Source: Terriglobia bacterium (GTDB taxonomy: Bacteria; Acidobacteriota; Terriglobia; Acidiferrales; UBA7541). Taken from it: 64,000 nt of DNA. The stretch covers positions 62,001 to 126,000 of the forward strand of contig JAIQFB010000010.1 of NCBI GenBank assembly GCA_020073485.1. The letters are read 5' to 3'. The position numbers and the translations under genes are program-made. The notes under the pieces were generated by a model. It was not told where the DNA came from and ran no database searches. It worked only from the letters and a program-made list of their open reading frames with translations. Positions 1 to 64,000 of the stretch are shown piece after piece. Positions within the stretch are counted from its first letter, which is position 1; every line of letters starts with the position of its first letter.

Positions 1-467
1 TACTCCATGGGAGCCAGAGCGATTTCCTGGCGTCCCCGCCGCACGGTTCGCTCCACCGTGTCCATTTCCAGATCGGCCAGGGAAATCACCGGGGCTCGCT
101 GGCCGGTGCCGCGCCGGATCAGGGCTTTGGCGCGGGCCAATAATTCTCCCAAGTCAAAGGGCTTGGCCACATAGTCATCCGCTCCAGCATTGAGAAGCCG
201 GATCACCGATTGTTTTTCCTCTTGCGCGGAAAGCACCAGTACGGGAGTGGCATGGCCGCCCTGGCGGTAGCGGACCAGCAAGGTGTGGCCATCCAATTTG
301 GGAAGTGAGAGGTCCAAAAGGATCAGGTCGTAGGCGCTGGATTCGGCAAGGTAAAATCCCTGCGCGCCGTCCACGGCTACGTCTACCGCATAACCCGCGC
401 TTTCACGGAACGACCGGGCGATATTCTCCGCCAATCGCCGCTCGTCCTCCACAAGTAGCACCCGCAT
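1..467 (-). CDS. OmpR/PhoB-type response regulator, 3' end cut by window
   Basis: The reading frame opens with MRVLLVEDERRLAEN and runs off the left edge of the window, so only about 155 residues are visible. The receiver domain shows the acidic pair E7-D8, the phospho-acceptor D52 in LILLDLSLPKLDG, and the conserved lysine in DDYVAKPFDL near residue 103. After the receiver, the stretch ending IALAPMEY matches the start of an OmpR-type winged-helix output domain, where LTPKEF is usual. It should be a DNA-binding transcription factor of a two-component system. The partner kinase is not in view and would be expected beyond the left edge. The ATG at 465-467 is the natural start. The subfamily cannot be named. 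Confidence 0.9.
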   Translation of the reverse strand, partial: MRVLLVEDERRLAENIARSFRESAGYAVDVAVDGAQGFYLAESSAYDLILLDLSLPKLDGHTLLVRYRQGGHATPVLVLSAQEEKQSVIRLLNAGADDYVAKPFDLGELLARAKALIRRGTGQRAPVISLADLEMDTVERTVRRGRQEIALAPME

Positions 468-636
468 AACCCCGCCCTCCCCCGCATCCCCACTCCGCTA
501 GCGATGCAGGACACCCAGTAATAGGCGTTTTTGACTGAACTTTGCGGCATTGTACACCCGAAAGAAATTTTCCGTACGTGTCTTGTGAACGCTTGTTGCT
601 TCTTACCGTGCAGGCGGGGAGCTGGAATGGAGTCGC

Positions 637-664
637 GTAGCACAGGCGCTCCTGCCTGTGCTAC
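637..664. repeat. palindromic intergenic repeat, GTAGCACAGGC type
   Basis: A perfect 11-bp inverted repeat, GTAGCACAGGC and GCCTGTGCTAC, with a 6-base loop. It lies between the response regulator and the thioesterase gene. Similar elements recur at 1632-1731, 3623-3711, 55384-55419 and 57930-58033, so this is a dispersed family and not a one-off terminator. No T-tract follows on either strand. Confidence 0.7.
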
Positions 665-675
665 TTAAACCCGCC

Positions 676-1197
676 TCATCGCTTTCTCTTGGCCAGGGTC
701 GAGAGCCGGGCCTTGCGGCGATCTCCTGCTTCGCGGTAACGGCGGCGCTCGTCCGGCGTTTCCAGGACCAGCGGGGGGACAGCACACGGTTTACCCGAAT
801 CGTCGAGCGCCACGAAAGTGAGAAATGCCTTGGTGGTATGTTTGCGGACTCCGGCCGCGGAATCCTCCGAAAAGACTTCCACGCCTACTTCCACCGAAGT
901 GTGGAAAGCGCGGTTCACCTGCGCTTCCAGGACGATCAAATCTCCCACGCGCACGGGATTCAGGAAATCCAGATGATCCACCGATGCCGTCACCACCTGG
1001 CGGTGGCAATGGCGGTGCGCGGCGATGGCGCCCGCGATGTCGATCAGGTGCATGACGCGGCCGCCGAGAATATTCCCGAGCAGGTTGGCGTCCTGGGGGA
1101 GGACGAGTTCGGTCATCTCCGTGCGCGAGGCGCTGACGGGGCGCCCTGGCAATTCATTTCCCGAGGCGCGTTTGATTCCAGCACCGGATGGTTTCAT
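676..1197 (-). CDS. acyl-CoA thioesterase (hotdog fold, YciA-like)
   Basis: A 173-residue single hotdog domain. LPQDANLLGNILGGRVMHLID is the usual acyl-CoA thioester hydrolase opening (an N/G-rich turn before the long helix). SVDHLDFLNPVRVGDLIVLEAQVNRAF follows, as in the YciA/BFIT group, which hydrolyses medium- to long-chain acyl-CoA in the cytoplasm. The frame stays open far upstream, but the ATG at 1195-1197 has an AGGGAG-like sequence upstream and gives the usual family length; an ATG ending at 1239 would add 14 residues. It is divergent from the TPR gene at 1264, with only about 65 bp between starts. The basic C-terminus (KARLSTLAKRKR) is typical. Substrate chain length cannot be read from sequence. 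Confidence 0.88.
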   Translation of the reverse strand: MKPSGAGIKRASGNELPGRPVSASRTEMTELVLPQDANLLGNILGGRVMHLIDIAGAIAAHRHCHRQVVTASVDHLDFLNPVRVGDLIVLEAQVNRAFHTSVEVGVEVFSEDSAAGVRKHTTKAFLTFVALDDSGKPCAVPPLVLETPDERRRYREAGDRRKARLSTLAKRKR

Positions 1198-1263
1198 GGG
1201 CAGGTCAGGCTCCCTGTGGAATTTGGCGTTCAGTCCCATGGCGAATATACTATGCGCTCGACC

Positions 1264-1590
1264 ATGACCCAACCACAGAAGAAGACACGCCGCCAGATGC
1301 TGGAAGAATTCGTCGCCACAAAGCCCAACGATGCGTTTGCACGATACGGGCTGGCGATGGATTGCGCCAACGCGGGCGATTCCGCCGCTGCCGACGAACA
1401 TTTTAAGGCGCTGCTTGGCGCGAATCCCGAATATGTGTCTGGATATTTCCAGTACGGGCAATTTCTGGCCCGGACGGGGCGCACGGAAGAAGCACGCACC
1501 GCACTCAAGACCGGAATCGCCACCGCTCAACGCACGGGGGATGCGCACGCGCTGTCGGAGATGGAAGCTGCGCTCGCCGAGCTGGCTTAA
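1264..1590 (+). CDS. small tetratricopeptide-repeat protein
   Basis: A 108-residue protein made almost wholly of TPR-like helices: residues about 17-50 (NDAFARYGLAMDCANAGDS, then AADEHFKALLGANP) and about 51-85 (YVSGYFQYGQFLARTGR, then EEARTALKTGIATA). No signal peptide or other domain is visible, so it is probably a cytoplasmic scaffold or adaptor. The start is ambiguous: an in-frame ATG at 1252 adds MRST, and neither ATG has a clear Shine-Dalgarno sequence. It is divergently placed against the thioesterase gene. The partner is unknown. Confidence 0.75.
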   Translation: MTQPQKKTRRQMLEEFVATKPNDAFARYGLAMDCANAGDSAAADEHFKALLGANPEYVSGYFQYGQFLARTGRTEEARTALKTGIATAQRTGDAHALSEMEAALAELA

Positions 1591-1631
1591 AAGCACTTCA
1601 TCCGTTCACCAATAATTTGGGGCGAGCCTTG

Positions 1632-1731
1632 GTGGCACAGGCTTCAGCCTGCACGGTTTAGATCCTGCAGGAGCGTCATTCAAAACCCACAGGCTGGCCT
1701 TCGTTTCACTCAGTGTAAAAGCCAGGGCTAC
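1632..1731. repeat. bipartite palindromic repeat (GTAGC-RCAGGC family)
   Basis: The left half reads GGCACAGGCTTCAGCCTGCACG and then GGTTT; the right half begins AAAACCCACAGGCTGG and ends AAAGCCAGGGCTAC. The halves are degenerate inverted copies of each other, the same layout as at 3623-3711 and 57930-58033. It fills most of the gap between the TPR gene and pilT. Confidence 0.6.
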
Positions 1732-1835
1732 TGGACCGTTACTAAGCGGCGTCATCGGTTTCCGGGGCGCTTGCCGGGCTACTTCCCCGGTGCTAGTTTC
1801 CTTAAAGCGATCCTCCTCACGGAGACGGGCTAACT

Positions 1836-2981
1836 ATGGCACTGAGCATCGACGATCTGCTGCGCCGCGCCGTTGAAACCAAGGCGTCCGACCTTCACCT
1901 GAAGGTGGGCAACCATCCCTACCTGCGCATCGACGGGCAGTTGAACCCGCAGACCGATGTGCCGCGCGTCACTCCGGAAGAAATGCTCTCCATGGCGTTC
2001 AGCATGATGACGAACCGCCAGAAGCAAAAATTCAAGGAAACCGCCGAACTCGACATGGCCTACGGCGTGGCCGGCCTGGGCCGGTTCCGCGTAAACGTGT
2101 TCCAGCAGCGCGGCAACGTCGGCATGGTGCTGCGCGTCATTCCCACGAAGATTCGCACCATCGAGGAACTCGATCTGCCGCATGTGATCGAGACCATTTG
2201 CGAGGAGCAGCGCGGGCTGGTGCTGGTGACCGGTACAACCGGGTCGGGTAAATCCACCACGCTGGCCGCCATGATCGACCGCATCAATACTACGCGGTCC
2301 GATCATGTGATTACCATCGAAGACCCCATTGAGTTCCTGCATCGCGACAAGAAGAGTTTCATCAACCAGCGCGAAGTGGAAGTAGACACCGCCAATTTTT
2401 CCACGGCACTGCGCGCCGGGCTTCGTCAGGACCCTGACGTCATCCTGGTCGGCGAAATGCGCGACCTGGAGACCATCGCCACTGCCTTGCTGGCCGCGGA
2501 AACCGGCCATCTGGTCTTTTCCACCTTGCACACGCTGGATGCGACCGAGACGATCCAGCGCATTATCGCCGTCTTCCCGCCGCCCGAGCAGAAGCAGATT
2601 CGCCTGCAGATGGCCGCCACGCTGAAGGCCGTCATCAGCCAGCGCCTGGTTCGCCGCTCCGATAATAACGGTCGCGTTCCCGCCGTCGAAGTCATGATCG
2701 CGACGGCGTACATCCGGGATTGCATCATCAATCCGGATAAGACGCGCCTGATCCACGACGCCATCGCCGCCGGCACCAGCCAGTACGGCATGCAGACGTT
2801 CGATCAGTCGCTGTTCGACCTCTACACTCGCAATCTGGTCACCTACGAAGAAGCCCTTATGCGCGCCTCCAATCCGGACGATTTCAAGCTGCGCATCCAA
2901 GGAATTCGCTCCGCCTCCGACTCCGCCCGCGAAGAGATGGAACGCACCATGACCGAGTTCGAGGGCTTCAGCCGGCGGTAA
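1836..2981 (+). CDS. pilT: type IV pilus retraction ATPase PilT
   Basis: 381 residues, the usual PilT length. The N-terminal PAS-like region carries ASDLHLKVGNHPYLRIDG (residues 18-34). The RecA-like domain has Walker A GTTGSGKST (133-141), the Asp-box TIEDPIEFLH, Walker B DVILVGEMRD and the His-box TGHLVFSTLHT. This set, without the long N-terminal extension of PilB, marks a secretion-superfamily hexameric ATPase that depolymerises the pilus at the inner membrane during twitching. A GGAG sequence lies about 11 bases upstream of the ATG. No pilin or other pil gene is in the window, so it is an orphan retraction gene here. PilU is a less likely alternative. Confidence 0.95.
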   Translation: MALSIDDLLRRAVETKASDLHLKVGNHPYLRIDGQLNPQTDVPRVTPEEMLSMAFSMMTNRQKQKFKETAELDMAYGVAGLGRFRVNVFQQRGNVGMVLRVIPTKIRTIEELDLPHVIETICEEQRGLVLVTGTTGSGKSTTLAAMIDRINTTRSDHVITIEDPIEFLHRDKKSFINQREVEVDTANFSTALRAGLRQDPDVILVGEMRDLETIATALLAAETGHLVFSTLHTLDATETIQRIIAVFPPPEQKQIRLQMAATLKAVISQRLVRRSDNNGRVPAVEVMIATAYIRDCIINPDKTRLIHDAIAAGTSQYGMQTFDQSLFDLYTRNLVTYEEALMRASNPDDFKLRIQGIRSASDSAREEMERTMTEFEGFSRR

Positions 2982-3002
2982 GAACCGGGCAAAGATTTCT
3001 TC

Positions 3003-3075
3003 TCTGCATCCATGCTTCCCTGCATCCATGCTTCCCTGCCTCCTTGCGCCCTTGCCTCCCTGCCACTATGCTTCC
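3003..3075. repeat. short tandem repeat, TGCATCCATGCTTCCC units
   Basis: Read on the plus strand, CTGCATCCATGCTTCCCTG occurs twice in succession, then degenerates through TGCCTCCTTGCGCCC and TGCCTCCCTGCCACTATGC up to the recX start codon. It replaces a normal leader between pilT and recX. Imperfect tandem repeats of this kind are scattered in acidobacterial genomes, but I see only this copy here. Confidence 0.65.
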
Positions 3076-3078
3076 AGC

Positions 3079-3603
3079 ATGCGCAAAGCTCCGCGAAAGC
3101 TTTCCAGTGAAACCGACTTGTACACGGCCGCGATCAACGGCCTGTCGCGGCGCGCATACTCGGTGCACGACATGCGCGTGTATCTGGAGCGGCACGCGGA
3201 GGACAAAAAAACAGTCGGCGCGGTCATGGACCGGCTGAAGCAGCACAAGTATCTGGATGACGCGCGGTACGCGAAACAGTTCGTGCGGATGCGCTCGGAA
3301 CTGCGCAAGCAGGGCGCGTTCCGGATCGCGCGAGATTTGCGCGCCCACGGAGTGCCCGACCGTCACATCGAGGCGGCGCTCGCCGAGCGCGCCGCGGAAT
3401 CGGACGAGGGCGCGACCGTGCGTACGCGGCTCAACCGGCAACTGAAAACGCTGCGCGGGCCGCTGGATGAGCGCAAGAAGGCTTCGCTGTACCGCAGCCT
3501 GCTGCGCGCCGGATTTTCCAGCGATACGATTCGCCGGGAATTGCGCGCCGTGGCGAATATCGTCGTGGACGAACTTTCGGATGTGTCCCCCGACGAATTG
3601 TAG
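3079..3603 (+). CDS. recX: regulatory protein RecX
   Basis: 174 residues with the three-helix repeats of RecX: SETDLYTAAINGLSRRAYSVHDMRVYLERH at the start, then LKQHKYLDDARYAKQFVRMR, a signature stretch (KYLDDARYA is close to the family's YLDDxRYA), and KQGAFRIARDLRAHGVPD. RecX binds RecA filaments and modulates strand exchange and SOS induction in the cytoplasm. The frame is open back to 3028, but those codons lie inside the tandem repeat, so the ATG at 3079 beginning MRKAPRKLSS is preferred. recA is not in the window. The downstream gap holds a palindromic repeat. Confidence 0.9.
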   Translation: MRKAPRKLSSETDLYTAAINGLSRRAYSVHDMRVYLERHAEDKKTVGAVMDRLKQHKYLDDARYAKQFVRMRSELRKQGAFRIARDLRAHGVPDRHIEAALAERAAESDEGATVRTRLNRQLKTLRGPLDERKKASLYRSLLRAGFSSDTIRRELRAVANIVVDELSDVSPDEL

Positions 3604-3622
3604 GGCTTCGCTGTGAGTTCCC

Positions 3623-3711
3623 GTAGCGCAGACTTCAGTCTGCGCGGGTTTGGCAGCCGTTAAGTTCGATTGCACCTGGCCTAAACCCGGGCAGACCGAA
3701 GTCTATGCTAC
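3623..3711. repeat. bipartite palindromic repeat (GTAGC-RCAGRC family)
   Basis: The left half contains a perfect hairpin, GCGCAGACT and AGTCTGCGC, with a 2-base loop, preceded by GTA and followed by GGGTTT. The right half has AAACCCGGGCAGAC, then GTCTATGCTAC, so the outer ends are again inverted copies of each other. It follows the recX stop codon and could act as a transcript 3' end, but there is no T-tract. Confidence 0.7.
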
Positions 3712-3836
3712 TTAACTCGGGCTTCGCCTGTTCTTGGGGACCGTTCGGTGGTGGAAACACTGTCCTTCCCTCTCATTGAACGCTCCGCGCCCAAGAATTA
3801 CTCTCAAGTTCTAGCCAAACTATGCCGGAGGAACTC

Positions 3837-4292
3837 TTGAAAACCAGAAAATGGCTTGCCCTTGCTGTGTTTGCCGCTTTTTCAATCCCGGGAAGCGTCG
3901 TATTTGCCGATAAACATGACCACGATCATGATCACGACAACGGGCACTGGAAAGACAAACGCAAGGACCACGACGATGACGACGACCGTCGCGGATACGG
4001 CTTCGCGGACCATGATCGCGACGAGATGCGCGGTTGGTACGCCGCCCATTACCGGCATCTTCCGCCCGGACTTGCCAAGCGCGATCGCCTTCCTCCTGGA
4101 TTGGAGAGGCAGCTCGTGATTCGCGCGGCGTTTCCCGTCGACCTGGAAGCGCACATTGCCCCGGTACCCGTTGACCTGGACCGTCAATTGCCACCCCCGC
4201 CTCCGGAATGCGAGCGCGTCGTGGTCGGCGGCCACATCGTGCTGATGAATCGCAGGACAAAAATCGTTGTGGATATCTTTCACTTCGAGTAG
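3837..4292 (+). CDS. exported His/Asp-rich protein, RcnB-like tail
   Basis: About 151 residues. KTRKWLALAVFAAFSIPGSVVFA is a signal peptide. Next comes a charged run of alternating His and Asp (HDHDHDHDNGH, KDHDDDDDRRG), then LPPGLAKRDRLPPGLERQ, a Pro/Gly/Leu motif resembling the RcnB family of periplasmic proteins, and a C-terminal part ending VDIFHFE. A metal-buffering periplasmic role is plausible from composition but not shown. An in-frame ATG exists at 3822, but a GGAGG sequence at 3827-3831 sits 5 bases before the TTG at 3837, so TTG is the better start. It stands alone between repeats. Confidence 0.7.
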   Translation: MKTRKWLALAVFAAFSIPGSVVFADKHDHDHDHDNGHWKDKRKDHDDDDDRRGYGFADHDRDEMRGWYAAHYRHLPPGLAKRDRLPPGLERQLVIRAAFPVDLEAHIAPVPVDLDRQLPPPPPECERVVVGGHIVLMNRRTKIVVDIFHFE

Positions 4293-4385
4293 GAGTTCAA
4301 TTGTGCATCTGAGAGGAGCAACCGCGCGGTTTCCAGTGCGCTTGCAAACATGAAACAACAGTTTGCGAAAAAAGCCGCTTTTCGT

Positions 4386-4483
4386 GTCATTCCGAGGGCC
4401 GGTTTGTGGGCCGAGGAATCTCTCCGGGTTTTAACTTAAAAAGAATGAGAGATTACTCGGCAAACTGCATGCCTAGGAATGAC
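4386..4483. repeat. GTCATTCCGAGG...GGAATGAC inverted repeat element
   Basis: The element opens GTCATTCCGAGG and closes CCTAGGAATGAC, near-perfect terminal inverted repeats about 98 bp apart, with GAGGAATCTCTCC inside the left half and its approximate complement in the right half. Related copies lie at 56186-56286 and, truncated, at 59899-59964. The rest of 4293-4634 shows no gene. Confidence 0.7.
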
Positions 4484-4634
4484 ACTACTCGATAATTTTT
4501 GCGGCCTGCCCAACCGAATGGATTGAAATTTAGTTGCCGGGAAGATTTTGAGGAAGAAACTCTCTTGCCGGTGGGAAGCCATTCGCTACTCGACACCAGC
4601 GGAAAATCCGGAAGGAATTTAATTTAGCGATCGC

Positions 4635-4862
4635 CTACGCGGCGTTCGCCGTTTGGCCTTGCCAGCCTTTGAGGCACGCGCGAGTGGTTCTCTTTTCCCG
4701 CGTCAGAACGATCTTATCTTCCCGCGCGAGCCAGCCGATGGCCCAGTCGAAAACGGGCGCCTCGGCCCCAACCTCCTTCTTCAGCTTGGCCAGCGTCATT
4801 TCTCCGTTCGCTGCCAGGGCGTGCCAGATGGAGCCTGCTAACTTGCCGATTTCCTCGTTCAT
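4635..4862 (-). CDS. small winged-helix protein (DUF2582-like)
   Basis: 75 residues with the look of a winged helix-turn-helix: IGKLAGSIWHALAANGEMTLAKLKKEVGAEAPVFDWAIGWLAREDKIVLTREKR, i.e. helix, short helix, recognition helix around WAIGWLARE, then a beta wing. This resembles the small DUF2582 family of putative DNA-binding proteins. The ATG at 4860-4862 is preceded by AGGAGGGGG about 8 bases upstream, a very strong ribosome site. It starts 5 bases after the stop codon of the gene at 4868-5260, so the two probably form one transcript. Target and role are unknown. Confidence 0.75.
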   Translation of the reverse strand: MNEEIGKLAGSIWHALAANGEMTLAKLKKEVGAEAPVFDWAIGWLAREDKIVLTREKRTTRACLKGWQGQTANAA

Positions 4863-4867
4863 TTCGT

Positions 4868-5260
4868 CTACCCCCTCCTTTCCAAATTCCTGTTTTCCAG
4901 GATTTCGATCGCGCCGGCCTGAACGGGCACCAGCTTGATTTTGCGTTTGCGTTCCCGAACCGCGGCCTGGCCGCGGCGCCGCGGAACATTGCGGCTCGCC
5001 TCCGGATCCGGCTGCAATACAAAGTGAGAATTCTGCTCGCGGGGCAGACCTTCCACACGGTCCATCAGCACCACGCCCAGGCCCTTCCGGTATCCGATCG
5101 TGAATATTTCGCAGCAACGGCTGCACAACCAGAAATGTTTCACCGAATGCCAGTTGGCGGGCTGCTCGGCCTGCTGCGGATTTTGCTGGAAGCGGAACAG
5201 GCGGCCATGACCGCTGTCAAAATCGGAGGAGCACTCAGGATGGGCGCATTTGAGATACAT
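4868..5260 (-). CDS. hypothetical protein with Cys-rich zinc-ribbon-like N-terminus
   Basis: 130 residues. MYLKCAHPECSSDF gives a C-x4-C pair and FWLCSRCCEIFTI a C-x2-C-C cluster, likely four zinc ligands folding about residues 1-55. The rest is polar and basic (RNVPRRRGQAAVRERKRKIK) and looks poorly structured. No known family is recognised with certainty. The start at ATG 5258-5260 puts the first Cys pair at the N-terminus; the frame is open to 5383 but without motifs. It is the first gene of a probable two-gene unit with the winged-helix gene, pointing to nucleic-acid-related work, which is inference only. Confidence 0.6.
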   Translation of the reverse strand: MYLKCAHPECSSDFDSGHGRLFRFQQNPQQAEQPANWHSVKHFWLCSRCCEIFTIGYRKGLGVVLMDRVEGLPREQNSHFVLQPDPEASRNVPRRRGQAAVRERKRKIKLVPVQAGAIEILENRNLERRG

Positions 5261-5619
5261 GGTCTTTTCCCGCGGGCTCCAACAAGGGCCCGCACCCGAG
5301 ACTTTTCTTGGCGCCTTCCTGCCGCGACTTATCTCACATTTCGGATTCAGAATACGCACCGACTGTGACACCGTCAAACTCAATTAAATGATCCATAGCA
5401 TTGGACATAGGCCAAGGGCAGCGGCCAGTCGATCATCTGCATGGGTCGGAGATGGAAGGGGCGCGTTGCGATGCCGCATTCCCTCTGCGATAATGCCTTG
5501 CCCGAGTTTTCTTAATCCCCGGGGCGGATCGAATTTTCAAATAAAGTGTAGGCGGCGCGTCTGGACTCGATGGGGTTTTCACAAGTCACGAGTCACCGGT
5601 CACGAAACTTGAGGTCATC
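5261..5619. other. intergenic region between divergent genes; short TCACGAGTC repeat
   Basis: No convincing gene. The right end, about 5579-5607, holds CACAAGTCACGAGTCACC and then GGTCACGAAAC, a small copy of the degenerate TCACGAGTC tract seen in longer form at 32862-32955. It lies just upstream of the alaS ribosome site. The rest presumably contains the two divergent promoters, which I cannot place with confidence. Confidence 0.5.
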
Positions 5620-8544
5620 TTGCTGAGCGGCAACGACATCCGCGGCACATTTCTGAAATTTTTCGGCGACCGCGGGCACCGCGTGGTGCGCAGTTCCTCA
5701 CTGGTTCCGGTGAACGATCCCACGTTGCTGTTCACCAACGCGGGGATGAACCAGTTCAAGGACGTCTTCTTGGGCTTGGAGCAGCGCGACTACACGCGCG
5801 CCACGACCTCGCAGAAATGCGTTCGCGCCGGGGGCAAGCACAACGACCTGGAGAATGTCGGGTTCACCAACCGGCACCATACGTTTTTCGAGATGCTCGG
5901 GAATTTTTCGTTTGGGGACTATTTCAAGAAAGACGCGGTCGCCTACGCCTGGGAATTGATTACTTCCCCGCAATGGTTTGGAATTCCCGTTGATAAACTC
6001 ACGTTCACTGTTTTCGGCGGCGCCGAGATTGCTCCCGGCAAGCTTCTGGGCATCGACGAAGAGGCACGGGAGTTGTGGGTGGCCGCGGGGGCGCCGCGCG
6101 ACCGGGTAATTCCCGTCCCCGGACTGAAGGAAAATTTCTGGGCCATGGGCGATACCGGCCCGTGCGGGCCGTGCAGCGAAATTCATTACGACATGGGCCC
6201 GGCGGCATCCGACAAGGGGCATATTGACTGCAAATTCGGCTGCGAATGCGGGCGGTACGTCGAAATCTGGAATCTGGTCTTCATGCAGTTCAATCGCGAC
6301 GATTCGGGGACCGTCGCGCCGCTGCCGAAGCCTTCGATCGATACCGGCGCGGGGCTGGAACGGCTGGCGGCTGTGCTGCAAGGCAAGATCAGCAACTTCG
6401 ATACGGATTTGTTTGTTCCGCTCATTCACCGCGCGGGAGAACTGACGGGCACGCGTCCGGGAACTTCGGCAAGGAGCGACGCTTCGCTACGCATCATCGC
6501 GGATCACGCGCGCGCGTCGACGTTTCTAATTTCCGACGGAGTCATGCCGTCCAATGAAGGGCGCGGCTATGTGTTGCGCAAAATAATCCGCCGTGCCATT
6601 CGCCACGGCCGCTCGCTTGGCGCGACTAAGCCATTTCTTTCTGAAATGGTGACCTCGGTTCGTGACCTAATGGGTGATGCATATCCCGAACTCGCTGAGG
6701 CAGCGCCCCGAGTTGCTATGGTTTTGCTCGCCGAAGAGCGCCGATTTGAGAGGGTTCTTGCTGCAGGCATCAAGCACTGGGACGAAGTGGTTGAACGAGA
6801 GTTTGCCGCCCATGTTCGAGAACTACTATTGGAATCGGCTCGCGCAGACGCTCCTTCGGTGTACGAGCAATTACTAAGCAAAATAGATGACATCCCGCCT
6901 GCGGTCCTGGCCGGTTTCATAAAAGCCGACGTAAAACCTCTGTCCACTACACTGTCCGAAACGTTTGGGGCGCAGAAAGCGCAAATCTTGGCGCGCGGTG
7001 TCTTACGAGGCTCAAGCGACAAACCATTCGCGTTTCCAGGGGCGACTGCCTTTGCCCTTTATGAAACATATGGCTTGCCATTCGATCTTATGCAAGAAGC
7101 GGCTCGCGATTTGCTGCTTGATTTCGATGTTGCCGGCTTCGAGAAAGCGATGGCCGAACAGCGTGTCAAAGCGCGAGCCTCCTGGAAAGGTGCGCACAAG
7201 GGCGTCGCCAATCCGGTGTATGGAAAGCTGGCGGAGAGGTACCGCACGGAACCCGATTTTTATTTTGGCACAAACGCGAAAAACCGGCGCATTGAGGCGA
7301 TTGTCACCAAGGACGGCGCGGTGAATGAACTGCCGGCGGGCGCGGAAGGCGAAATTGTTCTGGACCGCACCGTGTTTTACGCCGAATCCGGCGGACAGGT
7401 TTCCGACATCGGGACGCTGTGGAACAACGAGCACACGATGCAGATCGCAGACGTGCGCGGCGCGTATTATCCGGTCTCGGGACTGATCGCGCACCGCGTG
7501 GTGGCGAAGGAAAAACTTGTGGTGGGTGATCTGGTGGCCGGAGACGCCGACGGGGCGCGGCGCGAGCACATCAAAAGGAACCATACGGCGACGCACCTGA
7601 TGCACGCCGCTTTGCGAAACATTCTCGGGACGCACGTGAAGCAGGCCGGGTCGCTGGTCGAGCCTTCGCGCCTGCGTTTCGATTTTTCGCACTTTGCGGC
7701 GATCGATGCCGCCGAACTGCGCGATATCGAGCAGCAGGTAAACGACGAAATTTTATTGAACAGCGAGATCCAAACCAACGTCACCACGATCGACGACGCG
7801 CTGGCTTCGGGCGCGCTGGCCTTTTTCGGCGACCGCTACCCGGAACAAAACGTGCGCGTGGTGACCATTCCCGATCCCGCCGCGCCGCGTGGCTTTTACA
7901 GCAAGGAACTTTGTGGGGGCACGCACGTCATGCGCACCGGGGACATTGGACTGTTCAAAATTGCCGTGGAGCAATCCGCCGCCGCGGGAGTGCGCCGCAT
8001 CGAGGCGATTACCGGATCCGCTGCCCTTTCCGACTACCAGCGCGCCCGGCAACTGCTGGGAGAAATCGCCGCGCGCTTGAGCGCGCCGGAAGATCAGCTG
8101 GCGGCCGCCATCGAGCGCATCGAACAGGAGCAACACCAACTCGAAAAGCAACTGGAGACGCTCAAGCGCAAGGGCGCGATGTCAAAACTCGGCGATTTGG
8201 CCGAACAGGCGCGGCTTATCAAGGGCGTTAAGGTGATTTCGGCCGAACTGGAGGGCGTGGACCGCGAAACCATGCGCCAGGTGGTGGACAGCCTGCGCCA
8301 GAAGTTGGGTTCCGGGGTGGTCGTGCTGGGGACGATTGAAGACGGCAAAGTTGCCCTGCTGGCCGGGGTAACCAAGGACCTTACCTCTAAGTTACACGCA
8401 GGAAAGATCATACAGGCGACCGCAAAACTAGTGGGCGGATCGGGCGGCGGCAGGCCCGACCTGGCAGAGGCTGGCGGAAAAGACACAACTGGCCTAAAAA
8501 TGGCCTTGGACCAGGTATACCTTCTGATTGACCAATCGCTATAA
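5620..8544 (+). CDS. alaS: alanyl-tRNA synthetase with internal insertion
   Basis: Class II synthetase charging tRNA-Ala and editing mischarged Ser/Gly. NDIRGTFLKFFGDRGHRVVRSSSLVP is the standard opening, FTNAGMNQFKDVFLG and GDTGPCGPCSEIHYD are in the aminoacylation core, and the editing-domain zinc ligands are H655/H659 (HTATH) and C765/H769 (CGGTHV). E. coli has these at 567 and 666, so the protein (974 residues against about 875) carries roughly 75-90 extra residues before the editing domain, about residues 393-467. Codon use around 6640-7130 also differs from the flanks (many CTT, TTA, CTA, GGT). The start is TTG, with GAGG at 5611-5614. The C-terminal C-Ala domain ends GGSGGGRPDLAEAGG, as expected. 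Confidence 0.96.
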   Translation: MLSGNDIRGTFLKFFGDRGHRVVRSSSLVPVNDPTLLFTNAGMNQFKDVFLGLEQRDYTRATTSQKCVRAGGKHNDLENVGFTNRHHTFFEMLGNFSFGDYFKKDAVAYAWELITSPQWFGIPVDKLTFTVFGGAEIAPGKLLGIDEEARELWVAAGAPRDRVIPVPGLKENFWAMGDTGPCGPCSEIHYDMGPAASDKGHIDCKFGCECGRYVEIWNLVFMQFNRDDSGTVAPLPKPSIDTGAGLERLAAVLQGKISNFDTDLFVPLIHRAGELTGTRPGTSARSDASLRIIADHARASTFLISDGVMPSNEGRGYVLRKIIRRAIRHGRSLGATKPFLSEMVTSVRDLMGDAYPELAEAAPRVAMVLLAEERRFERVLAAGIKHWDEVVEREFAAHVRELLLESARADAPSVYEQLLSKIDDIPPAVLAGFIKADVKPLSTTLSETFGAQKAQILARGVLRGSSDKPFAFPGATAFALYETYGLPFDLMQEAARDLLLDFDVAGFEKAMAEQRVKARASWKGAHKGVANPVYGKLAERYRTEPDFYFGTNAKNRRIEAIVTKDGAVNELPAGAEGEIVLDRTVFYAESGGQVSDIGTLWNNEHTMQIADVRGAYYPVSGLIAHRVVAKEKLVVGDLVAGDADGARREHIKRNHTATHLMHAALRNILGTHVKQAGSLVEPSRLRFDFSHFAAIDAAELRDIEQQVNDEILLNSEIQTNVTTIDDALASGALAFFGDRYPEQNVRVVTIPDPAAPRGFYSKELCGGTHVMRTGDIGLFKIAVEQSAAAGVRRIEAITGSAALSDYQRARQLLGEIAARLSAPEDQLAAAIERIEQEQHQLEKQLETLKRKGAMSKLGDLAEQARLIKGVKVISAELEGVDRETMRQVVDSLRQKLGSGVVVLGTIEDGKVALLAGVTKDLTSKLHAGKIIQATAKLVGGSGGGRPDLAEAGGKDTTGLKMALDQVYLLIDQSL

Positions 8545-8740
8545 TTTCAATCGCGCCAGAACGTTCCGGGCGAAGCCTGCTTCGTCCAGTCGCGACGTGT
8601 AGCTGGAACCACAGGTAAAGGCTCGATTTGGGGCCCTCCTCGACTCAGGTAGCAGAACCTTGCTGCCTTCCCAGAACGGATCAGGTGCGAATTCATTTAT
8701 CGGGTGACCGGTCTAACAGACCCATGGGGCTCGCCAGACT
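8545..8740 (+). other. untranslated stretch with serial hairpins; possible structured RNA
   Basis: No gene. Several clean stems occur in series on the plus strand: GGCGAAG/CTTCGTC with a 4-base loop (about 8572-8589), GGCTC/GGGCC (about 8620-8635), GGTAGCA/TGCTGCC with a 6-base loop (about 8648-8667), and GGTCT/AGACC (about 8709-8721). They end close to the start of the transglycosylase gene. This could be the alaS 3' end plus a cis-regulatory leader for the cell-wall genes. I could not match it to SRP RNA, c-di-AMP, c-di-GMP or other riboswitch consensus sequences. Confidence 0.4.
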
Positions 8741-9469
8741 ATGAAGCGCATAAGAAGCAACTCGGTGGTTATCTTGCTGGGGATGCTGGTTTTGTGCACG
8801 ATCCCGGCCCAGGCACAGATTGTTTCGTACCTGGATGCCAGCGGGAAACGCGTATTTGTCAACGCGGATCCGCCGGGTGTCGTCAGCCAGACCAGGAAAT
8901 CGGCGCCGATCCCCTCCGGCTTCACGAAGATCTCGCTTCGCACTGGGCAAGGCTCCTCCCTCCCGGCCCCGGAAATATCCGCCGCTGCGCTGGCCAACCG
9001 GGTGAAGATTGAGGAGATGATTCGCGAGGTATCGGAGCGGTACCGCGTTGACCCTGCACTGGTTCGCGCGGTGATCGAGACGGAATCGCATTGGAATTCG
9101 ACGGCCATTTCCCGGCGCGGGGCGCAGGGGCTGATGCAGCTGATTCCGGGAACGGCGCAGCAATTGGGCGTGAGTAATGCTTTGGACCCGAAGGAGAATC
9201 TGGATGGCGGAGTTCGCTATCTTCGCAGCCTGTTGCAGAGGTATAATGGCGACCTCGACAGGGCCCTGGCAGCGTACAACGCCGGGCCGGGCGCCGTGGA
9301 TCGCGCAGGGGGAGTGCCGCGGATTCGAGAGACGCGCGAGTACGTGCAAAAAGTGACTGATTCCTATTACCGGCCCGGGGCCGACCGCTTGCCTCGAAGT
9401 TTCGAGTCGCAGCAGCCGATTTATCGCGCGGTGGAGGCGGACGGCCGGGTGGTTTTTACGAACGAATGA
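8741..9469 (+). CDS. soluble lytic transglycosylase (SLT domain)
   Basis: 242 residues. A signal peptide (about 1-25, LLGMLVLCTIPAQAQ) is followed by a short DUF4124-like segment (IVSYLDASGKRVFVNADPP). The SLT domain covers about 85-205: IEEMIREVSERYRVDPALVRAVIETESHWN places the catalytic Glu at 115, then GAQGLMQLIPGTAQQLGV and ALAAYNAGPGAV are the usual goose-lysozyme-like motifs. It cleaves the MurNAc-GlcNAc bond of peptidoglycan in the periplasm, leaving 1,6-anhydro ends. A second short repeat of the N-terminal motif (IYRAVEADGRVVFTNE) closes the protein. Its stop overlaps the next start by 4 bp (ATGA), coupling it to the amidase gene. Confidence 0.92.
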   Translation: MKRIRSNSVVILLGMLVLCTIPAQAQIVSYLDASGKRVFVNADPPGVVSQTRKSAPIPSGFTKISLRTGQGSSLPAPEISAAALANRVKIEEMIREVSERYRVDPALVRAVIETESHWNSTAISRRGAQGLMQLIPGTAQQLGVSNALDPKENLDGGVRYLRSLLQRYNGDLDRALAAYNAGPGAVDRAGGVPRIRETREYVQKVTDSYYRPGADRLPRSFESQQPIYRAVEADGRVVFTNE

Positions 9470-11817
9470 GGCAAACCTTGCGGCAGCAAGCCGCTTCAAC
9501 CCGGCCAAGTTTGCGCGTCGTGTTCGCGTCCCTGCTAGTTCTGTCGTTTTTTCCCCAGATTGCATCCGGCAATGACACTACTTCGCCCGAACGGCGCGAA
9601 TCGGCGAAAAACCAGTTCGACCGCGCGGAAAAAGCGCGCATGGAGCTGGAGTCGCAAGCCGAAATCAAGCGTTCCCTAAAGGACTACACGGCGCTGGTGC
9701 GGGAATACAGGCGCGTGTACCTGATCACGCCGCGGGCGACGCCGGTACCGCAGGCGCTCAATCAGGTGGCCGAGTTGTACCGCACCATGGGCGACCTGTT
9801 CGACGAAAAATATTATCAATCGTCCATCGATTCCTACCAGTTTCTGCTGAAGGAATATCCCACCACGAAATTCCGCGAAGAGGCGCTGCTGGCCATCGCG
9901 CACATCGAGCAGGACGATCTGCATGACGCCGCGCTGGCGCAAAAAAGCTACGAGCAATTTCTGGCGCTGCATCCGAAATCTCCCCATGCCGCCGAGGTCG
10001 TGGCGTTGCTTGGCGCGTTGAAGGCGTCGAGCGCGGGCGGCGCGTCCTCCGCTCCCGTGGCGAAATCCGCGAAAGCGAAGGCCGTGCCGGACGCGCCGGC
10101 TTCCGCCAAGCAAGCCGCCGCGACGGACGTGAAACACGACGTGAAGCAGATCGCCATCGAAGAAACGTCCTCCGGCTCAGCGCCTGCCAACGGTTCGGGC
10201 GCTCGAGTCTCGCAAATTCGCACGTGGAACGCGGATATGTACACGCGAATCGTGATTGACGTCGGCGCACAGGTAAAATACCAGGCGGCGCGCATTTCCA
10301 ATCCCGACCGGATTTATTTCGATATCGAAGGCGCGAAAATCAGTCCCGCCCTGCTGCACACGCCCGTGGACGTGGGCAGCGGAGGGTACCTGAAAGATGT
10401 GCGCGTGGCGCAGAATCACTCCGGCGTAGTGCGCGTGGTGCTGGAAGTCAATCGCGCCAAGGATTATTCGGTGTTCCTGCTGCCCGATCCTTACCGGCTG
10501 GTGGTGGACGTGTACGGGACCTCTGGCGCGGCCGAGCAGGCCGCGCGCGCCGCTGCCCCGCCGCCCGGGCCCACGACCGACATTCCCCCGGTGAAAACCG
10601 AGACGCCGACGAAGGAAACTCTCGCGAAACCTTCCGAGAAAGCCGCCGAGAAAGCCGTGGCGCAGTCCGCTGGAATTCTTTTGAAGGACAAGGCGGCACG
10701 GCCAAAGGAAACGGACACGGCCGATTCCAGCGCATCCTCGCAGGCACCCACCGCTGACGATGCAAAACCCGCGGCGAAAAAGACCGCGAAGACCACGGAC
10801 AAAACTCTCGCCAAATCCAACGCGGATGCCGGCCCTCAGCCTGCTCCTGCCCAGACTAAAAAGAACGCGCCATCGGAAACATTGTCGGCCGAAGCGAACA
10901 CACCTGACTTAGCGGGACCTGCAGCGCCCGAAGTGAGCACTTCGCCGGTAAAGAAACCGGCCCGCTCGAAAAAATCGGCGCACGATCAAGCCACGGAAAT
11001 GGGGCCGCCGCCCACTCCTGAACTCACGCGTGACGGCCAGCATTCGCTGACACGCGCGCTGGGACTGAAGATCGGGCGCATCGTGATCGACGCGGGACAC
11101 GGCGGCCATGATACCGGCACGATCGGGCCCTCCGGCCTGATGGAGAAGGACTTGTGCCTGGACGTGGCCCTGCGCGTGGGCAAGCTGATCCAGCAGAAAT
11201 TGCCGTCGGCGGAAGTGGTGTTCACGCGCGACGATGACACCTTCATTCCGCTCGAGCAGCGCACGGAGATCGCCAACGACGCGCACGCCGACCTGTTTCT
11301 CTCGATCCACGCCAATTCCAGCCAGGATCACCACGCGCGCGGCATCGAAACCTACTATTTGAATTTCACCGGATCGAGCGACGCCATGGAAGTGGCCTCG
11401 CGCGAAAATGCGCTGTCGGATAACGGCGTCCACGACCTGCAGGACATCGTGCAGAAGATCGCCAAGAACGAGAAGATCGAGGAGTCGCGTGACTTTGCCG
11501 GAATCATTCAGGATTCGCTCGCCAAGCGCATGGAAGGAATCAATCACGGCGACCGCAATCGCGGCGTGCGCAAGGCGCCATTTGTCGTACTGATCGGCGC
11601 CAACATGCCTTCGGTGCTGGCCGAAATTTCCTTCATCTCCAATCCCTCCGACGAGCAATGGCTGAAGAAGCCGGAAAACCGGCAGAAGGTCGCCGACGGG
11701 CTTTATCACGGAATTGAGAACTATCTGCAGAGCACCAACAGCCTCGCCAACAACCAGCCCCACCCCGCTCCCGGCACCCGCGCAGGAATAGTGGCGCGAT
11801 CCGGGAACTCGCAGTAG
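9466..11817 (+). CDS. N-acetylmuramoyl-L-alanine amidase with TPR-like and AMIN domains
   Basis: 783 residues, exported (signal about 10-37). Residues about 45-185 are helical TPR/YfgC-like repeats (FRADs such as DSYQFLLKEYPTTKFREEALL). An AMIN domain follows at about 245-350 (VSQIRTWNADMYTRIVIDVG, ending LVVDVYG), which in AmiB/AmiC binds septal peptidoglycan. A long Ala/Lys/Pro linker covers 355-525. The zinc amidase_3 domain starts at about 535: IVIDAGHGGHDTG (His near 545), Glu in GLMEKDLCLDVA, His615 in LSIHANSS and catalytic Glu720 in LAEISFISN. It removes stem peptides from glycan strands, probably in cell division. It is translationally coupled to the transglycosylase, so the pair would cut both bond types. 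Confidence 0.93.
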   Translation: MRQTLRQQAASTRPSLRVVFASLLVLSFFPQIASGNDTTSPERRESAKNQFDRAEKARMELESQAEIKRSLKDYTALVREYRRVYLITPRATPVPQALNQVAELYRTMGDLFDEKYYQSSIDSYQFLLKEYPTTKFREEALLAIAHIEQDDLHDAALAQKSYEQFLALHPKSPHAAEVVALLGALKASSAGGASSAPVAKSAKAKAVPDAPASAKQAAATDVKHDVKQIAIEETSSGSAPANGSGARVSQIRTWNADMYTRIVIDVGAQVKYQAARISNPDRIYFDIEGAKISPALLHTPVDVGSGGYLKDVRVAQNHSGVVRVVLEVNRAKDYSVFLLPDPYRLVVDVYGTSGAAEQAARAAAPPPGPTTDIPPVKTETPTKETLAKPSEKAAEKAVAQSAGILLKDKAARPKETDTADSSASSQAPTADDAKPAAKKTAKTTDKTLAKSNADAGPQPAPAQTKKNAPSETLSAEANTPDLAGPAAPEVSTSPVKKPARSKKSAHDQATEMGPPPTPELTRDGQHSLTRALGLKIGRIVIDAGHGGHDTGTIGPSGLMEKDLCLDVALRVGKLIQQKLPSAEVVFTRDDDTFIPLEQRTEIANDAHADLFLSIHANSSQDHHARGIETYYLNFTGSSDAMEVASRENALSDNGVHDLQDIVQKIAKNEKIEESRDFAGIIQDSLAKRMEGINHGDRNRGVRKAPFVVLIGANMPSVLAEISFISNPSDEQWLKKPENRQKVADGLYHGIENYLQSTNSLANNQPHPAPGTRAGIVARSGNSQ

Positions 11818-11843
11818 ACTCTTAGCGTCTAATATTATTGGCT

Positions 11844-12959
11844 ATGAAACGATTCCTCTTCCTGGTTGCCATGCTTCTGTGCGTTGGCGCTACGGCGCGG
11901 ACTGCCGGTACGCCCGCCGCCCTTCCCGCTTCGTTTGCCGGGTGGGGCGCTTCCTCGGCTCCATTGGTCACTTCCCCGGCCGGACTCGACCAGTTGCTGG
12001 GAGCGGACGCCGCCGGGTTCCGCGAATACATTGTGAAGTCGGTCGAGCAGCGGAACTATGCCCAGGGAAACCAAACCGCGGCCATCACGATGTACCGGCT
12101 GCGCGACCCCAGCTCGGCCTTCGGCGCCTATACGTTCCTGCGAAATGAATCCATGTCCGTGGTGAATCTGGGGGCTTATGCCAGCGCTTCGCGCGAACGC
12201 GCGCTGATCGTGGTGGGTGAGATGCTTCTGGACGTCACCGTCCCTGCGAAACAGGCGCGGCCCTCGGACGCGGACTTGAAACAGTTGGCCGACGTGCTGA
12301 ACAAGCAGGCGGATCAGACGCCCTATCCCACGATCGGAGAACACCTGCCGGATAAAGACCGCGTGCGCGATTCCGAGCATTATTTCCTGGGGCCGCGCAG
12401 CTTGGCGCAATTCGTGCCGCTGGGAACGGACGACTGGGTCGGCTTCGATCACAGCGCCGAGACGATCGTGGCGCGCTACCGAATTGCGGGCAAGGAAGAG
12501 ACGCTGCTGGTGGCGTCCTACCCGACGCAACAGATCGCGGCCATGAAATTTTCAGGAATGCTGCGGCGGTTTACGTTCGATCCTCCGGGCGCGGTTCCCG
12601 CGGGGCAGACGGTGCTATTCGGCAAGCGCGTGAGTTCGATCGTGGCCGTTGTGGTGGGCGCCGAGTCCAGGGATGCGGCGAACAAAATTCTCGATCAGGT
12701 GGGATACGAGAGCGCCGTCACATGGGATGAGCCCAAGCAGTCTTACACCGAGCCCGGCATCGGGCCGATGATCGTCGGGGCATTCATGGGAACCGGGGCG
12801 ATCATGATGCTCGCGATCGCCGCCGGGATCGGATTCGGCGGGTTTCGATTGCTGGTGAAAATTTTTCTGCCGAATAAGGTTTTCGACCGCGACAAGCAGA
12901 TCGAAATCCTGCAATTGGGAATTTCCAGCAAGCCGATCAAGGCAAAGGACTTCTACTAG
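11844..12959 (+). CDS. exported membrane-anchored protein, DUF6599-like
   Basis: About 371 residues: N-terminal signal peptide (KRFLFLVAMLLCVGATARTAG), a long soluble part containing FAGWGASSAPLVTSPAGLDQLLGADAAGFREY and ITMYRLRDPSSAFGAYTFLRNE, and one C-terminal membrane helix (about 312-337, IGPMIVGAFMGTGAIMMLAIAAGIGFGG broken here for length) with a short cytoplasmic tail. The organisation is that of a DUF6599-type acidobacterial protein of unknown role. The frame is open from TTG 11838, but ATG 11844 gives a normal signal peptide. It lies 26 bases after the amidase gene and may share its transcript, suggesting an envelope function. Confidence 0.7.
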   Translation: MKRFLFLVAMLLCVGATARTAGTPAALPASFAGWGASSAPLVTSPAGLDQLLGADAAGFREYIVKSVEQRNYAQGNQTAAITMYRLRDPSSAFGAYTFLRNESMSVVNLGAYASASRERALIVVGEMLLDVTVPAKQARPSDADLKQLADVLNKQADQTPYPTIGEHLPDKDRVRDSEHYFLGPRSLAQFVPLGTDDWVGFDHSAETIVARYRIAGKEETLLVASYPTQQIAAMKFSGMLRRFTFDPPGAVPAGQTVLFGKRVSSIVAVVVGAESRDAANKILDQVGYESAVTWDEPKQSYTEPGIGPMIVGAFMGTGAIMMLAIAAGIGFGGFRLLVKIFLPNKVFDRDKQIEILQLGISSKPIKAKDFY

Positions 12960-13076
12960 AAATCGAGATGGCCTGTTGAAAACGTTGCTCGAAACCTCAC
13001 GTAAGACTTGAAGGGCGGTTTCTAACTGCCACATTACACATATCTTATAGTCGTTTCGTTTCAAGCATTTCTCCAC

Positions 13077-13106
13077 TTGACAACACTATTTCTCCTCTTC
13101 TAGACT
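13077..13106 (+). promoter_or_regulatory. sigma-70 type promoter upstream of candidate sRNA
   Basis: TTGACA at 13077-13082 and TAGACT at 13101-13106 are separated by 18 bases. The -35 is a perfect consensus match and the -10 has four of six bases. The predicted transcription start is near 13113. No coding sequence follows before the terminator at 13175. Confidence 0.5.
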
Positions 13107-13109
13107 CAC

Positions 13110-13205
13110 CGCGAGGATAAAGAGTTCGCGTGCCTACCGCGCATTGGCACTGAACTATTCTCCCCTCTGGAAAGCCCGTCCGCGAAATCGGACGGGTTTT
13201 CTGTT
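13110..13205 (+). ncRNA. candidate small RNA of about 95 nt
   Basis: The segment between the promoter at 13077-13106 and the hairpin-plus-T-run at 13175-13205 has no convincing reading frame. It contains a stem GTGCC/GGCAC (13129-13133 and 13145-13149) and a pyrimidine-rich single-stranded stretch (CTATTCTCCCCTC) before the terminator, a layout common in trans-acting sRNAs. The window also encodes an Hfq (57565). It does not match 6S, tmRNA, SRP or RNase P motifs that I know. An alternative is simply the 3' end of the upstream gene cluster. Confidence 0.45.
13175..13204 (+). terminator. rho-independent terminator
   Basis: CCCGTCCG (13175-13182) pairs perfectly with CGGACGGG (13189-13196) across the loop CGAAAT, followed by TTTTCTGTTTT. 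The 8-bp GC-rich stem and T-run fit an intrinsic terminator on the plus strand. With AAAG upstream it may also work weakly for the convergent respiratory operon. Confidence 0.75.
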
Positions 13206-13290
13206 TTCGATGCACTTCCACTCAATGAGATTTCTTCCCTGCCGCCATCGACAGCGTGCGGTGCGGGCGGATTCCCGCGAACAAACGAAA

Positions 13291-13340
13291 AAAATTTAAC
13301 ACCGAGGACACGGAGAAAACACAGAGGGCACAGAGAAGAG
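13291..13340 (+). repeat. 'CACAGAGG-CACAGAG' intergenic repeat
   Basis: AACACCGAGGACACGGAG, AAAACACAGAGGGCACAGAG and AAGAG follow one another. The unit ACAGAGG(N)CACAGAG is a widespread dispersed bacterial repeat. A close relative lies in frame inside yggS at 54891-54953; read in one frame this copy would give FNTEDTEKTQRAQRR, comparable to DFNTEGSEITEDIEKSRERE in that protein. Confidence 0.75.
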
Positions 13341-13345
13341 CGGAG

Positions 13346-13672
13346 TTAAGGGTGTGTGGGCGGGGCGGACGACCAGGATTCGGGGGCGGGGGTCCAGGTG
13401 CGGGTGCGGTAATCGCTCATGGTGAAGGCGATCAGCAGGGCGAACCAGAAAAACGCCGCGACGATGATGATGCGGATCAGCCCGCTGCTGTTGCGGACGT
13501 TCATGAAGAACATGATTACCAGCATCATTTTGGTGAAGGCGATAACCAGAGCCGCCACGGTGTTGAAGGGGCCCAGGTCGATGAAGGCGACACCGGTGGT
13601 CAGCAAGGTCAGCCCGATGAGGCTGAAGAAAATGTACAGGTACGTCTTTTGCGGCACGATGGTGTGTGACAT
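13346..13672 (-). CDS. cytochrome c oxidase subunit IV (small membrane subunit)
   Basis: 108 residues with three membrane helices: YLYIFFSLIGLTLLTTGVAFID, NTVAALVIAFTKMMLVIMFFM and IRIIIVAAFFWFALLIAFTMSDY. AFTKMMLVIMFFMNVR is the recognisable core of the prokaryotic COX4/CtaF family, a non-catalytic subunit that stabilises the oxidase. It is last in the act-cox operon. Its start overlaps the coxC stop by one base (TAATG), so translation is coupled. Its own stop abuts the intergenic repeat at 13291-13340. Confidence 0.88.
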   Translation of the reverse strand: MSHTIVPQKTYLYIFFSLIGLTLLTTGVAFIDLGPFNTVAALVIAFTKMMLVIMFFMNVRNSSGLIRIIIVAAFFWFALLIAFTMSDYRTRTWTPAPESWSSAPPTHP

Positions 13673-14364
13673 TAGTAGCGCCCGCCGATGAGATAGAGGA
13701 GCGGAAACAGAAATATCCAGACGATATCCACGAAGTGCCAGTATAGTCCGACGACTTCCACGGGAGCGAAGTAGTGAGGAGTAAAGGCTCCCTTACGCCC
13801 GCGAATCACCAGCCAGAGCAGCAGACCCATGCCGATGACCATGTGGATGGCATGCAATCCGGTCATCGCAAAATAGAAAAAGAAATAGAGTTGTGCGTGC
13901 TGGAGGCCGCCGGGGGCCAGATGCGCGAGAACCTCGCCCTCGGGCGCCCAATCCAGGCCCGGCACAATATGCTCGACGAATTTCTGATTGTATTCGTAGG
14001 CCTTCACTCCCAGGAACACGCCACCCAGGATCATGGTGGCAATCAGGAAATAGACCAGCGCTCGGCGATTACCGGTCTGCGCCGACCGGACGGACAAGGC
14101 CATGGTGAGGCTGCTGCCCAGCAGAACCACGGTGTTGGCCGCGCCCAGGCGAATATCGAGAATATGGCTGCCACCCTCAAACGCGGCAAAATAGAGCCAG
14201 CGGTAGATGGCATAGGCGGCGAACAGGCCGCCGAAGAACATGATTTCGGTAACCAGGAACAGCCAGATTCCCAGGAAATCGGATTCCTGCTGCTGTTCGA
14301 GGTCCTCGAACTGGTGCGCCAGGCCGGTGTGTTCGGCTTCCAGGTGCGCAGGGGCATCACTCAT
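13672..14364 (-). CDS. coxC: cytochrome c oxidase subunit III
   Basis: 230 residues, at least five membrane helices. [21 protein letters not shown] is the typical subunit III opening with the conserved Glu; [20 protein letters not shown] and [23 protein letters not shown] with the conserved His pair follow, and [25 protein letters not shown] closes it (W-H-F-V-D-x-V-W is diagnostic). It stabilises subunit I in the cytoplasmic membrane. The start overlaps the coxA stop by 8 bp. The N-terminal 30 residues are a soluble acidic tail. Confidence 0.95.
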
Positions 14365-15985
14365 GGCCGGCCTCCTCTTCCGCGTAGGCGTACGCTTCTT
14401 CGGTTACGACGGGAATTTCCGTGAAATTCTCGGTGGGTGGCGGCGACGGCGTTTTCCATTCGAGGCCCGTGGCGCCCCAGGGATTGGGCTCGGCAATGGG
14501 GCCGTAGCGCATCGACCAGAAAAGATAAATCAGGGGAATCAGGTAGCCCACGCCCAGGACCGTGGCGCCCGCGGAAGACATCACATTCAGGACTTGAAAT
14601 TCCGCCGGATAGAACGCGTAGCGGCGCGGCATGCCCAGGTATCCCAGGACGAACTGCGGAAAGAACGTGAGATTGAATCCGATGAAGATGATGGCCGCCG
14701 CCAGCGCCGCCCAGCCATTGGGGTACTTGCGGCCGGAAATTTTCGGCCACCAGAAATGGATCCCGCCGAGATATCCCATCACCGCGCCGCCGACCATGAT
14801 GTAGTGAAAGTGGGCGACGACGAAGTAGGTGCCGTTCAGGTGCACGTCCGTGGCCAGCGAAGCCAGGAACAGACCGGTCAGGCCGCCCATGGTGAACAGG
14901 CCGATGAAGCCCATGGCGTAAAGCATGGGGGCGTCAAACGAGATGGAACCTTTATAGAGCGTGGCGGTCCAGTTAAAGACCTTGATGGCCGAGGGGATGG
15001 CGACCAGAAAGCTGAGCAGGGAGAAGATGATGCCCGCGTAGACGGACTGCCCGGTGACAAACATATGGTGTCCCCAGACCAGAAAGCCAAGGACGGCGAT
15101 GGCCACGCTGGAAAACGCGACGATCTTATAGCCGAAAATGCGCTTGCGCGCGAAGCAGGCGATGATTTCGCTCACCACTCCCATGGCCGGCAGAATCATG
15201 ATGTAGACGGCGGGATGGGAATAGAACCAGAACAGATGTTGAAATAAGAGCGGGTCGCCGCCCAGAGCCGGGCTGAAGATGCCGACGTGGAAGAGATGTT
15301 CAAGCGCGAGCAGGAAGATGGTGATCGCCAGAACCGGGGTGCCGAGAACCATAATGATGCTGGTGGCGTACGTGGCCCAGAGAAACAGGGGCATGCGGAA
15401 CCAAGTGAGGCCAGGGGCGCGCATCTTGTGGATGGTGACGATGAAATTCAGTCCGGTAAGGATGGAGGAAAAACCGGTAATGAAAACGCCGATGGCCACG
15501 GCCGTGACTTGTGTGTTCGAGTAGGTGCTGCTGTAGGGCGTGTAAAACGTCCATCCCGTATCGACGCCGCCGGCGATGGCGGAATAGAGGGTGAACAATC
15601 CGCCGACAATGTAGATATACCAGCTGAGCAGATTGAGCTTGGGAAACGCGAGGTCGCGCGCGCCTACCATGAGTGGCACCAGGAAATTGCCGAGCACGGC
15701 GGGGATGGAAGGAATCAGGAAAAAGAAAATCATAACCACGCCGTGCAGGGTGAAGAGTTTGTTGTAGGTTTCCGGCTGGACTATAGCGCCCTGCGGGTCG
15801 ACCAACTGGATGCGCATCAGCACGGCGAAAGAGCCGCCGATAATGAAGAAAAAAGTGATCGAGACCAGGTACAACAGCGCAATACGCTTGTGGTCCAGCG
15901 TGAATAGCCACGACTTCCAGCCGTAGTCGGCATTCAGATAATTCCGCGGTGCGTGCACGCGTGGTTCCAGCGTGGCCGTGCTCAT
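14357..15985 (-). CDS. coxA: cytochrome c oxidase subunit I, A2 (YS) type
   Basis: 542 residues, about 12 membrane helices. Haem a ligand candidate is H81 ([13 protein letters not shown]); Cu-B ligands are H257 in [13 protein letters not shown] and H306/H307 in [10 protein letters not shown], with the cross-linked Tyr at 261. The usual Glu of HPEVY is replaced by Ala and preceded by Tyr255-Ser256; this YS motif marks the A2 subfamily of haem-copper oxidases (as in Rhodothermus and Thermus caa3), in which these residues replace the D-channel Glu. It reduces O2 to water and pumps protons. The gene overlaps coxB by 4 bp and coxC by 8 bp. Confidence 0.96.
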
Positions 15986-16947
15986 TTCTTCCCCTCTTCC
16001 TTTGGCTTTGGCGGTTGCAGTTTTCCCAGAACGCGAAGATAGGCGATCAAATTGCCGATCTGTTCCTCGGTGAGCTGCCCCTGAAAAGACGGCATGATGG
16101 GAATGTAGCCGGCCACGATCTTGGCCCTAGGGGCCAGGAGGGATTCGCGCATGTAACCATCGTCGGCCAGCACGGAATCGCCGGTAGTGAGCTTGACCTG
16201 ATTCCCATAGACACCCAGCAAGGACGGACCGGGGCCGGTGCCGTCGGCCAGGTGGCAGGTGCCGCAGCCCTGCTGCAGAAATAATTTCTCACCCGCGGCC
16301 TCGGGCGATTCTCCTTGCACGCTTCCGGCCAGCCAGCGCTCGTATTCGTCCGGCTCCATCACGATCACCGAGCCGATCATGCCGGCGTGAAAGGCGCCGC
16401 AATACTGGGCGCAGAACAGGTGGAAGGTGCCCAACTGGGTGGGCTGAAACCACATGGACGTATAGCGGCCCGGCAGGACGTCTTTCTTGACGCGGAATGC
16501 CGGAACAAAAAAATCGTGGATGACGTCTTCCGAAGTCATGGTGAGCTTCACCGGGCGGCCCAGGGGCACGTGCAATTCGTTGATCTCGCGCTGCCCTTCC
16601 GGGTGCTGGACCTTCCACATCCATTGCTTGCCGGTGACAAAAATTTCCATGGCGCCCTTGGGCGGCTCGGCATTGCGGACGTAGAGACTGGAGCTCCAGA
16701 CGAAAATCACGGCCACGATCAGCGTGGGAATCGCGGTCCACAGGATTTCCAGCGGGAGAGATCCTTCAATGGCCTTGGGGCGCTCGCCCGGCGAACGGCG
16801 GCGGTACTTGATCATGAAATAGAAAATGGTCGCAAAAATAACGGTGGAGAAAAACACGGTGAGCGCGGTCAGGAACAGATACAGTTCATCGACCGAGCGC
16901 GCGACCGTGGAAGCCTGTTCGGGTTGAAATGGAAAACCTTGCATCAC
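15982..16947 (-). CDS. coxB: cytochrome c oxidase subunit II with fused cytochrome c domain
   Basis: 321 residues. Two membrane helices (about 20-45 and 66-89) anchor a periplasmic cupredoxin domain whose Cu-A ligands are visible: H144 ([10 protein letters not shown]), then C179, C183, H187 and M190 in [15 protein letters not shown]-terminal c-type cytochrome domain follows, with haem motif CGTCH at 228-232 and a probable Met ligand in [15 protein letters not shown]. This fusion defines a caa3 oxidase: electrons enter through the haem c, pass to Cu-A and then to subunit I. Ten bases separate it from sco upstream. Confidence 0.95.
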
Positions 16948-16957
16948 AATTGGGTCC

Positions 16958-17809
16958 TCATGACACCTTGGCGGCAGGATTTGCCGCGGGTGAAGCCACA
17001 GCGTTCCGGCGATCGCGCCGGAACATGACGAACATGAAAATTCCCAGCGCCAGCAGGGTTAAGGCACCGCCGGAGCGCACGATATTCATCACGACCACGC
17101 CGTATTTCCCGGTTTCGGGATCGTACTGGTAGCAGAAAAGCATGGCCTGGTCGGTCAGCGTGCCGATTTTTCCGTTCGAGGCGTCCACCAAGCCGAGGCG
17201 GAAATCGCGCGCCGGATAAATCACGCCATAAAAGTAGCGGGACATGCGGCCATCGGGAGTAAGCAGCATGAGGGCCGCGGCGTGCGCGTACTGGTTGATG
17301 GCCGGATCGTAGGCGTAGTGAAAACCGACCGCCTGGGTCAGCGCGTTGATGGAGGCCGCGTCTCCGGTCAGGAAATGCCAGTTCTGGGCGGCTGCGGGCC
17401 GGCCAAACTGCCGATACTGTGCGGTGTAGACGTCCCGTTTAGACTTGGCCAGCTCCGGGGTGTCCTTCGGATCGAAGCTCACGGAGATGGCGTCGTAATC
17501 CTTTCCCAGAGTGAGCGAACTCGCCTGCATGGTGTGCAATTCTCCGTTCAGGACTTCCGTGCACAGCGCGGGACAATTGAAGTACACCAGCGAAAGAACG
17601 ATGGGCCTGGATCCGAAGTAATCGCCGAGATGCACCGTATTTCCATTTTCGTCGCGAAAGGCAAGACCCGCGGGAATTTGCGCGTTGAGATTCTGCGTGA
17701 TGCTGACTTCGCGCAGAATCGGGGGCATCGTATTAACCTGCGCGCGCGAAGGACCCGCGGCCAGCGCGATGGCCGCAAGGCACGAAGCCGCCATGGTTCT
17801 TGCGTTCAT
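16958..17809 (-). CDS. SCO1/SenC copper chaperone for oxidase assembly
   Basis: About 283 residues. An N-terminal signal peptide (NARTMAASCLAAIALAAGPSRAQ) precedes a thioredoxin-like SCO domain: LVYFNCPALCTEVLNGE gives the Cu-binding C-x3-C, and a His is expected near LMLLTPDGRMSRYFYG. A C-terminal membrane helix (VRSGGALTLLALGIFMFVMF) anchors it facing the periplasm. It delivers copper to Cu-A of CoxB, encoded next. The chosen ATG at 17807-17809 overlaps the upstream stop by 4 bp; the frame extends further upstream only inside that gene. The C-terminal anchor in addition to a signal peptide is typical of the version found in act operons. Confidence 0.92.
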   Translation of the reverse strand: MNARTMAASCLAAIALAAGPSRAQVNTMPPILREVSITQNLNAQIPAGLAFRDENGNTVHLGDYFGSRPIVLSLVYFNCPALCTEVLNGELHTMQASSLTLGKDYDAISVSFDPKDTPELAKSKRDVYTAQYRQFGRPAAAQNWHFLTGDAASINALTQAVGFHYAYDPAINQYAHAAALMLLTPDGRMSRYFYGVIYPARDFRLGLVDASNGKIGTLTDQAMLFCYQYDPETGKYGVVVMNIVRSGGALTLLALGIFMFVMFRRDRRNAVASPAANPAAKVS

Positions 17810-18261
17810 TGCTTTTTGGCTCCATTCGCCGCGGGCTCGGCGGGCTTGGCCGCATCGGCGGGCGGCGCCTGGCCCTCGACGGGCAAACCCTTCTTGACCA
17901 GAATATCCATGGCCTGATCGATGGGAACGCTTACGATTCCCTTTTCGCGGTTCACCCAAGAGTAGGTTTCCAGATTACGCTGCTGGTCCGCGCGGTACTT
18001 CAGCCAATCCTGGCGCGGGGTTACCTGCAACTGCGGCCCCGTGGGCAGCGGCCGGGTATCGGCGAACGGAGATACGGCGGCTTCTTCCTGGCCATGCGCC
18101 GCAAAATAGCGGAACGTTTCCAAGGAAACCAAAGCGGTGACCACCAGGATCACGGCCAAAATCACCATAAAGTTCAGCACGCCGCCGGTATTGGCGTCGC
18201 GCGTTTCGTAGCCCGGAGAGGCGTTGGGAGTGCCGTGAGATTTATCCATGTCCGGCGGCAT
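17806..18261 (-). CDS. small membrane protein between actF and sco
   Basis: 151 residues with one membrane helix (about 27-52, GGVLNFMVILAVILVVTALVSLETF) and a periplasmic-looking domain containing FADTRPLPTGPQLQVTPRQDWLKYRADQQRNLETYSWVNREKGIVSVPIDQAMDILVKKGLP, then a Pro/Ala tail. The segment RQDW....YRADQ...ETYSWVN..KGIVSVPIDQAM recurs in my memory as a conserved, unnamed protein of act-cox clusters. The gene overlaps actF by about 20 bp and sco by 4 bp, so it is surely co-translated with them. A role in oxidase assembly or as an accessory subunit is inference. Confidence 0.75.
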   Translation of the reverse strand: MPPDMDKSHGTPNASPGYETRDANTGGVLNFMVILAVILVVTALVSLETFRYFAAHGQEEAAVSPFADTRPLPTGPQLQVTPRQDWLKYRADQQRNLETYSWVNREKGIVSVPIDQAMDILVKKGLPVEGQAPPADAAKPAEPAANGAKKQ

Positions 18262-19423
18262 GCTGCGCCACTCCTTCCATGCGAGGATCGTGGACCGGAA
18301 GAACCGGCGCCTTTTGCAATTGCCAGATGAAATAAGCGAACCAGATTCCGGCGAAGCCGAGCGGAAGCGCGACGTTCATCCACGTCAGGCGCACGTTTCC
18401 GCCGCCGAACGCGGGCAGCACCATCCAGTACATGTCCACCAGGCGCATCAGCAGAACCACTCCGGCGACAATCAGCAGCGAACGCTTGCGGCGCTTGACG
18501 TGGCGGAACAGCAGCAGGAAAAACGGCAGCGCGAAATTCAGCACCACCAGCAGCAGGCCCACGTGCCCCCAGGTTCCCTGCATGCGGCGCAGGTACCAGG
18601 GAATTTCGGCGGTGAGATTGCCGCCCCAGATGATCAGGAACTGCGAAAATTCCAGATAGGCCCAGAGCATGACGAAGGTGAGCAGGAAGCTGCCGAGATC
18701 CTGATAGTGGGCGGGCTGCACGGCTCGCGAAAGAGGTTCGCGGTCCGAAAGCCAGATCAGGACGACGATGGCAAAGGCCATGGCGGCCAGCGCCTGGCCG
18801 ACCATGAAAAGCAATCCATAAATGGTCGAGTACCAGCGGGGCTCCAGCGACATCACCCAGTCAATGCCGGCAAACGTCACGGTAAGACCGTAGAGCACCA
18901 GGCCGATGCCGCTCTGCGCTTCCATCCGCAAGGAGAGGGGCAGGCTGGCTCCCTCGGCGTCCTCGGTGCGGGAGCCTTTATTCAGAAAGTAGGCGAGCGT
19001 GAACCAGACGCAGAAATAAATCACCATGCGCACGATGAAAAAATCGGTATTGAGGTACAACTGCTTGCCCAGGATGACGGGATCGGTCTGCCCCGGTCGC
19101 GACCAGATGTAGAGCGATTTCATCCCCAAGAGCAGCGGAATCGCGGCGAGAGCCATCAGGGGCAGCGTGCGGCTGCCGGCCTCGAGAATGCGGCGGATCA
19201 CCAGCGCCCATTGGCCTCCGGTGAGATGCTGCACCATGAGCACGGCCAGGCACCCAAGCGTGACGCCGATCCAGAACAGGTACGCGACCAGGTAGGAGCG
19301 GAAAAATTCGGCACGGTCGGCAAAGCCCGCGGCCACGCAAACGGCCAGCAAAACGCCGCCCGCTCCGGCCAACTGCATGGGCAAGCGGTCCAGTTTCAAG
19401 GAATCGTTGCGCGTTTCGGTCAT
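18242..19423 (-). CDS. actF: alternative complex III subunit ActF
   Basis: 393 residues, about ten membrane helices. It contains VSLEPRWYSTIYGLLFMVGQALAAMAFAIV as a conserved core (MSLEPxWxSTIYG is the recognisable family motif), AYLEFSQFLIIWGGNL and EIPWYLRRMQGTWGHVGLLLVVLNFALPFFLLL. ActF is a smaller paralogous relative of the quinol-binding ActC and lies in the membrane part of the quinol:cytochrome c oxidoreductase that replaces bc1 in Acidobacteriota, Bacteroidota and others. It starts in a 4-bp overlap with actE. Confidence 0.92.
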   Translation of the reverse strand: MTETRNDSLKLDRLPMQLAGAGGVLLAVCVAAGFADRAEFFRSYLVAYLFWIGVTLGCLAVLMVQHLTGGQWALVIRRILEAGSRTLPLMALAAIPLLLGMKSLYIWSRPGQTDPVILGKQLYLNTDFFIVRMVIYFCVWFTLAYFLNKGSRTEDAEGASLPLSLRMEAQSGIGLVLYGLTVTFAGIDWVMSLEPRWYSTIYGLLFMVGQALAAMAFAIVVLIWLSDREPLSRAVQPAHYQDLGSFLLTFVMLWAYLEFSQFLIIWGGNLTAEIPWYLRRMQGTWGHVGLLLVVLNFALPFFLLLFRHVKRRKRSLLIVAGVVLLMRLVDMYWMVLPAFGGGNVRLTWMNVALPLGFAGIWFAYFIWQLQKAPVLPVHDPRMEGVAQHAAGHG

Positions 19424-20028
19424 CGCGTCCCGCCTAATAATTTTTTCTGTTCCGCGTCCGGCAAATCGTTAATGGAAGCCTGCCGACTGAGTTGCAACGC
19501 GCGGATGTAGTAGACGATGGCCCAGCGGTCGGGCGGCGCAACGCGGTAACCGTAGGGGTACATGACTCCCATGCCGTTGGTGATGACGTCAAAGAAGTGG
19601 CCCGCCGGGGCGTTGCGCAAGCGGTCTTCGTGCAACGAAGGCGGGCGGCGGAAACCGCGCTGCACGATCATGCCGTCGCCATCGCCGGAAAATCCGTGGC
19701 ACGGCGAGCAATAAATGTTGAAGCGTTCCCTGCCCCGGTCCAGGATTTCGCGCGTGACGGGAAAGGGAAACGATTCCGAGGCCTGGCCGTCGACTTTTCC
19801 GGTGTAGAACAATTCGTTCGGGCCCAGCTTCAGATCGCCGCGCGGCACGGTGCCCTCGACGGGCAGGCGCGCGGACTGGCCATCCTCGAAGAAATCGGTG
19901 GGATCGTAGGGATTATAACGCGGCTGCACGTGCATATCCTGGCGGCAACCGGCGCAGGCCAGCAGCAAGGCGAGTCCGGCGAGGACGCGCGCTCCGCGAA
20001 ACGCCATTCGAGGCTGAGGGTTAGACAT
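19420..20028 (-). CDS. actE: alternative complex III monohaem cytochrome c subunit ActE
   Basis: About 202 residues. An N-terminal signal ends LALLLACAGC, a lipobox, so it is probably a lipoprotein. YNPYDPTDFFEDGQSARLPVEGTV is the conserved segment of ActE, and FNIYCSPCHGFSGDGDGMIVQRG supplies the single CxxCH haem site; the distal Met is likely in NGMGVMYPYG. It takes electrons within the complex on the periplasmic side. The frame begins at a TTG, but the adjacent ATG at 20026-20028 is preferred. It overlaps actD's end by a few bases and actF's start by 4 bp. Confidence 0.93.
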   Translation of the reverse strand: MSNPQPRMAFRGARVLAGLALLLACAGCRQDMHVQPRYNPYDPTDFFEDGQSARLPVEGTVPRGDLKLGPNELFYTGKVDGQASESFPFPVTREILDRGRERFNIYCSPCHGFSGDGDGMIVQRGFRRPPSLHEDRLRNAPAGHFFDVITNGMGVMYPYGYRVAPPDRWAIVYYIRALQLSRQASINDLPDAEQKKLLGGTR

Positions 20029-20569
20029 CAATTTCAGACACCTCGCGGGGGTTCAGCGTGGCCAGGAATTTTTTGGTCAATTCCAGGTCGAACATCGGGT
20101 CGCGCGCCTTGATGCACAGGAAAAAGCGGTCGCGCGAAGCCAGGGCGAAGCGCGGCACGTTGAAGACCGGATGGTAGGGCGTCGGCAGTCCGTTCATGAT
20201 GAGCATGCCGAAGACGGCCGCGCCGGCGGCAAACAAAATCGTCATCTCAAAGGTGATGGGAACGAACGCGGGCCAACTGTTGAGCGGGCGGCCGCCGACA
20301 TTAATGGGGTAACTGACCACGGCTGCGTAATACTGCAAGCCATAGCCCGACAAGCATCCGGCGATCCCGGCCGCAAGAACGACCAGCGGCAGGCGCGTGC
20401 GGTGAAAGCCGACCGCCTCCGCCAGACCCTCGATGGGGAATGGAGAAAACGCGTCGACGCGGTGGTATCCGGCATCGTGCGTGCGATGCGCCGCATCGAG
20501 CAACTGCTCCGCGGTGGCGAATTCCGCCATCAGGCCGTAAATGGATTCCGTCTTTTTCATTTCATCCAT
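20021..20569 (-). CDS. actD: alternative complex III subunit ActD (DUF3341)
   Basis: 182 residues with two membrane helices (LPLVVLAAGIAGCLSGYGLQYY and ITFEMTILFAAGAAVFGMLI). The motif YGLMAEFATAEQLLDAAHRTHDAGYHRVDAFSPFPIEGL is the diagnostic DUF3341 opening, and LPTPYHPVFNVPRFALASRDRFFLCIKA the usual loop. It is a membrane subunit of Act without cofactors. An alternative start 9 bases downstream gives MKKTES. It precedes actE in the operon. Confidence 0.93.
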   Translation of the reverse strand: MDEMKKTESIYGLMAEFATAEQLLDAAHRTHDAGYHRVDAFSPFPIEGLAEAVGFHRTRLPLVVLAAGIAGCLSGYGLQYYAAVVSYPINVGGRPLNSWPAFVPITFEMTILFAAGAAVFGMLIMNGLPTPYHPVFNVPRFALASRDRFFLCIKARDPMFDLELTKKFLATLNPREVSEIDV

Positions 20570-20601
20570 ATTGCCGGTGGAAAATCGCCGGCTTCCCGAA
20601 A

Positions 20602-21987
20602 TTATCCTTCCGCCTTCTTCTCCTCTTCGCTGACCAGCGCGCGCATTTCATAAATGGAAATCAGCGGAAGGAAGCGGATGAACAGGAACAACAGGGTCAC
20701 GAACAGTCCGATGGTGCCGAAGAAAATCGCGAAGTCCCAGCGCGTCGGATAATACATGCCCCAGGACGACGGCAGGAAATCGCGATGCAAGCTGGTGACT
20801 ACGATAACGAAACGCTCGAGCCACATGCCCAAGTTCACGACCATGGCGATGGCGAACAGCGCGCCGACCTTCGAGCGCACCTTGCGGAACCACAGGAACT
20901 GCGGCGTAACGATGTTGCACAAAATCAGGGTCCAATACATTCCCGCGTAGGGTCCGAACATGCGGTTCAGGATCATGAAGCGCTCGTATTGGTCGGAGCT
21001 GTAATACGCGCTGAAGGCTTCCATCATGTAGCCGTAGCCCACGATCAGCGCGGTGGCCAGCAGCACCTTGCCCATGTTGTCGAGGTGGCGCATGGTGATG
21101 AAATCTTCCAGGCCGAAAACCTTGCGCACCGGAATGGATAGCGTGAGCACCATGGCGAATCCCGCGTAAATAGCTCCGGCCACGAAATATGGAGGGAAAA
21201 TCGTGGCGTGCCATCCGGGAACGATGCCGAAGGCGAAGTCGAAGCTCACGATGGTGTGCACGGAGAGCACCAGGGGAGTCGCGAGTCCCGCCAGAAGCAG
21301 CGATGCGGTCTCATGCCGGTACCAGTGAACGGCCGAGCCGCGCCAGCCCATGGCCAGGAATCCGTAGATGACCTTGGCGACCGGATTTTTCGCGCGATCG
21401 CGCAGCGTGGCCAGGTCCGGAAGCAGGCCGACAAACCAGAACAGCAGCGACACGGTGGCGTAGGTGGAAACCGCGAACACGTCCCAGGCCAGCGGGCTGC
21501 GGAAGTTCGGCCACATCTTCATGGTGTCCGGGTACGGGAACATCCAATAGGCCAGCCACGGGCGGCCCATGTGAAGCAAGGGAAACATGCCCGCGCAAGC
21601 GACAGCGAACAGGGTCATGGCCTCGGCAAAGCGGTTGATCGAGGTGCGCCACTGCTGGCGCAAGAGCAGGAGGATGGCGGAAATCAGCGTGCCGGCATGC
21701 CCGATTCCGATCCACCAGACGAAATTGATGATGGCAAAGCCCCAGCCGACCGGGATCATGATTCCCCAGATGCCCGTGCCCACCAGAAGAAGGTAGGTGA
21801 CGGCATAGAGAAAGATCATGAGGAGAGCGAAGCCAATCGCAAAACCCGCCCACCACCATTTGGGCGGGCGGCGTTTCAGGACAATGGCGCTGATCTTGTC
21901 GGTGACCGAGGCGTAATCGTGCCCCGGGCCGAGGATCGGCGCGGTCGCCATCTTCTCCGCGAGTTTGTCTGCCGGACTATCTGCCAT
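20602..21987 (-). CDS. actC: alternative complex III quinol-binding subunit ActC (NrfD/PsrC family)
   Basis: 461 residues with about ten membrane helices. INFVWWIGIGHAGTLISAILLLLRQQWRTSINRFAEAMTLFAV is the NrfD-family core of ActC (helix with the conserved His, then WR-x-S-x-N-R-x-AE-x-MT). HTIVSFDFAFGIVPGWHATIFPPYFVAGAIYAGFAMVL is another hallmark. It is the expected site of menaquinol oxidation and possible energy coupling. The C-terminal soluble tail is short and charged. It sits between actB and actD as in other genomes. Confidence 0.95.
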   Translation of the reverse strand: MADSPADKLAEKMATAPILGPGHDYASVTDKISAIVLKRRPPKWWWAGFAIGFALLMIFLYAVTYLLLVGTGIWGIMIPVGWGFAIINFVWWIGIGHAGTLISAILLLLRQQWRTSINRFAEAMTLFAVACAGMFPLLHMGRPWLAYWMFPYPDTMKMWPNFRSPLAWDVFAVSTYATVSLLFWFVGLLPDLATLRDRAKNPVAKVIYGFLAMGWRGSAVHWYRHETASLLLAGLATPLVLSVHTIVSFDFAFGIVPGWHATIFPPYFVAGAIYAGFAMVLTLSIPVRKVFGLEDFITMRHLDNMGKVLLATALIVGYGYMMEAFSAYYSSDQYERFMILNRMFGPYAGMYWTLILCNIVTPQFLWFRKVRSKVGALFAIAMVVNLGMWLERFVIVVTSLHRDFLPSSWGMYYPTRWDFAIFFGTIGLFVTLLFLFIRFLPLISIYEMRALVSEEEKKAEG

Positions 21988-22039
21988 ATGTCATTCCGTC
22001 TTTTTTTCCCGGGGGACTGTAAGTGCAGCCCGCACCCGG

Positions 22040-25000
22040 TTAAGCTCCCGCCGCTTTCTCGATTTCCGGATTCGGGTTGCGCAATTTCGCCAGGTACGTC
22101 GTCCTGGGACGCGTGTTCAGTTCCTCGAGCAATTTGTAATTCCTGTTTTTCGCCTTCAGCAGCGAGACCTTGCTATTGGGATCGTTGATGTTCCCGAACA
22201 CGATCGCTTCGGACGGGCAAGTCTGCTGGCAGGCGGTGACAATTTCGCCGTCGCGCAGGGGGCGATCCTGCTTTTCCGCTTCGATTTTCACCGCGTTGAT
22301 CCGCTGGACGCAATAGGAGCACTTTTCCATGACGCCGCGGCTGCGCACGCTCACATTCGGATTGCGCATGCCGAATAGGCTGGGCGTATCCCAATCCGAG
22401 TACAGGCGGAAATTGAAGCGGCGGACTTTGTAGGGGCAGTTGTTGGAGCAGTAGCGCGTGCCCACGCAGCGGTTGTAGACCATTTCGTTCAGGCCTTCGG
22501 GGCTGTGCACGGTGGCGGCCACGGGGCAAACCAGTTCGCAGGGCGCGTCCTCGCAATGCACGCACATCAGCGGCTGATGGTAGGTGTTCGGGCCGTCGGC
22601 ATCACCTTCGAAGTAGCGGTCGACGCGGATCCAGTGCATCTCGCGGCCGATTATCACTTCGGTTTTCCCGACCACGGCGATATTGTTTTCCGCCTGGCAG
22701 GCGGTCACGCAGGCTCCGCAACCGGTGCAGGAGTTCAGGTCGATGGACATGCCCCAGGCGTTGCCTTCGTATTTCACATCCGGGTAGAGCGAGAGAGGAT
22801 TTTCCTGGGCTTCGGCCTGCGCGAATTTGGGATTCTTGGCGTACTCGTCGAGCGTGGCGACGCGGATGGGCTCGCGGCCTTCCATGGAATTGTGGGTCTG
22901 CGTGGCGGCGAGCGGCCATTTGTCGCCGGTGCGGCGAATTTCCAGGCCCGTGCCGATCCACGGCGCGGCATACGTGCGAATCCAACCGGCGTCAAACCCG
23001 GTGCCCGTTCCCACGCGCCCGGCTCGCGTGCGCCCGTAGCCCAAAAATGCGGTTACGGTTTCATCCGCGTGGCCGGGCATCACCCAAACCGGAGCGACAA
23101 TCGTGCGGCCCTGATATTTCAGCTCGACGGCTTCCTCGCTTTTGAGTCCCAGGCGCGCCGCCGTTTTCGGGCTCAGCATGGCCACGGCGTCCCAGGTGAG
23201 CTTGGTCAGCGGCTTGGGCAATTCCTGAAGCCAGCCGTTGTTGGCGAAGCGGCCGTCATAGATCGTGGGGTCGGGACGGAAAACGATTTCGAGGCCTTGC
23301 GGAGCGGCGGCGGGAGGCTCGGCGCCGATTCCGGGCTTGAGCGAAACCTGCTTTGCGGGGAACGCCGTGCCGGCCACAACGCCGTCGCGCAGCGTCTTCT
23401 CCCAGAATACATCGAACCGCGGTTCGTCGGTTTTTTGCGCTTTCCAGTAGTCGCGCACGACGTCATGCGGCGACTTGGCCGCTTTGCCGCTCAGAAGGCC
23501 GAGCAACTCGAGCGCGGACTTGCCGCCATACAGCGGAGCAATCAGCGGCTGGATCACGGAAACAGTTCCGTCGTAGGCCCGGGCATCGCCCCAGGATTCG
23601 AGTTCGTGGGCTTCCGGAATGTGCCAGTGGCATAGCGCCGAAGTTTCGTCCTCGTACTGGCCGAGGCGCGCGCTGAAAGGGACTTTGGACAAGAGGTCCT
23701 TGAAGCCCAGGTCGGCGGGCGCGTCATAGGCGGGATTGCCGCCCAGGACCAGCAGTGTGGTGACGCTGCCGGAGCGAATGTCGGCGGCCAGTTCGCCCAT
23801 TGAGCTCCATTGATTGGAGGGCGATTGTTCGATGGACTCGGTGAAATAGACGGTCTTATCGAAATTTCCCAGCGCCTGATTGATGGCGTGAACGATGGCG
23901 TGCACGACGGGCGGCTGCTGTTCGCCGGCAACCACAAGGGATGCGCCGGAATGCTGTTTGAGATCGCGGGCCAGCGCAGGAATCCACTCGGCGGGAGCTT
24001 GCGTTGCGGCCGCCGGGGCCGCAACCGTATTGAGTCCGAGTTCGCGGGCGAGCGATCGAGCAAAACCCTCGATGCCGGATGCGCGCAGGCGCAGGCGATG
24101 ATCGGCCATCGCGCCGGTGCTGGTAGGCGTGGACTCCACCGCGTACAGGCGGTTCATTTTTGAATCGGCACTTTCGACGCGGCGCTTTCGCGCGAACTCG
24201 CGCGCATAACGGAGGCTCCCCGGCCCCGCAGTAAGAAAATCGGAATCGAGAGTGAGAATGACGTCGGCCTGTTCCACGCGATAGACCGTGCTGAGAATTT
24301 CGCCGAAGGCCAGTTGGGAGCCCTGGCGGACGTTGTCGCGGGTGACCGATTCGTACTGCACCCATTTGGCGCCGGAAATCTGCGAGAGCAGGGAGCGAAT
24401 CTGATCGCCGAGCGAGGGCGAAGTGATCGTGCCGGTCAGCAGCCTGAGGCCCGAGGCGCCCGAGGGCCCGCCAAGCGCCAGGGAAAGCTCGTTCTGAAAC
24501 TCGGCCCAGCTGCCGAGGCGGCCGTCGTGAACCTCGGCGCGCGAACGGTCCGGATCGTACAGCCCCAGCACGGAAGCTTGCGCGAAGGAATCCGCGGCTC
24601 CAAGGCTTGCAGTATGGTCGGGGTTGCCTTCGACCTTTGTGGGCCGGGCCATGTGACTTTCGACCAGCACGCCAGTGGCGACGCCGCCCAGGGTGACGGC
24701 CGTGGCATAGAAAAGCGGCTTTCCCGGAATGATTTCCTCCGGCTGCCGCACGTAGGGAACGATTTTTTGCGTGGGAAGCTTGGTGCAGCCGCTCAGCCCG
24801 GCAAAGGCCGCCGACGCGGCCATGACTTTCATGAGTTCGCGGCGATTGAGCTTCGCGTCGGGATCGTTGGCCCCATGCGGAAACTCATTTTCCTTGTGGT
24901 CGCGGAATTCGGGCGTATCGGCCAACTCCTCGAGGCCCCGCCAGAATCGCGGGGCGCCGGCCTCGCCGGCATCCGCGTGCGGAGCGGTCATTTCCCCGCC

Positions 25001-25042
25001 CGTCTTGCCGCCGTGATTCTTTTCAATGTCCATGAATTCCAT
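22040..25042 (-). CDS. actB: alternative complex III molybdopterin-like/iron-sulfur subunit ActB
   Basis: 1000 residues. The twin-arginine motif LNRRELMKVMAASAAFAGLSGC (Arg67-Arg68, with a lipobox-like Cys86) follows a 60-residue extension with GLEELADTPEFRDHKENEFP, a known ActB feature. The large middle part is a molybdopterin-oxidoreductase-like fold that in Act binds no molybdenum. The C-terminal third is ferredoxin-like with four cluster motifs: CTGCGACVTACQAENN, CVHCEDAPCELVCP, CVGTRYCSNNCPYK and CSYCVQRI...CQQTCP. It forms the electron wire from quinol to haem subunits on the periplasmic side. It begins 7 bases after the actA stop. Confidence 0.95.
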   Translation of the reverse strand: MEFMDIEKNHGGKTGGEMTAPHADAGEAGAPRFWRGLEELADTPEFRDHKENEFPHGANDPDAKLNRRELMKVMAASAAFAGLSGCTKLPTQKIVPYVRQPEEIIPGKPLFYATAVTLGGVATGVLVESHMARPTKVEGNPDHTASLGAADSFAQASVLGLYDPDRSRAEVHDGRLGSWAEFQNELSLALGGPSGASGLRLLTGTITSPSLGDQIRSLLSQISGAKWVQYESVTRDNVRQGSQLAFGEILSTVYRVEQADVILTLDSDFLTAGPGSLRYAREFARKRRVESADSKMNRLYAVESTPTSTGAMADHRLRLRASGIEGFARSLARELGLNTVAAPAAATQAPAEWIPALARDLKQHSGASLVVAGEQQPPVVHAIVHAINQALGNFDKTVYFTESIEQSPSNQWSSMGELAADIRSGSVTTLLVLGGNPAYDAPADLGFKDLLSKVPFSARLGQYEDETSALCHWHIPEAHELESWGDARAYDGTVSVIQPLIAPLYGGKSALELLGLLSGKAAKSPHDVVRDYWKAQKTDEPRFDVFWEKTLRDGVVAGTAFPAKQVSLKPGIGAEPPAAAPQGLEIVFRPDPTIYDGRFANNGWLQELPKPLTKLTWDAVAMLSPKTAARLGLKSEEAVELKYQGRTIVAPVWVMPGHADETVTAFLGYGRTRAGRVGTGTGFDAGWIRTYAAPWIGTGLEIRRTGDKWPLAATQTHNSMEGREPIRVATLDEYAKNPKFAQAEAQENPLSLYPDVKYEGNAWGMSIDLNSCTGCGACVTACQAENNIAVVGKTEVIIGREMHWIRVDRYFEGDADGPNTYHQPLMCVHCEDAPCELVCPVAATVHSPEGLNEMVYNRCVGTRYCSNNCPYKVRRFNFRLYSDWDTPSLFGMRNPNVSVRSRGVMEKCSYCVQRINAVKIEAEKQDRPLRDGEIVTACQQTCPSEAIVFGNINDPNSKVSLLKAKNRNYKLLEELNTRPRTTYLAKLRNPNPEIEKAAGA

Positions 25043-25049
25043 GTACTCC

Positions 25050-25700
25050 CTAACGATGACACGTGGTGCAGGCCGTCAGTTTTTGGACCTTGTATTCCTT
25101 CATCAGTTTCTCGCCCAGCGCCAACTGATCCTTGGGCGGCTGGTAGTAGGCATTAAAAACTTCGGAACGCGGGCGCAGATATTTCTCCGGAGCGGTGTGG
25201 CAATCCAGGCACCAGCGCATATAAAGAGTCTCGGCGCGCCAGGTGATGTTCATTTCCGCAACGGGGCCGTGGCAGGTGGTGCAGCCTACGCCCTTGGCCA
25301 GGTGAATACTGTGATTGAAATAGACGAAATCGGGCACGGCGTTGACGCGCGTCCACGAGATGGGCTTGGAATCGCGGTAGCTGGCGCGAACCGGCTCGAG
25401 CATTTCAGCGTTGGTCCAGATCTGCGAGTGGCAGGTCATGCAGGTCTGCGTCGGGGGCATGCCCGCCGAGGAGGAAACCTCGACCGAGGAATGGCAATAG
25501 CGGCAATCCAGACCCAACTCCCCGGCGTGATGCTTGTGGCTGAACGGCACCGGTTGAGGGCGCGCGTTGTGCACTTCGGTCACATAGGAGGTCTGATTGA
25601 CGACGTTGAGCGCGAAACCGAGCAACCCAACGATGATGACCGCGCCGTAAATGCTCACGCGCGCAATCGTATTCGTGCTGTGATGAAAGATTTGAGCCAT
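25050..25700 (-). CDS. actA: alternative complex III pentahaem cytochrome c ActA
   Basis: 216 residues. An N-terminal membrane anchor (ARVSIYGAVIIVGLLGFALNVV) precedes five CxxCH sites: CRYCH, CMTCH, CTTCH, CLDCH and CTTCH, the number expected for ActA. Typical segments are QPVPFSHKHHAGELGLDCRYCH and VYFNHSIHLAKGVGCTTCHG. It accepts electrons from ActB and passes them to the monohaem subunit or soluble cytochrome. The ATG at 25698-25700 (MAQIFHHS) is chosen over an in-frame start 24 bases upstream because the conserved family opening begins there. It is the first gene of the 12-gene respiratory operon. Confidence 0.95.
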   Translation of the reverse strand: MAQIFHHSTNTIARVSIYGAVIIVGLLGFALNVVNQTSYVTEVHNARPQPVPFSHKHHAGELGLDCRYCHSSVEVSSSAGMPPTQTCMTCHSQIWTNAEMLEPVRASYRDSKPISWTRVNAVPDFVYFNHSIHLAKGVGCTTCHGPVAEMNITWRAETLYMRWCLDCHTAPEKYLRPRSEVFNAYYQPPKDQLALGEKLMKEYKVQKLTACTTCHR

Positions 25701-26218
25701 ACCTGCGTCCCTCGGAAAACACACCGAGGTCTACAGCCTGACGGCCTGAGCGCCTCTCTGCGGACCGATTGCGGCCCCGATTTGCGGGAAACGGCGCCCT
25801 TACCTAGTGAAGGGGGTACAACCCGGCAGTGCAATCCCACTGATACAATTCTGCTACCGGACTGCTACGGGTGCTTCTAAAATTACAATTATGAATATAT
25901 TTTCTTCGCCCGTCGCCCGCGCGGAACACTATAGCAGCAAAGCAAAAAGAAATTCAATCGTTCAATTCAAATTTGTGCGTGATTCGAGTCAGGCGCGATT
26001 GTTCGCGAGCCACGGACGGGTTTGAATCACCGCGATGCGCAGGCCCTCCGGAGCCGCGGGTGGCCGCAAGCGTGGAAGCAGGCCGCGTTGAAAATGTAAC
26101 GAGGGCGCGGTTCCGGGCATCCAAACAAGCACAAACGCGAAAGGCAAACTGCATCGAGAAGCTTTTGCGGATTATTATGTTTGCGTTGTTTCCCAGGGAT
26201 CCGAGGACTGACTGATTC
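25701..26218. other. 518-bp divergent intergenic region
   Basis: It separates the respiratory operon (minus strand) from the RND efflux genes (plus strand). I see no credible gene. An AT-rich island at about 25850-25980 (AAATTACAATTATGAATAT) contrasts with the GC-rich surroundings and is the likely site of the operon promoter; exact -35 and -10 elements cannot be fixed. A second small AT-rich patch, GGATTATTATG, lies about 45 bases before the RND start. Confidence 0.5.
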
Positions 26219-29200
26219 ATGTGGATTGTTCGCATCGCGCTGACCCGGCCGTATACCTTCATCGTGGCCGCGCTGATCATCGTATTGATGACGCCGATCG
26301 TGCTGCAGCGCACGCCCACCGATATTTTTCCGGACATCAATATTCCGGTGGTCAGTGTGGCCTGGAACTATAACGGGCTGTCGCCGACGCAGATGGACGC
26401 GCGCATCGTCTCCATTGTGGAACGTTTCCTGACCACGGTGGTGGACAACGTGGAGCACGTCGAGTCGCAAACCGTTTCCGGGCGCGGCGTGACCAAGGTT
26501 TTCTTCCAGCCCGGCACCGACGTGCGCGTGGCCCTGGTGCAGATCAGCGACGTCGCGCAAACCGTCCTGCGCCAACTGCCTCCGGGCATTTCCTCTCCGC
26601 TGATCATTACCTACTCGGCCTCTGCCGTGCCCATCCTGCAACTCGGCGTAAAGGGCAACGGGCTTTCCGAACAGGAATTGTTCGACTATTCGTGGAACGT
26701 GGTGCACAGCCAGCTGGCCACGATTCCGGGCGCTTCGATTCCCTACCCGTACGGTGGAAAAATCCGGCAGGTGTCCGTCAATCTGGATATTCCAGAGCTG
26801 CAGGCCAAGGGGCTGGCCCCGGTGGACGTGATCAACGCGATCAGCTCGCAAAATCTGGCGCTGCCCTCGGGGACGGCAAAACTGGGTCCGACCGAATTCA
26901 ACGTGGAGATGAACGGCTCGACCGACACGATCGCAGGGCTGAACGATCTGCCGATCCGGACCAGCAATGGCGCGACAATTTACGTGCGCGATGTCGCCAG
27001 CGTGAGCGACGGTTTTTCCCCGCAGATCAACATCGTGCGCATGGACGGGCAGCGCGGCGTGCTGATGGTAATTTACAAGGCCGGGGCCGCCTCCACGCTG
27101 GACGTGGTCTCGCAGGTTTACTCCCGGCTGCCGCAGATTAAATCGCTTTTGCCCGAGCAGGTGGTGATTACGCCGCTGTTTGACCAGTCGATTTTTGTGC
27201 GCGCGGCGGTACAAGGCGTAATCCGCGAAGGGCTGGTGGCGGCGTGCTTGACGGCGCTGATGATTCTATTGTTCCTGGGCAGCTGGCGCAGTACGGTGAT
27301 CATCGCGATCTCGATTCCGCTTTCGGTGCTGGTATCGATCACGATCCTGAGCGCCCTGCACGAAACGATCAATCTGATGACGCTCGGAGGGCTGGCGTTG
27401 GCCGTCGGAATACTGGTGGATGACGCCACCGTGGCCATCGAAAACATCGAGAGAAACCTGGCGCAGGGCAAGGACACGGTGCAGGCCATTCTCGACGGGT
27501 CGCAGGAAATCGCGATTCCGGCGCTGGTTTCCACGCTATGCATCTGCATCGTGTTCGTGCCCATGTTTTTTCTGACGGGCGTGGCCAAGTTTCTGTTCGT
27601 GCCGCTGGCAGAGGCGGTGGTGTTCGCGATGCTGGCGTCCTACGTTTTTTCGCGGACACTGGTGCCGACCATGGCGATGTACCTGCTGAAGGGGCATCAC
27701 GGAGAGGAATACGCCACGGGGAACGATATTTTTTCGCGGACGCAGCGGCTCTTCGCGCAAGGGTTCGACCGGCTACGCGAGCGCTACCGCAACGGGCTGA
27801 CGTTCTGCGTGGATCACGCCTGGATGTTCGTGTCGCTGTTTCTGCTCTTCTGCGTCGCTTCGCTGGCCCTGGTGCCGGTTCTGGGGCGCGACTTTTTCCC
27901 GTCCGTGGATGCCGGGCTGATTCGCCTGCACATGCGCGCCCGCGCCGGGCAACGCGTGGAGGAAACAGCGCGGGAGGCGGACGGGGTCGACAACCTGATC
28001 CGGCGCGTGATTCCGCCGGAGGATCTCGGCAATATTCTCGACAACATTGGACTCTTCAACAGCACCATCAATACGACGTATAGCAACTCCGGCGTGATCG
28101 GCGAATCCGACGCGGAAATTCTGATCGGGCTGAAGCCCACGCGAAAGATGCCGACGATTCATTACGTCGACGAACTGCGGCGGCAACTGGCCGAGACGTT
28201 TCCCGGGACGCAATTCTTTTTTCAGCCGGCCGACATGGTCAGCCAGATTTTGAATTTCGGAGTTCCCTCCCCGGTCGATATTCAATTGGTGGGACCCAGC
28301 ATCGACAAGAATTACGCGCTGGCGCAACAGATTTCCGAGCGGATCCAGCACGTTCCCGGCGCGGTGGACGTGCACGTGCAGCAGTTGCGCTCCGCGCCGA
28401 CGCTATTTCTGGACGTGGACCGCACGCAGGCGCAATCGGTGGGCCTGACGCAGCAGGACGTGGGAAACAGCGTGCTGCTTTCGCTGAGTTCCAGTTTTCA
28501 GATCAACCCGTCGTTCTGGGTGAATCCGGCGACCGGGATCGAATACAACGTGGCCGTGCAGGTGCCGCAATATAAGGTCAACTCCATGCAGTCGCTGACG
28601 AATATCCCGGTGGCTTCGGCAAACACCAGCACGCCGCAAATTCTGGGAAATCTGGCGCAAGTACGGGTAAACGTGGAACCGGCGCTGGTAAGCCGATACG
28701 ACACGCAGTCGCTGCTGGACGTGTACGCATCGGTGGAAGGGCGCGATCTGGGCGGGGTGGACGCGGACATTCAATCGTTATTGAAGGATTTTCAGAACAA
28801 GCTGCCGCGCGGGACTCGGCTGATTCGCCGCGGGCAGGTGGCAACGATGACGTCTTCGTTCGCGGGATTAAGCGCGGGAGTGGGCGTCGCGATCGTCCTG
28901 GTCTACTTCCTGATTGTCGTAAACTTTCAATCGTGGCTCGATCCGTTCATCATCATCACGGCGTTGCCGGGAGCTCTGGCGGGAATCATCTGGATCCTGC
29001 TGCTGACGCACACCACGCTGAACGTGCCCTCGCTAACAGGGACGATCATGTGCATGGGCGTGGCCACGGCTAACAGCATCCTGATGATTTCGTTCGCGCG
29101 GGAACGGTTGAACGAAGGAATTTCGGCGGCGCAGGCCGCGGTGCAGGCGGGATTCGTGCGCATACGGCCGGTGATCATGACGGCCGTGGCCATGATCATC

Positions 29201-29392
29201 GGCATGGTACCGCTGTCGTTGGGCCTGGGCGAGGGCGGAGAGCAGAATGCTCCGCTTGGCCGGGCGGTGATCGGAGGCCTGATCGTGGCCACCGTGGCGA
29301 CTTTATTTTTTGTGCCGTGCGTGTTTTCCCTGGTCCACAAGCGTCATGAGCCGGGCAAGCGGGCGGGGGCGGAACTTGCGAACGTTTCTTAG
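26219..29392 (+). CDS. RND-family efflux permease (AcrB/MexF-like)
   Basis: 1057 residues, the usual RND length, with the duplicated pattern of 12 membrane helices and two large periplasmic loops. IALTRPYTFIVAALIIVLMTPIVLQRTPTDIFPDINIPVVSV is the standard opening, GGLALAVGILVDDATVAIENIERNL in helix 4 has the proton-relay Asp-Asp, and TGTIMCMGVATANSILMISFARERL is the second-half counterpart. It exports hydrophobic compounds using the proton gradient. GMVPLSLGLGEGGEQNAPLGRAVIGGL is the conserved C-terminal motif. The partner adaptor follows 31 bases downstream. Substrate is not predictable; a heavy-metal (CusA) type is less likely because no Met-rich site is visible. Confidence 0.93.
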   Translation: MWIVRIALTRPYTFIVAALIIVLMTPIVLQRTPTDIFPDINIPVVSVAWNYNGLSPTQMDARIVSIVERFLTTVVDNVEHVESQTVSGRGVTKVFFQPGTDVRVALVQISDVAQTVLRQLPPGISSPLIITYSASAVPILQLGVKGNGLSEQELFDYSWNVVHSQLATIPGASIPYPYGGKIRQVSVNLDIPELQAKGLAPVDVINAISSQNLALPSGTAKLGPTEFNVEMNGSTDTIAGLNDLPIRTSNGATIYVRDVASVSDGFSPQINIVRMDGQRGVLMVIYKAGAASTLDVVSQVYSRLPQIKSLLPEQVVITPLFDQSIFVRAAVQGVIREGLVAACLTALMILLFLGSWRSTVIIAISIPLSVLVSITILSALHETINLMTLGGLALAVGILVDDATVAIENIERNLAQGKDTVQAILDGSQEIAIPALVSTLCICIVFVPMFFLTGVAKFLFVPLAEAVVFAMLASYVFSRTLVPTMAMYLLKGHHGEEYATGNDIFSRTQRLFAQGFDRLRERYRNGLTFCVDHAWMFVSLFLLFCVASLALVPVLGRDFFPSVDAGLIRLHMRARAGQRVEETAREADGVDNLIRRVIPPEDLGNILDNIGLFNSTINTTYSNSGVIGESDAEILIGLKPTRKMPTIHYVDELRRQLAETFPGTQFFFQPADMVSQILNFGVPSPVDIQLVGPSIDKNYALAQQISERIQHVPGAVDVHVQQLRSAPTLFLDVDRTQAQSVGLTQQDVGNSVLLSLSSSFQINPSFWVNPATGIEYNVAVQVPQYKVNSMQSLTNIPVASANTSTPQILGNLAQVRVNVEPALVSRYDTQSLLDVYASVEGRDLGGVDADIQSLLKDFQNKLPRGTRLIRRGQVATMTSSFAGLSAGVGVAIVLVYFLIVVNFQSWLDPFIIITALPGALAGIIWILLLTHTTLNVPSLTGTIMCMGVATANSILMISFARERLNEGISAAQAAVQAGFVRIRPVIMTAVAMIIGMVPLSLGLGEGGEQNAPLGRAVIGGLIVATVATLFFVPCVFSLVHKRHEPGKRAGAELANVS

Positions 29393-29423
29393 GGGCATCA
29401 TGAATCTCGGGAGTCTAGCGTAA

Positions 29424-30668
29424 ATGACCGAATTTTCTTCACAGCGGCACGGCAATTCGCAAAACACAGGCAGCGCGGACGGGCCGCGCGCGGGACGCGG
29501 CGCGATGCTGCGCTGGTTTTTCATTCTCTTCCTGATTTTCGGGGTCCTGGGTATTTATTCCGTGCTGCAGCGGCGAAGCGAGCACCAGGTGCTGGCGGAG
29601 CGGACCGAACAGATGTCGGTGCCCTACGTGTCGGTGATTCACGCGACGCCCATTGAGGGCGGCTCGGAAATGGTTCTGCCCGGAACGCTTAAAGCGTATG
29701 TCGAATCCCCGATATACTCGCGCACCAACGGCTATCTGAAAAAATGGTACAAGGATATCGGGAGCCGGGTGAAAAGCGGTGAGATCCTCGCCGAGATCGA
29801 CACGCCGGAAGTGGACCAAGAACTGGCGCAAGCCCGCGCCGACCTCACGACGGCGCAGGCCAATCTCAGCCTGGCGGGGATCACAGCCGCGAGGTATCAG
29901 GACCTGCTCAAGACCGAATCGGTTTCCCGGCAGGACGCCGACAACGCGAACGGGGATCTGGCGGCGAAGCGGGCTATGGTGCAATCGGCCGAGGCCAACG
30001 TGAAGCGGCTGGAAGAATTGGAATCGTTCAAGCGCGTCTACGCGCCCTTCTCCGGCGTCATAACGCAGCGCAACGTCGATCCCGGAACCCTGATCAATGC
30101 CGGCAATGGCGGGTTGGCGACAAAACAGATGTTCAACCTTGCGCAGATCGATCCGATCCGCGTGTACGTTTCGGTGCCGCAATCGTTCGGGCCATCGATC
30201 CATGAGGGGCTGAAGGCGTGCCTCTCGCTGGCCGAATTAGCGGGGCGCAATTTCTGCGGCAGTGTGGTGCGCACGGCGAATGTGATCGACCCGGCCACGC
30301 GCACGCTGTTGACCGAAGTGGACGTGCCGAACCCCTCGGGCGCACTGCTCCCGGGGGCGTACGCGCAGGTGCACTTTGACGTGCGGTATAGCGGCCGGCG
30401 GCTTTCGCTGCCCATCAATGCGCTGCTGTTTCGCCCCGAGGGAACCATGGCGGCCGTGGTGGGATCCGACAGCCGCCTGGTCATGAAACCGATCACGATC
30501 GGGAGAGATTTCGGCAACGCCGTGGAAGTGCTAGAAGGAATAGAAGTGGCAGATCGTGTGGTAATCAATCCGCCGGATGCGCTGCAGCAGGGCGAGCAGG
30601 TTACGCTCACGGCTCAGCCCGCCGAGAACTCTTCCGGAGCTGGGCAGCCGCAATCGCAGAAGAATTAA
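29424..30668 (+). CDS. RND efflux periplasmic adaptor (membrane fusion protein)
   Basis: 414 residues. One N-terminal membrane helix (about 30-48, LRWFFILFLIFGVLGIYSVL) is followed by the barrel-sandwich motif GYLKKWYKDIGSRVKSGEILAEIDTPEVDQELAQARADL, a coiled-coil hairpin (QANLSLAGITAARYQDLLKTESVSRQDAD and on to about 190), the second lipoyl half (VYAPFSGVITQRNVDPGTLINAG) and a beta-barrel domain ending about 390. It links the permease at 26219 to an outer-membrane channel. No TolC-type gene lies next to it, so the channel is supplied from elsewhere. The C-terminus is a short polar tail. Confidence 0.92.
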   Translation: MTEFSSQRHGNSQNTGSADGPRAGRGAMLRWFFILFLIFGVLGIYSVLQRRSEHQVLAERTEQMSVPYVSVIHATPIEGGSEMVLPGTLKAYVESPIYSRTNGYLKKWYKDIGSRVKSGEILAEIDTPEVDQELAQARADLTTAQANLSLAGITAARYQDLLKTESVSRQDADNANGDLAAKRAMVQSAEANVKRLEELESFKRVYAPFSGVITQRNVDPGTLINAGNGGLATKQMFNLAQIDPIRVYVSVPQSFGPSIHEGLKACLSLAELAGRNFCGSVVRTANVIDPATRTLLTEVDVPNPSGALLPGAYAQVHFDVRYSGRRLSLPINALLFRPEGTMAAVVGSDSRLVMKPITIGRDFGNAVEVLEGIEVADRVVINPPDALQQGEQVTLTAQPAENSSGAGQPQSQKN

Positions 30669-30823
30669 GCGCAAAATTCCGCGCGCCTGGCCAGGAAAAC
30701 AATTCGCCCATTTTTCCACAAGCTCTGCTTTTGATCTTGACTGGAATTCAACACTTCAGTACTGTCAGGTTTGCGCCAGTCCCAGTTTTCTCCCCTCTCC
30801 CGGCGCAACTCAGGGAGGGTTGC

Positions 30824-31288
30824 ATGTCCAGCGTTCCGCAGGTTTCGCCGAGCGTCGCTGCCGCCCGGCCTCCGGCCGGAAACAGCAAGAATCTTGGGCG
30901 GACGCTGCCCGAATCCCTCCCCGTTCCCAAGCCGCGGATATTGATGGTGGGCCGAAACACGTCCTGGGGAGCCCCACTGCAATTGACGCTCAGAGAGCTC
31001 GGATGCGATTTCGCATTCGCTCCTTCCCTTCGCGCCACGCCCGATTTTGTCCGGAAGAAATCGGTCGCCGTGTTGCTGCTCGATTCCACGGTTCCGCCGA
31101 CGCACCGCAGGAAACTGGCGGCGGCCCTGGCGGGATCGAACATCTCCATTTTTCAACTCTTTCCCGTCGAAAACGACTGCTGGTGGCTGCCCGCGCTGCT
31201 CAAAGGGGAGGATTGCTTCGGGTCGCCCGGCTTTCGATCGAAGGAACTTCCGGTGGAACTCAGTCGCGTGCTTCCTAATTCGGATTAA
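30824..31288 (+). CDS. hypothetical protein, degenerate receiver-like fold
   Basis: 154 residues. After a disordered Pro/Ala-rich start comes KPRILMVGRNTSWGAPLQLTLRELGCDFAFAPSLRATPDFVRKKSVAVLLLDSTVPPTHRRKLAAALAGSNISIFQLFPVENDCWWLPALLKG, whose strand-helix alternation (VLLLDSTVP in place of the usual D-x-x-MP) resembles a response-regulator receiver lacking the acidic pocket, and having no output domain. The ATG at 30824 has AGGGAGGG 5 bases upstream. It converges on ackA with a 2-base gap. Function unknown; a pseudo-receiver is only a suggestion. Confidence 0.6.
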   Translation: MSSVPQVSPSVAAARPPAGNSKNLGRTLPESLPVPKPRILMVGRNTSWGAPLQLTLRELGCDFAFAPSLRATPDFVRKKSVAVLLLDSTVPPTHRRKLAAALAGSNISIFQLFPVENDCWWLPALLKGEDCFGSPGFRSKELPVELSRVLPNSD

Positions 31289-31290
31289 TT

Positions 31291-32535
31291 TCAGGATGGA
31301 ATGGGCTCGCCCAAAATGCAGCGGGCGGTGTCCCTTGCGATCAGAAGTTCCTCGTCGGTGGGAATCACGTATACGGCCAGACGGGAGCCTTCCGTCGTAA
31401 TCAGCTCTTCCCGCCCGACTGCTTCCTTATTCTTGTTTTCATGCAGCGACAATCCCGCCCACTCGAGGCCCTCGCAGATGCGGCGGCGGATTTCCGGGGA
31501 ATTTTCGCCGATTCCTCCGGTGAAAACGATGGCGTCGGCGCCGCCCATGGCCGCGAGATACGCTCCGATATATTTTCTGGCGCGGTAGCAGAAAATTTCG
31601 ATGGCCAGGCGGGCGCGGCGGTCGTCGTGTTCGCTCAGTTCGTTTTGCAGCGAGCGCATGTCGTTGGTGAGGCCGGAAATTCCCAGCAGGCCCGACTGTT
31701 TATTGAGCAGGGTTTCCACTTCGTGCAGGGAGATTCCTTCCTTCGAGGCAATGAGGCTCAAGATCGCGGGGTCGACGTCGCCGGAGCGCGTGCCCATGAC
31801 CAGGCCTTCGAGAGGAGTCATGCCCATGGAGGTGTCCACCGAGGTTCCGCCGCGAATGGCGGCCGCCGAGCAGCCGTTGCCGAGATGCAGGCTCACCAGA
31901 TTGGCTTGCTCCCTTTCCAGATTGCGCAGCGTGCGGTAGCGGTAAGCCACATAGCGATGCGAAATCCCATGGAAACCGTAGCGGCGGATGCGGTAGCGCA
32001 GGTACAAGTGATACGGGATGGCGTACAGGTACGCATGCACGGGGAGCGAGTGATGGAATGCGGTGTCGAAGACGGCGACTTGCGGCATTTGATGACCGAG
32101 CAGATCGCGAACGGCGCGGATCCCGCGGAGATTGGTGGGATTGTGCAGGGGGGCAAGGTCGATGCAGTTCTCGATTCCCTTCACCACTTCGTCGGTGATG
32201 ATCGCCGAATCGGTGAACAGTTCGCCGCCGTGGACCACGCGGTGGCCCACGGCGTGGATATCGGAAACGCTTTGAATTTCGGAAATTCCCGAGTCGGGCG
32301 AGGTGATCCAGCGAATGACGTAGTCCAGGGCGGCGGAAATGTCCCGGAGCGAGGCGGTGAGTTTCTGTTTGCGACCGTCGCCTTTTTGGAAGGTGACCAC
32401 GGCTTCGCCGCCGATGCGGTCGACTTCGCCGCGCAGCAGGCGCACGTCGGCATCATTGCGGATTAGTTCAAGATTGGTGGCGATGATTTGGAATTTCAGG
32501 CTCGAGCTGCCGGCGTTGAGAACCAGTATGTTCAT
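31291..32535 (-). CDS. ackA: acetate kinase
   Basis: 414 residues. [16 protein letters not shown] is the phosphate-binding N-terminus, [11 protein letters not shown] contains the substrate-binding Arg, [11 protein letters not shown] the conserved Asp/His pair, [15 protein letters not shown] (as [16 protein letters not shown] here) the Prosite signature, and [17 protein letters not shown] the C-terminal one. It converts acetyl phosphate plus ADP to acetate plus ATP in the cytoplasm. Phosphoketolase, encoded upstream on the same strand at 32976, makes acetyl phosphate, so the two form an acetate branch yielding one ATP. About 440 bp of repeat-rich DNA lies between the two genes. Confidence 0.96.
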
Positions 32536-32639
32536 CGAATTCGCATCCCATGATACTGCGTCGCAAAATGGCGTGCTCTTACCCCGCGGCGAAATTATAA
32601 GCCTACTCGATAAATCGGCTAGTTGATCTGTTTACTTGA

Positions 32640-32955
32640 GAACCCGGCGGCCTTGTCGCGCCAACGGCGCGGAGTCGAACAGGCCGGACTAGCGGGGCGA
32701 CGGGCCAGCGGCTTGAAGCCGTGCCCTACAAAGATTTCGCTGCATTCACGCGCCCTTTCAGGGCGCACCAAAACAGGAGAATTCCGATACCCAGGGCGTT
32801 GCCCTGGGCTGGCCACCGCCGGCGCTTTCAGCGCCGGGAAATGGGCGAAGGGTCTTCACCAGTCACGAGTCACCAATCACGATTCACAAATCACCAACCG
32901 CCAGCCGCCAGTCACGAGTCATCGATCACAAGTCACAAATCACGAATTCCAAATC
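32640..32955. repeat. composite repeat block between xfp and ackA
   Basis: Three perfect hairpins stand in a row, each with a triloop: GCGCCCT-TTC-AGGGCGC (32750-32766), CCCAGGGC-GTT-GCCCTGGG (32790-32808) and CCGGCGCT-TTC-AGCGCCGG (32819-32837). Before them, AGCGGCTTGAAGCCGTGCCCTAC adds a fourth, weaker inverted repeat. From about 32862 to 32955 runs a degenerate 7-9 bp tandem tract of the form TCACGAGTCACCAATCACG. No gene lies in 32536-32975. Confidence 0.8.
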
Positions 32956-32975
32956 GAGAATTACGAATCGCGGCC

Positions 32976-35378
32976 TTAATACGGCCACTTCCAATCCTTG
33001 ATTTCGGGCATGTCGTCGCCGTATTCGTGGATGTACTGCCTGTGGTCGATTAATTTGTCGCGCAGGAATTGTTTGAAGTGCGCGCCGACGCGCTGCAGGC
33101 GCGGGACGCGGTCGACCACATCGGCGGCGAGGTGGAAACGGTCCATGTCGTTCATCACGGTCATGTCGAAGGGCGTGGTCGTGGTGCCCTCTTCCTTGTA
33201 GCCGCGCACATGGAGGTTTTCGTGATTGGCGCGGCGATAGGTGAGCCGGTGAATGAGCCACGGGTAGCCGTGATAGGCAAAGATGATGGGCTTGCCGGTG
33301 GTGAATATGGAGTCGAACTCCGCGTCGGCAAGGCCGTGGGGATGTTCGCTCGCCGGTTGCAGCGTCATCAGGTCCACGACGTTGACGAAGCGGATGCGCA
33401 GGTCGGGAAAATGCTGGCGCAGCAGGTCGACGGCGGCCAGCGCTTCGAGGGTGGGAATGTCTCCGGCGCTCGCGACCACGACGTCGGGTTCGGCGCCCTG
33501 ATCGTTGCTAGCCCAATCCCAGATGCCGATACCGGCGGTGCAATGCTGGATGGCCGAAGGTATGTCCAGATACTGCAGGGCGGGCTGCTTGCCGGCGATA
33601 ATCACGTTGACGTAGTGGCGGCTGCGCAGGCAGTGATCAGCCACCGAGAGCAGCGTGTTCGTATCCGGCGGCAGGTACACGCGCACCACGTCGGCTTTCT
33701 TGTTCACCACCAGATCGATGAAGCCGGGATCCTGATGCGTGAATCCGTTGTGATCCTGGCGCCAGACGTGCGAGGTCAGCAAATAATTGAGCGAGGCGAT
33801 GGGGCGGCGCCAGGAAATATTGTTTGTGACCTTCAGCCATTTGGCGTGCTGATTGAACATGGAATCGACGATGTGAATGAAGGCCTCGTAGCAGGAAAAG
33901 AAGCCATGGCGTCCGGTGAGCAGATATCCTTCGAGCCAACCCTGGCACATGTGCTCGCTGAGGACTTCCATTACGCGGCCGTCGCGGGAAAGGTTTTCGT
34001 CGGTGGGCAGCAGGGGCTCCATCGTGACCTTGCCGGTGGCTTCAAAGATTGAGGTGAGGCGGTTGGATTCGGTTTCGTCCGGGCCAAAGACGCGGAAATT
34101 TTTTGCGTCTGCGTTCAGGCGCATGACATCGCGCAGGAATTTTCCGAGTTCGCGTGTGGCTTCGGCAATCGCGTTGCCCGGCTTCACCACATGCACCTGG
34201 TAATCGCGGAAGTCGGGCATGACCAGTTCGCGAAGCAAGAGGCCGCCATTGGCGTGGGGATTCGCGCCCATCCTGCGCGCGCCTTTGGGGGCAATCTCGG
34301 CGAGTTCGGCGATCAGCTTTCCGCCGGCGTCAAACAGTTCCTCGGGGCGGTAGCTCTTCATCCATTCTTCCAGCTGCCGCACGTGTTCAGGATTCGAGGC
34401 CAATTCGGAGAGCGGCACCTGATGCGCGCGCCAGGTATTTTCGACGGGTTTGCCGTCGACGAATTTCGGACCGGTCCAGCCTTTGGGAGTTCGCAGGACG
34501 ATCATGGGCCACAAGGGGCGTTCCTCATTCCCCTGCAGGCGCGCCTTGTGCTGGGTGGAGCGAATTTCCGCGATGATGGTGTCGAGCGTTCCGGCCATCA
34601 GCGGGTGCATGACGTCCGGGTCATGGCCTTCCACAAAATACGGCGCGTATCCATAGCCCGCGAAAAGTTGCGCGAGTTCCGCATCGCTCATGCGGCCGAG
34701 CACGGTGGGATTGGCGATCTTGTAGCCGTTGAGGTGAAGGATGGGAAGGACGGCGCCGTCGCGCGCGGGATTCAGAAATTTATTGGAATGCCAGCTCGCG
34801 GCCAGGGCACCGGTTTCGGCTTCGCCGTCGCCGACCACGCAACAGACCAGCAGATCGGGATTGTCGTACGCGGCTCCGTAGGCGTGCGCGATGGAATAGC
34901 CCAGTTCCCCGCCTTCGTGAATCGATCCCGGCGTTTCGGGAGCGACGTGGCTGGGAATTCCTCCGGGAAAAGAAAACTGCTTGAAGAGGCGGTTCATGCC
35001 TTCTTCCGATTGGGCGATGTTCGGATAGAACTCGGTGTAGGTGCCTTCCAGATACGTGTTGGCCACCAGGCCCGGGCCGCCGTGGCCTGGGCCAGCAATA
35101 TAAATCGCGTTCAGATCGAATTTGCGGATCAGGCGGTTGAAATGGACGTAGATGAAGTTGAGGCCCGGGGTGGTGCCCCAATGGCCGAGCAGGCGCGGCT
35201 TGATGTGCTTGATGGTCAGCGGCTCGCGAAGCATGGCGTTGGCGTAGAGATAGATCTGCCCCACGGAAAGATAATTGGCGGCTCGCCAGTAGGCGTCCAT
35301 CTTGCGCTGCTCCTCGGGCGAGAGAGGATTATTGGAATCGTCGATGCGGATGGGATTCATGGTGTGAACGTCGGCCAT
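32976..35378 (-). CDS. xfp: phosphoketolase (xylulose-5-P/fructose-6-P)
   Basis: 800 residues, the standard length. TPP-dependent: [22 protein letters not shown] is the cofactor-binding motif, [22 protein letters not shown] is the family signature (Prosite E-G-G-E-L-G-Y), and [24 protein letters not shown] and [26 protein letters not shown] are further hallmarks. It splits xylulose 5-phosphate (and often fructose 6-phosphate) with phosphate to acetyl phosphate. AckA, encoded downstream, turns that into ATP and acetate. Whether it prefers X5P or F6P cannot be read from sequence. Confidence 0.96.
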
Positions 35379-35745
35379 TGGAAGGGTCCCTTTCCGGGCT
35401 GGAACGCCGCCCGCTGCGTCGAACCTATCTGAGTGTGACGCTTCGACGGGGAAGCCGGTACATCAGGAAGACTGCCGGAGAAAAACGGATTTCGATTTCG
35501 GCGGCGGGCGACAGTGCCCGCGCTTAAATGATCCGCGTCGATTCTACACTTAAACGCGGGTTTTCGTGTTTATGGAAAATGAAAAAGTGGGGATGACTCA
35601 TTTTGAATCGGAACGTAAGACCTCTGGTTCTTCGTGGCGCCGGCGAGACGCCGGCGCCACGAAAACCGCGGACAGCGAGATGGACAGCGCGGTTTCCGGT
35701 CCGCGGACATGGACCGTGGTGAATAAGTCGGACGACATCTCGAGA
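35379..35745. other. intergenic region upstream of xfp
   Basis: No gene is supported. A GCCCGCGCTTAAA segment near 35516 and TTAAACGCGGG near 35550 form a loose inverted repeat followed by TTTTCG. The strong hairpin at 35631-35663 is listed separately. The remaining sequence should hold the xfp promoter (minus strand) and the 3' end of the VWA gene. Confidence 0.45.
35631..35663. repeat. perfect 15-bp inverted repeat, 3-base loop
   Basis: TTCGTGGCGCCGGCG, loop AGA, CGCCGGCGCCACGAA. The stem is perfect and very GC-rich. There is no T-run on either side, so it is not a standard intrinsic terminator; it may still end or protect the transcript of the VWA gene, or be another dispersed palindrome. 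Confidence 0.8.
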
Positions 35746-36708
35746 TCAACGGAAGTAGTAGCTGGTCTTGGCGAGGATGGTGTAATCGCGGCCTTTCTTG
35801 CCGAAAGACGGCGCAAGGCGGACGTCGAGTTTGTGGGGTTTCCCCTCGGCGCCGTTGGCGGTGGTGTAGTAGCCCATGGTGTAACGCGTTTTGATGCGGT
35901 GGATCAGCGCCTGGAAGACGGCATCGAGGTTTCCGACGTCATGGACGTCGAAAATTTCCCCGCCGGTCTGCTCGGTCACCTTGCGAATGTTGACCAGGCC
36001 CGGAATCATGCCGGAGTAGAATAGCGTGTCGGGCGGATTGTAGCCGGGAATTTTCAGGTTGTAGACGGAGGCGTCGGCGGCGAGGGTTTCGGTGACGATG
36101 TCGCGCGTGCCTTGTCCGCCGGCGTCGGTGCCCACGTCGTCACTGATGAGAATAATTACGCGGCGGCCCTTGGGCGCATTCTTGAGCAGATATTCGGAGG
36201 CCACAAAGATGCCGTCGTTGATGTTGGTGGCGCCGCCGGTGTGGAAGGAACTGATCTGATCGGCAATTTTGGTTTTGTCCTGGGTGAGCGGCACGCTCAG
36301 TTGGGCTTCGGTGGAAAACGTGAACAGGGCCACTTCATCCTCGGGCTTGAGCGCGGACAGTGTGGTGGTCGCGGCGTCGCGCAAAGGGCCGAGAAAGGGC
36401 TCGATGGAATCGCTCAGGTCCAGGACCAGCGCGACGCGCAAGGGCAATTCGTCGCGGCTGAACAATTCGATTTTCTTTTGAGTGCCATCCTCGCGAACCT
36501 CGAAGTCTTCCTTCTTCAGGCCGTCCATGATGCGGCCGTCCTTGGTTTTTACAGTCGCGTCCAGATCGACAAGATTTACATTCATGCGGATGGTGCCGGA
36601 GCCCTGGTCCTGGGCACGCGCGGATTTGTCCGGGAACAATGTAAGGAAGACAAGGGGGAGCAAAGCCGCCATGAGGCGGCGCTTGAAATTATTCTTCAAT
36701 GCCGTCAT
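35746..36708 (-). CDS. exported von Willebrand A domain protein (acidobacterial VWFA family)
   Basis: 320 residues. Signal peptide 1-33 (LLPLVFLTLFPDKSARA). Residues about 40-90 form the N-terminal beta module typical of the acidobacterial VWFA-related family (VNLVDLDATVKTKDGRIMDGLKKEDFEVREDG). The VWA domain follows with the MIDAS residues D97-x-S99-x-S101 in VLDLSDS and DDVGTDAGG later. It probably binds a metal-dependent ligand outside the cytoplasmic membrane. It begins in a 4-bp overlap with the end of the Gly-rich gene, so the two are co-translated. Confidence 0.85.
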   Translation of the reverse strand: MTALKNNFKRRLMAALLPLVFLTLFPDKSARAQDQGSGTIRMNVNLVDLDATVKTKDGRIMDGLKKEDFEVREDGTQKKIELFSRDELPLRVALVLDLSDSIEPFLGPLRDAATTTLSALKPEDEVALFTFSTEAQLSVPLTQDKTKIADQISSFHTGGATNINDGIFVASEYLLKNAPKGRRVIILISDDVGTDAGGQGTRDIVTETLAADASVYNLKIPGYNPPDTLFYSGMIPGLVNIRKVTEQTGGEIFDVHDVGNLDAVFQALIHRIKTRYTMGYYTTANGAEGKPHKLDVRLAPSFGKKGRDYTILAKTSYYFR

Positions 36709-37742
36709 TGGGATGAGCTAGTGCTGCTGTCGGCCCGCCTGCGCATCACCGGCTGATTCGGATCGGGGGGTGCGGGAGGAGTGGAAGCTGCGCCGCTATT
36801 ATCGGCGGGGCGTTTTTGCGCTGGTTGGTTTGCGTCGGCCGATGGATCGGTGGCTGCGCCCTGCGTGCCCGAGGAGGTGTTGCCGGCGTCGGCATGCCTC
36901 TTCAACACGGGCCGGTTGGGATCGGAATCGTGGTCGGCCTGCACGGCCGGCCCTGCAACGTCGTAAACAAACCGGATGACGAGCAGCCCTTTGGATTTAC
37001 CGCGGTCGACGTGTACTGTCTCGAAAAACTGGCGCCCATCCGAGGAAAGCTCAAACGTACGGCTCATGCTGGATCCTTGCGCAGTCTTCTCGTCCGTGAC
37101 CAGGCGGCTGCCGTCCCAGTGCGCCGCGATTTCCTGATTGCCGCTGTCCTTTTGTTTTTGCAGTTTGCGGCCGTCGGTATAAAAAGCCAGCTTGGTATAA
37201 TGATCGTCGACCATGTCCACTTCCGCGCTATTGAGCGTGAAAGTCAAGGAACTGGGAGGCCGGAGCACCTGCTCCAACCTTTCGTCGGTCTCCGAGTCCC
37301 GCCGGCTGCCCCCGCCACCATCGGGATATCCGCCTCCTCCCGGATAGCCGCCGCCCGGGTAACCACCACCGGGGTAGCCTCCGCCACCTGGGTAACCACC
37401 GCCGCCCGGGTAACCACCGCCACCCGGGTAGCCACCGCCGGGATTGCCGCCGCCGTTGCCTCCGCCGCCGCTCGTGCCGGCCCTCTTGCCGCGCGAGTCT
37501 TGAATCTTGGTGCGGAGATCGTCGCTCTCATCGCGATTCAATTTCCACTCGCCCGCAAGGGTGGTTCTGGGAGGTATTTCGGGCGGCTTTGGTTTCGCGG
37601 CTGCGGGCTTTTGGCGCGGGGCCTGTGTTTGTTGCGGCACGGAAAGCGGCCCGGGCGCGGCCTGCGCCATCAAATGGGCGGGCAAAGAGATGCAAGCGCA
37701 AAGGGCAATCCCGCAAAGGACAGCAGTGAGAGCGTTTTTCAT
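36705..37742 (-). CDS. exported protein with Gly/Pro/Tyr repeats
   Basis: 345 residues. Signal peptide about 1-27 (LTAVLCGIALCACISLPAHLMAQA). Then a Pro/Lys/Gln-rich stretch, TLAGEWKLNRDESDDLRTK, and at about residues 90-137 a low-complexity block of GGGYPGG and GGYPGGG units. The following folded part, about 145-255, has VLRPPSSLTFTLNSAEVDMVDDHYTKLAFYTDGRKL and VTDEKTAQGSSMSRTFELSSDGRQF, like proteins that compare surface or matrix material. The C-terminus is disordered (QPAQKRPADNSGAAST). Translation is coupled to the VWA gene. Function unknown; a surface or matrix protein is a fair guess. Confidence 0.7.
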   Translation of the reverse strand: MKNALTAVLCGIALCACISLPAHLMAQAAPGPLSVPQQTQAPRQKPAAAKPKPPEIPPRTTLAGEWKLNRDESDDLRTKIQDSRGKRAGTSGGGGNGGGNPGGGYPGGGGYPGGGGYPGGGGYPGGGYPGGGYPGGGGYPDGGGGSRRDSETDERLEQVLRPPSSLTFTLNSAEVDMVDDHYTKLAFYTDGRKLQKQKDSGNQEIAAHWDGSRLVTDEKTAQGSSMSRTFELSSDGRQFFETVHVDRGKSKGLLVIRFVYDVAGPAVQADHDSDPNRPVLKRHADAGNTSSGTQGAATDPSADANQPAQKRPADNSGAASTPPAPPDPNQPVMRRRADSSTSSSQ

Positions 37743-37912
37743 ATTCCAGTTCGCCTCAACCTCGGCGCTTTCATCGGTAGTACAGGGTACATAAGTCCTG
37801 GCCGCTTAAGACCGAAGGGAAAGACTGCGCCTGCTACACCCATGCGTATAGATGGATGGGGTTCGTGAGCAGATGAGTTGCCTATCTTTGATTCTCAAAT
37901 TCCGGAAAAAGA

Positions 37913-37958
37913 TGGAGCCGAGGCCCGGACTTGAACCGGGGACCTGTCGATTACGAAT
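37913..37958 (-). repeat. attL: 46-bp copy of the tRNA-Thr 3' part
   Basis: This stretch is identical, base for base, to 52226-52271, which is nucleotides 31-76 of the intact tRNA-Thr(CGT) gene including the encoded CCA. Just beyond it the sequences diverge (TTGGACGCC here, TCGACTGCTC in the tRNA). It therefore marks the far end of the integrated element, with the displaced original 3' end of the tRNA left on the chromosome. Confidence 0.95.
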
Positions 37959-38045
37959 TGGACGCCTTCCCTCCATCCCTTTTGTTTTCAGTCTCCAGCC
38001 TTCGACGCTATTCTCTCCCTTTCGCCACCTTTCGCCAAGCGATTG

Positions 38046-38064
38046 TGCAACGCAATATGCAACG
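38046..38064 (+). promoter_or_regulatory. candidate integrase arm site (left)
   Basis: Two direct TGCAACG copies (38046-38052 and 38058-38064), 12 bp apart start to start, sit about 90 bp inside attL. The same doublet occurs 60-75 bp inside attR (52152-52169), and once internally (41504-41521). Paired repeats on both sides of the core are what an attP with P and P' arms looks like. Confidence 0.4.
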
Positions 38065-38127
38065 CGGGGAATTGGTAGTTTCTTAATTTGACGGTAGCGG
38101 GTCAGTGTAGTTGTTTCGCCATCGCGA

Positions 38128-38739
38128 TCAAAGGTATCGACTATTATCCCATGTCAATACGGTGGGCTTTAGCGTGACTTTTATAATTAGCCTAGCGTCG
38201 CTTGATGCCGGAGGATTGCTAATAGGTTCTAGAAGCATGTCTGTCTCTACTGTGACTTTGGACACTAATTTGTCATCTTGTAGAAGGCAGAAAAACGGAC
38301 CCTCATCTTCTTCCGATATATCGCATCCACCGAGTTCTTGTTTCTCAATCGGTATTCTGAGGGCGTCGAACAATGTTTTGATTCGATTGTCTAGGTCGCC
38401 ACCGCCGAGCACATATCCACCACCAGGCGTCAACAAAAGAACTTCGAGGCCACACCAAACATGATCGTCACTGGTTACAAGCGGAACGAAATTATATCCA
38501 TGATACGCATACTTAGAACCTAAGTAGGCGGTACGACTTGACGCACCCATTTCGCTTTCTGAGCGATCAAATCGGCGTGGAAAATCATCTTCTATCAGCC
38601 TTCCCAGGTTCGGATTGTTCTTCCATAGTCTACGAAGTTGTGGATGAAAAACTCTGCGTATTTCATGTTTATGCTTTGCGCCGGGCTCGCTGAAATTCGC
38701 AGCGCGAAGCGGCCCTTGATAGGTGAGCCTAAATTCCAT
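38128..38739 (-). CDS. RusA-like Holliday-junction resolvase family protein
   Basis: 203 residues. The C-terminal half has GGGDLDNRIKTLFDALRIP and, about 30 residues later, LLQDDKLVSKVTVETDML, which fits the RusA pattern D-x-DN-x3-K-x3-D-x-L followed by a DD pair; those Asp residues bind the catalytic metal in RusA. RusA-type endonucleases resolve four-way junctions and are common in lambdoid phages. The N-terminal 90 residues are not recognised. The ATG at 38737-38739 is chosen because GAGG lies 6 bases upstream; the frame extends to a TTG at 38787. It is divergent from the HTH gene at 38849. Confidence 0.55.
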   Translation of the reverse strand: MEFRLTYQGPLRAANFSEPGAKHKHEIRRVFHPQLRRLWKNNPNLGRLIEDDFPRRFDRSESEMGASSRTAYLGSKYAYHGYNFVPLVTSDDHVWCGLEVLLLTPGGGYVLGGGDLDNRIKTLFDALRIPIEKQELGGCDISEEDEGPFFCLLQDDKLVSKVTVETDMLLEPISNPPASSDARLIIKVTLKPTVLTWDNSRYL

Positions 38740-38848
38740 TGCGTCCTCGATTGATGGCTCAGATTCTAAATCGCTGTGACTTGCCAAGTATATTATTGCC
38801 CAATTTAGGGGACTACAAGGAAATTGACCGGCTCAAAGGAATCGTGAT

Positions 38849-39070
38849 ATGGGTTTGTGTATGAAAGAACGACTCTCAACCCGCGAGGCAGCCGAGAAGT
38901 TAGGCGTCACGATCTTGACTTTGCAAAGGCATGTCACGGCCAAGACTGTTGACGCGCCGCCGTTGCAGCAAATCGGTGGAATTAAAGTCCGACTCTGGAC
39001 AGCCCGCGACATTGCAAAAGCCCGAAAGGTTCTCGCCGGCACCCGGCCGGGGAGGAAGAAGAAAGCATAG
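38849..39070 (+). CDS. small HTH DNA-binding protein (excisionase/MerR-like)
   Basis: 73 residues. LSTREAAEKLGVTILTLQRHVTAKTVDAPPLQQIGGIKVRLWTARDIAKARKVL is a MerR-type helix-turn-helix (STREAA..LGV....LQRHV) followed by the wing and the LWTARDI helix typical of HTH_17 excisionase-like proteins. AGGA lies 9 bases before the ATG. Near an element end, such proteins often act as recombination directionality factors or early regulators. A second small HTH protein is encoded at 50679 near the integrase, so which one acts as excisionase is open. Confidence 0.7.
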   Translation: MGLCMKERLSTREAAEKLGVTILTLQRHVTAKTVDAPPLQQIGGIKVRLWTARDIAKARKVLAGTRPGRKKKA

Positions 39071-39089
39071 AAAGCAGAATCCGCAGCGG

Positions 39090-39284
39090 TCAGGGCTTTT
39101 CTGGTGATGTCCCAATAGAATCGTCTATCTTGTGGAATGTGGTGCGCAGATCAATTCTTAGCTGCATTACCTGCCGATAAATGGCGCAACGCCGGCAACC
39201 GAGGGAATGGACGAACGTTCCGTCAACTTCGCGCTCGTCATGATCGAGCGATTCAATCAGTGCTAGCAGTCCGCCGAAGGGCAT
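39090..39284 (-). CDS. possible small hypothetical protein
   Basis: 64 residues: PFGGLLALIESLDHDEREVDGTFVHSLGCRRCAIYRQVMQLRIDLRTTFHKIDD. Composition is protein-like and it has a C-x2-C pair, but no homologue is recognised and the ribosome site is weak. The remaining DNA of the 39071-39560 gap shows nothing else, apart from an AT-rich stretch at about 39440-39500 that may be the promoter of the PKD gene. Confidence 0.35.
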   Translation of the reverse strand: MPFGGLLALIESLDHDEREVDGTFVHSLGCRRCAIYRQVMQLRIDLRTTFHKIDDSIGTSPEKP

Positions 39285-39560
39285 GGATGGATCTTACAAC
39301 TTTCCGAGCAACACAGAGAATTGCAATTGCAGAAGATTAGACGCACTTCCCGCACTTCACACGCGAGGCAGTTGTCCCAAGGGTTTCCACAGCGCCGAAC
39401 GTCCTCGAAGCACGTGATCCTACTCACGTCGATCAGTGATTACCAGCACATAATTTAGAGAAGTAAATTGACACTCTGTAAACGTTATTTCCCCGGATAG
39501 CGTGACTACTTGCTTTTTTCTTCCTTGCATCAGTACGCGCCGCAGGGAGAGGAGAGTCAC

Positions 39561-40835
39561 ATGCGAGTAATGAAATCGTCTATCGTCCTTTGGGTCCTGC
39601 TGTTCAGTTCCGCGGCCTTCGCTCAGAATCAGCCGCCGGTTGCCGAAGCCGGGCCGGACATGACGGTCATCCTCAATCAGAATGTCAGTTTAAACGGCAC
39701 GGCTTCCTACGACCCCGATGGCGATCAAATTATGTCCTGGGATTGGGAGGTCGTGACAGTGCCGGCCGGTGCTGCCTCTCCGCTTCAGGGTGCTGACACG
39801 CCGAAACCACTGTTTACTGGTAATGTGATCGGAGACTACATCCTCAGCCTTTCCGTTTTCGACGGACAATTCTGGAGCGCACGGGACTTTCTCACCGTCA
39901 CCGTCGCGGTAAACCAACCGCCAGTGGCGGTGATTGAAGCCACACCCACGAGGGGCGCGGTTCCGCTGACCGTCTACTTCGACGGGAATAAGAGCTACGA
40001 CCCCGAGGGCGGCGCAATACAATTCTTTTGGCAGTTCGGTGATGGTGGCAGTTCAGCGTTGCCGTTACCTTCACACACCTACACAGAGGCCGGAACCTAC
40101 GTGGCAACTCTGACAGTCACGGACCCCTTAGGGGCTCAAGACCAAAATACTGTTGCGATAATCGTTTTTCCGCCTATCAACCAACCGCCGGTGTGCAGCC
40201 CGACGGCAACGCCCAACGCAGGTCAAGCTCCGCTTACGGTCCAGTTTGCCGCCAACGCATCGGATCCCGATGGCGATCCGCTGACCTTCACGTGGACCTT
40301 TGGTGACGGCGGGACAAGCACCGCGGCGAACCCGGTCCATACCTACGTTCAGCCCGGCAATTATATACCTGAGCTCACAGTCTCCGACTCCATGGCTTCG
40401 GTTTCCGCTTCCCTCGTCATAGCGGTCGGCTCGTCCCTCACAATGAGCGTTCTGCGTGCCGAGATAGATTACAAAGGCGTTAAGAGTACTACCGCCAGTG
40501 TGAAACTCACGGCAGATTTCGCCGGAGTCACTCCGCAAGGAAACGATGTGCTTGCAATTAGCGCCGATGGGGTCAGCCTCTTTGCCGCGCCCTTTTCCAG
40601 GTTTGAGGTTTTGCCCAGCGATCCGAACTCGTTCAAACTGAAATTGGGGAATGACGCAGTGGTGATGCTTGACCTCGCGACACCCCAGATCACATTTGTT
40701 GGCCGGAACTTGAATATGGCTGGCGTAGACCTCTCCAACGGACTTGATGTGCAGCTCACTTTGGGGCAGGCGATCGCCGTGGATAACGTGGCGTTAGTGC
40801 TAAAGCCGAGCCGCCAGTATATCTATATTGATTGA
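39561..40835 (+). CDS. exported protein with PKD domains (element cargo)
   Basis: 424 residues with a signal peptide (about 1-21, MKSSIVLWVLLFSSAAFAQ). A PKD/Ig-like domain at about 24-117 (VAEAGPDMTVILNQNVSLNGTASYDPDGDQIMSWDWEV) is followed by two classical PKD domains (EATPTRGAVPLTVYFDGNKSYDPEGG...FFWQFGDGG and SPTATPNAGQAPLTVQFAANASDPDGD...FTWTFGDGG). The C-terminal 130 residues are a beta-rich unassigned domain. PKD domains mediate protein or glycan binding outside the cell. GGAG lies about 8 bases upstream of the ATG. It is an unexpected gene for a phage-like element and may be host-directed cargo. Confidence 0.8.
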   Translation: MRVMKSSIVLWVLLFSSAAFAQNQPPVAEAGPDMTVILNQNVSLNGTASYDPDGDQIMSWDWEVVTVPAGAASPLQGADTPKPLFTGNVIGDYILSLSVFDGQFWSARDFLTVTVAVNQPPVAVIEATPTRGAVPLTVYFDGNKSYDPEGGAIQFFWQFGDGGSSALPLPSHTYTEAGTYVATLTVTDPLGAQDQNTVAIIVFPPINQPPVCSPTATPNAGQAPLTVQFAANASDPDGDPLTFTWTFGDGGTSTAANPVHTYVQPGNYIPELTVSDSMASVSASLVIAVGSSLTMSVLRAEIDYKGVKSTTASVKLTADFAGVTPQGNDVLAISADGVSLFAAPFSRFEVLPSDPNSFKLKLGNDAVVMLDLATPQITFVGRNLNMAGVDLSNGLDVQLTLGQAIAVDNVALVLKPSRQYIYID

Positions 40836-40974
40836 ACCGACATCGTCTTTGGCTGTTTCACCGATTTATCGCCACTTCCGATGAAATTACGCTCCACGCC
40901 TCTTTATTCAACTTTCGGGCGTTATGCTCTCAAACTGCGGTTCCCTTCGTCGTTTGAAGGCAGAACTGGCCATC

Positions 40975-41493
40975 CTACGCGATCTCATGGATAGCAGGAT
41001 GCGCCGGAATGATACCGTCTTGAGCGGGCGCTTCCACTGTGGCATGGGCCTCTGATTCCACCTCTACTGCTTCGATGACTGTGTCTGATTGTGTTTGATT
41101 TTGTGGGCCATCTGGCGAAGGTAGGGCGAGCTTCCTACTGAGGGCATTTAGGGCCTGCAGCTCTTCGTCCGATAGGCCGGCCAGCCGAGGGTCACGATAG
41201 ACCGTATGTGCGTGTAAAAGCTCGCCAGAGACGGCCACCGCTTGCTTGGGCTTGCCGTCGCGCCGATCTGTCAGATATTGAAGCGTTTGCAGCCGAATGG
41301 CCGCGCTCTTGTGATTCAGCAAGCCCCTCCACAGATCAATCTCGCTGAAGTGCGCCAGTATCTCAGCTGCCGTGATTGCCTTGATGCCCAGGCGCTTGAG
41401 ATAGTTCGGCTTTCGGCCGGCACCGATTCGCTTACCGCCTCGCCGGGATTTGACTTCCACTGCCGATTCTTCCGTTGTGATTTGGTCCTCCAT
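40975..41493 (-). CDS. putative terminase small subunit-like protein
   Basis: 172 residues. VKSRRGGKRIGAGRKPNYLKRLGIKAITAAEILAHF contains the K-R-x-G-A-G-R-K-P motif that opens many phage terminase small subunits and related DNA-binding phage proteins. The next part, IDLWRGLLNHKSAAIRLQTLQYLTDRRDGKPKQAV, is equally typical. A disordered acidic C-terminus follows. It lies downstream of TerL rather than upstream, with a small gene and 181 bp between, which is unusual. The ATG at 41491-41493 is used; a GTG further upstream is possible. The start overlaps no other gene, and a TGCAACG doublet lies just upstream. Confidence 0.6.
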   Translation of the reverse strand: MEDQITTEESAVEVKSRRGGKRIGAGRKPNYLKRLGIKAITAAEILAHFSEIDLWRGLLNHKSAAIRLQTLQYLTDRRDGKPKQAVAVSGELLHAHTVYRDPRLAGLSDEELQALNALSRKLALPSPDGPQNQTQSDTVIEAVEVESEAHATVEAPAQDGIIPAHPAIHEIA

Positions 41494-41674
41494 GCTTCTA
41501 CCGTGCAACGCCCGTGCAACGCGGCCTGTAAACCATTGAAATGAAAGCACAAAACGCTGACTAGCCGTTAAACTAACTACAACTCACAATTGCCAAAACA
41601 GGCTGTTTGAGCCCGAAAACCGCCTAAAAACCACCTCGCTGATTTTTGTGTCGATATGTACACACAAAAGCCTG

Positions 41675-41923
41675 TCAATTCTCCCACTTTGGCTTTTCGT
41701 CCTCGTCCACGGACGGTACGCCTTCTAGTTCACGCTGGTCAAGAAGTGCGTTTAGATCCTGCAATTGCGATAGCTGTGTGTGCCGAATACAAACGGCAAT
41801 GGCTTCCGCGAGTTCTCTGTTTTTTGACAACCGATTGGCCCCAACATCAGCAATAAGTTGGTTTACCGCTCTTATGGACAGAGCACGTTTCTCTTCTGGG
41901 GTAAAAGCGCGCTTTTCGTCCAC
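41675..41923 (-). CDS. small hypothetical protein after TerL
   Basis: 82 residues, GTG start with GAGGAGGG 5-6 bases upstream. EEKRALSIRAVNQLIADVGANRLSKNRELAEAIAVCIRHTQLSQLQDLNALLDQRE is helical and has no recognised domain. It starts 13 bases after the TerL stop codon and ends before a 181-bp gap, so it is probably the last gene of the packaging transcript. Confidence 0.6.
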   Translation of the reverse strand: MDEKRAFTPEEKRALSIRAVNQLIADVGANRLSKNRELAEAIAVCIRHTQLSQLQDLNALLDQRELEGVPSVDEDEKPKWEN

Positions 41924-41936
41924 TACTTCCCTCCTC

Positions 41937-43364
41937 TCAATTCAGCATCCATCCGTGCTCAGTAGTCCGTTGGTAGAAGCGGCCTTGATAATCGTCCTCG
42001 GCTGGCTGAGGCTTGGCCATCATGCGGTCGCGCCCAGACATAATGAAGTAGCGCATAGCGTCCATAAGATGGTCACGATCTTTAACCACCTTGCCATCCT
42101 TATCCCGTCTGTAGACTCGAAGCTCGGAATAGAAATTGCTCAGCGAGTTAAATACCTTGAGCTTTCCCGCGTGCATGAGCTGATCGCAGGCGTAGATTCC
42201 GGCCTCAACCCCGTTGAAGGCAGTTTGAATGTCCAATCCCGCGCCACGGTAGCACTGGATTAGTTGTTCGCCGTCTTTTTGCGAGCGTCCCTTCGATGCT
42301 GGGTCAATAACGCCGGGAATCCAGGCCCCGCGTGCTTTGATGGCTTCGGTATGAATAGTCGGTTCGTCCTTGCCCATGTAATGCTCGGAATAGAGATAAA
42401 TAACTCCGGTTTCATTGTCGCGTGCCGCCCACACCGCAGCCGTCCGATTCCATCCCACGTCCATTCCGTAAGCCCGTGGCCAATGGTCGGGGATGTCGAA
42501 AGGCTTTACCAGAATGTCTTCATCGGCTATTTGATAGATGGCCCCGGAGCCTAGTTGCGGGATGCCTTTTGTCCTGGCGTCTCGCTGATAGGCGGGAATG
42601 GAGGCGTAAAGCTCGGCTTTGTTTTCCGGGCTGAGATGCGGCGCATCATCCCATGTCGCGGAAACGAATACTTTCGATCCGCCTGCCGGCGCTTCCAGAA
42701 ACTCCCGCACGATGTCTGTAATTCCCCATAACGGGGTGAAGGTGAACAGCACAATCCCGTTAGGCTCTCCATGTACTGTTGAAAGCGTGCGCGTGAGGCA
42801 TTCCACGTAAATCCCGTGCTCGGCTTCCTCGTCCAGCCAAACCAGGTCTTTTCCCGTGCCGTAGAAGCTTTCGACTTGCTGATCGTAGCTCTTGAGCGCG
42901 ATATTGCTTCGCCCGCCGGAGACATGCCGGACGTAAATCGTCTCTATCGCTTCAGGTATTCCCGCTTTTGGCGTCGTATCGAGAATGTCATCGGCGGGAA
43001 TCATCCCTGTGCCGTGCCGTTGCCCAAGTAGCGCAAGCTGGATAATGTCCCGCGTGGTTTTGGAAGTCTGTCCCGCTGCCCAAGCGGAAATAGGCCGCGT
43101 AAATCTTCTGCCTTGCCACCAATCCGGGTACCGGCCGGTTAGGTGAAGCGCGGTTTCGTATGCGCCGACTCCCTCAGTCTTCCCGACGCGATTGGCGGCC
43201 ATAAACAATCGCTCATTGTGACGCGCTCCGGCCTCGAAAAACTGCATGTGCTTGACGTACAGTTCCCGGCGCAAGCTTCCGGTTGCGGGATAGAAAGAAT
43301 GCAGATTGTGCTCTGCCCGCCATTTCAGCTCGGCTTCAATCTCTTGCCGTGATGGTAGATTCAC
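41937..43364 (-). CDS. phage terminase large subunit
   Basis: 475 residues. The ATPase has a Walker-A-like AANRVGKT (56-63) and Walker B DLVWLDEE (173-180), with ISAWAAGQTSKTTRDIIQ and VLFTFTPLWG between and after. The RNase-H-like nuclease domain begins at YGMDVGWNRTAAVW (Asp302), continues through VIDPASKGRSQKDGEQ and ends at DRDHLMDAMRYF, where the last acidic residue of the active site is expected. TerL drives DNA into the procapsid and cuts it. It overlaps the upstream gene by 4 bp. This is the best evidence that the element is phage-related. Confidence 0.92.
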   Translation of the reverse strand: MNLPSRQEIEAELKWRAEHNLHSFYPATGSLRRELYVKHMQFFEAGARHNERLFMAANRVGKTEGVGAYETALHLTGRYPDWWQGRRFTRPISAWAAGQTSKTTRDIIQLALLGQRHGTGMIPADDILDTTPKAGIPEAIETIYVRHVSGGRSNIALKSYDQQVESFYGTGKDLVWLDEEAEHGIYVECLTRTLSTVHGEPNGIVLFTFTPLWGITDIVREFLEAPAGGSKVFVSATWDDAPHLSPENKAELYASIPAYQRDARTKGIPQLGSGAIYQIADEDILVKPFDIPDHWPRAYGMDVGWNRTAAVWAARDNETGVIYLYSEHYMGKDEPTIHTEAIKARGAWIPGVIDPASKGRSQKDGEQLIQCYRGAGLDIQTAFNGVEAGIYACDQLMHAGKLKVFNSLSNFYSELRVYRRDKDGKVVKDRDHLMDAMRYFIMSGRDRMMAKPQPAEDDYQGRFYQRTTEHGWMLN

Positions 43365-45082
43365 TGCTGGCCGCCTAGCAAATCACTTAGCCGTCTGCCG
43401 GATGATTCCGCCGCACCGCCTGCCACTGCGCCCACGCCGGCCCCGGTTGCTGGACCTGCGCCCTGTGGCGCGATTGGCGCTGTCTGTGCCTTTGGCCCGA
43501 GATTCTCAAAGGCGCGGGTAATCATTGCGTCCGTTGTTCCGCGTGCCTTGAGCCACTTCGCAGCCGCAAGGCTTTGTACTCCCTCAAGCATTTGACCGGG
43601 ACTTGCCCGCAGTGTTCCTACTGCAATCTTTCCGTAGGCTCGCGCCATGCTGATTTGTTCCGCCAGGCTTTCGGGTTGCTGCCGCGCCGCTACGTTCTTG
43701 CGCCGGAGCAATTCATTTTCGACATTCGACAGCGCCCCATATCGCTGTTTCAGGTCTGCCGCGCCTGGCCCGGTCAAGTTGTCCAAGGTTGAATAGAGCG
43801 AGTCCCGCAGTTGGTCGGCTTCCGCTACAACGTAGCCGGTCGCCGGGTCGCGCTCGGCAACCTGCCGCCCTACCTTGTTTTTCGCGTAGTAGCTGTGCAA
43901 GTCGTTGTTTGCCGACTGGAGAAAATCTTCCGCCTCCGGAAGATCCATCGGACGCCGGTAAGTGTCTGCTACTTTTTGGATGTGCTCGACTAGATCGGGA
44001 TTTTGGAGCGCTGTCCGCTTGTCTATCGCGTCCATCATCGCGTCCGCAATCTCGTTGCCGTCAATCGTGCTCATGCTGGGTGCATTCGGAAAGGCTTCCT
44101 GCGCTGCTTGTAGCTTCGCTGCGTATTGCTGCCAGATTCCTTTTTTGGCAATGTTCACCGCGTTTAGAGCATCGTCAACACCGGTGATGGGATGGCCTAG
44201 ATCCGCCTCTACCGCTTTCATGTCGGGAGCCGCTTTTGCAATCGCAGAGTCCCATCCGGTATTGGACGCCAGAGGCTTAATCGCTTTGGTCAAGAGCTGG
44301 TTCGGAGGTGGGTCCGTTATGCCTAGCGTTCTGGCAATCCTGCCTACTGGAGCGCCTGGAGCATTTGATCCCGCAGGCTCTGGCCCCGCGCCGCCTTCCA
44401 CCACTCGACCTTGTTCTGGTGCTGTTCCCGCTGCTTCACTTGAAGTAGGAGCGCTTGCAGGGCCAAAAAGTGCTCTTACCTGTCCTATTGTGCCGGCTGC
44501 GCCGCCTACTACTTCCGATGCGCTCAGGAGTGCTCTTTGTGCCGCTTCCGGGTTTCCCTGGAGAGCTGCCGGGGCATTCTTATAGACTCCGTATCCACCA
44601 TGCGCGACAAGCGCCGCGTCCACAGGGATGGCAGTCCATGGGTTTGTATTCGCCGCGATAACTCCCAGGCCCGTCGCTACGCTTTTCGGCTCAAGGAATG
44701 AACTAACCAGGCCCGAGGTACGCGCGAGCAAATCGTAGCCCGCCCTGGGAGAGACGTAGCCCTGTGAAGGCTGGCCGCCTTGCGCAACGTTCTGTAAATT
44801 CTCCATTTCTTTTTGCTGCGCCTTTTTCTGCGCCCATCCTGACAAGCTTTCTGCCGCCTGTTGAATATATCCAAGAGGAGTGCCGCCGTAGACCATCTTC
44901 CAAAGAGGACTTTGTTTCGGCTGGTCTACCGTTGCCGTTGGTGCGGGTTCGGAGCCTATGGCGCCTGCCTGCTTTGCGAGCGCAGCATAATCCACATTGC
45001 CTGACTGAGGGCCGGGCTGCGAGTTGATGGCCCCTGCCTGCCTCGCCAGGGCCTCGTAATCGACTTGCGCACCAGCACTCAT
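43361..45082 (-). CDS. large virion-style protein of unknown function
   Basis: 573 residues, Ala/Gly-rich. The N-terminus has a duplicated motif, VDYEALARQAGAINSQP and VDYAALAKQAGAIGSEP, 23-24 residues apart. The middle has hydrophobic segments (ANTNPWTAIPVDAALVAHGG, LLSASEVVGGAAGTIG), and the C-terminal half is helical (YAAKLQAAQEAF, ADTYRRPMDLPEAEDFLQSANNDLHSYYAKNK). Such long, Ala-rich, membrane-touching proteins next to TerL resemble phage ejection or internal virion proteins, but I recognise no family. Overlaps of 4 bp at both ends show it is translated with its neighbours. Confidence 0.65.
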   Translation of the reverse strand: MSAGAQVDYEALARQAGAINSQPGPQSGNVDYAALAKQAGAIGSEPAPTATVDQPKQSPLWKMVYGGTPLGYIQQAAESLSGWAQKKAQQKEMENLQNVAQGGQPSQGYVSPRAGYDLLARTSGLVSSFLEPKSVATGLGVIAANTNPWTAIPVDAALVAHGGYGVYKNAPAALQGNPEAAQRALLSASEVVGGAAGTIGQVRALFGPASAPTSSEAAGTAPEQGRVVEGGAGPEPAGSNAPGAPVGRIARTLGITDPPPNQLLTKAIKPLASNTGWDSAIAKAAPDMKAVEADLGHPITGVDDALNAVNIAKKGIWQQYAAKLQAAQEAFPNAPSMSTIDGNEIADAMMDAIDKRTALQNPDLVEHIQKVADTYRRPMDLPEAEDFLQSANNDLHSYYAKNKVGRQVAERDPATGYVVAEADQLRDSLYSTLDNLTGPGAADLKQRYGALSNVENELLRRKNVAARQQPESLAEQISMARAYGKIAVGTLRASPGQMLEGVQSLAAAKWLKARGTTDAMITRAFENLGPKAQTAPIAPQGAGPATGAGVGAVAGGAAESSGRRLSDLLGGQQ

Positions 45083-46482
45083 TGGATTCCCGCTAGCTTC
45101 CTAAATCTATCCGCCGATGCCTGGTCGGGGAACGTATGAACGCCGCCTTTCGGGTCCGTCACCGTTACCTGGCCGCCTTCGCCACCCGAAGACATTGGCG
45201 TAAACTTGGAGCCATACCGGGAGTTGATCCCTGCGAGATCGCGTTGGTATTTTTGCTGAGCGCCATTGGTCACCATCTGCGATACGCTCGCCATATCGCT
45301 CAGGACGTTAGCCGGGATTGAAGCACCCGATGTTTGCTTGCCAAACCAACCTTTGACGCGATCCGCTGCGCTGCCTGCTCCTCCGTAGCTCTCTATCTCA
45401 GGCATGTTCATGCGCTTGATCTGGCCAGCAACGTTGATCTGAAGGACGCCGGTGACCGGGGAGTAGGCATAAGCAATCTTGTTTCCGCTTTTTGCCAGAG
45501 CCACCATAGATTGCATCTCATCCCCGGCTTGCTTTGCTTGTGAGAAAGCTTGGTCTGCTTTGGTCGCTTCAGACGTAGCAGGTAGAACCAAATGCGGAGC
45601 CACGCCTCTCAAGGCTTCCGGTGCGCCAATGACGCCCGCCTGAGCCGCAGCGATCTTTTGCTCTGTTTCAAGATTTAGGGCTTGCCGGGCTTGCGGATCA
45701 CCCGCAGCCGCGCCATAGAATAAATTTCCAGCGAGCGCCCGTTGCTGTGGCGACAGGCCGGCCTGTTGCTGCTGTATCGCACTTTCCGCCTGAACGCCGG
45801 GAATTTTTGCGAAGGCAAGATTGCCTTCTTGAGTCGCTTGAGTGGCCCGAGCTGTGGCCTCTGCAGTCTGGGCTTTTTCCAGAGCGTCTTTTGTGAGGCT
45901 GGCGCTCGTTCGCAGAAGTGCATGTTCACGGTCGATATATTTTTGATCGTAAATGGGAGGCGCTTGAGAAAGTTCTTGTAGAAATTGCTGCCGGGCTGGC
46001 CCGGGCGGTAGCTGGAAACCGTACTGCTTAATGTTTTGCAAAGCGGATTGGTAGGTTTTCTCTCTAACGTCTTCGGGAGCATTCTTCGCGGCTTGAATCT
46101 GGTCGTCCATAAACGAGTGCGCCGCCGTTATTGATTCGAGTGTCTGCGAGGAGGCTCCTCTCAACATTGATTGCGTTTCGAGAATGCCCTTCATAACGGT
46201 CCCCTGGACTTGGACCGGGACGTTGTAACGATTCAGAATTTTGACTGTTGTATCTGGATCGGCAGGATTCCATTCCGGATCGTGCTGCGCGGCCACCACT
46301 TGTTGCTGCGCTGCAAGCGCTTGCTGGCGCTGAGCATTTTCGAATTGTGTTCCCTGCAAATTGGCGGCCATCTGCTGCTGGCCAAGCAGCATGCTCCTAA
46401 TGCTCTGCGCTTTCTGGAGCTGATCCAAAATATTCGGCTGCGGTGGTGGCTGGACAGCAAGTGCTGGAAGTGGTGTTCCCAT
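45079..46482 (-). CDS. Gln/Ala-rich helical protein of unknown function
   Basis: 467 residues from the ATG at 46480-46482, which has AGGAA about 9 bases upstream (an in-frame start 45 bases further up would overlap the preceding gene). LDQLQKAQSIRSMLLGQQQMAANLQGTQFENAQRQQALAAQQQVVAAQ is a long coiled-coil-like stretch; further helices follow to about 330. The last 100 residues are more compact and end VTDPKGGVHTFPDQASADRFRKLAGI. No signal peptide. Likely a virion or morphogenesis protein by context, not by homology. Confidence 0.6.
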   Translation of the reverse strand: MGTPLPALAVQPPPQPNILDQLQKAQSIRSMLLGQQQMAANLQGTQFENAQRQQALAAQQQVVAAQHDPEWNPADPDTTVKILNRYNVPVQVQGTVMKGILETQSMLRGASSQTLESITAAHSFMDDQIQAAKNAPEDVREKTYQSALQNIKQYGFQLPPGPARQQFLQELSQAPPIYDQKYIDREHALLRTSASLTKDALEKAQTAEATARATQATQEGNLAFAKIPGVQAESAIQQQQAGLSPQQRALAGNLFYGAAAGDPQARQALNLETEQKIAAAQAGVIGAPEALRGVAPHLVLPATSEATKADQAFSQAKQAGDEMQSMVALAKSGNKIAYAYSPVTGVLQINVAGQIKRMNMPEIESYGGAGSAADRVKGWFGKQTSGASIPANVLSDMASVSQMVTNGAQQKYQRDLAGINSRYGSKFTPMSSGGEGGQVTVTDPKGGVHTFPDQASADRFRKLAGIQ

Positions 46483-46487
46483 AATGG

Positions 46488-46814
46488 CTATTCCTTTTCT
46501 GCGGGCACTGGTGATGCCGATGCCCATTTATAGTCCTCACGGAAGAGCCGTCCTAAATCGTCAGGCGAACTTATATACTTCCGGTCCAGTTCGATCCCCT
46601 CCGCTGAGTATTTGATTCGGTATTGCGGAAATTCAGGCGGTACATATAGCTGATACTGCGGCGGATTTGGTGGCGTGGATGGGGGAGTTGGTATGCCTAA
46701 AGCGTCCCGCACAACGTCCCGAAGAGCATTCATCATTACAGGGTTCTGCCCGCCCTGCTTTTCAATGGCCGCCAAAAGCCGATGCCCAAATTCCTCGTCT
46801 TTGTTGGTGTTCAT
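46488..46814 (-). CDS. small hypothetical protein
   Basis: 108 residues: an N-terminal helix (FGHRLLAAIEKQGGQNPVMMNALRDVVRDALGI), a Pro-rich linker (PTPPSTPPNPPQYQLYVPPEFPQ) and a short beta part (YRIKYSAEGIELDRKYISSPDDLGRLFREDYKWA). No family is recognised. It overlaps the scaffold-like gene by 4 bp and precedes the Gln-rich gene by 5 bases, so it belongs to the same packaging transcript. Confidence 0.6.
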   Translation of the reverse strand: MNTNKDEEFGHRLLAAIEKQGGQNPVMMNALRDVVRDALGIPTPPSTPPNPPQYQLYVPPEFPQYRIKYSAEGIELDRKYISSPDDLGRLFREDYKWASASPVPAEKE

Positions 46815-47878
46815 GGTCGCACACGTCCCTGTGATCGCAATTTTTTGTAGGTCTGCATGTCGGTTTGGTCCATTTGGATAGTTGACCGAGTAGTGCCGCC
46901 CGAAACGGGCCGGATGGGAGCAGGAGCATTGCTATGTGGCCGCTGGGCATCAGGACCACGCTCAAGCGATGCGGAGATGCGGCCTATTGCGACGGCGGCC
47001 TTCGATTTAGGGAGACTCGCAATGTGTTGGGAAAGCGCCGGATCTTTAGCAAGAACGGCGTACACGCCGGGACCGTTGGACAGGTCAGCGAGTTCTTGCA
47101 AATTATGGTAGATGGCTCGGAGTAAATGCGGATTCCCTTTGCTGGCGGCCATAAGGTCTTCGATTTGGGTCTGATTCAATTCTTTCTGAATGCGCTCCAT
47201 AAATGCACTGGCTCCGGGCGCGGCGTCCGCAATGTCATTTTCCATACGTCGAATTTCCTTCACTTGCTGAGCAGCAGGAAGCTTAGCCAGCTCGGAAGCC
47301 AAGTCCGGATTTTTTGCGATGATGTAGGAGATGTGTCCCGCAAGTGGAGATTCGTGCAACTCTTTGGACGCCTCATCAGCAATTCGGACATGAGCCGCAG
47401 AGGCCATGACCTGGTCAAAATCACGGTACCTTTCCCGCGCGGCTGCCGCTCGCGGGTCAGTTGAATAGGATTCTTGTTGCCCTGTCGCATGTGTGTCACG
47501 AGTTGTGTCCGTGCCATTAGTGCTAGTGTCATGATGCGTGCCATCGCCGCTCACTTCAACCTTTGCCATGCGTTCGTTATAAGTTAACCGTTCCTGCCGC
47601 TCTCCATTGCCGTTTTCATACCGCGCAAGGCGCTCCTCAAGCATGGCGTTACGTTTAGTCAAAACGTCGATTCGTTTTTGAACGCCGCTGTGAACTTTAG
47701 GTTTGCCTTGCTGCTCATCGCGCTTGGCCTTGAAGTCTTTCATGTCTTCGCGGCCAGTAACCTCTGGACCTTTTTGGCTTTCCAGTTTTTCCTTTGAGAT
47801 GGTTTCAGTATTGCCTTCCTCCCGGGCTGCCTTGTAGTCAGACATTGGGAGTGAGTCTATTTGGATGCTTTCAGTCAT
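46811..47878 (-). CDS. phage scaffold-like coiled-coil protein
   Basis: 355 residues, highly charged, no signal peptide. KPKVHSGVQKRIDVLTKRNAMLEERLARYENG is a coiled coil of the kind seen in podophage scaffolding proteins (K-RID-LT-....-LE-RL). The middle is helical, and the C-terminus, SNAPAPIRPVSGGTTRSTIQMDQTDMQTYKKLRSQG, has the APxPIxPVGG motif followed by an M-x2-Y-x3-R stretch that I associate with such scaffolds. A scaffold normally precedes a major capsid gene, which is absent here. The call is by pattern, not by a firm domain match. Confidence 0.45.
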   Translation of the reverse strand: MTESIQIDSLPMSDYKAAREEGNTETISKEKLESQKGPEVTGREDMKDFKAKRDEQQGKPKVHSGVQKRIDVLTKRNAMLEERLARYENGNGERQERLTYNERMAKVEVSGDGTHHDTSTNGTDTTRDTHATGQQESYSTDPRAAAARERYRDFDQVMASAAHVRIADEASKELHESPLAGHISYIIAKNPDLASELAKLPAAQQVKEIRRMENDIADAAPGASAFMERIQKELNQTQIEDLMAASKGNPHLLRAIYHNLQELADLSNGPGVYAVLAKDPALSQHIASLPKSKAAVAIGRISASLERGPDAQRPHSNAPAPIRPVSGGTTRSTIQMDQTDMQTYKKLRSQGRVRP

Positions 47879-47880
47879 GA

Positions 47881-48435
47881 CTAATCGCTCCCTTCCGCGT
47901 TTTCCCTCTGCTCGCTTTGGCCTAGCTGTTCTTGAAGGTCCGCGACCTCGCGCCGCAACGACGCCACAATATCGCGGAACAAAAGTATTTGGCGCGCTGT
48001 CGCCGCGTGCCTGTCTTTCAACTTATCCATTGCGAGCTTGTAGCGCTCCGCCTCTTCCTCGTTAAACTTAATGTACCCACCTTCCATCATGCTGATCGTG
48101 GATTGGCTTTCCCCCATCTCGCGGGCTACTTCTAGTTGCGTAATTCCAAAAGTCTCTCGGTCGTGTCTTGCCTGCGCGCCGCCGCCCGGAAGTAAAGACC
48201 TGAGCATGACTGCTTTATTTGTATGGTCCACCACCGCCTCTTCGAGAGCTTCGGATAGCCGGTACAATTCTTTCAAGGTCAGCTTTCGTTGGCATTGCTC
48301 CCATTTGTGCAACTTCGCGACTGACACTGTGGCACGGCTGGCCAGCTCAATCACAGAGATACCGCACCTCTCGCGCATTCCCCTGAAAAGGTGCCGAACC
48401 TTTTTCGATTGTGAAGTCTGAGTCTTGATCGTCAT
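47881..48435 (-). CDS. regulator with two XRE-type helix-turn-helix domains
   Basis: 184 residues. The first HTH is FRGMRERCGISVIELASRATVSVAKLHKWEQCQRKLTLKELYRLSEAL, the second RHDRETFGITQLEVAREMGESQSTISMMEGGYIKFNEEEAERY. A C-terminal coiled coil (IVASLRREVADLQEQLGQSEQ) would allow oligomerisation. No peptidase domain as in LexA/CI is present. It heads the minus-strand packaging operon and is divergent from the replication genes across a 118-bp AT-rich gap, so it probably controls both. It ends 2 bases before the scaffold-like gene. Confidence 0.8.
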   Translation of the reverse strand: MTIKTQTSQSKKVRHLFRGMRERCGISVIELASRATVSVAKLHKWEQCQRKLTLKELYRLSEALEEAVVDHTNKAVMLRSLLPGGGAQARHDRETFGITQLEVAREMGESQSTISMMEGGYIKFNEEEAERYKLAMDKLKDRHAATARQILLFRDIVASLRREVADLQEQLGQSEQRENAEGSD

Positions 48436-48553
48436 TTCACGCTTCCTTTTGCCGCCACAATTACCACGCCCTGAATATAACAGAATGTCGAAAGTAAATA
48501 TAGACTTTTGCAGTTTGTCCAGTTATTATTTCTACCGATAGAAAGTCGCGGGC
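48436..48553. promoter_or_regulatory. divergent control region of the element
   Basis: This AT-rich gap separates the double-XRE gene from the replication operon. Short inverted motifs recur: GAAAGTAAATATAGACTTT around 48489-48508, then ATAGAAAGTCG around 48538-48548, built from AAAGT and its complement ACTTT. They are good candidates for operators of the neighbouring regulator. I cannot fix the promoter elements. Confidence 0.4.
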
Positions 48554-48985
48554 ATGACATCAGAACAAATCGCCGAACGTCTTCACTCACGGCCAGCCGG
48601 GCCGAACCGGTGGCGCACCAGGTGCCCAGTTCACGGTGGTAAAACCATGACTTCCCTATCCATCAGCCAAGGCGACCAGGGTCGCACGTTACTTAAGTGC
48701 TGGAGCGGCTGCACTGTCGAAAGTATTTGCGCTGCCGTTGGTCTGCGTGTCGCCGATCTGTTCGAGCACCAAGCACCGCGTAAGCCAACAAGTCCCGTAC
48801 TTCGTTCTGCACAGCGGGCTGCCGCAGAGGTTAGCCCCCATCTAACGAAACGGGAACGTGTAATTGCTGAGCCTGTCTTTATTCGCACTACACCTGAAAA
48901 TCTAGATTTTGCGATTGCCAGAGGATTGGCCCTAACCGTAGAGGGCGAACTTTGCCAAATCGCGTTTGTGGAGAACCAATCATGA
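48554..48985 (+). CDS. primase-type zinc-ribbon protein
   Basis: 143 residues. RTRCPVHGGKTMTSLSISQGDQGRTLLKCWSGCTVESICAAVGL is the CHC2-like zinc ribbon of DNA primases and P4-type primase-helicases (C-x2-H, then C-x3-C). No TOPRIM or polymerase domain follows; instead there is a polar stretch with IAEPVFIRTTPENLDFAIARGLALTVEGELCQI. In satellites and prophages such detached zinc fingers often partner with the RepA-like ATPase encoded next. Its stop overlaps the next start by 4 bp. Confidence 0.8.
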   Translation: MTSEQIAERLHSRPAGPNRWRTRCPVHGGKTMTSLSISQGDQGRTLLKCWSGCTVESICAAVGLRVADLFEHQAPRKPTSPVLRSAQRAAAEVSPHLTKRERVIAEPVFIRTTPENLDFAIARGLALTVEGELCQIAFVENQS

Positions 48986-50220
48986 GAATAGGACGGGTAG
49001 AACAAGTCTCGGCGGGCGGCAAAATCGAAGTTCTCTATGACAGTGACCCGAACAATGCGAAGCCGGAGGCCGAGGCTCAGCCGGATTCGAAAATCAAGGG
49101 CGTTACACGATGTTTCGCAGACATCGCTCCGGAACCCGTTCGGTGGCTCTGGCCTGCACGTATTCCCTTGGGAAAATTCACACTATTGATTGGCGATCCC
49201 GGCCTTGGAAAATCCATGGTCACGATTGACATGTCCTCACGAGTGAGCACTGGAATGAAATTTCCGGATGGCGGGGCATGCGAGCGTGGCGGCGTTCTTT
49301 TACTAAGCGCTGAGGATGATGCCGCCGATACGATCCGCCCACGACTGGACGCGGCAGGGGCCGACGTTTCACTTGTACATACTCTTGAGGCCGTGCGGGT
49401 CTATCTCGCCGATGGCGCAGTCTCCGAACGCGGATTCAATCTCGAAGCTGATATTGGAGCACTAGAGGATGCGCTCACGCGAATCCCTGGTATCAGGTTG
49501 ATTGTGATTGATCCCATTTCAGCTTATCTCGGAAATACGGATTCACACGTCAATTCGGAGGTGCGTGGACTTCTTACTCCACTAGTGGCGATTGCTTCGC
49601 GTTATGGCGTGGCTGTTGTTGGCGTGGCGCATCTGCGGAAATCCGCCGGGGCTGCGGTCCATCGCGCGATTGGTTCGATTGCATTTGCTGCCGCGGCCCG
49701 TTCGGTCTGGGCCGTAGGTACAGACCCCAGCGATCCCGAACGGCGCTTGATGCTTCCGGTGAAGCAGAATCTTACGGCGAACATTGGCGGATTGGCTTTT
49801 AGGATCGAAGGACCCGAGGGGGTGCCGAGGCTCGATTGGGACCCTGAAGCTGTGAACCTCGATGCGACTGAGATTCTGATGGGTGCCTTCGATGGCGGTG
49901 AAGGCCAAGGAGCACTACAAGAGGCAGAGGCTTGGCTTGCGGACCTACTCGCGGAGGGGCCTGTTCCCGCCAGGAAGATCCAGAGCGAGGCTAAGGCGGC
50001 TGGATTGGCTTGGCACACAGTACGCAGGGCCAAAGACGCATTAGGGGTTGAACCAAGCAAGGGAGCGTTCCACAGCGGATGGTCTTGGAGCCTTCCAAAC
50101 TCCCAAGATGCCCAAGAAGCCCCCAAGATGCCCAAGTTTGAAAGTAGGGCATCTTCGGCAAATTTGGGCACCTTCGGGACCAGAGATGACCGTGAGCCCC
50201 CCGAAGAGGGGTTGATATGA
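48982..50220 (+). CDS. RepA-like replicative helicase / AAA_25 ATPase
   Basis: 412 residues. WPARIPLGKFTLLIGDPGLGKSMVTIDMSSR has Walker A GDPGLGKS (71-78); VLLLSAEDDAADTIRPRLDAAGAD is the AEDD motif of the RepA/AAA_25 family; LIVIDPISAYLG is Walker B; and VVGVAHLRKS is the sensor region. This fold is a DnaB-like hexameric helicase used by plasmids, satellites and phages. The ATG at 48982 in an ATGA overlap is chosen; an earlier in-frame start lies inside the primase gene. Near the 3' end the DNA repeats CCCAAGATGCCCAAG, giving a low-complexity tail. Confidence 0.85.
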   Translation: MRIGRVEQVSAGGKIEVLYDSDPNNAKPEAEAQPDSKIKGVTRCFADIAPEPVRWLWPARIPLGKFTLLIGDPGLGKSMVTIDMSSRVSTGMKFPDGGACERGGVLLLSAEDDAADTIRPRLDAAGADVSLVHTLEAVRVYLADGAVSERGFNLEADIGALEDALTRIPGIRLIVIDPISAYLGNTDSHVNSEVRGLLTPLVAIASRYGVAVVGVAHLRKSAGAAVHRAIGSIAFAAAARSVWAVGTDPSDPERRLMLPVKQNLTANIGGLAFRIEGPEGVPRLDWDPEAVNLDATEILMGAFDGGEGQGALQEAEAWLADLLAEGPVPARKIQSEAKAAGLAWHTVRRAKDALGVEPSKGAFHSGWSWSLPNSQDAQEAPKMPKFESRASSANLGTFGTRDDREPPEEGLI

Positions 50221-50666
50221 GCGATCTTCTCCAGATCATTTCACGTTTGGAAGAGAGCGGGGGCACCCTAACTATCGACGGGGACCGCATCCGGTACCAC
50301 ATACCTGGTGGACATTCCGAGGCCAAGGAACTGCTATCAGCATTGAGGTAGCGGCGTGAAGAGGTTGTCGAACTGCTCCGCAAGAGGTCTGAGTGCGGCT
50401 CACCCGAACGGGGCCATTGGGTTCCCTACGGGATGCCCAAGGGCGTGCGCCTGGTCGGTTGGGAACCGAAGTCTGCTCCCGTGGCGATTGATGTCTGTAG
50501 CGTCGTGGTCGATGTCCCGAAGTTCGTCCAGGCGGAACTACATGCCCTCGACTCCCGGTTGAATAACCCATGGGCCATCCACGGCGGGTTCACCGTTCCA
50601 CAGATGCTTGACCGGCTCCTCCAGGTGGGCGTGACCGTGGAGCTTGACCCGAAAGGCGGCGGGTGA
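50217..50666 (+). pseudogene. TubC-docking-domain-like gene split by in-frame TAG
   Basis: The ATG at 50217 overlaps the previous stop codon (ATGA). It encodes 44 residues, MSDLLQIISRLEESGGTL, then TIDGDRIRYHIPGGHSEAKELLSALR, and meets TAG at 50349-50351. The same frame then continues without a stop to 50666: RREEVVELLRKR, then VPYGMPKGVRLVGWEPKSAPVAIDV and onward to DPKGGG. The TubC_N-type docking domain normally runs LxALRxRREEVVxLLR without a break, so the TAG falls inside one domain. It may be a disabled gene, a sequencing error, two coupled genes or amber readthrough. An ATG at 50433 could restart the C-terminal 77 residues. Confidence 0.6.
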
Positions 50667-50678
50667 AGTCTGACAGCG

Positions 50679-50915
50679 ATGGTGATCGCCCCAAAGCTCG
50701 GTATCGTACAGGCCGGCCAAGTAGCCCGGCTTGAGCCGAACGATATTTTGACGCCAAAGCAGCTCGCCAAGCGCCTGCAAGTCCCTGTCTCCTGGGTTTA
50801 CAAGCACACCGACAACAGCCGCAGCAATCGGTTGCCGGTCCTGCGCTGTGACGGATTCTTGCGCTTCTCATGGCCGGACGTGTGCGAATGGCTGCGCTCC
50901 AATACAAAAGCTTGA
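50679..50915 (+). CDS. small HTH protein (excisionase/AlpA-like)
   Basis: 78 residues. LTPKQLAKRLQVPVSWVYKHTDNSRSNRLPVLRCDGFLRFSWPDVCEWL is a HTH_17 excisionase-type fold: helix-turn-helix (AKRLQVPVSWVYKHT), wing (LPVLRCDGFLRF) and final helix (PDVCEWL). It lies 43 bp upstream of the integrase gene on the same strand, the usual place for a recombination directionality factor. It may equally be a regulator. Confidence 0.75.
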   Translation: MVIAPKLGIVQAGQVARLEPNDILTPKQLAKRLQVPVSWVYKHTDNSRSNRLPVLRCDGFLRFSWPDVCEWLRSNTKA

Positions 50916-50957
50916 CAATCTGATATAGGTCTGTATCATAAAGGCAGGAGGAATGAC

Positions 50958-52193
50958 ATGCGAGAGCAAAAAGGATATGTCTTCCACAGATATAATAGCT
51001 GGTTTGTGCGCTATTGGGATAACGTGCTCCAGCCGGACGGCACGGTTAAGCGCGTGCAAGTCTGCAAGAAGCTAGACGTGGAATACGGCGGGGACTACCG
51101 AACGGAAAAGAGCGTGCGGCCATTTGTGGCGCAGATTCTAGCGCCCCTTAACAGCGGGTTGCTTAATCCGCAGAGCACGATGCTGGTATCTGAGTTCGTC
51201 GAAAAGATGTACCTGCCCGAATACGTCTATAAGAAACTTCGGCCCGCCACGCACAAGCAATACCGCGACGTGTGGAACTACTACTTAAAGCCGCGCATGG
51301 GCGCATTGACGCTCCGGGGCTTCCGCACGGTCCACGGCGAGCAGATGCTTGCTCAGATCGCGGCGCAATCGAAGCTAGGCCGCAGTTCCCTTCGGCACAT
51401 CAAGGCGTTTCTCTCCGGGGCTTTCAAGCAAGCAAAGAGGCTAGGGATTCTTGACGGCATCAATCCCGTCATGGATGTTTCAATTCCCCGCGTACCAGAG
51501 GCCAAAGAGGACACCTACGCTTACAGTCTCTCGGAAATAAAAACCATGCTCGCGCAACTCGCGGAGCCGGCTCGGACGGTAGTGCTTACTGCCGCGCTCA
51601 CTGGACTCCGCAAGAGCGAGCTTCGGGGCCTCACATGGGAAAACTTCGACGGCAAGGAATTGAGCGTGACGCGAAGCGTCTGGAATAGCACGGTAAGCGA
51701 GCCGAAAACGCGGCGCAGCCGTTCGCCCATCCCGGTAGTCAAGCCCTTGGCGGAAGCGCTCGAAGCGCACAGGCTCCGCGCTGGAATCCTGGCACAGCCG
51801 GGCTTGCCAATCTTTCAGGCGGGCAATGGGCAGCCGTTAAACTTGGACAATCTCGCCCGGCGAGTAATCGCTCCCGCGCTGTCGCGCTGCGTTGTCTGCC
51901 GCGAGCCGGAGGCCGAGCACAAGACCGAAGGGCATCTATTCAAGCGGGACGCAGTGCTCCCCGAGTGGCACGCATGGCACGCCTTCCGGCGAGGCCTGGC
52001 GACAAATCTACATGCGCTCGGGGTTGACGATAAGACGATCCAAGCGATTCTGCGCCACAGCAATGTGGGCTTGACGATGAATGTTTACGTTAAATCGGTG
52101 AGCGAATCGCAAGTAAGCGCAATGGACGCGCTCAGCGAAAAACTGGAAATGTGCAACGTCCGTGCAACGTCAGGCGGGGAGCGGCCAAACTAG
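50958..52193 (+). CDS. tyrosine site-specific integrase
   Basis: 411 residues. The N-terminus has an arm-binding-like beta part (FHRYNSWFVRYWDNVLQPDGTVKRVQVCKKL), a SAM-like core-binding domain at about 75-170, and a catalytic domain with R218 (TGLRKSELRGL), H341 and R344 (HAFRRGLATNL), H367 (ILRHSNVGLT) and the nucleophile Y377 (MNVYVKS). Between the first Arg and the His box there is an unusual cysteine/histidine insertion, CVVCREPEAEHKTEGHLFKRDAVL, with the look of a zinc site. A GGCAGGAGG stretch lies before the ATG. It ends 32 bp before attR, next to the tRNA-Thr it targets. Confidence 0.95.
   Translation: MREQKGYVFHRYNSWFVRYWDNVLQPDGTVKRVQVCKKLDVEYGGDYRTEKSVRPFVAQILAPLNSGLLNPQSTMLVSEFVEKMYLPEYVYKKLRPATHKQYRDVWNYYLKPRMGALTLRGFRTVHGEQMLAQIAAQSKLGRSSLRHIKAFLSGAFKQAKRLGILDGINPVMDVSIPRVPEAKEDTYAYSLSEIKTMLAQLAEPARTVVLTAALTGLRKSELRGLTWENFDGKELSVTRSVWNSTVSEPKTRRSRSPIPVVKPLAEALEAHRLRAGILAQPGLPIFQAGNGQPLNLDNLARRVIAPALSRCVVCREPEAEHKTEGHLFKRDAVLPEWHAWHAFRRGLATNLHALGVDDKTIQAILRHSNVGLTMNVYVKSVSESQVSAMDALSEKLEMCNVRATSGGERPN
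52152..52169 (+). promoter_or_regulatory. candidate integrase arm site (right)
   Basis: Direct TGCAACG copies at 52152-52158 and 52163-52169, 11 bp apart, inside the last codons of the integrase gene and 57-74 bp from the attR core. They match the doublet at 38046-38064 near attL in sequence, orientation and spacing. Confidence 0.4.
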
Positions 52194-52225
52194 AATGTGC
52201 AGCATATTGCAAGCAAAAGGGATGT

Positions 52226-52301
52226 TGGAGCCGAGGCCCGGACTTGAACCGGGGACCTGTCGATTACGAATCGACTGCTCTACCAACTGAGCTACCTCGG
52301 C
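52226..52301 (-). tRNA. tRNA-Thr (anticodon CGT)
   Basis: 76 nucleotides with the full cloverleaf: acceptor GCCGAGG/CCTCGGC, D arm GCTC/GAGC, anticodon stem GTCGA/TCGAC around loop TTCGTAA, T arm CCCGG/CCGGG around TTCAAGT, discriminator T and an encoded CCA. The anticodon is CGT, so it reads the threonine codon ACG. Nucleotides 31-76 are the attR copy of the element's 46-bp repeat, so the intact gene was rebuilt by element DNA on integration. Confidence 0.97.
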
Positions 52302-52374
52302 TTCGCGTAAATCACTGTAGCATCGGGCGGAAAAAACTGTCAAACACCGGGTTGGGACGACGTGCGAGAAGCGG

Positions 52375-52566
52375 CTACCGGGAAAAGGGATACATGAGCC
52401 AGCCGATGCCGACGGCCACCAGCAAGAAGGCAAGAAAAGCCCAGGCGATATACTTCACGCGCTCGAGCGCGCCGCGCTTGGAGAGAAACGCGAACGTCAC
52501 CGATACGGTGAGAGCGAAGAAAACCAGCGCGTCAAAATGAGTGAAATTGCCGAACAGAGAGCTCAA
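52375..52566 (-). CDS. small two-helix membrane protein
   Basis: 63 residues with two membrane helices (FDALVFFALTVSVTFAFLS and YIAWAFLAFLLVAVGIGWLMYPF). The start is TTG at 52564-52566, with GGAGGA about 8 bases upstream, and directly follows the stop codon of the upstream gene, so the pair is coupled. No family is recognised with certainty. It is the first chromosomal gene right of the integrated element. Confidence 0.65.
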   Translation of the reverse strand: MSSLFGNFTHFDALVFFALTVSVTFAFLSKRGALERVKYIAWAFLAFLLVAVGIGWLMYPFSR

Positions 52567-52989
52567 CTAGGTCCTCCTCCCACGCCCGATTTCGTAGGCT
52601 TCCAGCACCGTAAGGAGATTGATCATGCCGGCGGCCGCAAATATCCGGGTGCCGTAGTCGCCGGTGGCGTGGGCCACGTCCGGCCCGGCCGTCTGAATCA
52701 TGTGCGCCAGGAAATAAAACGCTCCGGTGCCGATATCGGCAAGAAATCCCAGGCGGTCGAACAGGTCTTCCGAACCCGAAGCGAAGACGCCGCCGCGCAT
52801 CACCAAGCCCACGTAGGCAAGCCCGCCGACGCACAAAAAGTAGAAGGCCGCCTTGCTCCACCTGCGCAGCAGCAGGTGCCCGAGGCCCGGAACAGCCCAG
52901 CCCGCCAGTGCGACCACGGCGCCGAGGACCGCGTTGCCGGCAGGGGCATCTTTATGGATCGTTTCGTCGGCCATGGTGTCTTTGGGCAT
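52567..52989 (-). CDS. multi-helix membrane protein, DUF6677-like
   Basis: 140 residues with about four membrane helices: VLGAVVALAGWAVPGLGHLLLRR, AAFYFLCVGGLAYVGLVM, GTGAFYFLAHMIQTAG and TRIFAAAGMINLLTVLEAYEI. The Pro-Gly-x-Gly-H-L turn (VPGLGHLLLRRWSKAAFYF) is the DUF6677/TM2-like signature. Function unknown. The start could be the second Met (52974). It is co-oriented with pepP upstream and the small membrane gene downstream. Confidence 0.7.
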   Translation of the reverse strand: MPKDTMADETIHKDAPAGNAVLGAVVALAGWAVPGLGHLLLRRWSKAAFYFLCVGGLAYVGLVMRGGVFASGSEDLFDRLGFLADIGTGAFYFLAHMIQTAGPDVAHATGDYGTRIFAAAGMINLLTVLEAYEIGRGRRT

Positions 52990-53021
52990 CGCTTGTTCCG
53001 GCTTCCCTTCTTTTTTGGGCT

Positions 53022-54197
53022 TTATGGCAGCAGCGGAATAATCCCGGTTTGCACGGCGCCGGTAACTTCCGCGCGGCCCTCGGCCACGTAGACATCCACT
53101 TCGCTGCGAATGCCGAACTCGGGGAGATAAATTCCAGGTTCGACCGAAAAACAGGTGCGCGGAATGACGCGGCGGATGTCGCGCGTCTCCAGGCCGTCCA
53201 TATTCGCGCCCGTGCCGTGCACTTCCTGGCCGATGTTATGCCCGGTACGGTGCACGAACTTGTCCGCGTATCCGGCCTTGCGGATTACCTCGCGCGCTGC
53301 GCGGTCCACCTGCCAGCCTTCGATGGCGCGCCCCGCTTTCACGTTTTTCAGAACGAAATCGACGGCCGCGTCGCGGGCGTCGCGCACGATCGTGAAAATT
53401 TTTGCATATTTTGCGGGAACTTTCGCGCCCAGAAATCCGACCCAGGTGATGTCATAGTAGACGCTGCCGGGAGCCAGCGTTTTTCCCCAGACGTCGAGCA
53501 GCAGCAGGTCGCCCTTGCGGACCTGGGCCGAACCTCGCTCCATGGGCTCATAATGCGGATCGCCCGAATGCGGACCGACGGCGACGATCGGTGCGGAGTC
53601 GGAAACCACGCCGCTGGCGCGGAATTGCCCGAGCATCCATTGCTGCAGGTCGTACTCGGTGAACGATTGTCCGGAGCTGACGCGCCGCGCGGCTTCGGCA
53701 AACGTCGCCGCGGTAATCTTGTCGATCGTCAGGCCCGCCTCCCGATGCGTTTGCAACTGCTCGGGCGTCCAGACCGCCTCGAACTGCTGCACCAGATCCG
53801 CCGAGCTCACTACCGTGCAGCCCTGAGCGCGGATCAGTTCCACGGTCCCAGCGTCCACCAGCGAAATGTAGGGAATCTGGTTCTTGGGCGAGTACTGCAT
53901 GGCCACTTTCTTCGCGCGGCCGATGAGTTTTTTCAGATTTTTTTCCAGCTCGCCGGTGGCGGCGTAGACCAGCTTTTCGCCGGGGAGCGAATCAAGCGCT
54001 CCTGCTTCGATGCGGTGCACCAGCTTTCGCGGCGCGCCCTTCGCCGGGATCATATAAAACCAGCGGCGCTTGGCCATGGCGTGATCCAGGCCCAGCACGC
54101 GGTAGGCGATGGGATCGCGGTGCAGAATGTCGTAGAACAGCCAGGCGTCGATCTTCTGTTCGGAGAGGGCGCTCTGAATGGCTGCGATGTCAGGCAT
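53022..54197 (-). CDS. Xaa-Pro aminopeptidase (M24 family)
   Basis: 391 residues. The N-terminal creatinase-like domain (about 1-150) carries MPDIAAIQSALSEQKIDAWLFYD and RKLVHRIEAGALDSLPGEK. The C-terminal pita-bread domain binds two metals: Asp in DLLLLDVWGKTL, Asp in YYDITWVGFLG, His in VHRTGHNIGQEVHGTG, and Glu in FSVEPGIYLPEFGIRSEVDV. It removes N-terminal residues before proline, in the cytoplasm. The ATG at 54195-54197 is used; the frame is open 51 bases upstream but that part reads as non-coding. It ends the yggS-yggU-pepP group on the minus strand. Confidence 0.9.
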   Translation of the reverse strand: MPDIAAIQSALSEQKIDAWLFYDILHRDPIAYRVLGLDHAMAKRRWFYMIPAKGAPRKLVHRIEAGALDSLPGEKLVYAATGELEKNLKKLIGRAKKVAMQYSPKNQIPYISLVDAGTVELIRAQGCTVVSSADLVQQFEAVWTPEQLQTHREAGLTIDKITAATFAEAARRVSSGQSFTEYDLQQWMLGQFRASGVVSDSAPIVAVGPHSGDPHYEPMERGSAQVRKGDLLLLDVWGKTLAPGSVYYDITWVGFLGAKVPAKYAKIFTIVRDARDAAVDFVLKNVKAGRAIEGWQVDRAAREVIRKAGYADKFVHRTGHNIGQEVHGTGANMDGLETRDIRRVIPRTCFSVEPGIYLPEFGIRSEVDVYVAEGRAEVTGAVQTGIIPLLP

Positions 54198-54240
54198 AGG
54201 TGGATTGCTCAGGGAATGCAGCCGCTCGGCACAACGGAAA

Positions 54241-54522
54241 CTAATCAAGCAGCGACCGGATCATTTCCGGGGTCACGCCGCGAATTTCCACGCGTTTGGT
54301 GCGGCTGTGTTCGCCTGAGGCGATTCTAACAGCCGCCAGTGGCACTTTCAAACGCGATGCCAGCAACTTGCGCAGGGCTTCGTTGGCGCGGTCATCGATG
54401 GGCGGCGCGGTCAGGCGGATTTTCAGGCCATCCTGGTATTCGCCGGCGATTTCGTCGCAGCTGGCCCGCGGCTGCACGCGGACTGAGAAAGTTATGGCGC
54501 CGTTTTTTTCGGTGACTTGCAC
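54241..54522 (-). CDS. YggU family protein (DUF167)
   Basis: 93 residues, GTG start. FSVRVQPRASCDEIAGEYQDGLKIRLTAPPIDDRANEALRKLLASRLKVPLAAVRIASGEHSRTKRVEIRG contains the family signature: V-x-P-x-A-x2-x-I-G, then LTAPPxDGxAN with Asp here, and GxxSRxK. The fold is small alpha/beta, cytoplasmic, of unclear function, often near yggS and yggT. Two bases separate it from yggS. A 43-base gap follows before pepP. Confidence 0.88.
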   Translation of the reverse strand: MQVTEKNGAITFSVRVQPRASCDEIAGEYQDGLKIRLTAPPIDDRANEALRKLLASRLKVPLAAVRIASGEHSRTKRVEIRGVTPEMIRSLLD

Positions 54523-54524
54523 GG

Positions 54525-55307
54525 CTAAACTTTTCCCCGCTCGCCGAAAAGAGCGGTACCCACGCGGATTTCGGTCGCGCCCTCCTCGATGGCCACCTCG
54601 AAATCGTGTGACATTCCCATGGAGAGGACCGGGAGGAGATTGTTCCCTGCTTCCGCCCGGATCGCGTCGCGCAACTCCCGCAGGCGGCGGAAATAAGGGC
54701 GCGCCTTTTCAGCGTCGTCGAAATAGGGCGGCACACCCATCAGGCCGTGCAATTCCAGATGAGGAAACCGCAGCACGGCTTTCACCAGAGGCGCCAAATC
54801 CTCGCCGCTCACTCCGGATTTTGTTTCCCCGGGATCGAGCTTCACTTCGATCAGCACGCGCAGCCGCGCGGTCTTGCTTCGTTCGATTCCCTTTTCTCTT
54901 TCTCTGCTTTTCTCTATGTCCTCTGTGATTTCCGAGCCCTCTGTGTTGAAATCTTTCCTTGCCCGGTCGAGTCTTTCCGCGAGATCGGCGCTGTCCAGGG
55001 AATCGATGGTGTCAAACAGCCGCACCGCCTTCGCCGCCTTGTTGCTTTGCACGTGCCCTATCATGTGCCAGACCGCATCGAGGCCGGAAAGGTGGGCGCG
55101 CTTGGCCTCCCATTCCTGCACGCGATTTTCGCCGAAATGGCGCACGCCCACGTGGTAGAGGTTCCGGATTTGAGCGGCGGAATGCGTCTTTGAGACGGCG
55201 ATGAGTGTTATCTCCTCCGCGCCACGCCCCGCTCGCGAGGCCGCATGGTCGATGCGCTCGCGCACGCGCGACAAATTGTCCGTGACTTCGCTCGACTCGC
55301 TGCTCAT
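54525..55307 (-). CDS. PLP homeostasis protein YggS/PROSC with in-frame repeat insertion
   Basis: 260 residues. The PLP-binding TIM-barrel is recognisable: LIAVSKTHSAAQIRNLYHVG with Lys40, HFGENRVQEWEAK, WHMIGHVQSNKAAKAV, LIEVKLDPGETKSGV, ELHGLMGVPPY, LSMGMSHDFEVAIEEGATEIRVGTALFG. It buffers pyridoxal 5'-phosphate in the cytoplasm. The protein is about 28 residues longer than usual: residues about 118-146 (DFNTEGSEITEDIEKSREREK and a little more) interrupt the barrel before VLIEVKLD, and their DNA is a copy of an intergenic repeat also at 13291-13340. Confidence 0.93.
   Translation of the reverse strand: MSSESSEVTDNLSRVRERIDHAASRAGRGAEEITLIAVSKTHSAAQIRNLYHVGVRHFGENRVQEWEAKRAHLSGLDAVWHMIGHVQSNKAAKAVRLFDTIDSLDSADLAERLDRARKDFNTEGSEITEDIEKSREREKGIERSKTARLRVLIEVKLDPGETKSGVSGEDLAPLVKAVLRFPHLELHGLMGVPPYFDDAEKARPYFRRLRELRDAIRAEAGNNLLPVLSMGMSHDFEVAIEEGATEIRVGTALFGERGKV
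54891..54953 (-). repeat. CACAGAGG-type repeat inside yggS
   Basis: On the minus strand the DNA reads GATTTCAACACAGAGGGC, TCGGAAATCACAGAGGAC and ATAGAGAAAAGCAGAGAAAG in succession. The CACAGAGG units and the order AACAC-AGAGG-CACAGAGGACA-AGAGAAA match the intergenic repeat at 13291-13340. It is 63 bp, i.e. 21 codons (D119-K139), and keeps the frame. Confidence 0.8.
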
Positions 55308-55383
55308 CGCGCAAATTCTAGCATGCGCTTCCTTAAATCTTTTCCCCCATTCGGCACCACCTAGTTTGGAGCCGCTGGTTTTT

Positions 55384-55419
55384 GTAGGACAGGCATCGGC
55401 CTCGGCGGACCTGCCCTAC
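55384..55419. repeat. palindromic repeat (GTAGGACAGG type)
   Basis: GTAGGACAGG and CCTGCCCTAC pair at 9 of 10 positions around a 16-base loop. It is a short member of the GTAGC-RCAGGC family and sits between the divergent yggS and tmk genes. Confidence 0.6.
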
Positions 55420-55468
55420 TGCTTCCTTGCGGCAATCGGGGGAGCACGTTAGACTTGCCCTTCAAATC

Positions 55469-56161
55469 ATGACGCCACGCGGAAAATTAATCGCCTTGGA
55501 AGGAATTGACGGCTCGGGAAAACGCACGCAGCTCGATTTGCTGGCGCGTGCGCTGGAACAGCGCGGTTACCGGGTTCTGCAAGTCAGTTTCCCACGCTAC
55601 GAATCGTTTTTCGGCAAACTGGTGGCCCGTTTTCTGAACGGCGAATTCGGTTCGGTCGGCCAGGTCGATCCGCATCTTTCCGCGCTGCTCTATGCCGGGG
55701 ATCGCCTGGAGGCGAAGCCCGAACTGGAATCGGCGCTGGCCGCCGGGAAGATCGTCCTGGCCGACAGGTACATTGGGTCGAATCTCGCGCACCAGAGCGA
55801 ACGTGTGCTCGCCGAGAAGCGCGATGAGTTCATCGAATGGCTGAAACATCTGGAATACAAACTTTATGGGTTACCGGTGGAAGACCTGGTGATCTACTTG
55901 CGCGTTCCCGTGGCCGAGGCGCACCGCCTGGTGGGTTTGAAGAGCGCGCGGGCGTATACGACGCGCCAGCGCGATATTCTGGAAGCGGACATTGCGCATC
56001 TGGAACAGACGGCGAACACGTACGAAAAATTGGCAACGGAATCCAACTGGATGCGGATCGACTGTACCGACACGCATTCCGGCGAACTGCATTCGCCCGA
56101 GGAGATTCACCAAGCCGTGCTTGGCGCGGTGGAATCGCGCGCTCTTTCGCAAGGATTATAG
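55469..56161 (+). CDS. tmk: thymidylate kinase
   Basis: 230 residues. LIALEGIDGSGKRTQLDLLARALEQRG is the P-loop (EGIDGSGKRT, residues 11-20), where the usual Ser is replaced by Arg. QVSFPRYESFFGKLVARFLNGEFG and ALLYAGDRLEAKPELESALAAGKIVLADRYIGSNLAHQ follow, with the DRY-type catalytic motif. It phosphorylates dTMP to dTDP in the cytoplasm. The ATG at 55469 is preferred to an in-frame start 42 bases upstream. holB follows 180 bp downstream, the usual tmk-holB pairing, here separated by a palindromic repeat. Confidence 0.93.
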   Translation: MTPRGKLIALEGIDGSGKRTQLDLLARALEQRGYRVLQVSFPRYESFFGKLVARFLNGEFGSVGQVDPHLSALLYAGDRLEAKPELESALAAGKIVLADRYIGSNLAHQSERVLAEKRDEFIEWLKHLEYKLYGLPVEDLVIYLRVPVAEAHRLVGLKSARAYTTRQRDILEADIAHLEQTANTYEKLATESNWMRIDCTDTHSGELHSPEEIHQAVLGAVESRALSQGL

Positions 56162-56185
56162 GTTGCGGAAGCGCGGGTTCACTTT

Positions 56186-56286
56186 GTCATTCCGCGTCCC
56201 GGAGGGGGCCGGGACGAACTGCGTGAGGAATCTCTCCAGGGTTTGGCGCCAAAAAAAGAGGCATTCCTCACTTCGTTCGGAATGAC
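56186..56286. repeat. GTCATTCCG...GGAATGAC inverted repeat element
   Basis: Opens GTCATTCCGCGTCCC and ends TTCGTTCGGAATGAC, with GTGAGGAATCTCTCC in the left half and GGCATTCCTCAC in the right. Same family as 4386-4483. It lies between tmk and holB. Confidence 0.7.
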
Positions 56287-56341
56287 GGGTCTCTTCTATT
56301 GATAGGCAAGTTCGTTCGGTTCGTGACACGGGGCATCGTTT

Positions 56342-57472
56342 ATGGGCTTTTCTGAATTTCTGGGCAATGGGCGCGTCGTGACCGCGCTGCGGGGCATGCT
56401 TTCGGCTGAGCGTGTGCCGCATGCCATGCTGTTCTCCGGGCCCCGCGGGGTCGGCAAGTTCACGCTGGCGCGCATGTTCGCGCAAGCGGCGAATTGCGAG
56501 CGGCTCAAGGACGACTTTTGCGGCGAGTGCGACTCCTGCCGCCGCATCGCGCTGCTGGCCGACGTGCAGCCGCTCGTCGAGCAGGGACTGGCGCAGCGCG
56601 GCGAACGCCCGGACAATTCCACCGTCGAGCGCATACCGCTGCTGATCCAAACGCACCCGGACGTCTGGGCCGTGGTGCCCGATCCGGTGCGCGCGAAGGA
56701 TCCAGTCGCGCGGCCGATGTTGCGCATGGGCCAATTGCGCGCCGTGCAGCGCGCCGCCTATTTCAAGCCGAAGGGACGCCGGCGCGTGTTCATTCTGGAC
56801 GGGGCGGAAACCATGCGCTGGGATCTGTCCGGAATTTTCCTGAAAATTCTCGAGGAGCCGCCCGAATCGGCGACGCTGATCCTGCTGGCTCCCAATCCGT
56901 TCCTGCTGCAGTCGACCATTCGCTCGCGGTGCCTGCAATTTTCGCTGGCGGCGCTCACCTCCGAAGAGGTGGAAGAAATCCTGCGCACGCGCACGCAGCT
57001 GAATGCGGAGGACCGCAAACTGGCGGCGCAATATTCCGAAGGCTGCCCGGGCACGGCCTTGGAATTGGATGTCGCGGCCGTGGCGGCGCTGCATCGCGGC
57101 GCGCTCACGGTGCTGGAACGCGCGGTGGAGCTGCGCGGGATTTCGCATCTATTTGCGAGCACTTCGGCGCTGGCCAAGAGCCAGGAAATCGCGTTTGAAA
57201 ATGTTCTCGAAGTGTTCTATAGTTTGCTCACGGACCTGCTTGATCTGTCCAGTTCTTCCTCGAAGAAGACGTTGCGAAATCCAGCGTTACGCCGGGAGCT
57301 CGAAACCTTGAGCAAGAAAGTAGATGTGGCCTGGATCACCAAAGCCGTCGAAGGCTTTGACGTGCTCCATTCCCGGATGAGGCGCAACATCAACCGATCG
57401 CTAGGATTGGACGCCGTGGCAATTTCCCTGGCCCGCCCGGCACCAGTTCCAGGAAATTCCGATTTGCGGTAA
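56342..57472 (+). CDS. holB: DNA polymerase III delta' subunit
   Basis: 376 residues. FSEFLGNGRVVTALRGMLSAERVPHAMLFSGPRGVGKFTLARMFAQAANC opens the clamp-loader ATPase fold, with P-loop GPRGVGKF (33-40). Zinc ligands are C52, C60, C63 and C66 (NCERLKDDFCGECDSCRR). VFILDGAETMRWDLSGIFLKILEEPPESATLILLAPNPFLLQSTIRSRC is the signature of delta'. The C-terminal part is the helical collar domain. It is part of the clamp loader that places the sliding clamp on DNA. The usual SRC motif is present (RSRC). Confidence 0.93.
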   Translation: MGFSEFLGNGRVVTALRGMLSAERVPHAMLFSGPRGVGKFTLARMFAQAANCERLKDDFCGECDSCRRIALLADVQPLVEQGLAQRGERPDNSTVERIPLLIQTHPDVWAVVPDPVRAKDPVARPMLRMGQLRAVQRAAYFKPKGRRRVFILDGAETMRWDLSGIFLKILEEPPESATLILLAPNPFLLQSTIRSRCLQFSLAALTSEEVEEILRTRTQLNAEDRKLAAQYSEGCPGTALELDVAAVAALHRGALTVLERAVELRGISHLFASTSALAKSQEIAFENVLEVFYSLLTDLLDLSSSSSKKTLRNPALRRELETLSKKVDVAWITKAVEGFDVLHSRMRRNINRSLGLDAVAISLARPAPVPGNSDLR

Positions 57473-57564
57473 AAAACACGTACCCGTATTCTTTTTTTGT
57501 GCATCATAGGTTGTGAGTCCGATTTTCTTACCAGCAGCTTTCAATCTTAGAAGGAGTTTTCGCC

Positions 57565-57909
57565 GTGAATCGCAAGTTATTTCGCCCTACTCTGACGGAA
57601 ATCAAGGAACCCTCGAACAACTCAACGCGCTCGCATGCTTCCGGGCCCCAGCCGCACAAGAAACCAGCTCCTCCGGAACAGACGCACGCGGAAAATTTTT
57701 ACTGGATCAAGCAGATGCAAGCCCGGACTCCGGTGGTCGTGACTCTCACGGACGGTGAAACCCTGCACGGTACCGTGGAATGGTACGACCGGGATTGCAT
57801 CAAACTGACGCGCTCGGGCAGCCCGAATTTGCTGATTTATAAACAATTCATAAAGTATGTTTATAAGGACGGCGAAGAGGCGGCGATGGGCGGAGTCAAC
57901 GGGCAGTAA
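57565..57909 (+). CDS. hfq: Hfq-type RNA chaperone with N-terminal extension
   Basis: 114 residues from a GTG with AAGGAG 8 bases upstream. After a 43-residue disordered Ser/Pro/His-rich extension comes the Sm fold: NFYWIKQMQARTPVVVTLTDGETLHGTVEWYDRDCIKLTRSGSPNLLIYKQFIKYVYKD. VTLTDGETLHGTVEWYDRDCIKL is Sm1-like and LLIYKQFIKYV is the Sm2 (Y-K-H-x-I in E. coli). It would be a hexameric sRNA/mRNA chaperone. Hfq is usually about 75-100 residues without such an N-terminal tail, so here the tail stands out. It follows holB, not miaA. Confidence 0.8.
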   Translation: MNRKLFRPTLTEIKEPSNNSTRSHASGPQPHKKPAPPEQTHAENFYWIKQMQARTPVVVTLTDGETLHGTVEWYDRDCIKLTRSGSPNLLIYKQFIKYVYKDGEEAAMGGVNGQ

Positions 57910-57929
57910 TACGATTGAAACATTACGGA

Positions 57930-58033
57930 ACGACCAGCAGGGGGGCTTCCGCCTGTCGGGTTTGCCTTTGGCAAAAAGAAAGTAAAACCGACAGGCTGCC
58001 CTTCGCGATTCTCAGGGTAAAAAGCCTATCCTA
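57930..58033. repeat. bipartite palindromic repeat (GTAGC-RCAGGC family)
   Basis: Left half CCAGCAGGGGGGCTTCCGCCTGTCGGGTTT, right half AAAACCGACAGGCTGCCC, then AAAGCCTATCCTACTT, broken in the middle by GCCTTTGGCAAAAAG. Same architecture as 1632-1731 and 3623-3711. It overlaps the end of the thioesterase gene by a few bases, filling the convergent gap after hfq. Confidence 0.55.
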
Positions 58034-58465
58034 CTTCTCATCCCGAATGACCGCGAATGTCATCAGGGCCTTGCCGACCAGGCGCCGGGTGGCGTCGGTT
58101 ACGCTGCAATCCACGACGCTGACGGTTCTTCCCCGGCGCAGCACGCGCGCATCGGCCGTGATGGCACCGTCCGCCACTGGCTCCAGGAAATTAATCTTCA
58201 TCTCAATGGTCACCACGCGCGTGCCCTCCGGCTCGGCCAGGAAGGCCGCGAATCCGCCCGCGGTATCCGCAAGCATGGCCATGACCCCGCCGTGAACGAC
58301 GCGGTGGATTTGCTTGTGCCGGTCGAGAACGGGCATGCGGAAGACGGCACGTCCCCGTTCGCCTTTCACCAGTTGAAATCCAAAATGAACGGCGGGATTG
58401 CTGCCGCAAAGGCGTTCCGCGGCCCGCGCCAGATCCGTCTTGCTTAATTTCGCCAGGGGTTTCAT
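58031..58465 (-). CDS. PaaI-type acyl-CoA thioesterase (hotdog fold)
   Basis: 144 residues. NPAVHFGFQLVKGERGRAVFRMPVLDRHKQIHRVVHGGVMAMLADTAGGFAAFLAEPEGTRVVTIEMKINFLEPVADGAI is a complete hotdog domain with the PaaI H-G-G-x2-A-LAD-x-A motif (VVHGGVMAMLADTAGG). It hydrolyses aromatic or medium acyl-CoA esters in the cytoplasm. The ATG at 58463-58465 is chosen; the frame is open to 58549 but without conserved residues. It converges with hfq and is divergent from bshA. Confidence 0.85.
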   Translation of the reverse strand: MKPLAKLSKTDLARAAERLCGSNPAVHFGFQLVKGERGRAVFRMPVLDRHKQIHRVVHGGVMAMLADTAGGFAAFLAEPEGTRVVTIEMKINFLEPVADGAITADARVLRRGRTVSVVDCSVTDATRRLVGKALMTFAVIRDEK

Positions 58466-58693
58466 GAATTGCCGGCCCTCCGCCGCACCTTGGCGGCCCT
58501 TCATTATGCGGAAAATAATTGACACTTTGCGCCCCTGCGTCGCGTCCAATGAGATTGCGACGGGGTGCGCGGGAAGTCCGGGAATCTAACACCGCGGCGT
58601 GGCGCGCGCAAGCGATTCGCTGTCCGGTTCGCGGCCGACTTTGCTAAACTTCCGGGCACACAAGGAGCAATCGAGCCGCAGGCTCGCATTCAC

Positions 58694-59833
58694 ATGAAGA
58701 TCGGAATCACTTGCTATCCGACCTATGGCGGCTCGGGCGTGGTGGCCACGGAATTGGGAATGGAACTGGCTGCGCGCGGCCATGAAGTCCACTTCATCAG
58801 CTATGCTCCGCCGATCCGGCTGACCGACTCGAATCACAACATTCAATTTCACGAGGTGGAAATTTCCAGCTATCCGCTGTTTGACCATGCGCCGTACGCG
58901 CTTTCGCTGGCGGTGAAAATGATGGAGGTCGCGGAGGCGGAAAATCTCGATTTGCTGCATGTGCATTACGCGATTCCCCATTCGGTGAGCGCGCTGCTGG
59001 CGCGCATGATGGCCGCGCCCAAGCGCCTGCCCTTCATCACCACGCTGCACGGGACCGACATCACGCTAGTGGGAAACGACCGCAGTTTTTTGCCCATCAC
59101 CAAATTCTCCATTGAACAATCCGATGGCGTGACCGCGATTTCCCATTATCTAAAGCGGCGCACGATCGAGGAGTTCGACATCAAGCGGCCAATAGAAGTG
59201 ATCCCGAATTTCGTCAACTGCGATCTCTACTGCCGCACGCCGAATCCCGCGCTGCGCGCGCAGTGGGCGCCGGGCGGCGAACCGATCCTGATGCACTTGT
59301 CGAACTTCCGGCCGGTGAAGCGCGTCACCGACGTCATCGAAATGTTCGCGCTGGTCCACGAAAAAATGCCCTGCAAGCTGGTGCTGATCGGAGACGGACC
59401 GGACCGCAGCGCGGCCGAATATCTGGTGCGCAAAAAGAAGCTGGGGCGGCACGTGCATTTCCTCGGAAAGCAGGACCGCGTCTACCAGCATTTGTCCGAA
59501 GCGGATTTGTTTCTGCTGCCCTCGGAAATGGAATCGTTCGGCTTGGCCGCGCTGGAGGCCATGGCCTGCGAGGTTCCGGTGGTGGCCACGAACGTGGGCG
59601 GGTTGCCGGAGGTTGTCGAGCACGGAGTGGACGGGTATCTTTTTACACCGGGGCAGGTGGAAATTGGTGCAAGATACGCGTTAGAAATCTTGTCGACGGC
59701 GGACCGGGGCCGCGCGATGGGACAAAGGGCGCGGGTCAACGCGCGGAAGAAGTATTGCGCCAACGATGTGATCCCGATGTACGAGGCGTATTACCGCCAA
59801 GTGATTGAGGCTGGGAATGCGGTACACGCGTGA
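58694..59833 (+). CDS. bshA: N-acetyl-alpha-D-glucosaminyl L-malate synthase BshA
   Basis: 379 residues, GT4 glycosyltransferase. KIGITCYPTYGGSGVVATELGMELAARGHEVHFISYAPPIRL is the characteristic BshA opening, LLHVHYAIPHSVSALLAR and TTLHGTDITLVGNDRSFLPITKFSIEQSDGVTAIS follow, and the donor site has LIGDGPDRSAAE and LLPSEMESFGLAALEAMACEVPVVATNVGGLPEV. It makes GlcNAc-malate, the first step of bacillithiol synthesis, from UDP-GlcNAc and L-malate in the cytoplasm. bshB and bshC are not in the window. The ATG at 58694 starts the conserved fold. Confidence 0.93.
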   Translation: MKIGITCYPTYGGSGVVATELGMELAARGHEVHFISYAPPIRLTDSNHNIQFHEVEISSYPLFDHAPYALSLAVKMMEVAEAENLDLLHVHYAIPHSVSALLARMMAAPKRLPFITTLHGTDITLVGNDRSFLPITKFSIEQSDGVTAISHYLKRRTIEEFDIKRPIEVIPNFVNCDLYCRTPNPALRAQWAPGGEPILMHLSNFRPVKRVTDVIEMFALVHEKMPCKLVLIGDGPDRSAAEYLVRKKKLGRHVHFLGKQDRVYQHLSEADLFLLPSEMESFGLAALEAMACEVPVVATNVGGLPEVVEHGVDGYLFTPGQVEIGARYALEILSTADRGRAMGQRARVNARKKYCANDVIPMYEAYYRQVIEAGNAVHA

Positions 59834-59898
59834 GGACTGGGCTCGTACAGGATCGATTCGTTCTTTCGACTGCTTGGAAGGAGTCGGGATAGGCTCCG

Positions 59899-59964
59899 GG
59901 AGGAATTCCTCCGGGGTTGAGATCCAAGAGGGATTCCTCGGCAAAAGGCGCGCCTCGGAATGAC
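59899..59964. repeat. truncated GGAATGAC repeat element
   Basis: GGAGGAATTCCTCCGGGG at the left and GGGATTCCTCGGC...CGCCTCGGAATGAC at the right. The terminal GTCATTCCG of the other copies (4386-4483, 56186-56286) is missing here, so this looks like a partial or rearranged copy, just before the TonB-receptor leader. Confidence 0.5.
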
Positions 59965-60056
59965 GACATTTTTTTGGATTGCTCGTTGGGCAAATAAGAC
60001 TTTCCTTTGCAGTGTTTCGACGTGGGGACGAGAATCACACCGCTTGGGAGGATTGT

Positions 60057-63000
60057 GTGGACGAGAAGTCTGTGAGCTTGGTGGTCCGTTCGGGAATTTT
60101 TTGGGTTGGCCTTTCACTTTTGGCCTGCATTTTACTGGCGTTTCCGGGAAACACCCGTGCGCAAGCCTCCGCTTCGATCGTTGGGAACGTAACGGACTCG
60201 ACCGGCGCGGTCGTCAAAAACGCGAAGATCACCGTGAAGAGCGTGGATACGGGGGCGACCCGCGGAACGGCCACTGATGACGCGGGAAACTTCCAATTTC
60301 TCGCCCTGCCCCTTGGGCCGCAAGAGGTACGCGCGGAAAAAGACGGCTTCAAGCCGCTCGTGCGCAGCGGGATCAACCTGAAAGTCGGGCAGGAAGCGGT
60401 CGTGAATTTGCGGCTGGACGTTGGCGACTTCGTGCAGCAAATCTCCGTGATCGAGGAAGCTCCCATCGTCAACACCATGACGGCATCGGTCGCAGGAATG
60501 GTCGGTGAGCGCCAGGTTAAAGAACTTCCCCTCAACGGGCGCAGCTTCGACAACCTCATTGCCCTTAATCCGAGCACGATCAATTACAGCGCGCTGAAAA
60601 GCCCAAATACCAGCACCAGCAACGGGAACACTTTTTCTGTGGCCGGAAGGCGTACCGGAGAAAATATTTTTCTGCTCAACGGCATTGAGTACACCGGATC
60701 GAGCCAACTGGCGCTCACTCCGGGCGGCGTCAGCGGAGAGCTTCTGGGAATTGACGCGGTGCGCGAGTTCAACGTGCTCACGGATACCTATTCGGCCGAG
60801 TATGGCAAGCGCGCCGGGGCGCAGGTGAGCGTTGCGACGCAGTCGGGAACGAATCAGTTTCACGGATCGATTTTTGAATTTGTGCGCAACAGCGCGCTGG
60901 ACTCGCCCGGACCGTTCGACCAGGGCACGGTGCCTCCGTTTAAGAGAAATCAATTTGGCGCTTCGGCCGGCGGGCCGATCAAGAAAGATCGACTTTTTGT
61001 ATTCGGAAATTACGAGGGGTTCCGGCAGTCGTTGAATGCCAGCAGCGTGAGCGTGGTGCCCGATTCGATCGTAGATTCCACGCACCAATTGCCAGATTCC
61101 TGCACAGGCGTATACGGACCCGTGTCCGGAGTGAATTCGGCCATGTTCCCCTACCTTTCGTTCTGGCCTCAAGCAAATGGCCCCGAACTGACGGTAAAAC
61201 CCGCAGTCACTCCTTCGTGCCCGACTCCGCCGCCATCAATCCCGACCGGGACAGCAAAGGCTTTCTACAATCCCAATTCGCATATTCAGGAAGATTTTGG
61301 GACGCTGCGCACGGACTACAACCTGGGCAAGAGCGACACCCTTTCGGGCGCCTACACGATTGACGACGGCAACAGCCTGATCCCTCTTGCGGACCCGCTG
61401 TTTGCGTCTTACACACCGCTGCGCATGCAGGTGCTGAGCCTGAACGAAACGCACGTTGTCTCTCCCGAGATTCTGAACACGGCGGCAATTGGTTTTTCAC
61501 GGGCGTCGTTCGCGCTCGGATCGGTTCCGCTGGCTACCTTCCCTTCCAACCTCTCGTTTGTATCCGGCGCGGGGCCCGGAGGAATCGTGGTGGGCGGGGG
61601 CGCGACGACCACGGCCAACGGGTCGATTACTTCGGCGGGACCGAATAACGCCGCGGGAGTCTCCAATCATAGAAATCTTTTTACGTTTCAGGACAGCGTG
61701 CGCATCATCCACGGAATTCACCAGATCAGCGTGGGGGCGTGGCTGCAGCGCATTCAGGACAACGAGGACAGCGCTTCGCGGCAACTCGGGCAGGCTACCT
61801 TCGCGAGCCTGACGACGTTCCTGCAGGGAAAGGTCACCAACTTTCAAGTCGTCCCGCAGCATACGGAGTTGGGGTGGAGGAGTTTGTTCGGCGCGTGGTT
61901 CGTCGAAGATTCCATCCGGCTGCCCCACCACCTCACGGTGGAAGCGGGGTTGCGCCATGAATTCACCACGGGGTGGACGGAGGCGTACGGCAGGGCGGCA
62001 AATTATTTTACCGATGCGAATGGAGTCTTGATCACCAACCCGTCGCTGGGCAATTCCGTTTTCTCACGTAACAACGCCAAGTGGCTGTTCAGCCCGCGCG
62101 TGGGTTTGGCCTGGGACGTTTTCGGCAACGGGAAGACATCGGTTCGCGCGGGCGGCGGAATCTATTATTCCCTGATTGACGATCTTGCCTTCTTGTTGAA
62201 TTCGCTGCCGCCTTACAATGGCGCCGCAACATTTACGGGATCGCTTTCTTCTTTTACACCCATCACGTCGAGCACGACGCTGCCACCTACATGCGGCCCC
62301 GGCGTCACCGGGACCTGCACCACGTTCGCTCCACAAGGAATCCAGCAGAATGCGAAGACTCCCACGATTCAGGAGTGGAATCTCTCGGTGGAGCAGCAAC
62401 TGTCCCGCAACACTTCGCTGCGCGTGGCCTACGTCGGATCATTTGGCGTACATGAATTTCTGAGCATCGATTCCAACAGCATCCCGGCGCAGATCTGCGC
62501 TGCCACGACGTGCACCTCGGGTGGCGTAGCGACGTTAGCAAGCTTCAACAATATCGCTCCCACGGTACCGCAGGGAACGCTCTACATTCCGGGGCCTGGA
62601 GCAAAACGGCCGAACCAGTTTCTTTCCGGCGGATTTTTCTGGCTGACCGAGGGCAACAGTAGCTACAACGCCCTGCAAGCGGACGTCACGCACCGGTTCA
62701 GCGGCGGCTTGGAATTCCGCGGGAATTACACCTGGTCGAAAAATCTGGATATTAATTCGGGGCTGACCGGGGCGCAGTCGAACAATCAGGCGCAGATGGT
62801 GCTGAACAGGAATAATCTGCGGGCCGATTGGGGGCCGTCGGCGTTGAACGCCGCAAGCCAGGCCAGCCTTTCCGCGCTGTATGAAATTCCCCTGGGTCAC
62901 GGCCAGCGCTGGATGAGCGACATCAACGGCATGGAAAGCAAATTCGTGAGCGGCTGGCAGGTCAATGCGATCGGGACGTTCCTGAGCGGATTTCCGTTCA

Positions 63001-63413
63001 CGCCGCTGGCCGGATCGAACCGGTCGGGCGACGGCGACACGCGAAATCCGGACCGCGTCTCGATCAATTCCGCGTTCACCGGGGATGTGATCACCGGAAA
63101 TCCGAATCAGTGGTTTAATCCTGCGGCCTTCCTGCTCCCCGCTCCCGGGACGTATGGAAATATCGGACGGGGAACGCTGCGCGGGCCTGGCCTGGCCGAC
63201 GTGGACTTTTCCGTGTTTAAGAACACCGGGATCACAGAGAAAACCAACCTGCAATTCCGCGCCGAGTTCTTCAACCTGTTCAATCGCTCCAATTACGGAC
63301 CGCCGAACACCACCGTGTTTTCGAGCACCTCGGTGAGCCCCTCGGCAGGCTTGATTACGACCACGGCCACGAACCCGCGGCAGATACAGCTTGGGTTGAA
63401 ATTGATTTTTTAA
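60057..63413 (+). CDS. Oar-like TonB-dependent outer-membrane receptor
   Basis: 1118 residues from a GTG with GGGAGG 5 bases upstream. A signal peptide (FWVGLSLLACILLAFPGNTRAQA) is followed by a carboxypeptidase-regulatory/CNA-B-like domain (about 38-120, GNVTDSTGAVVKNAKITVKSVDTGATRGTATDDAGNFQF), a plug domain (VKELPLNGRSFDNLIALNPS and FNVLTDTYSAEYGKRAGAQVSVATQSGTNQFHGSIFEFVRN) and a long beta barrel ending LGLKLIF, with the aromatic last residue expected of outer-membrane proteins. The RxGAQVSVATKSGTN motif is typical of the Oar family, which is expanded in Acidobacteriota. It is likely to import a carbohydrate or similar large substrate. Confidence 0.93.
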   Translation: MDEKSVSLVVRSGIFWVGLSLLACILLAFPGNTRAQASASIVGNVTDSTGAVVKNAKITVKSVDTGATRGTATDDAGNFQFLALPLGPQEVRAEKDGFKPLVRSGINLKVGQEAVVNLRLDVGDFVQQISVIEEAPIVNTMTASVAGMVGERQVKELPLNGRSFDNLIALNPSTINYSALKSPNTSTSNGNTFSVAGRRTGENIFLLNGIEYTGSSQLALTPGGVSGELLGIDAVREFNVLTDTYSAEYGKRAGAQVSVATQSGTNQFHGSIFEFVRNSALDSPGPFDQGTVPPFKRNQFGASAGGPIKKDRLFVFGNYEGFRQSLNASSVSVVPDSIVDSTHQLPDSCTGVYGPVSGVNSAMFPYLSFWPQANGPELTVKPAVTPSCPTPPPSIPTGTAKAFYNPNSHIQEDFGTLRTDYNLGKSDTLSGAYTIDDGNSLIPLADPLFASYTPLRMQVLSLNETHVVSPEILNTAAIGFSRASFALGSVPLATFPSNLSFVSGAGPGGIVVGGGATTTANGSITSAGPNNAAGVSNHRNLFTFQDSVRIIHGIHQISVGAWLQRIQDNEDSASRQLGQATFASLTTFLQGKVTNFQVVPQHTELGWRSLFGAWFVEDSIRLPHHLTVEAGLRHEFTTGWTEAYGRAANYFTDANGVLITNPSLGNSVFSRNNAKWLFSPRVGLAWDVFGNGKTSVRAGGGIYYSLIDDLAFLLNSLPPYNGAATFTGSLSSFTPITSSTTLPPTCGPGVTGTCTTFAPQGIQQNAKTPTIQEWNLSVEQQLSRNTSLRVAYVGSFGVHEFLSIDSNSIPAQICAATTCTSGGVATLASFNNIAPTVPQGTLYIPGPGAKRPNQFLSGGFFWLTEGNSSYNALQADVTHRFSGGLEFRGNYTWSKNLDINSGLTGAQSNNQAQMVLNRNNLRADWGPSALNAASQASLSALYEIPLGHGQRWMSDINGMESKFVSGWQVNAIGTFLSGFPFTPLAGSNRSGDGDTRNPDRVSINSAFTGDVITGNPNQWFNPAAFLLPAPGTYGNIGRGTLRGPGLADVDFSVFKNTGITEKTNLQFRAEFFNLFNRSNYGPPNTTVFSSTSVSPSAGLITTTATNPRQIQLGLKLIF

Positions 63414-63426
63414 CGGAAAAGAAAAA

Positions 63427-64000
63427 TCACACTTTTGTGGCGGGAAGAATCGCGGGAATCTCGTGCGTCGCGGGGATCAACTCCGGGATCTCGATCTGGA
63501 TGCGGGTTCCCTCCCCTTCGCGGCTGGAAATATCCATTTTGAAATCGGCGCCGTAGAGCACGCGCAGGCGCTCGTGAACGTTGCTGATGCCGATGCCGTC
63601 CTCGAACACCTTGCCCATGCGTTCCTTGGGGATTCCCACACCGTTGTCCTCGATGGTGATCACCAGGCGGCCGTCCTGCGTGGCGGTGCTGATGGTGAGT
63701 TCGCCGACGCCTAGTTTTGCGGCCAGGCCGTGCTTCAGGGCGTTTTCGACAATGGGCTGCAGGAACATGCTGGGGACGAAGGCATCGAGGGTTTGCTCAT
63801 CGATGTGCTTGTGAATCTGGAGATTGTCGTGGCCGAAGCGGGCGACCTCGATGTCGAGGTAATCGTCGATGAAGTCGAGCTCTTCCTGCAGCGGCACAAA
63901 CGTCTCGTGCTTGCGCAACAGCCTGCGCAGAATGTTGCTCAGCTTGATGACCACTCCGCGCGCGGTGTCCGGATCGTAGCGGATCAGGGAAGAAACGGTG
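63427..64000 (-). CDS. LytS/YehU-type sensor histidine kinase, N-terminus cut by window
   Basis: About 190 C-terminal residues are visible; the frame is open to the right edge. TVSSLIRYDPDTARGVVIKLSNILRRLLRKHETFVPLQEELDFIDDYLDIEVARFG is the His_kinase (PF06580) domain of the LytS/YehU group, missing its phospho-acceptor His, which lies beyond the edge. The ATPase domain has the N box FLQPIVENALKHGL, G1 box DNGVGIPKE and GIGISNVHERLRVLYG. It phosphorylates a LytTR-type regulator, not seen here. It converges with the TonB-receptor gene, 13 bases apart. Confidence 0.9.
   Translation of the reverse strand, partial: TVSSLIRYDPDTARGVVIKLSNILRRLLRKHETFVPLQEELDFIDDYLDIEVARFGHDNLQIHKHIDEQTLDAFVPSMFLQPIVENALKHGLAAKLGVGELTISTATQDGRLVITIEDNGVGIPKERMGKVFEDGIGISNVHERLRVLYGADFKMDISSREGEGTRIQIEIPELIPATHEIPAILPATKV

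Follow-up and report, generated by a model that had tools for sequence, protein, structure and literature searches.

An in-frame copy of a dispersed repeat within yggS of a Terriglobia bacterium, and related repeat DNA in other genes of the class

Most documented cases of bacterial genes that captured dispersed repeats in frame come from Rickettsia and from enterobacterial RU elements. The first-pass annotation of a 64,000-nucleotide stretch of DNA from a Terriglobia bacterium (the window) claimed that extra residues of YggS, encoded at 54870-54956, derive from a repeat that also lies between genes. Is this segment truly repeat DNA, when did it enter the gene, and do other genes carry the same repeat? 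The features on which these questions turn are as follows.

54525-55307, minus strand: yggS (PLP homeostasis protein, COG0325), 260 aa including the insert (open reading frame; TIGR00044, E 9.1e-57; model compared with 7u9h)
54864-54956, minus strand: lengthened linker, residues 118-148, exceeding that of uninserted relatives by about 23 residues (protein and PDB sequence alignments)
54907-54956, minus strand: part of the insert recognisable as the CACAGAG repeat, a single arm in the acidic NTE..ITEDIEK frame (nhmmer, E 4.7e-9)
54241-54522, minus strand: DUF167 (yggU-like) gene, directly downstream of yggS with zero intergenic space (open reading frame; TIGR00251, E 1.2e-25)
13286-13345, plus strand: intergenic copy of the same repeat, used for comparison (sequence; score 49 to the yggS insert; flanking proteins in common with a G005 repeat locus, L001/L174)

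The yggS product matches TIGR00044 over residues 8-257 (model positions 4-229 of 229) with 192 bits against a cut-off of 106. Its linker measures 31 residues in the protein alignment against 8 in uninserted relatives, and 30 residues against 5 when aligned to the PDB sequence of E. coli YggS (1w8g). The PLP lysine K40 together with S229-S233, D235, R248 and G250 are invariant in a 46-sequence alignment, and all are present in the window protein. An AlphaFold model (pLDDT 92.3) keeps the TIM-barrel fold of YggS, with E. coli YggS 7u9h as the best PDB match (TM 0.92 by target length, rmsd 2.0). In this model the first half of the insert prolongs helix 107-135 and is followed by a low-confidence loop; the mean pLDDT values for residues 121-150 are 73, 54 and 76. 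The annotated coordinates were right within a few bases (54864-54956 was found), and the claim that the insertion keeps frame and spares the PLP motifs held, as the frame is open and K40, S229-S233 and D235 are present. Placing the insertion in a barrel-surface loop was roughly right: the model does show a low-confidence loop, but part of the insert extends a helix.

Eighty relatives of yggS were fetched, of which L046 was not assessable at the linker. A window-type segment occurs in L031 and L032, L038 has a few extra residues, and L042 (G017) carries a much longer, unrelated insert at the same linker position. Inspected by eye, the different and much longer in-frame insert in the yggS linker of L042 and L130 (G017) has no similarity to the CACAGAG repeat.

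At the DNA level, the yggS segment is a copy of the dispersed repeat. The insert aligns to the intergenic copy at 13291-13345 with a local score of 49. When the rest of the 64 kb was scored in 2538 windows of 101 bases, the maximum was 29. We also built an HMM from 64 repeat copies of the window's genome (G000) and the same-genus genome G005, leaving out the yggS copies. When 16 yggS genes were searched with this model (nhmmer), positions 352-401 of the window gene matched model positions 3-52 with an E of 4.7e-9. The match extends into AAAGATTTCAACACAGAGG, which is the element's 5' end and non-coding. Together, the alignment score and the HMM match confirm that the extra YggS residues are repeat-derived. 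The 8-mer CACAGAGG alone is weak evidence, being found 4 times in the window against 1.41 expected, a count that 6 of 100 shuffles reach, and its occurrence at 40082 was rejected as a repeat copy.

An alignment of 93 instances defines the repeat as 5'-AAAGRYTTTAA(CACAGAGGA)n-3', roughly 50 bases long, with usually 2 to 4 of the 9-base units CACAGAGGA per instance and GAGAAA at the end. The strict 16-mer CACRGAGGNCAYRGAG matched 32 times in G000 (5.05 Mb) and 51 times in G005, versus 0 matches of the reversed control in either genome. A relaxed 24-mer search of G000 returned 75 matches versus 1 for the control. Across a class survey of 250 genomes, 102 had at least one strict match (maximum 69 per genome) and the reversed control matched 20 times in total. 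Additionally, at least 120 stretches in IMG/VR contain a related 19-mer. Rfam at gathering thresholds matched tRNA alone in the 64 kb, with no curated RNA family for the repeat, and we found no paper describing it in a literature searched mostly without subscription journals.

The 161 clusters from six genomes comprise 83 inverted pairs and 78 single arms. The pairs of G043, G111 and G083 all have their TTAA ends on the outside, and both orientations occur in G000, G005 and G249. The three paired copies tested fold as strong RNA hairpins (z -10.2, -7.6 and -8.1) that no shuffle equals, whereas the yggS copy is a single arm without a second arm and folds no better than its shuffles (z -0.36). 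One locus, L395 (G043:C62:52504-52564), shows the 9-base unit in a longer, perfect run with six overlapping strict matches, which suggests unit expansion.

How old is the yggS copy? Five other genomes of the genus were searched, and the four with a yggS match (G001, G002, G003 and G005) all have the lengthened linker; G004, which is 71% complete, gave no yggS match. The 26 other genomes aligned at the linker are without the genus-type lengthening, though some have other inserts. The reading frame is unbroken in all five genus genomes with a yggS match, and the insert starts similarly in each (K/R-D/E-F-N/A/S-T/A-E). Insert length is equal in G005, G003 and G002, with G000 9 bases longer and G001 shorter. 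This distribution agrees with the lineage-specific insertion that had been predicted (four of four matched same-genus genomes against 26 others without it), and points to a genus-specific segment that probably dates to the genus ancestor or close to it.

Similarity to the repeat is not uniform among these inserts. The HMM matched the G005 insert with an E of 2.7e-9, and the strict 16-mer is present there twice. The G003 insert matched weakly (E 0.0087), and those of G002 and G001 gave no match among the 16 yggS genes searched; therefore, repeat ancestry in these three rests on position. Because similarity drops step by step, from G005 and G000 to G003 and then to G002 and G001, we infer that the inserts of G002 and G001 are decayed repeat. 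The first-pass annotation had held that a segment shared by all close relatives with unrelated DNA would speak against its interpretation. All four matched relatives do share the segment, and in two of them, G002 and G001, its DNA can no longer be recognised as the repeat, which is half of that outcome.

We compared the window yggS with that of G005 by the NG86 method. For the two flanks pN was 0.143 and 0.085, as against 0.247 for the insert, and dN/dS was about 0.15 and 0.13 in the flanks versus about 0.6 in the insert, the latter from 27 codons only. By these substitution patterns, the flanks are under purifying selection and the insert is relaxed, which indicates a translated gene under constraint.

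Very probably, then, the insert is a fossil single arm of the dispersed repeat that entered yggS in or before the genus ancestor and has been translated since. An element of roughly 50 bases would have entered the gene in or before the common ancestor of the genus, and several properties may have made it tolerable. The 9-base unit equals three codons, so that gain or loss of a unit would keep frame; the T-E-D/G-T-E frame is stop-free and would give a soluble acidic peptide; a single arm would form no hairpin to disturb translation; and the landing site would be a surface linker that in relatives also accepts other inserts. Once captured, the segment would drift until its likeness to the repeat is gone. 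Under a different history, which we regard as unlikely, a longer and unrelated YggS linker was already present when the genus arose, and insertion or gene conversion later wrote the repeat into it in an ancestor common to G000, G005 and perhaps G003. Such a history would suit the linkers of G001 and G002, similar in length and without repeat similarity, as well as the unrelated inserts at the same place in YggS of G006, G017 and others, but it fits poorly with the equal insert length in G005, G003 and G002, the offset of G000 by exactly one 9-base unit, the similar insert start in all five genomes and the gradual fading of repeat similarity. It is very improbable that the insert was recruited for a function, such as a regulatory or binding tail, and kept by selection: it evolves faster than its flanks, shows no recognisable conservation between G000 and G001 or G002, and has low model confidence at residues 121-150, despite its persistence in all five genus genomes without stop or frameshift and the helix that the model continues through its first half. 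We give almost no credence to coincidence, in which an acidic T/E-rich linker resembles the repeat at the protein level. Acidic linkers with ordinary codons do exist, for example in RNase R of G238, but this account is already contradicted by a DNA-level match that reaches the non-coding 5' end AAAGATTTCAACACAGAGG; moreover, nothing else in the 64 kb approaches a score of 49, and a genome-wide search with the reversed pattern gave 0 matches.

The fossil-arm reading leaves the question of how the repeat spread. Among 30 fetched G000 loci, 17 of 25 repeat clusters have flanking proteins common to a G005 repeat locus (the ambiguous L027 was left out of this count), and therefore the intergenic copies are largely inherited too. 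We used this protein test after setting aside a nucleotide test of shared G000 and G005 sites, in which the repeats aligned to each other. No mobility gene was found regularly beside the repeat in 20 fetched regions with 21 Y1 genes; a repeat lies within 1 kb of 3 of these 21, and three of the regions had been lengthened in view of a repeat already known to be close. Strong Y1 transposase matches (E up to 1e-17) are present in 15 of 20 repeat-rich versus 6 of 26 repeat-free genomes, in a chosen sample uncorrected for kinship. The Y1 transposase was therefore set aside as the mover, being enriched in repeat-rich genomes but with genes not flanked by the repeat, and we claim no link. It seems quite improbable that a REP-type element was moved by a REP-associated Y1 tyrosine transposase and that yggS took an active insertion; that enrichment and the resemblance of the inverted pairs to BIMEs are what one would expect of such an element, but the scarcity of repeats near Y1 genes (3/21) is not, the known REP end tags, GTAG and CGTC, are absent from the repeat consensus, and most G000 repeat loci are common to G005 and not new. 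For the way the repeat multiplies, our likeliest guess is a non-autonomous element that would have been moved in trans in the past and survives mainly between genes. Of the earlier proposal that the repeat can move into genes and be tolerated in frame, tolerance is supported, with other genes behaving likewise, but movement finds no support in a yggS segment of about genus age, in the 17 of 25 clusters shared with G005 and in the lack of a mobility gene regularly beside the repeat.

The yggS copy is the sole genic one among all strict copies examined in G000 (25 clusters and 2 further strict places on C45). Checking 19 loci from the relaxed 24-mer search of G000 revealed no further genuine repeat that a coding frame crosses; two loci from this search, L580 and L581, were rejected as ordinary coding sequence in which the pattern match falls on the opposite strand. 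Over copies in G000 and G005 we examined 10 long open reading frames, in which the Pfam matches AP_endonuc_2, dnaX domains and APH each lie beside the repeat and none across it. We then considered 173 clusters, consisting of those in G000, G005, G249, G043, G111 and G083 plus 12 clusters of other genomes. Five lie within a gene with family support: YggS (G000 and G005), arginyl-tRNA synthetase (ArgRS; G249), RNase R (G083) and a type ISP methylase (G083). This genic share, 5/173, is far below the expectation from random insertion into a mostly coding genome. An apparent internal copy in L434 (G111), without a Pfam family, was not counted, nor were most copies scored as N- or C-terminal by automated classification, which were unsupported.

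In-frame capture of the repeat has occurred in other genes of the class as well, most clearly in the ArgRS linker and in RNase R. The ArgRS linker of G249 reads AKALTTEVTEGTEEGN and matches the DNA HMM with an E of 5.5e-8. Further HMM matches were obtained for the ArgRS linkers of G267 (9.1e-5) and G089 (7.4e-4), and repeat DNA is recognisable by eye in those of G258, G282 and G218, the last from the window's own family. The captures fall in two families, f11 and f1. The repeat is absent from ArgRS of G283 (same genus as G249), G000, G003 and G005. Across 22 ArgRS linkers, those of related genomes being non-independent, T/A codons before E are xCA in 19 of 43 cases versus 219 of 2200 outside the linker. 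In RNase R, the strict 16-mer lies within the gene of G083. The codon test for RNase R linkers is weak (xCA 4/19 versus 117/1659 elsewhere, p 0.04), and RNase R of G249 gave a weak HMM match (E 0.0045). As a recurrent landing site, RNase R is firm in G083 only and unestablished in G089, G266 and G238. The acidic linker of G238 RNase R has ordinary codons, so that a TE-rich linker need not come from the repeat. The copies in YggS, ArgRS and RNase R use the same acidic frame, the methylase copy uses an antisense frame, and the phage ORF L288 may use the HRG frame of the repeat. In L435 (G083), near 1501, the methylase repeat adjoins a second palindrome-like stretch, GGCACGACTTTAGTCGTGCC.

The repeat contributes to coding at gene ends as well. 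Any repeat match was present in 10 of the 80 yggS loci, and 8 of these are other acidobacterial loci where yggS has the repeat at its 3' end. In 7 of these 8 the yggS stop codon (TAA or TAG) lies within the 5' end of the repeat itself. In IMG/VR contigs, the repeat stands directly behind the start codon and in frame (MK-LTTEDTEDTE...) in different genes, at loci chosen for this frame.

L056, L059, L065, L072, L100, L106 and L108, near 2670-2720: 3'-end repeat supplying the yggS stop
L245:9424-9666 and L250:1121-1360: start-codon repeat, DUF551 proteins
L251:9939-10985: start-codon repeat, nuclease-like protein
L257:142-477 and L298:2941-3297: start-codon repeat, further IMG/VR genes

Some of these start-codon repeat genes have a clear ribosome-binding site upstream. 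Counts of frames open for more than 100 codons at the IMG/VR loci (17 of 66 for the TAA frame versus 4 and 15 for the other frames) are too mixed to build on.

Read by eye, the repeat probably encodes signal peptides in two kinds of protein, M1-like peptidases and a family 5 solute-binding lipoprotein. In G083 and G111 (L211:1417-1560 and L418:1500-1600) an antisense arm encodes the hydrophobic stretch ...LCVLCGSAFA..., a putative signal peptide, and the protein behind it resembles Peptidase_M1 with a score under the Pfam cut-off. The signal-like N-termini of homologs from other genera are different, but LCVLCVLCG recurs in G265. In G111 (L411:1490-1570) a whole inverted pair, reading HRGHRG...FFVLCVLCGLLFFGC, stands before a family 5 solute-binding protein (E 5.1e-93). 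L528 is listed with L211, L418 and L411 among the loci where repeat DNA seems to encode signal peptides.

A joint reading, which we offer only tentatively and hold to be somewhat less probable than its opposite, is that the repeat may be a recurrent coding donor. Its three-codon unit and stop-free acidic frame would give in-frame linkers of housekeeping enzymes in at least two Acidobacteriota families, its antisense LCVLCG signal peptides, and its TTAA end stop codons, with use at start codons in phage-like contigs; the hypervariable linkers of ArgRS, RNase R and YggS would be landing pads for several unrelated repeat families in turn.

Among known systems, the repeat works like the Rickettsia palindromic elements (RPEs) without being one. 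Like RPEs, as characterised in PMC10969869, it is short, dispersed between genes and found in frame inside unrelated protein genes at tolerant sites, giving a recognisable peptide; the likeness was judged by description. Unlike RPEs, which are about 100-150 bp, ORF-bearing and found in Rickettsia, it is built on a 9-base unit and resides in Acidobacteriota, its genic yggS copy is one arm without a palindrome, and genic copies are few (1 of the G000 strict clusters). The RPE parallel drawn for this locus thus fits the paired intergenic copies but not the yggS copy, a single structureless arm. Enterobacterial RU/ERIC elements, also compared by description, share the fusion to ORFs (PMC2759123), but in that paper such fusions lie mainly at gene ends with none inside conserved domains, whereas the repeat described here sits within conserved enzymes, in internal linkers of ArgRS and YggS. 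Similar to REP/BIME and REPIN sequences, the repeat is dispersed and frequently arranged as inverted pairs with strong RNA folding; it differs from them in having no regular Y1 transposase gene link, in its 9-base tandem substructure and in its copies inside genes. It resembles MITEs in being short, non-autonomous, class-wide and present in IMG/VR contigs, with inverted arms in the paired form, but no parent transposase was identified and single arms are common (78/161 clusters).

In-frame repeat capture outside the documented groups is called conceivable in a review (PMC10969869). The present case adds a series that can be traced, in a free-living, large-genome lineage (soil Acidobacterium), from the intact repeat to a linker no longer recognisable as such, and it shows that essential enzymes have undergone captures of this kind too. 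The origin of variable linkers and signal peptides becomes directly testable with existing genomes.

Other sequences of similar appearance were encountered along the way. The linkers of L450 (G278 argS), L501 (G111 RNase R) and L502 (G258 RNase R) contain sequence resembling what we take to be other, unrelated dispersed repeats; the examples are a GGCGGACA...TGTCCGCC palindrome read as VGRTLLSA, then GGVILSE and GGTPALR. Lastly, just upstream of yggS in the window, an inverted-repeat-like stretch at 55383-55421, GTAGGACAGGC...CCTGCCCTAC, possibly represents another dispersed repeat family.
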